A DNA stretch of 32,760 bases from Thermodesulfovibrio sp. Its GTDB lineage: Bacteria > Nitrospirota > Thermodesulfovibrionia > Thermodesulfovibrionales > UBA6898. Of the stretch, positions 1 through 32,760 are shown one piece after another (positions within the stretch are counted from its first letter, which is position 1; every line of letters begins with the position of its first letter). Under the pieces are notes generated by a model. It saw nothing but the letters and a program-made list of their open reading frames with translations. It did no database searches and had not been told where the DNA came from. The translations under genes and the position numbers were made by a program. The DNA lies in NCBI GenBank assembly GCA_013824615.1, contig PNOC01000041.1, positions 1 to 32,760 on the forward strand, written 5' to 3'.

Positions 1-20
1 ACAACCGCAACCAAGGGCTG

Positions 21-812
21 CTATTCCTCTTCATATATTCTCCTGATATCTTTTTTCTCAATCGGCGAGGTCAGACTTACCAAGAGCAGGAGACGGTATT
101 CAGGCGTTTTGTTCTTCAGATCAAAGCCTGCACCGACCGTGGTATACATGAAATCCATGGTCTTTATCCGGTAACCAAGCCGGGTCTCTATATCATTGTA
201 ACGCTGGGTGGTATGGTCCTTTCTGACTATAACCTCTCCGAGCAGATTAATATTATTGGAGGCGGAAAAATCAATTCCTCCCGAAAAGGTGATCTCGTTA
301 TTCAGGCTGCTGGTGCCGGGTTTCTGGAAAATGGCATTCATATGGCCCTTGAAAGGACCGACGCGTTTGCTGGCAATAAGGCCAACGCCGATTCTGCCGT
401 TCGTGCCAAGCTGTTCGCGTCCGCTGCCAAACGCCGCGGTCACCAGGTACGCAAGCGAAGGACCGTATTTTCCTTCATCGTAAAACCGGTGCCTGAATCC
501 AACGGAAATATCCTCAAGCCCGTCGATATTGTTGTTATAACGGTAGACGAACGGCACCATGAGGTCAAGTTCAATGGAGTCGGTAAGCCCATAGGCCCCC
601 TTCAGGCCGAAACGGTAATAGTACGGATTTTTTGAGCGTTCGGCGCTTACTTCCATTGCAAGTTTGCGATGAGGTAGTGTCTCAGCACTCATGACGGAGA
701 AGATCCCATAGGGAGATATCGGCTGCAGTCCCAAAGGATCGAATGCCGAAACTATGGCAGGGTAAAAAACACACCCCAGCCACAGAAGGACGGACAAACA
801 GATTTTCATCAT
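21..812 (-). CDS. Outer-membrane beta-barrel protein, function unknown
   Basis: Predicted 263-residue exported protein. Residues 1-23 form a signal peptide (Lys3, a hydrophobic core, cleavage probably after the Ala of VSA, before FDP). The mature part alternates short polar turns with amphipathic strands rich in Tyr, Phe and Gly, and ends in long strands near the C-terminus, as in a small transmembrane beta-barrel. No periplasmic domain or catalytic motif is visible. I infer an outer-membrane channel or structural protein; the substrate is unknown. Two Met codons start the frame (810-812 and 807-809). There is no Shine-Dalgarno sequence, and the predicted promoter would begin transcription almost at the start codon. 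It is transcribed away from trxA and shows no operon partner inside the window. Confidence 0.75.
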   Translation of the reverse strand: MMKICLSVLLWLGCVFYPAIVSAFDPLGLQPISPYGIFSVMSAETLPHRKLAMEVSAERSKNPYYYRFGLKGAYGLTDSIELDLMVPFVYRYNNNIDGLEDISVGFRHRFYDEGKYGPSLAYLVTAAFGSGREQLGTNGRIGVGLIASKRVGPFKGHMNAIFQKPGTSSLNNEITFSGGIDFSASNNINLLGEVIVRKDHTTQRYNDIETRLGYRIKTMDFMYTTVGAGFDLKNKTPEYRLLLLVSLTSPIEKKDIRRIYEEE

Positions 813-817
813 TAGAG

Positions 818-846
818 AACATAACAGAAAATAACATTGCTGTCAA
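818..846 (-). promoter_or_regulatory. Sigma70-type promoter of the outer-membrane protein gene
   Basis: On the minus strand TTGACA (841-846) is followed after 17 bases by TATGTT (818-823), a perfect -35 and a 4/6 -10. The expected start of transcription, about 6-7 bases further on, falls at or next to the first ATG (810-812), so the mRNA may be leaderless. Confidence 0.6.
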
Positions 847-879
847 TGAGTTCCGGGCACCATAATGCCCAAACTCCCC

Positions 880-920
880 GGAGCAGCAGGAACGCAACAG
901 GTGCTCTTCCTGCCTGCTCC
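880..920. repeat. Long imperfect hairpin in the divergent intergenic region
   Basis: The arms at 880-892 and 907-920 pair over 13 bases with one bulged base, around a 14-base loop. No T-tract follows on either strand, so it is not a typical intrinsic terminator. It lies between the outer-membrane protein promoter and the trxA promoter. A smaller hairpin (855-859 with 866-870) lies next to it. Confidence 0.55.
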
Positions 921-945
921 TCGGTGCCGGTTATTTAAGGGTTTT

Positions 946-972
946 GCGGCTATCTGTTTGACAAATAGCCGC
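946..972. promoter_or_regulatory. Perfect inverted repeat across the trxA -35 element (possible operator)
   Basis: GCGGCTAT (946-953) and ATAGCCGC (965-972) are perfect 8-base complements with an 11-base spacer that contains the TTGACA -35 hexamer. This symmetry and position suit a dimeric transcription factor, but no regulator can be named from the sequence. Confidence 0.5.
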
Positions 973-987
973 TGCACAAAATATAAT
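958..987 (+). promoter_or_regulatory. Near-consensus sigma70 promoter of the trxA operon
   Basis: TTGACA (958-963), an 18-base spacer, and TATAAT (982-987). Both hexamers match the consensus perfectly. Transcription would start near 994, just ahead of the ribosome binding site at 1003-1010. It probably drives trxA and at least the genes immediately downstream. Confidence 0.8.
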
Positions 988-1017
988 TCAGACAATTATC
1001 ACAAGGAGGTTTTTACG

Positions 1018-1350
1018 ATGGCTGAAGGAGTACTTAACGTTACCACGGCAACATGGGACCAGGAGGTCTTGCAGTCGCCAAACCTTGTTATGGTGGATTT
1101 CTGGGCTGTCTGGTGCGGCCCCTGCCGCATGATTGCGCCTACGGTTGAAGAACTGGCTAAGGATTATTCCGGGCGGGTAAAAGTGGCAAAGCTGAACACG
1201 GATGAAAACCCGGATATTGCCAGCAAGTATAAGATAATGGGCATTCCGACGATAATGTTTTTTAAGGCGGGGCAGAAAGTCGACCAGGTTGTGGGTGCAG
1301 TACCAAAGCCGCAGCTGAAGGCGAAACTGGACTCCCTGCTGGCAGGCTGA
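1018..1350 (+). CDS. trxA: Thioredoxin
   Basis: Cytosolic thioredoxin of 110 residues, a standard length. It reduces protein disulfides and is itself reduced by thioredoxin reductase. The active site WCGPC is at residues 32-36 (Cys33 and Cys36). The conserved GIPT turn with the cis-proline follows about 40 residues later, and the DFWA strand precedes the active site. The frame stays open upstream, but the start is set by a strong AAGGAGGT at 1003-1010, seven bases before the ATG, and by family length. It is the first gene after a near-consensus promoter and is followed 54 bases later by a second thioredoxin-fold gene, then ffh. The inverted repeat over the -35 suggests regulated expression. 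Confidence 0.96.
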
Positions 1351-1404
1351 TACTGTTTGGAATACCGACATCATTCATGGCCTGAGCGGACAGGATCTGA
1401 CAGG

Positions 1405-1920
1405 ATGCTGAAAGGCATCCTGCTCCTTCTGCTGACTCTGTCACTGCTGTCGTGTACGGCAAAAAACGATGAAAAAAGGATATCTGCCTCTGTTGCGCCG
1501 GGGAGCAATGCCCCTGAATTCACCGCAAAAGATCTCTCGGGCCAGAACATCAGCCTTTCCGGCCTTGCCGGCCGGGTTGTCGTCCTGGAATTCTGGGCCA
1601 CATGGTGTCCTCCCTGTCGCTCGACCATCCCGGACCTTGTTGCGCTTCAGGAAAAATACCGGGACAGGAATGTGACGGTGCTGGCAGTTTCGGTTGACGA
1701 GGGAAGCAATCTTACCGCAAAATTGCAGGATTTTGCGAGGGAAAATAAGATCAACTACAGCATCCTTCTGGGCAGCGAGATAATCACTCAGACATATAAG
1801 GTCAGGAATATCCCGGTCCTTTTTCTTATTGATAAAACAGGCAAGATCGTCAGCCAGCATGTAGGCGCAATAGAAGATTTTGCCGGGACTGTTTCCAGCC
1901 AGGTCGAGAAGCTGCTCTAA
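1405..1920 (+). CDS. TlpA/ResA-like thiol-disulfide oxidoreductase lipoprotein
   Basis: A 171-residue redoxin-family protein predicted to act outside the cytoplasm. From the ATG at 1405, residues 1-16 form a lipoprotein signal and LLSC (Cys17) is a good lipobox. The thioredoxin fold carries WCPPC at residues 67-71 and a later NIPVLFLID segment with the cis-proline, typical of TlpA and ResA. Such proteins keep periplasmic thiols reduced, for example during cytochrome c maturation; the partner here is unknown. The frame runs upstream to a TTG at 1357, but that would bury the signal peptide behind 16 polar residues, so 1405 is preferred. It ends two bases before ffh, so co-translation with ffh is likely. 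Confidence 0.88.
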   Translation: MLKGILLLLLTLSLLSCTAKNDEKRISASVAPGSNAPEFTAKDLSGQNISLSGLAGRVVVLEFWATWCPPCRSTIPDLVALQEKYRDRNVTVLAVSVDEGSNLTAKLQDFARENKINYSILLGSEIITQTYKVRNIPVLFLIDKTGKIVSQHVGAIEDFAGTVSSQVEKLL

Positions 1921-1922
1921 GC

Positions 1923-3236
1923 ATGTTCGATAATATTTCCGAAAAACTTGACCTCATCTTCAAGGGTCTTAAAAGCCGTGGACTCCTTAAAGAGGAGGAT
2001 GTAGACGTTGCTCTCAAAGAAATACGTCTGGCACTTCTTGAGGCAGACGTCAATTTCAGGGTCGTCAAGGACCTGATACAGAAGATCAGGGAAAAGGCTG
2101 TCGGCAAGGAGGTCCTCGAGAGTCTGACCCCTGGGCAGCAGGTGGTCAAGATTGTCAACGATGAACTCTGCACACTGCTTGGCGGCACAAACACCAGAAT
2201 AGCTCTCTCGCCCAACCCTCCTACGGTAATCATGATGGTCGGGCTTCAGGGGTCCGGCAAGACCACGACAGCTGCAAAACTTGCCCGTATATTCAAGAAA
2301 GAGGGCCGAAGGCCTCTGCTGGTGGCCTGTGATCTGCAGCGTCCGGCAGCAATTGATCAGCTGATTACCCTGGGACAGCAACTGGGGGTCAACGTCTTCC
2401 ATGCCCGTGACACTAAAGACCCGGTGTCTGTAGCACGGGACTCTATCAGGACTGCAAAAACCGAGGCAAACGACATTGTTATTCTCGATACCGCCGGGCG
2501 ACTGCATATTGACGAGACGCTTATGGGAGAACTCAAGAACGTCAGAACTGCTGTGGCACCTCACGAAGTCCTTTTTGTAGCGGATGCGATGACGGGCCAG
2601 GATGCCGTCACCGTCGCGCGTCAGTTCAATGAGCAGATTGGCATTGACGGCATCATCCTGACGAAAATGGATGGAGATGCGCGGGGCGGAGCAGCCCTCT
2701 CTATTCGGGCAGTCACAGATAAACCGATCAAATTTATTGGTGTCGGTGAAAAAATCGACATGCTCGAACCGTTCCACCCTGACCGGATTGCCTCAAAGAT
2801 CCTGGGCATGGGAGATGTTCTCTCTCTTATCGAGCATGCCCAGAAATCGTTCGACCAGAAAGAGGCTGACAGTCTTCAGAAGAAGATCATGGGAGATTCG
2901 TTTACTTTTGATGATCTTCGCGAACAGCTCAAGAAGATTCGGAGCATGGGATCACTCGAAAGTCTGCTGGGTATGATTCCCGGGTTCAACAAGGCAAAGA
3001 ATCTCAAGGTCGATGAGAAGGAATTTGTCAGGACCGAGGCGATCATCAATTCCATGACGCTTCAGGAGCGGGCAAATCACAATATTCTGAACGGAAGCCG
3101 GAGAAAAAGAATAGCACAGGGGAGCGGTACAACCGTTGCGGAGGTCAACCGGGTGATCAAACAGTATGTTGAGCTGAAGAAAATGCTCAAAATGTTTAAG
3201 GGCAAAAAAAACCTGAAGATGCCAAAATTTTTCTAG
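1923..3236 (+). CDS. ffh: Signal recognition particle protein Ffh (SRP54)
   Basis: GTPase subunit of the bacterial signal recognition particle. It binds 4.5S RNA and the signal sequences of nascent membrane proteins and docks with FtsY. The 437 residues match the family length. The N-terminal four-helix domain spans about 1-95. The P-loop [10 protein letters not shown] is at 107-116, followed by the RPAA motif, DTAGR and TKMD of the G domain. The methionine-rich M domain ends in a basic tail ([13 protein letters not shown]). No 4.5S RNA gene is visible in the window. It follows the redoxin gene by two bases and precedes rpsP by 74 bases, the common ffh-rpsP order. Confidence 0.97.
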
Positions 3237-3297
3237 TTCTGACAGGGCTTTACTTACTATGCCGAGATATATTAAACTATTCGAATATAATTTTTTC

Positions 3298-3304
3298 AGG
3301 AGGT
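3298..3304 (+). promoter_or_regulatory. Strong ribosome binding site that fixes the rpsP TTG start
   Basis: AGGAGGT lies six bases before the TTG at 3311. Translation from that TTG gives the conserved S16 N-terminus ([10 protein letters not shown]), so the non-ATG start is well supported. Confidence 0.8.
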
Positions 3305-3310
3305 GTTTTT

Positions 3311-3547
3311 TTGGTCAAGATTCGATTAACTAGGATGGGTGCGCACAAAAAACCTTTCTACCGGATGATAGTCACTGACTCACGGACCCGGAGAGATGGA
3401 CCGTTCATTGAGATTCTCGGGACCTATGATCCCTTAAAAGAGCCCTCAGAGATCAAGATTGATCTGGACAAGGCAAGACACTGGCTGCAGCACGGAGCAC
3501 AGCCCACGGAGACCGCAAAAAAACTGATGCAGCGGGCCGGCCTTTAA
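3311..3547 (+). CDS. rpsP: 30S ribosomal protein S16
   Basis: Ribosomal protein S16, needed for assembly of the 5' domain of the 30S subunit. The 78 residues are typical. The N-terminal [17 protein letters not shown] block and the [13 protein letters not shown] block are family hallmarks, and the C-terminus has the usual W-L-x-x-G-A-x-P-T segment. The start codon is TTG, chosen because it sits six bases behind AGGAGGT and yields the conserved N-terminus. It begins the classical rpsP-khpA-rimM-trmD-rplS cluster. The 74-base gap from ffh contains a TATAAT at 3286-3291, but I see no convincing -35, so an internal promoter is only possible. Confidence 0.97.
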
Positions 3548-3576
3548 ATTAAAACAGATTTTCCGGAAACTGACGG

Positions 3577-3807
3577 ATGAAAGCACTGATCGAAACCATG
3601 TCAAAGGCCCTGGTTGACAAGCCGGAGGAGGTTTCGGTCAACGAGATAACCGGAGAAAAAACCACGGTTTACGAACTCAAGGTGGCCCCCGGGGATCTTG
3701 GCAAGGTAATCGGCAGGGAGGGCAAAACAGCCCTGGCGATGAGGACTATTCTCTCTGCTGCCGGCACAAAGATGGGTAAACGTTGTGTGCTCGAAATCCT
3801 TGAATAA
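3577..3807 (+). CDS. khpA: KH-domain RNA-binding protein KhpA
   Basis: Small single-KH RNA-binding protein of 76 residues (YlqC/KhpA family). In Firmicutes it pairs with KhpB and affects cell division and RNA stability; its role here is inferred from the family. The GxxG loop is visible in KVIGREGK (Gly46 to Gly49), followed by the helix [13 protein letters not shown] and a final strand RCVLEILE. It lies 29 bases after rpsP and before rimM, the family's usual place. The start ATG has GGAAA a few bases upstream. Confidence 0.92.
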
Positions 3808-3862
3808 GTCTCCGGAACTGCTATGCAAGTAATCCTGCTTTAATTCTCATCGGGTTACGCTC

Positions 3863-4375
3863 ATTCACACAAATCTTCTTTCTTTAGCTCAGATTCTCCG
3901 TGCGTGGGGGGTAAAAGGTGAGATGAAGGCCTTACCCCTCTCGAAACTGTCTGCCATCCTGCTTCCGGGACAGCGAGTCATCGTGGTGACCAGCGAGGGA
4001 TTACAGACGGTCCAAACGATCCGCTCCACGAAGAAAATGCCAAAGGATCTGGTTCTTTCCTTTATGGGCATTGATACCCCTGAGGCAACGATTCCTTTCC
4101 GAAATGCTACGATATCAATCGAAAGAGACCTGGCCCCTCCCCTGCCCTCCGGGGAATACTTTATCAGTGATCTGCTGGGTATGACGGTCAGGACAACGGA
4201 CGGGCGGATTATTGGCATTGTTGAGGAAGTGTTGAGTACCGGCAGCAATGACGTTTATATCGTGAGGGGTGGCGGCCGGGAGTATCTGATTCCTGCGATC
4301 AAGGATGTTATTCGGGAGATTGATCCTGAAGGCAAGGCCATGTTAATCAGCCCTATGAAAGGCCTTTTGGATTAA
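3863..4375 (+). CDS. rimM: Ribosome maturation factor RimM (start codon uncertain)
   Basis: 16S rRNA processing factor that binds S19 and helps assemble the 30S head. The C-terminal PRC-barrel is clear (YFISDLLGMTVRTTDG, VYIVRGGGREYLIPAI, ISPMKGLLD). The first ATG in frame is at 3923, but the codons just upstream read AQILRAWGVKGE, the conserved RimM N-terminal motif, so translation must start earlier. The frame is open back to a TAA at 3830-3832 and contains no ATG, GTG, TTG or CTG. An ATT at 3863 would give 170 residues, the normal family length, with a weak GGG eight bases upstream. I place the start there provisionally. A sequence error or other non-canonical start is possible. It lies between khpA and trmD as expected. 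Confidence 0.87.
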   Translation: MHTNLLSLAQILRAWGVKGEMKALPLSKLSAILLPGQRVIVVTSEGLQTVQTIRSTKKMPKDLVLSFMGIDTPEATIPFRNATISIERDLAPPLPSGEYFISDLLGMTVRTTDGRIIGIVEEVLSTGSNDVYIVRGGGREYLIPAIKDVIREIDPEGKAMLISPMKGLLD

Positions 4376-4441
4376 GAATTGAGGAATAATGTACCGCTCA
4401 TATCGCAGCAATAGTAACCATGACACCGGAAACTGCACGCC

Positions 4442-5182
4442 GTGAAGCACTATAGCATTGTAACCATCTTCCCCGACGTCATCAGGGCTTATCTCGGAGC
4501 GAGTATCATGAAGCGCGCCATAGCAAATGAGCTGATTCATGTCAACGTCCATGATCTTCGGGACTACACAACGGACAAACACCGCAGTGTTGATGACTAC
4601 CCGTACGGAGGCGGAGCCGGGATGGTCATGAAGCCGGAGCCTTTTTTCAGAATCACTGCTCAACAGTGGCCCGAACGTGAAAAGAGAAGGGTAATTCTGC
4701 TTTCGCCCAAAGGCCGCGTTTTTACCCAGAGGGTGGCCGAAGAACTGGTGGGGGACGACCGGGAACTGGTTTTCTTCTGCGGCAGATATGAGGCGATAGA
4801 CGAGCGGGTGCATGCCTGCCTGGCTGACGATGAAATATCTGTGGGAGATTTTGTATTGACTGGCGGAGAACTGCCGTCTTTAGTTATAATAGATGCCGTT
4901 GCCAGGCTAATCCCTGGCGTGCTTGGTGATAGTCGTTCGGCTGAAGAGGACTCTTTTGCCTGCGGGTTGCTGGACTATCCGCATTATACCAGGCCTGAAG
5001 ATCTGAACGGCCGAACGGTCCCGGACGTGCTTCTCTCCGGGAACCACCGGGAGATAGACCGCTGGAGAAAAAAGCAGGCGCTGCAGGTAACGGCTGCACG
5101 GAGACCTGACCTGCTTGCCGTGTACCAGCCATCTCCGGATGAAGAAAAAATATTAAAGGAAATAAAGGAGGAAGATTCATGA
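4442..5182 (+). CDS. trmD: tRNA (guanine-37-N1)-methyltransferase TrmD
   Basis: SAM-dependent SPOUT methyltransferase that makes m1G37 in tRNAs with a G36-G37 context and so prevents +1 frameshifting. The 246 residues have the trefoil-knot motifs: [38 protein letters not shown] and the cofactor loop [13 protein letters not shown]. The start is GTG at 4442, directly giving the expected N-terminus [11 protein letters not shown]. Its stop overlaps the rplS start in ATGA (5179-5182), so the two are coupled. The 66-base spacer after rimM shows no obvious signal. Confidence 0.97.
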
Positions 5183-5529
5183 ACCTGTTGCACGCTATTG
5201 AAGAGGGTTTCAAGAGAGACCTTGGGAAATTTAATGTTGGTGATACGGTAAAAGTCTATGTCAAGGTCGTTGAAGGCGACAAGGAGAGGATACAGCCTTT
5301 CCAGGGTCTTGTAATCGGCCGCAAGGGCTGTGGTACACGCGAGACCTTTATGGTCAGGAAAGTGTCCTTCGGCATTGGCGTTGAAAAAATATTCCCCGTC
5401 TGTTCGCCGAATGTCGACCGGGTCGAAGTCATCAAAAGAGGTGATGTGCGCAGAGCAAAACTCTATTACATCAGAGACAAAAAGGGCAAGGCCGCCAAGA
5501 TCAAGGAAAAAGATATTACGGCACGCTAA
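5179..5529 (+). CDS. rplS: 50S ribosomal protein L19
   Basis: Large-subunit protein L19, located near the 30S interface. The 116 residues match the family. Recognisable parts are [22 protein letters not shown], the [10 protein letters not shown] strand, [15 protein letters not shown] and the C-terminal [25 protein letters not shown] stretch in the end of trmD (5168-5175) provides the ribosome binding site, and the start overlaps the trmD stop by four bases. rnhB begins seven bases after its stop codon. Confidence 0.98.
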
Positions 5530-5535
5530 TCTGCT

Positions 5536-6171
5536 ATGGACAGATACCGGCATGACCTGCATTCCCGAGGCCAGGGGTTCATGGTCATTGCCGGTGTTGA
5601 CGAAGCAGGCCGTGGGTCCGGGGCGGCCGAGGTTTATGTCGGGGCTGTAGTCCTGAATCCTGAACGTGGTATTAAGGGGCTTGCTGATTCAAAGAAGCTG
5701 ACGAAAAAAAAACGGGAAGCCCTCAGTGAAGAAATAAAGATGCATGCACTGAGCTGGTACATCGCAACTGCCAGTGTCGAAGAAGTTGAAAGACTTAATG
5801 TGCTCCAGGCGACGCTTCTGGCAATGAGTCGGTCAGTGCAGGGGCTGTCCCTCCGGCCAGACAGAGTCCTTGTCGATGGAAACCACGCACCCAGGCTGGA
5901 TATGCCGGTCAGAGCTATTGTGAGAGGCGACGATTCAGTTCCTGAAATAAGCGCTGCCTCGATACTTGCAAAGGTCGCCAGAGACCAGGCCATGCTTGAC
6001 TATCATCACTGTTACCCGGACTATGGGTTTGATGTCCACAAGGGCTATCTGACCAGATTACACCTCGAAGCCCTGCAGAGATACGGTCCCTGTCCTATCC
6101 ACCGTAAAACCTATGCGCCGATACGTGCACTGATAGAGACGGGTACAAGAGTAACGTATCCTCTGTTCTAA
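5536..6171 (+). CDS. rnhB: Ribonuclease HII
   Basis: Endonuclease that cuts the RNA strand of RNA-DNA hybrids and starts removal of single ribonucleotides from DNA. All four acidic active-site residues are present: Asp and Glu in GVDEAGRG, Asp in VLVDGN, and Asp in KVARD. The GRG ribose-recognition motif, LADSKKL and the C-terminal YGPCPIHRKTYAPI block are also present. The usually conserved stretch right after GRG (PLAGPV-like) reads SGAAEV here, at equal length, so it is substitution rather than a frameshift. Start 5536 gives the usual short N-terminal helix, but ATG 5581 has a better purine-rich site (AGGGG). It is last in the trxA-rnhB run. Confidence 0.94.
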   Translation: MDRYRHDLHSRGQGFMVIAGVDEAGRGSGAAEVYVGAVVLNPERGIKGLADSKKLTKKKREALSEEIKMHALSWYIATASVEEVERLNVLQATLLAMSRSVQGLSLRPDRVLVDGNHAPRLDMPVRAIVRGDDSVPEISAASILAKVARDQAMLDYHHCYPDYGFDVHKGYLTRLHLEALQRYGPCPIHRKTYAPIRALIETGTRVTYPLF

Positions 6172-6308
6172 TATCCCTTCCCTGAAGTATCATGCATTAT
6201 CCCTTTTCATAGATTAATGTAACGGTGTGACCATACCCAAAATTACTCTGCCTGACAAACAGCGGATAGACGAGGCGTAACGCAGCAGAAGGACTTTTTA
6301 CGAAGACT
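6172..6308. other. Convergent intergenic spacer, no recognised signal
   Basis: This 137-base gap separates the ends of rnhB (plus) and the permease gene (minus). I see no strong hairpin with a T-tract on either strand and no gene. A bidirectional terminator would be expected but is not evident. Confidence 0.5.
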
Positions 6309-7124
6309 TCAATAGTAGCGCAGTTTGTTCTGTTCGGCATCAAATCCGTCTCTCAGTGAATCTCCTGCCAGATTGAAACAGAGAGCGGTTACGGCAATGA
6401 GCACACCCGGAGGCAGCACCATCCAGGGGGCTGCATTCAGATAGGCCCTGTTCGAGCTGATCATGGCCCCCCAGGTGGCTGTCGGCGGCTGCACACCCAG
6501 GCCCAGGAACCCGAGGGCCGCCTCCGTCAGAATGTATCCTCCGAGTTTCATGCCCGCCATGACCAGCACAAGCGGCAGACACTGGGGCAGAATATGGCGC
6601 CACACTATCCTCAGGTCGCTGCAGCCTATCGCGCGCGCAGCCTCGATGTAGGGCTGCTCCCGTATTGTAAGCACATGTCCTCTGACGAGTCGTGCGAAGG
6701 AGGCCCAGCTTACGGAGGCGATGGCAATGACCACCGTGTACACACCCGGAGGCATCAGCACCGATATTCCGATCGCGAGTATCAACGAAGGAAAAGCAAG
6801 AATAAGATCCACAAAGGCCATCAGGGTCAGGTCAACCGCACCCCGGAAATACCCGGAGAGCAGGCCGATGAACAGCCCGATGCCCATAGAGAGGATTGCA
6901 GCAAAGACAGATATGCCTATTGATATTTTTCCACCGGCGAGTAGACGGGCCAGCATGTCGCGTCCCTTGCCGTCCGTCCCCAGCAGGTGTTTCGGAGATG
7001 GCGGCTGCCGGATGCTGTCGAGATCAATGGCATCCGGGTCATAGGGAACAAGACAGGGGGCCAACAAGGACAATAGAAAAAGTGCCGAAATAATACCGAG
7101 CGATATTCTGGCAGTCCACCCCAT
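6309..7124 (-). CDS. Peptide ABC importer permease, DppC/OppC family
   Basis: Inner-membrane permease subunit of a peptide or nickel-type ABC importer, 271 residues. It has the N-terminal transmembrane helix and the YDPDAIDLDSIRQPPSPKHLLGTDGKGRDMLARLL-type segment before the permease domain, then about five further helices. The EAA loop that contacts the ATPase is EAARAIGCSDLRIVWRHILP. The family C-terminus GDSLRDGFD is present. It starts seven bases after the stop of the partner permease, with GAGG as the ribosome binding site. No dppD/dppF-type ATPase gene follows, so the transporter must borrow ATPases encoded elsewhere. Substrate specificity cannot be read from the permease. Confidence 0.92.
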   Translation of the reverse strand: MGWTARISLGIISALFLLSLLAPCLVPYDPDAIDLDSIRQPPSPKHLLGTDGKGRDMLARLLAGGKISIGISVFAAILSMGIGLFIGLLSGYFRGAVDLTLMAFVDLILAFPSLILAIGISVLMPPGVYTVVIAIASVSWASFARLVRGHVLTIREQPYIEAARAIGCSDLRIVWRHILPQCLPLVLVMAGMKLGGYILTEAALGFLGLGVQPPTATWGAMISSNRAYLNAAPWMVLPPGVLIAVTALCFNLAGDSLRDGFDAEQNKLRYY

Positions 7125-7131
7125 GCAGACC

Positions 7132-8052
7132 TCAGCGTTTCCTCAGCCGGGGATCAAGATACTGGTACAGCAGATCGACCATCATGTTTACTAAGACAAA
7201 GCAGAGCGTGCTTACCAGGATGCAGCCCATAATCACCGGATAGTCTCTCTTGATGATTCCTTCCATGGCAAACCTTCCGATACCGTCCCAGCCGAATATT
7301 GTCTCGGTGAGCACCGCACCGCTGAGATAACTGCCGAAGTCGAGGCCGATAACGGTAATAACAGGAATGAGTGCATTTCTCATGACATGCGCCGAGATAA
7401 TCCTGAGATCACCGAGCCCTTTGGCCCGGGCGGTCCGGATATACGGCATTGCCCTGATGTCGAGCACTGCCACCCGGGTGACCCTCGCCAGGCTTGCCAA
7501 GGCCGGCAAGGACAGCGTCATTGCCGGCAGCAGGACGAATTGTAACCCGCCGGTCCCTGACGGCGGAAGGAGTTTCAACTTCAGACTCAACAGGAACATC
7601 AGCATAAGGCCACTCCAGAATACTGGCAGGCTCAAGCCGGATATCGTCAGGCCGGATATGGCCCTGTCAACCCAACGCCTTCTGCTCAGTGCAGCGGAAA
7701 GGCCGAGCAGAAGTCCGGCCGGCACAGCTATGAGCATTGCTGCAAACGCCAGCTTGAAGGTCTGCGGTGCCTTTATTGCAATATCCTCAGCCACCCTTCT
7801 GTTGGTGTAATATGACCTGCCGAGTTCGCCCCTTGCAAGCAATTGCAGATACCCTCCATATTGACGGAGGATACCTTTGTCAGCGCCGAGCTCGGTGCGA
7901 ATCTTTTCGATTATCTCGGGGCTGGCACGTTCGCCGACCATGCTGTAGACCGGGTCTCCCGGAAGCGCCTTTGCAAGAGAAAAGGTTATAAAGGTGATAC
8001 CGAGCAGCAGCGGTATCAGCATCAGGATTTTATGTAGAATATAGCGTGTCAG
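7132..8052 (-). CDS. Peptide ABC importer permease, DppB/OppB family, probable CTG start
   Basis: Inner-membrane permease partner of the DppC-like protein. The EAA loop reads RTARAKGLGDLRIISAHVMRNALIP, and the C-terminal MMVDLLYQYLDPRLR is typical. The first ATG (8020-8022) would give 296 residues and cut off the conserved first segment. Upstream codons in frame from a CTG at 8050-8052 encode LTRYILHKILMLIPLLLG, which matches the family N-terminus. That CTG overlaps the stop of the binding-protein gene (CTGA) and has GAGGT six bases before it. I therefore start at CTG, giving 306 residues. ATT or ATC just upstream are less likely alternatives. Confidence 0.9.
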   Translation of the reverse strand: MTRYILHKILMLIPLLLGITFITFSLAKALPGDPVYSMVGERASPEIIEKIRTELGADKGILRQYGGYLQLLARGELGRSYYTNRRVAEDIAIKAPQTFKLAFAAMLIAVPAGLLLGLSAALSRRRWVDRAISGLTISGLSLPVFWSGLMLMFLLSLKLKLLPPSGTGGLQFVLLPAMTLSLPALASLARVTRVAVLDIRAMPYIRTARAKGLGDLRIISAHVMRNALIPVITVIGLDFGSYLSGAVLTETIFGWDGIGRFAMEGIIKRDYPVIMGCILVSTLCFVLVNMMVDLLYQYLDPRLRKR

Positions 8053-9623
8053 AATGATACCTCAGTCCCCTTGTCGATGCTGTAAATCGGATACATTCTG
8101 TAATTTTTCAGACGGGGCTGTCGCAGCGTGTATTCGGTCTTATGCCACATAAAGACCCAGGGCGATTCTTCCGCAATAATATGTTCGGCTTTCATATAAT
8201 AGTCGTCGCGCAGACGCTCATCCTCAGACCGCTGGCCTGCTTCAATCAGGCGGTCAACCTCCTTGTTCGAATACCTGGACCTGTTGCCGCCGGCCCCGTG
8301 GTTTGAAGAATGGAAAAGCGGAAAGAGGAAATTCTCGGGGTCCGGATAATCAGCCCACCAGCTAAGCCAGAACATATCAGCCTCACCATTGTTAATGGCT
8401 GCCTTGTAGGCGCTCCATTCCAGCTGTTTGATCTTCACCTCGATACCTGCTTTTCTGAGATACCATTGAATAATTTCGGCGATGTCAACCACCTCCTGGT
8501 CTGCATTAACATAAAAGTTGATTGCCGGCGGAATGTCCCTTTTTCCGGGAGCTGTCTGCCGCGCCCGGCCAGTACCGTAGACTGGCGCATAGGAAGGAAG
8601 CACCGGAGCCGGCCAATGCCTGAGGACATCCGGAACCGGGCCTGAGGCCAGCCTGCCTCTGCCTTCATAGAAAGTCCGGAGAATGGTTTCCCGATCTACA
8701 GCCCTGGCAACAGCCTTTCTGAGTTCAGGCTTATCAAAGGGAGGTCTCGCGCAATTGAAACCCAGATAATACGTATTGACGCCCTGCGACGAGGAGAGCA
8801 GCCTGTTCCATTTCTTGGAAGATCTTAACCGGGAATACTCATAGGCAGGCACCCCTATAACATCAATATTTTCAAGCTCGAATTCAGTAACTGCTGTCAG
8901 GTCTTCCGGAATGATACGGTAGCGTATCCGCTCCATGGGCGGAACGCCCGCGTAATATGCTGCATTGCGCAGCAGCAGCAGTTCTGTGTTATGCCTCCAC
9001 TCCTGCAACACAAAGGGGCCAGACCCGACCGGATGGACTGCGAAGTCAGGTCCCAGCCGCTGAATCTCCTCCTGCGGAACGGCAAAGGCAGCAGTCATGG
9101 TGAGCAGCTGCAGAAACGGGGCAAAGGGGCTCTCCAGCCTTATCCTGAGCGTATGCCGGTCCAGGACCTCAACCCCGCTGATAGTGTCAGCCCTGCCCTG
9201 ACTGTACGCTTTTGCCCCGAGTATCTTATCCAGCACCCAGGTATTGGGTGATCTTCCCTTTGGTGAAAGCACCCGCTCAAAAGAGTATTTAAAATCGTCA
9301 GCAACGACCGCACGTCCATTGCTGAAGGAAACATTGTCTCGCAGGTGGAAGACATAGGTGCAGCCTTTGTCAAGAATCTCCCATGTATGTGCAAGATCAG
9401 AGACAATCCTCAATTCGGCATCGAGGCGGACGAGACCATTGAAGAGTTTAGCGGCGATCGCCCCTCCGGTAACATCCACGATATAGGCAGGATCAAGGGT
9501 AGTCGGGTCAGCATTAAGCCGGTAGACAATCTGCCCTTTCGGCCTCTGTTCTGTAGAGCAGGAAAGGCCCAGAACCAGCATGAACAGAACCGAAGAATAT
9601 ACTACGGACCGGAAAAGGTTCAC
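8049..9623 (-). CDS. Peptide-binding lipoprotein, SBP_bac_5 family
   Basis: Substrate-binding protein of the peptide importer, 524 residues. The signal peptide ends in the lipobox LGLSC (Cys22), so it is a lipid-anchored periplasmic protein. Family marks are YRLNADPTTLDPAY near the N-terminus, FHLRDNVSFSNGRAVVADDF, and the C-terminal-lobe segment with DMFWLSWWADYPDPENFLFPLF. This family binds oligopeptides, dipeptides, murein peptides, nickel or opines; the ligand here is not readable. The start is GTG at 9621-9623, overlapping the stop of the upstream hydrolase gene (GTGA), so the two are coupled. That overlap suggests the hydrolase acts on what the transporter brings in. Confidence 0.93.
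   Translation of the reverse strand: MNLFRSVVYSSVLFMLVLGLSCSTEQRPKGQIVYRLNADPTTLDPAYIVDVTGGAIAAKLFNGLVRLDAELRIVSDLAHTWEILDKGCTYVFHLRDNVSFSNGRAVVADDFKYSFERVLSPKGRSPNTWVLDKILGAKAYSQGRADTISGVEVLDRHTLRIRLESPFAPFLQLLTMTAAFAVPQEEIQRLGPDFAVHPVGSGPFVLQEWRHNTELLLLRNAAYYAGVPPMERIRYRIIPEDLTAVTEFELENIDVIGVPAYEYSRLRSSKKWNRLLSSSQGVNTYYLGFNCARPPFDKPELRKAVARAVDRETILRTFYEGRGRLASGPVPDVLRHWPAPVLPSYAPVYGTGRARQTAPGKRDIPPAINFYVNADQEVVDIAEIIQWYLRKAGIEVKIKQLEWSAYKAAINNGEADMFWLSWWADYPDPENFLFPLFHSSNHGAGGNRSRYSNKEVDRLIEAGQRSEDERLRDDYYMKAEHIIAEESPWVFMWHKTEYTLRQPRLKNYRMYPIYSIDKGTEVSF
8059..8063 (-). promoter_or_regulatory. Ribosome binding site supporting the CTG start of the DppB-like permease
   Basis: GAGGT on the minus strand sits six bases upstream of the CTG at 8050-8052, inside the end of the binding-protein gene. 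No comparable site precedes the later ATG at 8020-8022. Confidence 0.55.
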
Positions 9624-10288
9624 AAGTGCCGACAGGCAGAGACGAAGCGCTCAAACAAAAGCTCCGACAGATGATCAGAAAGTCGTTCCGGATGCCACTG
9701 GACTCCCAGGAGAAAACCCGGCCGGTCCCCATAAAAAGCCTCGGAGATGCCATCGGGAGAAAAGGCCATGGAGACCAGACCGGCACCAAGATTCCTGACC
9801 GCCTGATGATGACTGCTGTTTACCGTCCAGGTCCCCACAGGGAGATATGGATTCGTCCTGACTGATACGTCATGCCGGCCGGCGCAATGATCAAGCCCCT
9901 GAGGAAGCAGTGACCTGATATCCTGGTATAAACTTCCCCCAAGATATACATTGATAAGCTGCATGCCATAACATATACCCAACACAGGTCTATTATACTC
10001 CAGGACGGTCTTCAGAAGGTCCAGTTCAAAGGCAGTCCGGCCCGCGTCTTCCAGCCGGAGTTGAGAAATAACCGCTTCCCCATATTGCTGCGGGTGAATG
10101 TCTCCGCCGCCGGGTATCAACAGCCCGTCCATCATTGCGGCAGGAACAGTCGGGCAGCTGTCAGAATAAAGGTATTCAGGCCTTCCACCGGCCCTGAGGA
10201 CAGCTTCCCCATAGAGTTTCTGAAGCCGCAGCGGCCTATGGCTATCTCCGCAGGTAATGCCAATCAGCGGAAAGGAAAAATCACTCAC
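9620..10288 (-). CDS. Gamma-glutamyl hydrolase-like class I glutamine amidotransferase (peptidase C26, PuuD-like)
   Basis: Cytosolic protein of 222 residues with the class I glutamine amidotransferase fold. The triad is visible: nucleophile Cys106 in GICYGMQ, His199 and Glu201 in QWHPE. The oxyanion segment LIPGGGDIHP is near residues 57-66. The closest known members hydrolyse gamma-glutamyl bonds, such as gamma-glutamyl-GABA in putrescine breakdown; no other putrescine genes are nearby. The start is GTG at 10286-10288; an in-frame TGA lies three codons upstream. It is the first gene of a four-gene operon with a peptide importer, so a role in cleaving imported gamma-glutamyl peptides is an inference. 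A similar fold occurs in other amidotransferases, so the exact substrate is open. Confidence 0.88.
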   Translation of the reverse strand: MSDFSFPLIGITCGDSHRPLRLQKLYGEAVLRAGGRPEYLYSDSCPTVPAAMMDGLLIPGGGDIHPQQYGEAVISQLRLEDAGRTAFELDLLKTVLEYNRPVLGICYGMQLINVYLGGSLYQDIRSLLPQGLDHCAGRHDVSVRTNPYLPVGTWTVNSSHHQAVRNLGAGLVSMAFSPDGISEAFYGDRPGFLLGVQWHPERLSDHLSELLFERFVSACRHL

Positions 10289-10317
10289 CGGCAGTCAGTC
10301 GGTAACACTATCCAGTA

Positions 10318-10346
10318 ATCATAAAACGGCCGCCGAACACTAAAAA
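10318..10346 (-). promoter_or_regulatory. Possible promoter of the hydrolase-importer operon
   Basis: On the minus strand TATGAT (10318-10323) is a 5/6 match to a -10, but the -35 seventeen bases upstream (TTTTTA) is poor. Transcription would begin about 20 bases before the GTG start. Confidence 0.3.
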
Positions 10347-10375
10347 AAGCCGTGAGAATGGCCTGTACACGGGGC
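10342..10375 (-). terminator. Probable intrinsic terminator of the degenerate GGDEF gene
   Basis: Read on the minus strand, CCGTG (10368-10372) pairs with CACGG (10350-10354) around a 13-base loop, followed closely by seven T (10342-10348). The stem is short, but the position just after the gene ending at 10398 fits. Confidence 0.45.
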
Positions 10376-10397
10376 CAACAACTATTTTGCTGCTTCC

Positions 10398-10985
10398 TCA
10401 CAACAAGACCATTACCTCATCGCCACCTTCAACCTCGTCGCAGGCCTTACTCATTGCACGGATCAGAAGAGTCTGTTCTGTTTCTATCGGCCTGGCAGCA
10501 ATAACAGCCACCAGTCTGATAAGGCCGACATGCACCATTTCCCCGTTTCTGGAAAATGAGAGCGTGGTCTTGTTCTGCAGATCCTCTTTGACATAGTATG
10601 TCTGAATCTGCCTATTAAAGTCCTTCTGAACCTCACGCATGTGTTTCTCAATATTTCTGGTTTCGCACATGACGACAAAATCATGCGTGCTCGCTGTCCC
10701 GACAAAGCAGCCGGCACAATGGTCACAGGATGTCTTCAGAATAGCGGCCGCCCACTGTATAATATCGGCATGCTTGTCCGGACCGTATTTGATAAGGTAT
10801 GGATGTATGTTCGCTATACGGACATAGACAATGGCGTACTTGCCAAGTTTTGGATAGACCTCCTGCAGCTTACTGAGAATCGCCGCCTTATCCGGCAGTC
10901 CTGTGAGAAAATCCGGCCAGAGATAAGGATTCTCCTGCCTTTTGTGAAGATCCCGAATGTATTTTTTTGCTTCAGCTATGCTCAT
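10398..10985 (-). CDS. Degenerate GGDEF-domain protein with a Cys-x2-Cys-x2-Cys cluster
   Basis: A 195-residue cytosolic protein resembling a GGDEF domain: DFLTGLPDKAAI (25-36) matches the conserved D-x-LTGLPN start, and AIVYVRIANIHPYLIKYG (51-68) matches the following strand and helix. The catalytic GGDEF is missing; the equivalent loop reads ASTHDF (98-103). The segment that usually carries the RxxD inhibitory site instead has Cys87, Cys90 and Cys93 (CDHCAGC), with Cys107 nearby. I infer no cyclase activity and a sensory, metal-binding or scaffold role. TTG 10986-10988 precedes the ATG in frame, but ATG 10983-10985 follows a G-rich ribosome site. It has its own promoter and probable terminator. 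Confidence 0.75.
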   Translation of the reverse strand: MSIAEAKKYIRDLHKRQENPYLWPDFLTGLPDKAAILSKLQEVYPKLGKYAIVYVRIANIHPYLIKYGPDKHADIIQWAAAILKTSCDHCAGCFVGTASTHDFVVMCETRNIEKHMREVQKDFNRQIQTYYVKEDLQNKTTLSFSRNGEMVHVGLIRLVAVIAARPIETEQTLLIRAMSKACDEVEGGDEVMVLL

Positions 10986-11015
10986 CAAATCCCCCCTGAT
11001 CTCATGTTTCCTACA

Positions 11016-11045
11016 GTTTTACCGCATCGGACTGCAGACTGTCAA
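11016..11045 (-). promoter_or_regulatory. Promoter of the degenerate GGDEF gene
   Basis: On the minus strand a perfect TTGACA (11040-11045) is followed after 18 bases by TAAAAC (11016-11021, 4/6). The predicted start of transcription gives a leader of roughly 25 bases holding the GGGGGG ribosome site. Confidence 0.5.
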
Positions 11046-11078
11046 CCTGAAGTTTTCATTATCAGATCACCTGAACGC

Positions 11079-11108
11079 AAAAAAGGGGTAGCAGAGCGCT
11101 ACCCCTTT
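11079..11108 (-). terminator. Strong intrinsic terminator of ppdK
   Basis: AAAGGGGTAGC (11082-11092) and GCTACCCCTTT (11098-11108) are perfect 11-base complements with a five-base loop. On the minus strand the stem runs into a T-tract, 24 bases past the ppdK stop. A textbook rho-independent terminator. Confidence 0.92.
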
Positions 11109-11132
11109 CGAGGAAATATTAGAATTTTGTTG

Positions 11133-13868
11133 TTATTTCTTTTTAGCCGTCTTTTGTTTCAGTGCCGCCTGAGCAGCAGCAAAACGGGCAATTGGCACCC
11201 TGAATGGCGAGCAACTGACATAGTTGAGGCCGAGAGTGTGGCAGAACTCAACCGACTTCGGTTCTCCGCCGTGCTCCCCGCATATGCCAATTTTAAGGTC
11301 CTTCTTCACCTTTCTGCCCTTTTCTGCTGCCATTTTCATAAATGATCCTACACCGCTCTGATCAATGGTAATAAAAGGGTCATCCTTGAGTATGCCGTTT
11401 TCGACATAAAAAGGCAGGAACCTGCCGGCATCATCACGGGAAAGACCGTATACGGTTTGTGTCAGATCATTGGTGCCGAAGGAATAAAACTCTGCCACAG
11501 TCGCAATCTCGTCCGCGGTAACACAGGCCCGGGGCAGTTCGATCATCGTGCCGACGGTATAGGCCACTTTCACCCCGGCCTCCTTCTGGACTCTCGCTGC
11601 CGTGTCCACCACCACCTTTTTCATGGCAATGAGCTCATTGACATGACCGACCAACGGAATCATGATCTCAGGGCTTACCTTCACTTTCTGTTTGGTAAGC
11701 AGACAGGCAGCCTCCATGATAGCCTGAGCCTGCATTTCGTAAATCTCCGGGAAGGTCACTCCAAGACGGCAGCCGCGATGGCCAAGCATCGGATTGAACT
11801 CATGCAGGGATTTGTTTTTTGCATTCAGTCTGTCAAAAGGCACACCCATATCCCTGGCAAGGTCATGCAGCTCTTTATCTGTATGCGGAAGAAACTCATG
11901 CAGCGGCGGGTCCAGAAGACGTATCGTAACCGGGTGTCCGGCCATCGCTTTGAAGATGCCGGTGAAGTCAGCTTTCTGGAAAGGAAGCAGCTTTGCGAGT
12001 GCCTTTTTCCTGCCTTCAATAGTATCCGAGAGGATCATCTCACGCACTGCCTTAATACGGTCCGGACCGAAAAACATATGTTCTGTCCTGCAAAGGCCGA
12101 TACCTTCTGCGCCAAAGTTCCGCGCAGTTGTTGCATCGTCCGGGGTATCCGCATTCGTCCTGACCTTGAGCGTCCGGAAGGTGTCCGCCCATTTCATCAT
12201 CTGCTTATACCAGGCATTGTTTTCCGGATCTGCAGGCAGAAGGTCAAGCTGCCCCGCATAGACGCGGCCTTTGGTCCCATTAAGGGTTATCCAGTCGCCC
12301 TCTTTCAGTACATGCCCGTTGACACGTATCTCCTTTTTGGCAAGATTGATATCGAGAGCCGAGCAGCCCACAATGCAGCATTTGCCCCAGCCGCGGGCAA
12401 CCAGCGCAGCGTGGCTGGTCATACCACCCTTCGCCGTCAGAATCGCTTCGGCAGCATGCATGCCATGCACATCTTCCGGTGAAGTCTCGGTCCTCACCAG
12501 AATTACTTTTTCACCTTTTTTTGCACGAGCCTCCGCATCGTCAGCCGTCAGAACGATCCGCCCCACAGCGCCTCCCGGCCCGGCAGGAAGCCCTTTGCCC
12601 AGTTCCACCGCCTTTTTCTCGGCAACCGGAGCAACACTCGGGTGGAGCAGTTCATCCAGCTGTTCAGGCTTGACCCGCAGTATAGCCGTCTCTTTGGTGA
12701 TGAGCTTTTCTCCTGCCATTTCAACTGCCATACGGATGGCGGCCTGGCCGTTCCTCTTGCCCACCCTGGTCTGAAGCATCCAGAGATGCCCGTCTTCGAT
12801 CGTAAACTCAATATCCTGCATGTCGCTGTAATGCTTCTCCAGCTTTCTCTGTATTGCATAAAGTTCCTTATAGAGCTTCGGCATGCTTTCCTCGAGCGAA
12901 GGCAGGTGTCTTGTGTCCGCAGTTTTTCCTGCCTTGTTCACCGGGTTTGGAGTCCGAATCCCGGCAACGACGTCCTCTCCCTGGGCATTGGGCAGCCACT
13001 CGCCGAAAAATATGTTTTCCCCTGTGGCCGGATTCCTGGTAAAGGCTACCCCGGTTGCAGAGCTGTCACCGGTATTGCCGAAGACCATTGACTGGACATT
13101 AACCGCAGTCCCCCAATCCTCAGGTATCTTCTCGATCCTGCGGTAGGATATGGCACGCTTGCCCATCCAGGACTGAAACACCGCGCCAATACCACCCCAG
13201 AGCTGGTCCTTTGGGTTATCAGGAAACTCCTTCTTGAGGGTGTTCCTGATAATCACCTTGAATTCTTCACAGAGAAGCTTCAGGTCATCGACTGTCAAAT
13301 CAGTATCTGTTTTGTATCCCTTCTTCTTCTTGACTACATCCATGGCATGCTCAAGCTTATGGCGGATGCCCTGCCCTTCCTCTGGCTCGAACCCGGCAGC
13401 CTTCTCCATGACAACATCAGAATACATCATCATCAGACGACGGTAAGCGTCGTAGACAAAACGCTCGTTGTTGGTTTTTTTGACCAGGGCCGGAATGGTT
13501 TTTGACGTAAGGCCGACATTCAGGACCGTCTCCATCATACCGGGCATGGAACTGCGTGCTCCGGAACGCACCGACATCAGCAACGGATTCACCGCGTCAC
13601 CGAATTTCTTGCCCATGATCTTCTCAACGCGCCCTATGGCTGCGTCAACCTGTGCGGCAAGCTCCTGCGGGTATTTGCGGTTATTTTCGTAATACCGGGT
13701 ACAGACTTCAGTCGTGATCGTAAATCCGGCAGGCACCGGAATGCCAAGATTTGTCATTTCGGCAAGATTAGCCCCCTTGCCGCCGAGCAGATTTTTCATC
13801 TCCGATTTGCCATCGGCCTTGCCCGCACCAAAAAAATACACATACTTTTTCACAGAAGTCCTGGACAT
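11133..13868 (-). CDS. ppdK: Pyruvate, phosphate dikinase
   Basis: Interconverts pyruvate, ATP and phosphate with phosphoenolpyruvate, AMP and pyrophosphate. It serves gluconeogenesis or pyrophosphate-linked glycolysis. The 911 residues match the family. In order: the N-terminal ATP-grasp domain (GGKGANLAEM, SVRSGARSSMPGMMETVLN), the swivelling phosphohistidine domain with catalytic His486 in GGMTSHAALVARG, and the C-terminal PEP/pyruvate barrel with GFGTNDLTQ-like FGTNDLTQ and catalytic Cys863 in GICGEHGG. GGGAGGG-type purines precede the ATG. The gene stands alone, with its own strong terminator; the 123-base upstream spacer is AT-rich and should hold its promoter, but no hexamer pair is convincing. 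Confidence 0.98.
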   Translation of the reverse strand: MSRTSVKKYVYFFGAGKADGKSEMKNLLGGKGANLAEMTNLGIPVPAGFTITTEVCTRYYENNRKYPQELAAQVDAAIGRVEKIMGKKFGDAVNPLLMSVRSGARSSMPGMMETVLNVGLTSKTIPALVKKTNNERFVYDAYRRLMMMYSDVVMEKAAGFEPEEGQGIRHKLEHAMDVVKKKKGYKTDTDLTVDDLKLLCEEFKVIIRNTLKKEFPDNPKDQLWGGIGAVFQSWMGKRAISYRRIEKIPEDWGTAVNVQSMVFGNTGDSSATGVAFTRNPATGENIFFGEWLPNAQGEDVVAGIRTPNPVNKAGKTADTRHLPSLEESMPKLYKELYAIQRKLEKHYSDMQDIEFTIEDGHLWMLQTRVGKRNGQAAIRMAVEMAGEKLITKETAILRVKPEQLDELLHPSVAPVAEKKAVELGKGLPAGPGGAVGRIVLTADDAEARAKKGEKVILVRTETSPEDVHGMHAAEAILTAKGGMTSHAALVARGWGKCCIVGCSALDINLAKKEIRVNGHVLKEGDWITLNGTKGRVYAGQLDLLPADPENNAWYKQMMKWADTFRTLKVRTNADTPDDATTARNFGAEGIGLCRTEHMFFGPDRIKAVREMILSDTIEGRKKALAKLLPFQKADFTGIFKAMAGHPVTIRLLDPPLHEFLPHTDKELHDLARDMGVPFDRLNAKNKSLHEFNPMLGHRGCRLGVTFPEIYEMQAQAIMEAACLLTKQKVKVSPEIMIPLVGHVNELIAMKKVVVDTAARVQKEAGVKVAYTVGTMIELPRACVTADEIATVAEFYSFGTNDLTQTVYGLSRDDAGRFLPFYVENGILKDDPFITIDQSGVGSFMKMAAEKGRKVKKDLKIGICGEHGGEPKSVEFCHTLGLNYVSCSPFRVPIARFAAAQAALKQKTAKKK

Positions 13869-13991
13869 GAAAACGCCCTCCCACTAGGATAATTAATTAC
13901 TTTAGATATACATATACCAGAAAAAAGCCTATTATGCTAACCCAGAGACTGAAAAAAATCAATATAACGCCGGGCAGTTGTTGTCCTTTGC

Positions 13992-14372
13992 CTATTTGAT
14001 CTTTTCTTTTGGGAGCAGTTCGACAACATTTGATTCTTCCTTATGCATCGAGGACCTTCCGTCAAAAACAGCCCCTTCAATAACCGTCAGTTTGCTGGTA
14101 TGAATCTCACCGCAGACCTGACCTTTCGACCGAATCTCCACAATCTCTTTGGCGCGCAGATTGCCGTCGACCCTGCCGCCGACAACAATACCCCTCGATG
14201 CGATATCGCCACGCACCTGCGCTTTCTCCCCGATGACGACCCAATCTGCGCTGACGTTTCCCTCGATGACGCCGTCAATGCGGATGGTGCCCTTTGTATC
14301 TATATCCCCTTTGAAGGTAGAATTGCTGCCGATAAGGGACTCAAGCTTTTCTGTGTTTTTATGGAACATCAT
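13992..14372 (-). CDS. Bactofilin (DUF583/CcmA family)
   Basis: Cytoskeletal polymer-forming protein of 126 residues. The core (about residues 15-105) is a run of short beta repeats with regular Gly and Val/Ile positions (FKGDIDTKGTIRIDG, GNVSADWVVIGE, VRGDIASRGIVVGG, VDGNLRAKEIVEI, VCGEIHTSKLTV), the right-handed beta-helix of bactofilins. The tails are short and polar. Bactofilins form filaments at the inner membrane and localise cell-wall enzymes. The start overlaps the M23 peptidase stop in ATGA (14369-14372), so the pair is translationally coupled. This M23-bactofilin pairing is known to control cell shape in other bacteria. A second Met follows directly. Confidence 0.94.
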   Translation of the reverse strand: MMFHKNTEKLESLIGSNSTFKGDIDTKGTIRIDGVIEGNVSADWVVIGEKAQVRGDIASRGIVVGGRVDGNLRAKEIVEIRSKGQVCGEIHTSKLTVIEGAVFDGRSSMHKEESNVVELLPKEKIK

Positions 14373-15205
14373 GACCTCCCCTGGATATACGAGAGGGGAT
14401 TGACTACCTTCCCCGAACGTATGATTTCATAATGAAGATGAGGTCCGGTCGAATTGCCGGTGGATCCCACATACCCGATAACCTCGCCCCGTCTAACCTT
14501 CTGCCCCACCTTTACCACCACCATCCGGTTATGGGCATAATACGTTGAAAAGCCGAAGCCGTGCTCGATAACAGCAAGATTGCCTCCTCCACCTGACCAT
14601 CCGGAAAAACTGACTATGCCGTCTGCGGTTGCCTTGACAGGAGTTCCCGGCTCAGCTGCGATATCAATGCCGGTATGGAACTTCGGCTCCCCGGACCTCG
14701 GGTGGTCTCTCTCTCCAAAGGAAGAAGTAACACGCCCGGCAACCGGCCATCCAACAGGAGTGGAGAGAAAAACATCCTTCTGCTGACTGAGGAAATCCTT
14801 TATTTCACCAACGTTTTCCATCGATACCTTAATCTGCTCTCTGAGGTTATCCATATCAAGGGAGCCACTGTCAGACGTGTCCAGGTTCTTAAGGACCTGT
14901 TCTTTGGTCTTGAATGAAAAGAGCCGGGTCAATTCCTCTTCTGCCTTTTTGAGAGAGGAGATGGTGGAGCGTAATTCCATGAACTGTGAAGAATAATAGT
15001 TGAGGTTCTGTTTCATCCTCTTGTATTCAAAGGCATCAACAGCTACTGAAAAAACATATATCGTCCCTATGAACCACAGGAGTATAGAAACAAGTATGCC
15101 GATAGAGGGGACTTTTAGATTTATTGCCTTGCGGTTGCTGTGAGGGATAAGCATGATGGTGACAGGGGTAAAAGCCTTCTTGAAGACCATTCTGACCTTA
15201 TGCAT
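14369..15205 (-). CDS. Membrane-anchored M23 peptidoglycan endopeptidase
   Basis: A 278-residue LytM-type zinc peptidase facing the periplasm. After about 33 cytosolic basic residues there is one transmembrane helix (about 34-56), then a coiled-coil stretch (about 60-145) and the M23 domain (about 150-275). Zinc ligands His177 and Asp181 are in FHTGID, and His256 and His258 in GPHLHYEI; His225 is in YYAHN. It should cut peptide cross-links in peptidoglycan. It overlaps purM by eight bases upstream and bactofilin by four downstream. The likely job is localised wall cutting directed by the bactofilin, as in helical or curved cells, which is inference from the known gene pair. Confidence 0.94.
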   Translation of the reverse strand: MHKVRMVFKKAFTPVTIMLIPHSNRKAINLKVPSIGILVSILLWFIGTIYVFSVAVDAFEYKRMKQNLNYYSSQFMELRSTISSLKKAEEELTRLFSFKTKEQVLKNLDTSDSGSLDMDNLREQIKVSMENVGEIKDFLSQQKDVFLSTPVGWPVAGRVTSSFGERDHPRSGEPKFHTGIDIAAEPGTPVKATADGIVSFSGWSGGGGNLAVIEHGFGFSTYYAHNRMVVVKVGQKVRRGEVIGYVGSTGNSTGPHLHYEIIRSGKVVNPLSYIQGRS

Positions 15206-16235
15206 ACCGCACGCCCTTTATACCCTTTTTTATATTTCCGATATAAAAAGACTCATAGTCATTGCGATAAAGAATTGTCAGTGCCTTTTTTACATCCTCA
15301 CTTTTTACTATAACCATATATCCCAATCCCATATTAAAGGTCCGGCGCATGTCCTCTTCAGGCACGTTTCCAAGCCTTTGAACCATCTCAAATACAGGGA
15401 GCACCGGCCAGGAATCAACAAATATCTCGGCGCCGAGTCCCCGGGGAAAAACCCTCGGGAGATTACCCGGAATTCCACCGCCGGTTATATGGGACATGCC
15501 CCTGATCTCAATTTTTTTGTTCAGGGCGTTGAACGCCTTGACATAAATACGTGTCGGTCTGAGCAGTTCCTCAGCCAAGGATGCGCCGAGTTCAGGAACA
15601 ACTTTTCGCAGCTTCATGCGGTGAGCATCGAAGAGTACTTTTCTGACCAGGGAATAGCCGTTGCTGTGAATACCGCTTGAAGCGATACCTATAATCGCAT
15701 CCCCTGCACAGATCTTTTTTCCGTCTATAAGTCTCTTCCGGTCAGCAACGCCGACAGCAAAGCCGGCAAGGTCATATTCGCCCGGTTCATAAAATCCCGG
15801 CATTTCGGCTGTTTCGCCGCCGACAAGCGCACACCCTGCCTCAACACAGCCTGCTGCAATGCCCTCCACCACCTCGGCAGCTTTTTCAGGTTTCAGCTTT
15901 CCGGTTGCAAAATAGTCGAGAAAAAAAAGCGGCTCAGCGCCGCAGGTAAGAATATCATTGACACACATGGCAACCAGGTCGATGCCGACGGTATCGTGTT
16001 TATCTGCCATGAAGGCGATCTTGAGCTTGGTCCCAACGCCGTCGGTGCCGCTGACGAGTACGGGGTTCTTGTGCTTTGCAGCGAGTTTAAAAAAGGCTCC
16101 GAACGATCCGATGTCGGTCATCACCTCGGGTCTGAACGTTTTCCTGACCAGTGGCTTGATAAGGTCAACGAAGCGGTCGCCCTCATCAATATCAACACCT
16201 GAATTCTTATAGGTTATTCTCTTGTCCGACTTCAT
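15198..16235 (-). CDS. purM: Phosphoribosylformylglycinamidine cyclo-ligase (AIR synthetase)
   Basis: Fifth step of purine biosynthesis: ATP-dependent closure of FGAM to aminoimidazole ribonucleotide. The 345 residues match the family. Recognised segments are TYKNSGVDIDEGDRFVDLI near the N-terminus, SGTDGVGTKLKIA, the metal/ATP-binding GIDLVAMCVNDILTCGAEPLFFLDY, GGETAEMPGFY and HITGGGIPGNLPRV. It is the first gene of a three-gene unit with the M23 peptidase and bactofilin, overlapping the former by eight bases. This combination of purine synthesis and cell-shape genes is probably a shared transcript of convenience. Confidence 0.98.
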   Translation of the reverse strand: MKSDKRITYKNSGVDIDEGDRFVDLIKPLVRKTFRPEVMTDIGSFGAFFKLAAKHKNPVLVSGTDGVGTKLKIAFMADKHDTVGIDLVAMCVNDILTCGAEPLFFLDYFATGKLKPEKAAEVVEGIAAGCVEAGCALVGGETAEMPGFYEPGEYDLAGFAVGVADRKRLIDGKKICAGDAIIGIASSGIHSNGYSLVRKVLFDAHRMKLRKVVPELGASLAEELLRPTRIYVKAFNALNKKIEIRGMSHITGGGIPGNLPRVFPRGLGAEIFVDSWPVLPVFEMVQRLGNVPEEDMRRTFNMGLGYMVIVKSEDVKKALTILYRNDYESFYIGNIKKGIKGVRYA

Positions 16236-16340
16236 ATCTGTTGTCCGTCAGGTAAGGCGCTTTGCATAGAGTATATATTTTGCACAAAGAGCCCTGAAAG
16301 GGCAAGAAGTTTTGAAAAAAGTGTCAAATTATAGCAGATC
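16236..16340 (-). promoter_or_regulatory. purM leader with extended -10 element and small hairpin
   Basis: On the minus strand TGCTATAAT (plus 16331-16340 region) matches an extended -10; no good -35 is seen. The resulting leader of about 85 bases contains a GCCCT/AGGGC hairpin with a three-base loop (16291-16303). No known purine riboswitch motif is recognisable. Confidence 0.35.
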
Positions 16341-16380
16341 TGACCTGTTTAACCGGGAAGATGCTGCGCAGCAGGTGGCA

Positions 16381-16409
16381 TTGACTATACCGATTCAATA
16401 TAGAATAAT
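16381..16409 (+). promoter_or_regulatory. Sigma70-type promoter of the small acidic protein gene
   Basis: TTGACT (16381-16386), 17 bases, AATAAT (16404-16409). Both hexamers are 5/6 matches with ideal spacing. It gives a leader of about 70 bases before the ATG at 16485. Confidence 0.6.
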
Positions 16410-16484
16410 AGCGAAGCAGTCCTTTTGCTGTTATGCCGTTTGCCACGTTGCGGAATAGAAGACGCTGCCGGGGAGGAATGGATT

Positions 16485-16706
16485 ATGAAACGATTATCTG
16501 AAGATGAGCTGAAAAAGGCCGAGGACTATGAGGAGCTGAAATGGTATAACGGCATCCCGGTAATAGTCAGCGCGCTCGGGGAAACCTGGAAGAGGGTATC
16601 GGCTGCTGAAGAGTATTCGCCCTACTTCGTAGTCTCTGAAGATGATGACAGGGATGATTTTTTCGGTACCTATTCCGATAATGAACCGATTGAACCGAGT
16701 GAGTGA
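16485..16706 (+). CDS. Small acidic protein, function unknown
   Basis: A 73-residue protein that I do not recognise. It begins MKRLSEDELKKAEDYEELKWYNG, has a central hydrophobic strand (PVIVSAL) and a very acidic C-terminal half (SEDDDRDDFFG, NEPIEPSE). There is no signal peptide, membrane helix or cysteine. The frame extends upstream to 16425, but ATG 16485 follows GGGAGG at 16471-16476 at a workable distance and is the first Met after the purine-rich site. A well-formed promoter at 16381-16409 supports that it is expressed. It stands alone between purM (divergent) and surE, with structured spacer DNA after it. Confidence 0.65.
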   Translation: MKRLSEDELKKAEDYEELKWYNGIPVIVSALGETWKRVSAAEEYSPYFVVSEDDDRDDFFGTYSDNEPIEPSE

Positions 16707-16769
16707 CCCTGTCGCCGATTTTATATTGCTGCTTCAAAGAATATTTAGTAGCAGCAGACAGAAATGCCG

Positions 16770-16883
16770 AAAAAGTCCTGCCTGCAACACCCTACAGACA
16801 TTTAAGAGGCCTGCCAGCCTTCTTTGCAAAACTCACCTAACGTTAGAATCATGATTAAATCATGTTGTCATTGCAGGACTTTT
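16770..16883. repeat. Long-range inverted repeat enclosing two palindromes
   Basis: AAAAGTCCTGC (16771-16781) and GCAGGACTTTT (16873-16883) are perfect 11-base complements 91 bases apart, and CAACA/TGTTG just inside extend the pairing. Between them are the palindrome CTAACGTTAG (16837-16846) and the 15-base CATGATT-A-AATCATG (16850-16864). No coding frame fits and no target-site duplication is obvious. Confidence 0.6.
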
Positions 16884-16955
16884 GAGGTGTTTATGGCCGC
16901 TGCTATACAACTATAAGGTAAACAAGCCGTCTTCTTTCTGATACAATAGGAACAG

Positions 16956-17735
16956 ATGACTGTAATTCTTGTCACGAACGATGATGGTGTCCACGCGCCC
17001 GGCATCTTGGCGCTCTATGGGGCCATGAATGAACTGGGAGATACATATATAGTCGCTCCCGACCGGGAGAGGAGTGCTGCAGGTCATTCACTGACGCTTC
17101 ATCGTCCGCTGAAGGCGGAGGAGATCCGGGCGCAGGTCTTCAGCATTAACGGTACCCCGACCGACTGCGTCACGCTCGGTATAAACAAACTGCTTCCACA
17201 GAAACCGGATATCGTCGTCTCCGGCATCAACCGCGGGGCGAATCTTGGCGATGACATCACATATTCAGGGACCGTCTCGGCTGCCATAGAAGGGACGATG
17301 TTCGGGGTGCCGTCGGTCGCGTTTTCAGTCGTGTCAGACAAGGATTTCCAGTACGAGACCGCGGCCTTCTTTGCAAAAAAGATCGTCTCCTATGTGTTGA
17401 GGCATTCCCTTCCCTACGATACCCTGCTGAATGTGAATTTCCCCGAGGTCTCCCGCCAGGAGATCAAAGGCATCAAGATAACCAGGCAGGGGAAACGCAT
17501 CTACGAGAACTCGATACAGGAAACCTATAATCCCTGGGGCGAGAAATATTACTGGATCGGCGGCGGCAGGACCTTCTGGGAGCACGGGGATGAGGCTGAT
17601 ATGGAGGCGGTGCAGCAGAATTATATCTCGATAACTCCAATCCACCTTGATTTGACGAACCACGCGGCACTGACTTACCTGAGGGACAGCTGGAAGGTTT
17701 CGGATATGCTGGGGGATACTGATGAAAAATTATGA
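16956..17735 (+). CDS. surE: 5'/3'-nucleotidase SurE
   Basis: Metal-dependent nucleoside monophosphate phosphatase, also active on short polyphosphates, linked to stationary-phase survival. The 259 residues match the family. The metal site is TNDDG (Asp9, Asp10), with the conserved Ser in DRERSAAGHS and Asn in VSGINRGANLGDDITYSGTVSAA. The FGVPSVAFS segment is also typical. The start ATG has AGGA four bases upstream; a TACAAT at 16942-16947 is a possible -10 very close to it. The last 14 bases overlap the flavoprotein gene. The surE-pcm association seen in other bacteria is kept here, with one gene between them. Confidence 0.97.
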   Translation: MTVILVTNDDGVHAPGILALYGAMNELGDTYIVAPDRERSAAGHSLTLHRPLKAEEIRAQVFSINGTPTDCVTLGINKLLPQKPDIVVSGINRGANLGDDITYSGTVSAAIEGTMFGVPSVAFSVVSDKDFQYETAAFFAKKIVSYVLRHSLPYDTLLNVNFPEVSRQEIKGIKITRQGKRIYENSIQETYNPWGEKYYWIGGGRTFWEHGDEADMEAVQQNYISITPIHLDLTNHAALTYLRDSWKVSDMLGDTDEKL

Positions 17736-19101
17736 CGTCATCATTCTCGGTTCCGGACCGGCCGGAATTTTTGCTGCCCTGGAGTTTCTCAAAACCAAGA
17801 AAAAGCCCCGTGTTCTGATCCTTGAAAAAGGGCTGGACATTGTCAAGCGCCACTGCCCTTCAAAAGAAAGAAAAATATCCTGCACCACCTGCCCGGAATG
17901 CCATTTACTTAGCGGATGGGGCGGAGCCGGAGCATACAGTGACGGCAAGCTCAGCCTTTCACCCGAGGTCGGCGGGTTTCTCTCCCGGTATATGGACAAG
18001 GAAAGTGTTCAGGCAATGATCGATTATGTCGATCAGATCTATATCCAATACGGTGCTCCCGATGAGATTTTCGGAGACAACCCCGAAGAAATACAGAACC
18101 TGGGACAGGTCGCCTCGAAAAACAATCTCATGCTCATACCATCCCGGGTCAGACATATCGGGACTGACCGGTGTCTCAAGGTACTCAAGAAAATGAAGGA
18201 CGTTATCGGCAAAAAGATCGAGATCGTCTTTAGCGCCGAGGCTGAACGCGTGCTTGTCGAGAATGACCGTTACGTCGGCGTTCAACTGAAGGACGGCAGG
18301 TTTTTTGCCTCCGACTTTCTGATTCTCGCCCCGGGGCGAGAGGGTTCGAAGTGGCTTGAAGAGGAATCCCGGAGGCTCGGCTTGACCCAGCTCAAGAATC
18401 CGGTCGATGTGGGAGTGAGAGTTGAACTGCCGGCAGCAGTGCTGGAGCCTCTGACGCGCATCACCTACGAACCGAAGCTCGTCTTCTACTCAAAGAAGTT
18501 CGACGACAAGGTCAGAACATTCTGTGTCAATCCCTATGGCGAGGTAGTCAAGGAGTACCTCAAGGGCATCTGGACAGTCAATGGACATAGTTATACCGAC
18601 CGGAGGACAAACAACACCAACTTTGCGCTTCTGGTCAGCACGTATTTCACCGAACCTTTTGATGAGCCGATATCCTACGGCCGTTATATTGCCCAGTTGG
18701 CCAATTTCATCGGCAAAGGTGTCATCGTGCAGAGATTGGGAGATCTGCAGGCAGGCAGGCGCTCTACACGTGAACGGATAGAAAAGAATATTGTCCGCCC
18801 GTCCCTGCACGATGCAACGCCGGGGGATCTGAGCTTTGCCCTTCCCTACCGGTATCTCTCGGATATCCTTGAAATGCTCGAGGCCCTTGACCAGATTGCT
18901 CCGGGGGTCAATTCCCGTCATACACTGTTGTACGGCGTTGAGGTAAAGTTCTATTCCATGCAGCTTAAACTTACAAACAGGCTTGAGACTGAAATAAAGA
19001 ATGTCTTTGCTGCGGGTGACGGCCCCGGTGTCAGCAGGGGGCTGATCCAGGCTTCTGCTTCAGGGGTGGTGGCTGCAAGGGAAATACTCGGCAGGCTGTA
19101 A
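17722..19101 (+). CDS. FAD-dependent dehydrogenase, COG2509 type
   Basis: A 459-residue flavoprotein. The Rossmann FAD motif GSGPAGIFAALE starts at residue 10 with an acidic residue ending the second strand (LILEKG). Cysteines 45, 54, 57 and 60 (C-x8-C-x2-C-x2-C) are followed by GWGGAGAYSDGKL, a pattern characteristic of this uncharacterised family; an iron-sulfur or redox role is possible but not shown. The C-terminal FAD segment NVFAAGDGPGVSRGLIQASASG is present. Physiological electron donor and acceptor are unknown. It overlaps surE by 14 bases and has a GGGGG site before its ATG; pcm follows 12 bases later, so it belongs to a surE-pcm repair-type operon. Confidence 0.9.
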   Translation: MKNYDVIILGSGPAGIFAALEFLKTKKKPRVLILEKGLDIVKRHCPSKERKISCTTCPECHLLSGWGGAGAYSDGKLSLSPEVGGFLSRYMDKESVQAMIDYVDQIYIQYGAPDEIFGDNPEEIQNLGQVASKNNLMLIPSRVRHIGTDRCLKVLKKMKDVIGKKIEIVFSAEAERVLVENDRYVGVQLKDGRFFASDFLILAPGREGSKWLEEESRRLGLTQLKNPVDVGVRVELPAAVLEPLTRITYEPKLVFYSKKFDDKVRTFCVNPYGEVVKEYLKGIWTVNGHSYTDRRTNNTNFALLVSTYFTEPFDEPISYGRYIAQLANFIGKGVIVQRLGDLQAGRRSTRERIEKNIVRPSLHDATPGDLSFALPYRYLSDILEMLEALDQIAPGVNSRHTLLYGVEVKFYSMQLKLTNRLETEIKNVFAAGDGPGVSRGLIQASASGVVAAREILGRL

Positions 19102-19113
19102 TGGAGGAAAACC

Positions 19114-19755
19114 ATGGATTATAAGGATCTCAGAGAGGCTATGGTGAGAGACCAGTTGCTGCCGCGGGGCATCAGGGATCCAAAGGTTCTATGGGCCATG
19201 GAACACATCCCGCGCCATCTCTTTGTGGATCCCGCGGTGCAGTCACGTGCCTATGACGACTCAGCCCTGCCGACGGCTGATGGACAAACGATCTCTCAGC
19301 CTTATATGGTTGCGGTCATGACAGAACTCCTGGATCTGCGCAAAAACGACAAAGTCCTGGAAATCGGGACCGGCTCCGGATATCAGGCTGCCATCCTTTC
19401 CATTCTTGCTGCAGAAGTATATACCATAGAACGTTTTGCAGATCTTGCGGAAAAAGCGGCAGAACGCTTCAGGACGTTTGGCTATCCTAATATTTTCGTG
19501 AAAGCTGGTGATGGCTCGCTCGGGTGGCCGGAGGAGGCCCCCTTTGACAGGATAATCATCACAGCGGGGGCTCCTGAAATTCCGGCTTCTCTCATCGACC
19601 AGTTGACACCTCAGGGAGTTCTGGTGGCCCCAGTGGGCGACAGGCACTCCCAGCAGCTCATCAGACTGGTCAAGGCGGCCGGAGAGCTGCAGCGGACCTA
19701 TCATACCCCCTGCGTTTTCGTCCCGCTCGTCGGAACCTTCGGCTGGCAGGATTGA
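19114..19755 (+). CDS. pcm: Protein-L-isoaspartate O-methyltransferase
   Basis: Repairs aged proteins by SAM-dependent methylation of isoaspartyl residues. The 213 residues match the family. Marks are PRHLFVDPA, the DGQTISQPYMVAVMTELL block, SAM motif I VLEIGTGSGYQAAIL, and IIITAGAPEIPASLIDQL. GGAGG (19103-19107) lies seven bases before the ATG. It is the third gene in the surE operon; SurE and Pcm are both linked to long-term survival. A GC-rich hairpin (19763-19778) follows, but it lacks a T-tract, so the terminator is unclear. Confidence 0.97.
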   Translation: MDYKDLREAMVRDQLLPRGIRDPKVLWAMEHIPRHLFVDPAVQSRAYDDSALPTADGQTISQPYMVAVMTELLDLRKNDKVLEIGTGSGYQAAILSILAAEVYTIERFADLAEKAAERFRTFGYPNIFVKAGDGSLGWPEEAPFDRIIITAGAPEIPASLIDQLTPQGVLVAPVGDRHSQQLIRLVKAAGELQRTYHTPCVFVPLVGTFGWQD

Positions 19756-19866
19756 CTCAGCCCGGGCAGGGATGCCCGCTGTCATCATCCCCGCCTGCCT
19801 GCGCGGTGCGAATGTCTAAGGGAAGTCCTTCTTTTTTCCTCAAAATATTTGTAATATATAAAGATA
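19756..19866 (+). other. Spacer between pcm and the cyclase gene with weak terminator-like hairpins
   Basis: CGGGCA (19763-19768) pairs with TGCCCG (19773-19778) over a GGGA loop but has no T-tract. Further on, AAGG (19816-19819) and CCTT (19825-19828) precede a run of T. Neither alone is a convincing terminator. The last 25 bases are very AT-rich and may hold the next promoter. Confidence 0.35.
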
Positions 19867-21276
19867 ATGAATTCAGAAAGTCCAGATAATGTCACGAACC
19901 GTGCAGGATTCAGGGGGACAAAGGAGATTGCTTTCTTCACCCTGGATCTCATGCCGGATCCGTTCATTGTGTTGAATTGCGACGGGACGATCTATGATCT
20001 GAACCAGAGTTGTGCGGATTTTATCGGGATCAGAAAAGCGGATGTTCTCAACAAGTCCTTCGCTGATATAGAATCTCTGAATATATTCTGTGAGAAGGTA
20101 CCGGAAGTTTTTACAAAAGCTGCCGCGGACTTTGACCTGGTTATTTTTCACAACAGGCATATTGAGGTCTCTCTTCTTCCCTTCAGCACGGGTGATGGCA
20201 CAAAGCTATTGCGGATTGTGTTGAAGGACATCTCCAATTATGTGACCCTGGAGCAGGAACTTCTGAAGAGGAACAAGGAACTTATCATTATCAATACGCT
20301 TTCGAGCGCTTTCATCTCATCGGATAATCTGGACCACGTAGTCGAGAACCTGCTCCATAAGGTTTTGCTGGTTACCGACTTCAGCACGGGCTGGCTCATG
20401 GTTCGTGACGGAAACTTTTTTCTTTTTAAAACCGGTAAAAACCTTACTCCCGCATTCATTGCAGCAGCTGAACAAGGCGGACTGCAAAAACTCTGCAGTG
20501 ATATAATTCTGAGCAGCGAACCGCTGTACATCGCGGAAGCCGTAGAGATTGCAAAGGATTCCACACTCACGGATGAGGGCATTTCATTTCTGGCGGCAGT
20601 TCCGCTCGTTTTCAATCAGGAGGTCACCGGAATGCTCTTTCTGGCCTTAAAGACGGATACAGCCTATGCCTTCAATTTTGATTTTGCTGCTCTGCTCTCT
20701 CTGGTAGGAAACCAAATATCGATGATCCTCGACAAAATACGACTATTTCAGGAAACGAGACGGCTTTCGATTACGGACGGATTGACCGGACTCTTCAACA
20801 GCCGGTATTTCTATAAGCAGCTCGAAGCCGAGATTGCTCGGTCTAACCGCTATGGTCATTCATTTTCTTTGATCATGTTCGATATCGACAGTTTCAAAAA
20901 GCTGAATGATACCTATGGTCACCAGGCCGGCGATGATGTCCTGGTTGAACTTGCCAGAATACTGCAGTCTGCCTCACGGGAGGCCGATATCGCCGTGCGG
21001 TATGGCGGCGAAGAGTTTGTCATAGTCCTGCCCAATACGTCCGAGGCGGATACGGTCTATCTGGCGGACAGGATTCGGGACTCGGTCGAGCAAACCGCTT
21101 TTCTGCAAGACCTGACCGGTGGCATCACGATAACGTTAAGCGGTGGGGTAGCGTCCTATCCTATGAATGCCGGTGACATCAAATCTCTGCTCAATGCTGC
21201 AGACACAGCTCTGTATGCAGCAAAGACTTCCGGCAAAAACAGGGTGGTCTGCTTCAAAGGACACATTCGTGTCTGA
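19867..21276 (+). CDS. Diguanylate cyclase with PAS and GAF sensor domains
   Basis: A 469-residue soluble signalling enzyme that should make cyclic di-GMP from two GTP. A PAS-like domain covers about 22-130 (LMPDPFIVLNCDGTIYDLNQS), a GAF-like domain about 141-292, and the GGDEF domain about 300-465. The active-site motif GGEEF is at 380-384, preceded by FDIDSFKKLNDTYGHQAGD. An RxxD product-inhibition site (Arg371 to Asp374) is present, so feedback control is likely. No membrane helix is seen. It lacks a clear Shine-Dalgarno and starts in AT-rich DNA. The downstream oxidoreductase gene begins ten bases after its stop; a PilZ protein that could bind c-di-GMP is encoded at the end of the same run. 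Confidence 0.93.
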   Translation: MNSESPDNVTNRAGFRGTKEIAFFTLDLMPDPFIVLNCDGTIYDLNQSCADFIGIRKADVLNKSFADIESLNIFCEKVPEVFTKAAADFDLVIFHNRHIEVSLLPFSTGDGTKLLRIVLKDISNYVTLEQELLKRNKELIIINTLSSAFISSDNLDHVVENLLHKVLLVTDFSTGWLMVRDGNFFLFKTGKNLTPAFIAAAEQGGLQKLCSDIILSSEPLYIAEAVEIAKDSTLTDEGISFLAAVPLVFNQEVTGMLFLALKTDTAYAFNFDFAALLSLVGNQISMILDKIRLFQETRRLSITDGLTGLFNSRYFYKQLEAEIARSNRYGHSFSLIMFDIDSFKKLNDTYGHQAGDDVLVELARILQSASREADIAVRYGGEEFVIVLPNTSEADTVYLADRIRDSVEQTAFLQDLTGGITITLSGGVASYPMNAGDIKSLLNAADTALYAAKTSGKNRVVCFKGHIRV

Positions 21277-21286
21277 GTCAAAGACA

Positions 21287-22039
21287 ATGCGTAAAGTTTT
21301 TGACAGACCCCGCAGTCTGAAAGAGGCAGCGTTCCGGTATTGTCCTGGTTGCGGACACAGCATCGTGCACCGGCTTGTCGCTGAAAGCATAGACACTCTT
21401 GGCATACGCGAAAAAGTAATTGGCATTGCTCCGGTCGGATGCGCTGTCTTTGCCTATGACTATTTTCATTTTGATATGATCGAGGCGGCACACGGCAGGC
21501 CGCCTGCAGTTGCCACAGGCTTAAAGCGGACCATGCCCGACAGAATCGTATTCACCTATCAGGGGGACGGAGACCTTGCGGCAATAGGTACCGGCGAAAT
21601 CGTCCATGCTGCTGCGCGCGGAGAAAATATATCGGTTTTCTTTGTCAACAATGCTACCTACGGCATGACCGGGGGACAGATGGCGCCCACGACTATCATG
21701 GGGCAGCGTACGGCGACAACTCCCCGGGGAAGGGAGGCCGCAGAACATGGCTTCCCGCTGCGGATGGCTGAAATGCTCGCCACCATAGACGGTGTTGCCT
21801 ATATTGAAAGGGTAGCGCTTACCTCCCCTGCGGATATCAGGATAGCGCGTCAGGCCATAGAAAAATCCCTGAGGTGTCAACTCCGAGGCCTCGGCTTCAG
21901 CATGGTCGAAATACTTTCTCCCTGCCCGACTGACTGGGGTATGACTCCGGCCGAGTCATTGCTGTGGATGCAGGCAGAAATGTTGAAGGTCTTTCCTGTC
22001 GGGATATACAGGGACCGGGGAGCAAAGACAGGGGTATGA
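21287..22039 (+). CDS. 2-oxoacid:ferredoxin oxidoreductase, beta subunit
   Basis: Thiamine-diphosphate-binding subunit of a 2-oxoacid:ferredoxin oxidoreductase (pyruvate, 2-oxoglutarate or branched-chain type), 250 residues. Marks are YCPGCGH (18-24), the TPP/Mg motif beginning GDGDLAAIG (93-101), and NNATYGMTGGQMAP. The family makes acyl-CoA, CO2 and reduced ferredoxin. An in-frame GTG at 21269 preceded by AAAGG is an alternative start, which would overlap the cyclase gene by eight bases. The gamma gene follows with an ATGA overlap. No alpha or ferredoxin-like delta subunit gene is adjacent; the gene upstream is a diguanylate cyclase. The substrate cannot be assigned. Confidence 0.92.
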   Translation: MRKVFDRPRSLKEAAFRYCPGCGHSIVHRLVAESIDTLGIREKVIGIAPVGCAVFAYDYFHFDMIEAAHGRPPAVATGLKRTMPDRIVFTYQGDGDLAAIGTGEIVHAAARGENISVFFVNNATYGMTGGQMAPTTIMGQRTATTPRGREAAEHGFPLRMAEMLATIDGVAYIERVALTSPADIRIARQAIEKSLRCQLRGLGFSMVEILSPCPTDWGMTPAESLLWMQAEMLKVFPVGIYRDRGAKTGV

Positions 22040-22593
22040 CCTACAAGATTATTATTGCCGGTTCCGGCGGCCAGGGCATTCTCTTCCTCGGCAAGTCTCT
22101 GGCTTTTGCCAGTATGTTCGAAGGAAAAGAGGTGACCTGGTTTCCCTCTTACGGTGCCGAAATGCGTGGAGGTACTGCAAACTGTACGGTGGTCGTGGCC
22201 GATGAGATGATCGGTTCTCCGGTTGTGCTTACCCCGGATATCCTGGTTATCATGAATACGATATCCCTGGATAAATTTCTGCCGAAACTTGCAAGAAAGG
22301 GTTATCTTTTTTATGATTCCTCTCTGATCCCGCCACCCCGGGTCAAGCATGATATCCGCGTCGTGCCGGTGCCGGCCACTGAAATAGCCAGTTCTGTTGC
22401 TACAACTAAGTCAGCCAACATGGTGATGCTTGGGGCGATTATCGCCAGGACAAAGATACTGGACCCGCAGTCCTTGATGAAAGTATTCGACACAGGCGCC
22501 GGGAGTTCTCCTGAGGCGTTATCAAATGTCAATCTTAGAACAATACAGGAAGGGATACGCTACATTGAAAATAAGAAAAGCTGCCATAACTGA
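22036..22593 (+). CDS. 2-oxoacid:ferredoxin oxidoreductase, gamma subunit
   Basis: Gamma subunit of 185 residues. The N-terminus IIIAGSGGQGILFLGKSLA is the family signature, followed by FPSYGAEMRGGTANCTVVVAD and later ATTKSANMVMLGAI. It forms the CoA-binding part of the multi-subunit enzyme. Its ATG overlaps the beta-subunit stop (ATGA, 22036-22039). The frame is open further upstream, but the overlap and family start favour this ATG. The 3' end overlaps the acetyltransferase gene. With beta but no alpha next to it, the complex must be completed by a subunit encoded elsewhere. Confidence 0.93.
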   Translation: MTYKIIIAGSGGQGILFLGKSLAFASMFEGKEVTWFPSYGAEMRGGTANCTVVVADEMIGSPVVLTPDILVIMNTISLDKFLPKLARKGYLFYDSSLIPPPRVKHDIRVVPVPATEIASSVATTKSANMVMLGAIIARTKILDPQSLMKVFDTGAGSSPEALSNVNLRTIQEGIRYIENKKSCHN

Positions 22594-23017
22594 CGTCAGG
22601 GAGATTCAAAAACTGGTCAATGAGTTTGCCCGCAAGGAACAGATGATCCCGAGGTCCATTAATGAACTGTATGAAAACCTGCGTGATTTTTTTGTCGCAG
22701 AAGAGGCTGAAGTGATAACAGGAGTTTGCGCCTTGCATGTCCTCTGGGACGACCTTGCCGAAATCCGCTCTCTTGCCGTGCATAAAGAAAGCCAGGGTGA
22801 AGGTATCGGAAGCCACCTGGTAAAACGCTGTCTGGCAGACGCGAAAAAGCTCGGCATCAGCCGGGTATTTGCCTTGACGTATCGCCCGACATTTTTCCGT
22901 CAGCTCGGCTTCACGGATATTGACAAGGCCAGTCTCCCCCAGAAGATCTGGGGAGACTGCATACGATGCCCAAAGTTTCCTGAGTGCGATGAACATGCAC
23001 TGATCATAAACCTGTAA
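22565..23017 (+). CDS. Short ArgA-like GNAT acetyltransferase (probable N-acetylglutamate synthase)
   Basis: A 150-residue GNAT protein resembling the short N-acetylglutamate synthases that start arginine biosynthesis. Features: the N-terminal KIRKAAITDVREIQKLVNEF, PRSINELYENLRDFFV, the acetyl-CoA motif QGEGIGSHLV, and the tail KIWGDCIRCPKFPECDE typical of this subgroup. I prefer the TTG at 22565, eight to ten bases after AGGAAGGGA, because it gives the family N-terminus; an ATG at 22526 would add 13 residues. Either way it overlaps the gamma-subunit gene. The lspA start overlaps its stop (TAATG). The substrate is inferred from family resemblance; other GNAT roles are possible. Confidence 0.85.
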   Translation: MKIRKAAITDVREIQKLVNEFARKEQMIPRSINELYENLRDFFVAEEAEVITGVCALHVLWDDLAEIRSLAVHKESQGEGIGSHLVKRCLADAKKLGISRVFALTYRPTFFRQLGFTDIDKASLPQKIWGDCIRCPKFPECDEHALIINL

Positions 23018-23487
23018 TGCCGACCTACGCTGCATACAGGAAACAGGTGCCTTACCTGCTGCTGGCTCTCTGTATCTGTGCTGCGGATCAGATATCCAAA
23101 GCAATGATAGAGGCAAGTCTGCATCTTCTTGAAGTAAGGCCTCTTACCGCTTTTTTCAATATTGTCTATTACCGGAACACCGGTTCCGCGTTCGGCATGT
23201 TCAAACAGCTGGGCAATACTTTTTTTATAATCGTCTCCTGTCTGGCGATCCTCGTCGTTTTTATTCTTATGCTGCGCGATGAACAGAATCGCCCTGGAAT
23301 GGCCTGCATTCTCGGCGGAGCAGCAGGCAATCTTACCGACAGGATCGTCCATAAGTATGTCATTGATTTTCTGGAGGTCCATGCAGGCAAGCACTACTGG
23401 CCTGCCTTCAATATTGCTGATTCAGCTTTGACCATCGGCATGGGTTTGCTGCTGATCAATGCCTGGATTCACCGGAAAGATATGTGA
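23017..23487 (+). CDS. lspA: Lipoprotein signal peptidase (signal peptidase II)
   Basis: Inner-membrane aspartyl protease that removes signal peptides from diacylglyceryl-modified prolipoproteins, such as the two lipoproteins predicted in this window. The 156 residues carry four membrane helices. The catalytic aspartates are in GNLTDR (Asp108) and FNIAD (Asp135); DQISK (Asp24) and YYRNTGSAFG are also conserved. The ATG shares its first base with the TAA of the upstream gene, indicating coupling, and the following gene starts at the lspA stop (TGATG). Confidence 0.97.
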   Translation: MPTYAAYRKQVPYLLLALCICAADQISKAMIEASLHLLEVRPLTAFFNIVYYRNTGSAFGMFKQLGNTFFIIVSCLAILVVFILMLRDEQNRPGMACILGGAAGNLTDRIVHKYVIDFLEVHAGKHYWPAFNIADSALTIGMGLLLINAWIHRKDM

Positions 23488-24302
23488 TGCAGCAGTATTC
23501 CGTGGTCCATGCCCTGTACCTGTCTTTTTTTTCCCGTGCTCTTTACCGGGATGTGGCCGTGCGCTGGAAGGGGGTCTGCCTTGTCTATCTGCTGGGAGTG
23601 CTCGCTCTCTGCACTATTCCGGGTACGCTTCGGATGCAGGCAGATCTCGGCGCCTGGCTGAATGATCAGGCAGCAGGGTATATACGGCAATTGCCGGACA
23701 TAACCATAACCAAGGGGGTTCTTTCAGTCGATGCGGAAGAACCTTACCGCATCCTTGACCCAACGACGGGAGAGCCGGTTGTTATACTTGATTCCACCGG
23801 CTCGGTAAAATCTCTTGAAGGCACAAAAGCGGTTGCGCTTTTTACAAAAACAGCCCTGATCGTCCGGAAGAATGAAACAGAAACCCGGGCCTTTAGTCTC
23901 TCTGATCTGGGCGGTGAGACGATGACCATCGGAAGAAGAAACGCTTATGACCTTCTGGAGGCATTCGTCGACATATTTCCGGTTATTCTTTATCCCTTTG
24001 CTCTATTCATTTCATTGCTGCTTTGGAGCACCGTGGTGCTGGTTTTTGCCCTCGCGGGCAGACTTTACGCCCGGCGGCTTGCCCTTGCTCTGGACGGACG
24101 ATCTGTTGTCAGGATAGCGGTTATCGCCCTCACCCCGGCCCTCCTGAGTGGAGCGCTGATGACAACAGCAGGGGCATCGCTCCCTTATTGGTGGCTTGTG
24201 ACTGTACTCATTTCTCTGGCCTATATGTTCTACGGAATACAGGCAAATGTTTCATTACCAACACAGGAGTCTTCTGATGAAAAAGATACTGATCGTAGGT
24301 AA
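23487..24302 (+). CDS. DUF1189-family membrane protein
   Basis: A 271-residue inner-membrane protein of unknown function. The N-terminal YLSFFSRALYRDVAVRWKG with a first helix at about 29-46 is typical of DUF1189. An extracytoplasmic domain follows (about 47-160) with the motif PDITITKGVLSVDAEEPYRI and VILDSTGSV. Three to four helices lie between about 162 and 255, and the tail is polar. ATG 23487 overlaps the lspA stop; a GTG one codon earlier is an alternative. The 3' end overlaps the receiver-PilZ gene by 26 bases, so the two probably act together. A sensor or regulator of envelope state is a guess from topology only. Confidence 0.8.
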   Translation: MQQYSVVHALYLSFFSRALYRDVAVRWKGVCLVYLLGVLALCTIPGTLRMQADLGAWLNDQAAGYIRQLPDITITKGVLSVDAEEPYRILDPTTGEPVVILDSTGSVKSLEGTKAVALFTKTALIVRKNETETRAFSLSDLGGETMTIGRRNAYDLLEAFVDIFPVILYPFALFISLLLWSTVVLVFALAGRLYARRLALALDGRSVVRIAVIALTPALLSGALMTTAGASLPYWWLVTVLISLAYMFYGIQANVSLPTQESSDEKDTDRR

Positions 24303-24957
24303 ACTCTTTACGGTAACGGAGCGAAGTACCGGTCTCATGAACAGGTCTGATCTCATCGTGCTGACCGCTCCGTCAGCGCAGGATGCCCTGGAGATGCACC
24401 GGCAGGAGAAGATGGACATGGTCATAATCGATCTGCAGATGCCCGGGATGAGCCCGGAGGCCTTCTGTGCTGCAGTACGACAGGATGCCGAAACCAGGAC
24501 GACCTCGATCCTTATCGCCTGCGGAGATGTGGCTGTCGAGATAGACCGTGCCCTGCGGTGCAAGGCAAATGATTATATTACAAAACCGGTTGATGCAGAG
24601 CTTCTCTTGCTGAAAGCCGGCCAGCTCCTGAATATTTCCCAACGAAAGAGTTGCCGGGTATTGTTGAAGATCTCGATTGACGGCAAGACATCCGGGACAT
24701 CTTTTTTCTGCACTTCACAGAACATAAGCGCCTCCGGCATGCTGATCAAGACAGAAAAACTGCTCGAAAAGGATGAGAAGATCTCCTGCTCCTTCTATCT
24801 TCCGGGCTCTGAGCGGATTGTCGCCGATGCCATAGTGATCAGAGCCCTTCAGGAAGCCGACGGGACCTGGCAGTACGGCATCCATTTCAGCAGCCTGAGC
24901 CCGGTATACCGCGCGGCTATTGAAGGCTTTATCATGGCGAGAGAAAAGACAGGATAA
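24277..24957 (+). CDS. Pseudo-receiver plus PilZ domain protein
   Basis: A 226-residue cytosolic two-domain protein. The receiver-like domain (about 1-118) keeps the phospho-acceptor position Asp52 (VIIDLQMPGM) and Lys103 (YITKPVD). It lacks the N-terminal acidic pair, where Gly8-Lys9 stand, and the switch Thr/Ser is in an unusual ILIACGD context. Metal binding and normal phosphorylation are therefore doubtful. The PilZ domain (about 121-225) has RKSCR (123-127, RxxxR) and NISASG (149-154, N-x-S-x-x-G), the c-di-GMP-binding motifs. CAGGAGT (24264-24270) supports the ATG at 24277. It closes the cluster that begins with a diguanylate cyclase gene. Confidence 0.88.
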   Translation: MKKILIVGKLFTVTERSTGLMNRSDLIVLTAPSAQDALEMHRQEKMDMVIIDLQMPGMSPEAFCAAVRQDAETRTTSILIACGDVAVEIDRALRCKANDYITKPVDAELLLLKAGQLLNISQRKSCRVLLKISIDGKTSGTSFFCTSQNISASGMLIKTEKLLEKDEKISCSFYLPGSERIVADAIVIRALQEADGTWQYGIHFSSLSPVYRAAIEGFIMAREKTG

Positions 24958-24976
24958 AGACTCCGGCCTGCAGCTG

Positions 24977-26893
24977 CTACCGAAAAGACATCTTCAGCTC
25001 ATACAGGTCGGCGTCCGTGGTTTTTTCGATCTGAAAGCCCATGGTTTCAAAGAGCCGCAGCATCCGCTTATTGTCCGGCAGCACTGCTGCCGTAAACCCG
25101 TGCAGTCCGCTTTTCTTTGCCAGATAGGTCAGATACGTCAGCAGTTCAGAGCCTACCCCCTTGTTCTGACAGGCATCACGGACCACGAAGGCCACCTCCG
25201 CGGTATGCGACTTCTCATCGATAAAGTACTGCCCCATCCCGATGATAGTCTCCTGGTCAGCCTCCTTCTGCATGGCAAGGATGACGAGTTCCTTTGAATA
25301 ATCAATCGCCACGTACTGCTGCAAACGGGCATGAGGCATGTCGGTGCGGGTAGAGATGAACCGATGGTACATGCCATCTGACGATAGCGAATAGAAAAAG
25401 TCTTTCAGCAGGTGCTCGTCGCTTATTTTCACCGGCCTGAGTATAATATCGAGCCCTTTTTGGGTGGTCCGCACTGTTTCCATATTCTCCGGGTAGGCCC
25501 CTTTCTCCCCCTGGACAAAGGCCTGATCCTGATATATCAGAGAGAGCTTTTTTGCCTCTTCAACGAGCCAGCGCCGGAACTTTGGATGGGAGATCGCAAT
25601 GAGGTCCATGGCGCGCTCCCTGATATTTTTCCCATGCAGATAGGCAATACCGTATTCCGTCACTACATAATGCAGGTCTCCCCGGGAGAGAGATACCCCG
25701 GCGCCCTCCTTGAGAAACGGCACAATCCTGGAGACTGAACCATCTTCTGCTGTGGACTGGAGCGCCAGAATAGTCTTGCCGCCCTCGGAGAGAATGGCAC
25801 CACGCATGAAATCGGCCTGCCCTCCTATACCGCTGAAGAAATATTTGCCGATAGACTCTGCTGTCGCCTGTCCGGTAAGGTCAATCTCCAGAGCACTGTT
25901 GATCGCGGTGAAGTTTTTTATGCGCGAAATAATCAGCGGGTTATTTGTATAGTCAACCGGCCGGAAATCTATGGAGGGATTGTCATTAATAAAGGCATAC
26001 GTCGCCTTTTTCCCCATGCAGAAGGCGGCAATCGTCTTACTCCGGTTGACCTGCTTGCGTGAGTTATCAATAACACCCTGCCTCATGAGGTCGACGATGC
26101 CGTCAGTAAGCAATTCCGTATGCACTCCCAGGTGGCGCTTATGCCCCAGATGTGCCATGATGGCGTTCGGAATACTGCCATAGCCGACCTGGATGGTATC
26201 CCCGTCCTGGATAACCTGAGCCACATATTGGCCAATCTTCTGAACAATATCTCCGGGCACGTGGGTTTCAAACTCAAGGAGGTCTTCATCATGGGGAAGC
26301 AAATAGTGCACCTGGCTGACATGAATAAAGGTATCACCGTGGACCCGGGGCATCTGAGGGTTAATCTGTGCAATCACCAGAGTTGCACTCGCCGCCGCAG
26401 CCCTGACAATATCAACGCTTATGCCGAGACTCATGTAGCCGTGATTATCCGGAGGTGACGTCTGGATAAGAGCAACATCAACCGGCACACGCCGGGTGGC
26501 GAGCAGGTGCGGCACTGCCGACAAAAAGACCGGTGTATAATCCGCCAGTCCCCTGTTGACCGACTCGCGGGTGTTTTCTCCTATGAAAAATGAGTTATAG
26601 CGGAAATTGGTCTGGTACTTTTCATCTGCATACGGCGTCACCCCGAGGTTCCAGACCTGCAGTACTTCAGTGTCCACAAAGGCCTTGGGATTGCTCTGAA
26701 CATATCTGATGAGTGAGCCCACCAAATGCTGGGGCTCTCCGCATCCGGTACCGATAAAGATGCGGTGACCAGGATGAATATGGCTGAAGATAAGATCTTC
26801 TGCTGCACACTTGTCAGGGTAGAGTTCCCGGATCCAGCTGAATTGGTCCGGCCCCCCTGCGCTGTCTTTGCCGGACTGCCCCTGATTTTTCAT
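24977..26893 (-). CDS. Acetyl-CoA hydrolase/CoA-transferase fused to a GNAT domain
   Basis: A 638-residue fusion. Residues about 20-465 form a CoA-transferase family I protein (acetyl-CoA hydrolase/4-hydroxybutyrate CoA-transferase type), with catalytic Glu260 in LGVHTELLTDGIVDLM and the GYGSIPNAI segment before it; a later GGQADFMRGA motif is typical. Residues about 484-638 form a GNAT acetyltransferase with the acetyl-CoA motif QNKGVGSELL near 576-585. The C-terminal domain might acetylate a protein or use acyl-CoA as a sensor; neither can be shown here. Its ATG overlaps the stop of the coiled-coil gene (ATGA). It is the last gene of the long minus-strand run and ends 19 bases from the convergent PilZ gene. 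Confidence 0.9.
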   Translation of the reverse strand: MKNQGQSGKDSAGGPDQFSWIRELYPDKCAAEDLIFSHIHPGHRIFIGTGCGEPQHLVGSLIRYVQSNPKAFVDTEVLQVWNLGVTPYADEKYQTNFRYNSFFIGENTRESVNRGLADYTPVFLSAVPHLLATRRVPVDVALIQTSPPDNHGYMSLGISVDIVRAAAASATLVIAQINPQMPRVHGDTFIHVSQVHYLLPHDEDLLEFETHVPGDIVQKIGQYVAQVIQDGDTIQVGYGSIPNAIMAHLGHKRHLGVHTELLTDGIVDLMRQGVIDNSRKQVNRSKTIAAFCMGKKATYAFINDNPSIDFRPVDYTNNPLIISRIKNFTAINSALEIDLTGQATAESIGKYFFSGIGGQADFMRGAILSEGGKTILALQSTAEDGSVSRIVPFLKEGAGVSLSRGDLHYVVTEYGIAYLHGKNIRERAMDLIAISHPKFRRWLVEEAKKLSLIYQDQAFVQGEKGAYPENMETVRTTQKGLDIILRPVKISDEHLLKDFFYSLSSDGMYHRFISTRTDMPHARLQQYVAIDYSKELVILAMQKEADQETIIGMGQYFIDEKSHTAEVAFVVRDACQNKGVGSELLTYLTYLAKKSGLHGFTAAVLPDNKRMLRLFETMGFQIEKTTDADLYELKMSFR

Positions 26894-27387
26894 GGTTGTG
26901 CGTTCTTTTCATTATAGAGCGCAAGGTATTCAAGTTCCAGGGAATCAAACCGGCCCTGTGCTGCGGCCAGTTCCTTGTCTTTTGCTGCAACGAGGGCTTC
27001 CAGTTCCCTGACTTTGGCCGAGAGGTCCTCCTCTCTGGGCATATCTATATTAATGCTCAACAGTTCGTCCTGCAGGGCAGTTGCAGCATCAGCGGCCGCG
27101 GTTGCCGACCGCTCCGGCTCATCCCGGGAGCTCTGCAGCTTGTTGATTTCTGCCTCCCTTTCGGTGACGATCCCCTCAAGTCGTGCCAACTCGGTTTTCA
27201 GCCGATCGATTTCCTGCTGCTGTTCAGGGGAAGCCGTAACGACCTCTGTCTTTACTTCCTGCACCCTGGTCCGCTGCTTCATGGCCCTTACCTTCCTGAG
27301 CCTCACATACAGAAAGACTGCCATAACGGTCATAAGAAGAAAGGCCTCTCCCAGCAGAAGCAGATATAATGCATCGATGCGTATCAT
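26890..27387 (-). CDS. Membrane-anchored coiled-coil protein, function unknown
   Basis: A 165-residue protein that I do not recognise. One N-terminal transmembrane helix (about 7-28) is followed by a basic stretch (RLRKVRAMKQR) and a long coiled coil rich in Glu, Lys, Leu and Gln, with a break at about 85-110. No enzyme motif is present. The frame runs further upstream, but ATG 27385-27387 follows GAGGGGG and directly begins the membrane helix. It lies directly downstream of the VWA gene and overlaps the CoA-transferase gene by four bases, so the three are probably co-translated. Confidence 0.75.
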   Translation of the reverse strand: MIRIDALYLLLLGEAFLLMTVMAVFLYVRLRKVRAMKQRTRVQEVKTEVVTASPEQQQEIDRLKTELARLEGIVTEREAEINKLQSSRDEPERSATAAADAATALQDELLSINIDMPREEDLSAKVRELEALVAAKDKELAAAQGRFDSLELEYLALYNEKNAQP

Positions 27388-27388
27388 G

Positions 27389-28858
27389 TTACCCCCTCTT
27401 GTTTTTTTTGAGCAGCGGCAGTAACCGGCGACCACCGTACCAGAGCATCATGGCAAACAGGTTTATGGCCACAAATTCTGCAATGACCAGCAGCCAGTGT
27501 ACCGTTTCCTCCTGGCCCGCATCTGGCAGCGCTGAAACATCTGTTGGTACAGACTTTTTTTCATCCCCGGAAGCCGGCACAGGGATAGGCTCTATAACGG
27601 TAAATCTGAATTCCTTTTCCCTCTTGAAGGTCTTGGCCTCTGCAGTGATCTGTAGCGTATAGTCTCCGGTCTCAAGCGGCTGGAACATTGCAGTATGGAT
27701 TCCGTCCTGCACCGCCGCATCCCCTCCAATCCCGCTGTCGACCAGCTTGAGTTCAACCCGCCTGCCATCCTGCAAAATGATGCTTCCTTTCATGACAACC
27801 TGATCGAGAATCTCACGGACATTCAATTGGTCCTTCTCCCGTTCAAGCCAGGCGTCGATCTTGAGAGGCGTGCCCTTTGTAGCAAAAAAACTGCTAAACG
27901 AGCTAAGCAGCTTCAGATTTGCAACGATAAAGACGCGGTTGCCCTCCCGGGCATTGAGCCTGAGCGTCCACTTCCCCCGATCAGGGTTCAGCAGCGTCAC
28001 CATGTCAAACAGAGGCGATTCAAACCACTGGATCTTCTGATCATGAGACCGGGCTGACATCTCAACCCCGGACGGGCTCCTGAGAAACACTGGGGTTCCC
28101 TCTGCTTTCCTGGTTATCATGACCGTCATCTCCCTTACGGAATCATCAACAATAAAAGAGTCGTTCTGCACCGGAATGGTGTCAGGGGATTTTACTCTTT
28201 CGAATAGGGATGCAAAATTCATGTGCAGGCTGCGGTCCGAGCGTGCCAACAGGTATGAGCCGCCTCCGAGGCGCGCAAGCTCCATGAGAAGTTTCTGGTC
28301 AGACTGATCAGAAAACGCCAGGGTGTGCATGGTTATACCGCTTTTCCTGAGCTCAGGCAGGATAACTTCCTTCAGTTCCGCAACGAGAGCCGCATCTTTC
28401 TTTCCATCGCCGAGGTCCATTTTGCCGTCGGTCATCAGGATTATCAGTCGCTGTGTACGCGGAGACTGTTTCAGGAGATCATAGGCCTTCACTACGGCTT
28501 CATGAATATTGGTATGGGCTCCCTGGGAATGGACCTGATCTACAGCCCTGCTGAGCCGCTGAAGACCTTCCTTCCGGTCAGCTTCTGTCAGTTCGGCAAG
28601 GACGTCAGCTGCATCACTAAAGCCGACAATCGCAATACGGTCATGTTCACCCATCAGAGAGAGAAACATTTTGGCGGCCGGTTTCCGATAGCTCCTGGGG
28701 TCAGTCGTCTTCATACTCCCGGAGCTGTCGATGAGTAAAACAGCAGCAATCCCCTGCGAATCAGACTCCGCAGCCAGAGCTGTCCGGGCACAGGGAAAAT
28801 AGACGCTCAAGGCAGTGCAGAGAAGAAATAGTAAAGCCCATGGTCCTAGAGAAAACAT
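27389..28858 (-). CDS. VWA-domain protein with signal peptide and C-terminal membrane anchor
   Basis: A 489-residue exported protein. Residues 1-30 form a signal peptide (cleavage probably after ALA). The von Willebrand factor A domain (about 36-235) has the metal-site DxSxS in LIDSSGSM (Asp44, Ser46, Ser48) and the conserved TDG in LIILMTDGK. A beta-rich region follows (about 240-430). A transmembrane helix lies at about 455-475, with a basic cytosolic tail (LLKKNKRG). It thus faces the periplasm and should bind a protein partner through metal coordination. The partner is unknown. It lies one base upstream of the coiled-coil gene. A TTGCTG and TAGAAT pair upstream is only a weak promoter candidate. 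Confidence 0.85.
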   Translation of the reverse strand: MFSLGPWALLFLLCTALSVYFPCARTALAAESDSQGIAAVLLIDSSGSMKTTDPRSYRKPAAKMFLSLMGEHDRIAIVGFSDAADVLAELTEADRKEGLQRLSRAVDQVHSQGAHTNIHEAVVKAYDLLKQSPRTQRLIILMTDGKMDLGDGKKDAALVAELKEVILPELRKSGITMHTLAFSDQSDQKLLMELARLGGGSYLLARSDRSLHMNFASLFERVKSPDTIPVQNDSFIVDDSVREMTVMITRKAEGTPVFLRSPSGVEMSARSHDQKIQWFESPLFDMVTLLNPDRGKWTLRLNAREGNRVFIVANLKLLSSFSSFFATKGTPLKIDAWLEREKDQLNVREILDQVVMKGSIILQDGRRVELKLVDSGIGGDAAVQDGIHTAMFQPLETGDYTLQITAEAKTFKREKEFRFTVIEPIPVPASGDEKKSVPTDVSALPDAGQEETVHWLLVIAEFVAINLFAMMLWYGGRRLLPLLKKNKRG

Positions 28859-28930
28859 AATTCTATATTAGTACAAAAACAGCAGCAAGAAAAGGGCCGC
28901 AGCCTAAAGCAGCTGAACAGGTGGTGATGA

Positions 28931-30175
28931 TCACGCACCTGAGGCATACGGCAGTATCACAGAAAAAGTAGTGCCGCTCTCGGCTGAATCAATCGTAAGG
29001 GATCCACCGTGGGAAACCACAACCTTGTGGACGATGGAAAGGCCGAGCCCGGTGCCACGTTCCTTTGTCGTAAAAAAAGGCAAAAAAATCTTGTCCTGGA
29101 GTTCCGGCGGTATACTGTGACCGGAATCAGACACCGTAACAACCACGCTGCCCTGTTCGCGTCTGACGCCCGCGGTAAGGGTTCCGCCCTCCGGCATCGC
29201 CTCAAGCGCATTCTGCAGCAGATTGATGAGCGCCTGCCTCAGCAGGATTTCATCTGCCTGTATCCGCAGATGCGTTTCAAGTTGTTTTATAATGCTGATT
29301 CCCTGCGCGGCGTTTTCCACGGTACTGATGCAGGTCTCCAGCAACTCGGCAGGATCAACCTCTGTCAAAACCAGTTCTGTCGGCCTTGCAAACGAGAGAA
29401 AATCAGTAATAATCCGGTCCATGACCGCAATCTCTTTTGAAATGGCCTCGACCGCCGGAAGCTGGGCTGACTCGGCCTTCCTGGAAAGAATCTTGGTGTA
29501 GCCTGATATGACCGCCATCGGATTGCGCAGTTCATGGGCTATCCCGGCAGACATCTCGCCCAGATTGGCCAACCGCTCCCTTAGTTCCATCTGCGACTGG
29601 AAGGCCTTCAGTTCCGTCAGGTCGGTAAAAACGAGAATCTGACCGATAACGGTTCCCGTGCTGTCTTTCAGGGGAGACAGGTTCAGTCCCAGCCAGATTC
29701 TTTTGCCGTTCCTTGTCGTATAACCCATATCGGTCCTCTCGAGTGTCTGTTTTCGGGCAATAATTTCACTCAGGGGACTGGTGAATATCTCCGCATAGGC
29801 CTTTCCGGCAGCCTCGCTCTCGCGACAATCCAGTATTTTTTCGGCAGCCGAGTTCATCCTCGTTATACACAACGTTCGGTCAAAACTTACTACCCCGCTC
29901 GGCACGCTCTGCAGAATATCTTCATTGTATATCTCTATCTCCGAGGCACGCGCCTCGGCTGTTTTTCTGAGAAGTTCAAGTTCTCTCTCCTTCTCCTTCA
30001 GCTTGGAAACCACGTCGTGAAATGTATCAACAACAAAACCAACCTCGGTTACCGCAGAATCCTTTTCTTCAGCTTTTTTTTTGTTGAAGACGATAACGGC
30101 GCGCGGAATATAAATCAGGATCAGGAGGAGGACAATAAAGGAGAGCGAGACAAGAATGAGTGTTGCGTGATTCAT
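28931..30175 (-). CDS. PAS-domain sensor histidine kinase
   Basis: A 414-residue membrane histidine kinase. One N-terminal helix (about 4-26) is followed by a coiled coil, a PAS domain (about 84-190), and the kinase core. The phospho-accepting His214 is in AHELRNPMAV. The ATPase domain has the N-box NLLQNALEAM (Asn322), G1 DSGHSIPP and G2 GTGLGLSI. The second glycine of the usual D-x-G-x-G is Ser354 here. The organisation resembles NtrB/AtoS-type kinases. A GTG one codon before the ATG is an alternative start. No response regulator gene is adjacent. It follows the prepilin peptidase gene by about 37 bases in the nusA run. Confidence 0.93.
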   Translation of the reverse strand: MNHATLILVSLSFIVLLLILIYIPRAVIVFNKKKAEEKDSAVTEVGFVVDTFHDVVSKLKEKERELELLRKTAEARASEIEIYNEDILQSVPSGVVSFDRTLCITRMNSAAEKILDCRESEAAGKAYAEIFTSPLSEIIARKQTLERTDMGYTTRNGKRIWLGLNLSPLKDSTGTVIGQILVFTDLTELKAFQSQMELRERLANLGEMSAGIAHELRNPMAVISGYTKILSRKAESAQLPAVEAISKEIAVMDRIITDFLSFARPTELVLTEVDPAELLETCISTVENAAQGISIIKQLETHLRIQADEILLRQALINLLQNALEAMPEGGTLTAGVRREQGSVVVTVSDSGHSIPPELQDKIFLPFFTTKERGTGLGLSIVHKVVVSHGGSLTIDSAESGTTFSVILPYASGA

Positions 30176-30212
30176 CACGGCGTCATTGCCTGCAGGTGTT
30201 CAGGGCTACCTA

Positions 30213-30983
30213 TCAATGCAGAGAGAGATACCATAGTATGAGTTCCTGGGCAAAAAAAAGCGTTACCAGGCCTCCCAGCGCCAGGAAGGGTCCGAACGGC
30301 ACTTTTGTTTTTCTTCCCTTGCCTTTGAAGACTATCAGAAAAATGCCGATAAGCGAACCGGTCAAGCTTCCGATGAAGGTCGTCAGAAGAACTGCTTTCC
30401 AGCCCATCACCGCCCCGAGCAACGCCATCAATTTGATATCCCCGCCACCCATTCCCCCCCTGCTGAGAACGGCAATGAGATAGAAAAAGCCGCCGCCCGC
30501 CAGAAAACCGGCAAGGGAGGCTTTGAAGCCAAGGAGGTCAGCCCTCAGAAACGGATCAGGGAGCAGCAAGGATCCCGCCGCAAGCCCGAGCGGGATGCCG
30601 GTCAGCGTAATGCGGTCGGGTATGATCTGAAAATCAAGATCAATAAACGTAATAACGATCAGGGCAGAGACCAGGATGCCGTAGACCAGCGATGACCAGT
30701 TAAAGCCATACCGCCAGAGTATTGCACAGTAAAGAAAGGCATTAAGAGCCTCTACCAAAGGATAACGAAACGATATTCCCGCTGCGCATTTCCGGCACTT
30801 CCCGCCCAGGATCAGATAACTGATTACCGGCACGTTGTCCCAAGGTCTGATGGAGGTGTTGCAGGACGTGCAGTGAGAAGCAGGGAATACGATGGACAAT
30901 TCGCGTGGAATGCGGTAAATACAGACATTCAGGAATGAGCCGATCAGCAAACCGACGACAGCAACCATCAGGTAGAGCGACAT
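30213..30983 (-). CDS. pilD: Prepilin peptidase (A24 family, PilD type)
   Basis: Inner-membrane aspartyl protease that cuts type IV prepilins and type II secretion pseudopilins and usually N-methylates the new end. The 256 residues include the N-terminal zinc-binding domain with C38-x2-C41 and C63-x2-C66, and the membrane core with FIDLDFQIIPD (first active-site Asp) and the GxGD motif around Asp182 (GGMGGGDIKL). The methyltransferase domain is present, so it should be bifunctional. Its start abuts the upstream coiled-coil gene stop. No pilin gene is in the window. It sits between nusA-linked genes and a histidine kinase, so it may be expressed with them. Confidence 0.96.
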   Translation of the reverse strand: MSLYLMVAVVGLLIGSFLNVCIYRIPRELSIVFPASHCTSCNTSIRPWDNVPVISYLILGGKCRKCAAGISFRYPLVEALNAFLYCAILWRYGFNWSSLVYGILVSALIVITFIDLDFQIIPDRITLTGIPLGLAAGSLLLPDPFLRADLLGFKASLAGFLAGGGFFYLIAVLSRGGMGGGDIKLMALLGAVMGWKAVLLTTFIGSLTGSLIGIFLIVFKGKGRKTKVPFGPFLALGGLVTLFFAQELILWYLSLH

Positions 30984-31298
30984 TTACGCGCCTGTTCGGC
31001 TCAGGTCATCGATCTTATGGCTCAAGTCAACAATCTCTTTTTCGAGCCGCTCAATCTCGGTTATGGCCCCGAGCACCTCCCGGTCTTTCAGCACATTTTT
31101 TTCGCTGCTGTCCTTCAACTCATAGACCCTTCTGCCCAATGCAGTCAGCAGTTCATTTCTCTTCCGGTCTATCTCGTCTGATTTATACAGCAGCTTGATA
31201 ACAGCAATTTCGATATTCAGTCTTTCGGATAGTACACCGGAAAACCAGCGTATCCGCCCGATGCCCTTCAGAAAATCAGCTCTGAGTTTCCTCAGCAT
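30984..31298 (-). CDS. Small coiled-coil protein, function unknown
   Basis: A 104-residue protein that I do not recognise. After a basic, amphipathic N-terminus (MLRKLRADFLKGIGRIRWF) it is almost entirely helical with heptad-like repeats of Leu and Ile and many Glu and Lys, ending KIDDLSRTGA. It has no signal peptide, cysteine or membrane helix. It starts ten bases after the nusA stop and its TAA abuts the prepilin peptidase ATG. Co-translation with nusA and pilD is likely; a regulatory or scaffold role is only a guess. Confidence 0.7.
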   Translation of the reverse strand: MLRKLRADFLKGIGRIRWFSGVLSERLNIEIAVIKLLYKSDEIDRKRNELLTALGRRVYELKDSSEKNVLKDREVLGAITEIERLEKEIVDLSHKIDDLSRTGA

Positions 31299-31307
31299 TG
31301 ACGTCTC

Positions 31308-32429
31308 CTATTCCTGAACCGGGGGGATATCCTTCTTCAGGCCTTCTTTTTTTAGGCTGGTTTCCAGCGCCTTGTCTGTCTCTTCCATTCTGATCTTTGA
31401 ATATTCTGTATCACTGATTATATCAATATCCCAACCAGTCAGTTTCATGGCAAGTCGCACGTTTTGTCCTTTTTTCCCAATCGCCAGAGAAAGCTGCTGA
31501 TCGTTGACCACAACCATTGCGGTCTTGGTCTCATCGTTAATCCCGATTTTATCAATCTGCGCCGGGCTCAGTGCGCGGGAAATAAGCATCCTGGGGTCGT
31601 CAGTCCAGGGGATGATATCGATGCGTTCGCCCCTGAGTTCCCTTACTATGGTCTGGACCCTGGTCCCCTTCATGCCGACGCAGGACCCTACCGGGTCAAT
31701 CGCACTGTCCTTTGAAAACACGGCTATCTTTGTCCGTTCCCCCGGTTCTCTGACAATATTCCTTATCTGGACCAGTCCTTCATTGATCTCAGGTACTTCC
31801 ATCTTAAACAGGCCGGCAACGAACTCCGGGACAGCTCTGGATACCACAATTTCCGGCCCCTTAGAACTGATTCTGACATCAGTCACGATTGCCTTGGCAG
31901 TATCGCCCCGTTTCAGATTTTCACTGGGAAGGGTTTCCTTGATCGGGAGCGTAGCCTCGGCCTTGCCAAGATTAAGAAAATAGGCGCCCTTCTCACGCCT
32001 CATGACCACCCCGGTCACAATCTGTCCGGCCTTGTCCTTAAACTCATTGAATATAACGTCACGTTCAGCCTCGCGCACCCGCTGAAAAATTACCTGTTTG
32101 GCGGTCTGGGCAGCTATCCGTCCGAGATCGTGCAGATCCAGAGGCAGTTCCACTGTATCCCCTTCGTTCTTGTCCGGTGAGATTTTTTGTGCTTCGGCTA
32201 TCGATATTTCTTCACCAGGATCCTGGGGTTCGGCCACCACGGTTTTTGTCTCATAAAGCTTAATATTACACTTCTGACGGTCGATATGCAGAAAAATATT
32301 CGCCCTGCCGCCATACTTCTTTCTCATCGCGGAAAGCAGCGCTGATTCAAGGGCCTCAATAAGAATTTCCTTCGAAATCCCCTTTTCCCTGCTGATCTGA
32401 TCTATAACGTGACAAAGTTCCTTGGTCAT
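31308..32429 (-). CDS. nusA: Transcription termination/antitermination factor NusA
   Basis: RNA polymerase-binding factor that affects pausing, termination and rRNA antitermination. The 373 residues hold the N-terminal RNAP-binding domain (about 1-125), the S1 domain (about 135-200, GQIVTGVVMRREKGAYFLNLG), KH1 (DPVGSCVGMKGTRVQTIVREL) and KH2 (LSLAIGKKGQNVRLAMKLTGW). There is no C-terminal acidic repeat region, so this is the shorter form of the protein. Its start overlaps the rimP stop in ATGA (32426-32429). rimP-nusA is the standard operon order. Confidence 0.97.
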   Translation of the reverse strand: MTKELCHVIDQISREKGISKEILIEALESALLSAMRKKYGGRANIFLHIDRQKCNIKLYETKTVVAEPQDPGEEISIAEAQKISPDKNEGDTVELPLDLHDLGRIAAQTAKQVIFQRVREAERDVIFNEFKDKAGQIVTGVVMRREKGAYFLNLGKAEATLPIKETLPSENLKRGDTAKAIVTDVRISSKGPEIVVSRAVPEFVAGLFKMEVPEINEGLVQIRNIVREPGERTKIAVFSKDSAIDPVGSCVGMKGTRVQTIVRELRGERIDIIPWTDDPRMLISRALSPAQIDKIGINDETKTAMVVVNDQQLSLAIGKKGQNVRLAMKLTGWDIDIISDTEYSKIRMEETDKALETSLKKEGLKKDIPPVQE

Positions 32430-32760
32430 GATAATTCTATCTCCAGACGTGCTTTCGAGATTTGTTCAAAAGGTACACTCACCTCTCTGCTGCCATCCAC
32501 CAACACGGCCACTGCATGCTCACTGACTGCCTGCAAGCGCCCCGTGAGGACGGTCTCACCATCGATCTTTTCCTTCGTTACAATACGAACCAGCTTGCCG
32601 ACGCTCCGGTGAAAATCTTTTTTTGTCTTTAAAGGCCTGTCCAGACCCGGCGAGGACACCTCCAGGACATACCGCGTCCTGATCGGATCCTCGACGTCGA
32701 GGAGAGCTGACAAGGCCCTGCTGAAACGCGAGCAGTCTTCAAGCGTAACACCCCCGGGCT
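32426..32760 (-). CDS. rimP: Ribosome maturation factor RimP, partial at the window edge
   Basis: The C-terminal part of RimP, needed for 30S maturation. The reading frame continues past the right edge, so the start is not in the window. Visible segments include GVTLEDCSRFSRALSALLDV at the edge, YVLEVSSPGLDRPLKT and GRLQAVSEHAVAVLVDG. It overlaps nusA by four bases. The true N-terminus and promoter lie beyond the window. Confidence 0.93.
   Translation of the reverse strand, partial: PGGVTLEDCSRFSRALSALLDVEDPIRTRYVLEVSSPGLDRPLKTKKDFHRSVGKLVRIVTKEKIDGETVLTGRLQAVSEHAVAVLVDGSREVSVPFEQISKARLEIELS

Follow-up and report, generated by a model that had tools for sequence, protein, structure and literature searches.

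A 195-residue protein encoded in the 32,760-nucleotide stretch of Thermodesulfovibrio sp. DNA analysed here (the window; contig 41 in a genome of 3.6 Mb) is predicted to adopt a GGDEF-type fold and, judging by its residues, is apparently a catalytically dead GGDEF scaffold. On balance, we favour a soluble, single-domain pseudo-diguanylate-cyclase that would use c-di-GMP by none of the known sites and would act by binding, most likely to a partner protein. The gene occupies positions 10398–10985 of the minus strand, from an ATG at 10985 to a stop codon that ends at 10398. This ATG is the likely start because starts in relatives align with it and a Shine–Dalgarno-like GGGGGG lies upstream (AGGGGGG, 10991–10997, minus strand; read directly and compared with the upstream regions of relatives). 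Among 44 relatives, for which a script chose the nearest start, the start codon aligned with the window's ATG in 42 and fell one codon earlier in 2; the mechanically called open reading frame likewise starts one codon before the ATG, with TTG. Three motifs described in a first-pass annotation of the window were all recovered: the fold start DFLTGLPDK (residues 26–34), ASTHDF at the catalytic motif (residues 98–103) and a C-x2-C-x2-C cluster (C87, C90 and C93).

Homology of the window protein to GGDEF domains is real but lies under Pfam detection. Pfam PF00990 gave no match to it at E ≤ 1, and the gathering score was not reached; GGDEF matches at E ≤ 1 were found in 15 of 44 relatives (best E, 7.4e-5), and a family profile matched the GGDEF structure 3mtk (E = 1.1e-4), with THDF aligned to the GGDEF position. 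NCBIfam returned no match for the window protein and, over the 53 family members, scattered weak matches, the commonest to c-di-GMP proteins (DosP in 7 members, GGDEF in 5). An AlphaFold2 model from 53 aligned members reached a pLDDT of 91.7 and a pTM of 0.88, and its weakest block, residues 21–30, scored 76. The best 50 of 93 Foldseek matches at E ≤ 0.001 were all GGDEF proteins (best E, 3.2e-8), some recognized by title and others as known members of the superfamily. Foldseek rmsd values were large among the matches listed (3.8–12.5 Å); VIA-align against 3ign, the top Foldseek match, gave a Z score of 16.9 and an rmsd of 2.8 Å over 148 residues. A Pfam HisKin-conflict match (E = 0.059) and a PDB match to 6h3x (E = 0.23) fell below significance and were dropped.

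Within the LTGLP motif (residues 27–31; 10893–10907, minus strand), where the GGDEF fold starts, T28, G29, L30 and P31 are invariant in all 53 members. The catalytic residues of GGDEF enzymes appear to be lost across the aligned family. Residues were mapped by hhalign against one canonical template, the GGEEF domain encoded at 19867–21276, at a probability of 6% and an E value of 0.0059; at the signature this alignment agrees with HMMER alignments to 3mtk and to canonical paralogues. On this low-probability mapping, the column of the first Mg-ligand Asp holds R or K at position 56 in 53/53 members and that of the second metal ligand holds H101 in 53/53; in the same census the columns of the guanine-binding Asn and Asp hold L, V or I at position 64 and A, V, T or S at position 73. 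The metal- and guanine-binding roles of these columns are taken from PleD. THDF (residues 100–103; 10677–10688, minus strand) replaces the last four letters of GGDEF, with T in 48/53 members, H101 in 53/53, D or E in 50/53 (Gly at position 102 in the other 3) and F or Y in 53/53. The GG of the signature occurs in none of the 53 members, nor does a Gly at its second position. An intact RxxD I-site is absent as well, with R at position 90 in 1/53 and D at position 93 in 0/53. H72 and H101, both present in 53/53, map onto what were the GHxxGD and GGDEF loops.

Ordinary c-di-GMP components share the window with the degenerate gene. The template domain belongs to a canonical PAS-GAF-GGEEF cyclase (19867–21276, plus strand) whose I-site reads READ, and a receiver-PilZ protein is encoded at 24247–24957 (plus strand).

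Across the genomes searched, the family is discrete and confined to one Nitrospirota class. A search of 395 Nitrospirota genomes returned 48 matches of at least 245 bits in 47 genomes, and the next match scored 73.9 bits; 45 carrier genomes belong to the window's order, 2 lie elsewhere in its class and none falls in another class. Among near relatives, 43 of 101 genomes carry the gene, at 44 loci. Of 52 relatives from named records, all but one, titled 'Bacterium BMS3Bbin05', carry the name Nitrospirota, Nitrospirae, Nitrospiraceae or Thermodesulfovibrionales. Since the named-genome scan used two peptide patterns and the whole-genome search covered one phylum, Nitrospirota, divergent relatives elsewhere may escape. 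Among the papers listed in literature searches, none has a title or abstract opening that points to this family. Thirteen residues are invariant in 53/53 members (Y9, L13, Q17, P20, W23, P24, K66, Y67, H72, W78, H101, Y131 and D135), of which Y9, L13, Q17, P20, W23 and P24 mark a strongly conserved N-terminal helix and linker. Ratios of dN/dS ran from 0.059 to 0.354 in 30 pairs with dS < 1.6 (drawn from 35 of the 53 sequences); only two of these pairs include the window sequence, at 0.231 and 0.236 with dS near 1.5. The gene is therefore maintained, as the first-pass annotation had proposed when it called it not decaying.

The closest relatives by sequence that we saw beyond the family are canonical in signature. 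Nine such hits, picked by hand, carry GGDDF (8/9) or GGDDY (1/9) and share with the family a common FVGxxGGDDF frame (for example, L182, L184 and L190). A Y...D stretch after the third helix is also common to both, including Y131 and D135, and the Trp of W78 recurs in 3 of the 9. Unlike the family, these paralogues keep the signature; L182, a 441-residue HAMP-GGDDF protein of the window's own genome, adds a HAMP domain and a 4HB-like N-terminal sensor part that scores just below the Pfam cut-off. A canonical motif in close relatives, which the first-pass annotation had counted against its proposal, is thus absent within the family and present in the paralogues outside it. The RxxD motif is missing in all nine paralogues (by eye, counted from GG). 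Because it is already gone there, loss of the I-site probably preceded both the gain of the cysteines and the loss of the GGDEF signature. This comparison does not support the earlier idea of cysteines replacing an inhibitory site.

The cysteines belong to one clade. C87, C90 and C93 (10707–10727, minus strand; 53-member census and hhalign alignment) occur together in 13/53 members, C90 occurs without the others in 6, C87 alone in 1, and 33 have none, so we rejected the triad as the family's defining feature. An ungapped count from the signature puts C90 and C93 on the R and D of the canonical I-site, and the gapped hhalign alignment puts them one or two residues off. A tree that excluded the cysteine columns unites the 13 triad members in a single clade (support 95/89) inside a larger group of 20, of which 6 have C90 only. 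The covariation that the first-pass annotation proposed to look for is near all-or-none, with 7/53 members carrying a single cysteine; the random substitutions that it counted against its proposal are seen outside the clade (A, S, G, Y or V, among others) and not inside it. Within the clade, C87, C90, C93 and a fourth cysteine, C107 (10665–10667, minus strand; 17/40 elsewhere), are invariant in 13/13 members, and positions 88, 89, 91 and 92 each hold 3 to 6 residue types. This invariance is suggestive and not proof, because 63 of 195 columns are invariant within the clade. C182 is found in 12/13 clade members and 39/40 others. In the AlphaFold2 model, predicted strands 94–97 and 102–107 flank the THDF turn, which would bring C107 close to C93. 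All 13 clade members thus carry the four cysteines in two segments that this predicted geometry places nearby. A candidate Cys4 site suggests itself for the window's clade only, and a metal or redox function for it is plausible.

Most members share a promoter. Upstream of the window gene, the operator-like AACTTCAGGTTGACA (11040–11054, minus strand), an imperfect palindrome with consensus AACTTnAAGTT, is fused to a −35 hexamer and is conserved upstream of the gene; a putative −10 element (11016–11022, minus strand), read directly, is TAAAAC with a spacer of 18 or GTAAAA with a spacer of 17. The pattern AAYTTNADGTTGACA lies upstream of the gene exactly in 31/53 members and with at most two mismatches in 41/53 (one of the 53 upstream regions has only 38 bases), compared with 0/418 upstream regions of neighbouring genes. 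At two mismatches it is missing from a tree group of eight (L064, L065, L067, L068, L070, L071, L073 and L095). A plain promoter consensus scan missed the gene's site and listed 2 sites, both on the plus strand, where 1.8 were expected; conservation nonetheless backs the claim, made in the first-pass annotation, that the gene has its own promoter. In the f4 group (L083, L084, L086, L089 and L096), the ATG has no clear Shine–Dalgarno sequence and a TTTTGGTTTTCTA-like stretch is conserved a few bases upstream, which might be an extended −10 and would suggest leaderless transcripts.

The operator is not limited to this gene. A narrower pattern, AAYTTNARGTTGACA, had 102 exact matches in 101 relatives against 2 for a reversed control, but part of the 102 are ordinary promoters because the control ignores the frequency of TTGACA at promoters, and some lie inside coding sequence (for example, L140, L152 and L156; by eye). 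By hand count, 25 matches precede the focal gene (G020 at a contig end) and 77 lie elsewhere, of which we viewed 68, 66 in one set plus 2. The window's genome has three exact operator matches: before the focal gene, before cbiM (Co/Ni uptake) and before a gene for an exported 386-residue protein. By eye, cbiM is followed by the rest of the transporter and the exported-protein gene by an apparent ABC transporter. Many of the 66 viewed non-focal sites in relatives precede exported redox-type proteins. Single representatives scored above curated cut-offs as an ExtKL-type multihaem cytochrome, a cytochrome d1-like propeller, NosL (the third gene of one cluster), C_GCAxxG_C_C and CbiM; a split-Soret cytochrome match, in one representative, stayed below its curated cut-off (117 of 400 bits). 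In aggregate, this sequence pattern suggests that the GGDEF-like gene may sit in a respiration- or metal-linked regulon.

Other features of these sites were recorded. The operator-like AACTTnAAGTTGACA is found at 11040–11054 (minus strand) of the window and at C19:17274 and C26:26502 of the same genome (L106 and L107), and it recurs in relatives before cbiM, exported cytochrome-like and related genes. Exported proteins of 330–400 residues with a GHGGH-like stretch (variant in L143 and L171), possibly of more than one family, follow the operator at 15 of the 66 viewed non-focal sites. They include L164:1429–2580 (minus strand) and L106:3951–5108 (plus strand), which had nothing over cut-off in Pfam and nothing in NCBIfam; further sites are L112, L122–L124, L135, L143, L150, L159, L165, L168, L171, L172, L177 and L178. 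At 12 of the 66 sites the first gene after the operator encodes a small (88–108 residue), exported-looking LDVC-like protein, as at L162:2407–2688 (minus strand; no family match) and at L113, L115, L117, L119, L120, L126, L147, L169, L170, L179 and L181. In 7 of 11 legible cases the next gene encodes a similar Tat-signal protein (by eye).

The most constant neighbour is the gene for pyruvate phosphate dikinase (PPDK; ppdK), identified by Pfam and neighbourhood comparison and located upstream at 11133–13868 (minus strand). In 32/53 loci it is the adjoining upstream gene and has the same orientation, and 5 of the 21 loci that have no adjoining PPDK gene have less than 1 kb of upstream contig. 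A hand tally of whole genomes gave adjacency in 31/43, distributed by family as 19/22 in f1, 8/8 in f4, 4/4 in f9, 0/6 in f7, 0/2 in f6 and 0/1 in f2; of the 12 non-adjacent genomes, one f1 case (G020) is probably split by a contig end. Co-transcription of the pair in the window is doubtful, since a terminator hairpin after PPDK (11081–11109, minus strand; −20 kcal/mol, z = −3.6) and the promoter appear to separate the genes. Strong hairpins were seen in many of the other intergenic stretches too (by eye). Downstream of the GGDEF-like gene there is a weak terminator-like site at 10364–10347, in a stretch that folds no better than shuffles (z = −0.27). The gene's own terminator, as the first-pass annotation had it, thus comes down to this weak site, and the strong hairpin lies upstream of the gene. 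We also asked whether the protein might replace the PPDK regulatory protein (PF03618) or work alongside it; that protein is present in 19/101 relatives, including the window's genome, and the idea was set aside because no pattern emerged (7/43 genomes with the GGDEF-like gene, 12/58 without).

Several explanations compete with a partner-binding scaffold. A regulator or assembly partner of PPDK would account for the adjacency and for a pair kept in f1, f4 and f9 although other neighbours differ. However, terminator and promoter stand between the two genes in the window, adjacency fails in f7, f6 and f2, and PPDK is present in 100/101 relatives whether or not the GGDEF-like protein is; we consider this role unlikely. 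The invariant H72 and H101 could instead mean a changed enzyme and not a dead one, in which these histidines and the mostly Asp or Glu residue 102 have turned the former nucleotide cleft into a different active site. The mapping of the histidines to the GHxxGD and GGDEF loop positions fits such a neofunctionalization. Position 102 is nevertheless Gly in three members, Y131 and D135 also occur in canonical paralogues, and nothing hints at a cofactor or substrate, which makes a new enzyme improbable in our estimation.

A third possibility, limited to the window's clade, is a metal-, Fe–S- or thiol-based Cys4 sensor on the GGDEF scaffold. Four cysteines invariant among variable neighbours, their stepwise single origin in the tree and an operator that recurs before cytochrome-like and Co/Ni-uptake genes all favour it, and we hold it as a serious if tentative option. 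Cys4 sensing cannot be the family's basic function because the 40/53 members without the full triad (33 of them without any of it) keep the other invariant residues. By comparison, we give hardly any credence to a decaying remnant of a diguanylate cyclase. The motif is lost and only 43 of 101 near-relative genomes keep the gene, but dN/dS of 0.06–0.35, on which we rejected decay, and the conserved promoter speak for upkeep, and the matched stretch has no internal stop at 44 loci. Four of 48 profile alignments run past a stop, as expected where the C terminus is shorter.

For the partner-binding scaffold, we infer two candidate docking surfaces from conservation: one made up of the N-terminal signalling helix and the NPxxWPDxLTGLP linker, the other the changed nucleotide cleft, where the histidines are invariant. 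What binds to such surfaces would most likely be a partner protein. The window's clade has acquired C87, C90 and C93 in the loop where the I-site used to be; because C107 sits opposite this loop on the predicted β-hairpin, all four might come together as a single Cys4 metal or thiol site, which may tune the same docking surface.

Precedents exist for degenerate GGDEF domains with new roles. Shewanella PdeB is reported to dock on HubP through the C-terminal and degenerate I-site region of its inactive GGDEF domain, and substitutions around that I-site weaken the contact (PMC9061725); our family is comparable to the extent that its sequences have lost the residues for catalysis. PdeB differs in that its GGDEF domain retains MANT-GTP binding and is part of a multidomain cyclase/phosphodiesterase, and the cited passages describe no cysteine cluster like that of the window's clade (PMC9061725). 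PelD similarly uses a degenerate GGDEF domain as a receptor, but it binds c-di-GMP through an intact RxxD I-site (PMC7112168). We rejected a PelD-type c-di-GMP receptor because the family has no RxxD and so cannot bind c-di-GMP by such a site.

These findings describe a stand-alone GGDEF-fold protein that lacks the signature, the I-site and a partner domain and is selected for in part of a bacterial class, with a conserved promoter in most members and a central metabolic enzyme adjoining in most genomes. Most degenerate GGDEF domains have been interpreted as receptors for c-di-GMP or as regulatory parts of larger proteins. With the 13-member clade, the states before and after a cysteine cluster was added to what is apparently a dead enzyme scaffold can be compared in nature. 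In the most elaborate scenario, which we consider a long shot, the I-site loop of a dead GGDEF domain turned into a Cys4 metal/redox switch in this clade, shares its operator with periplasmic cytochromes and Co/Ni uptake and controls a partner, possibly PPDK. If true, such a switch would let redox or metal status act on central carbon flow with no involvement of c-di-GMP.
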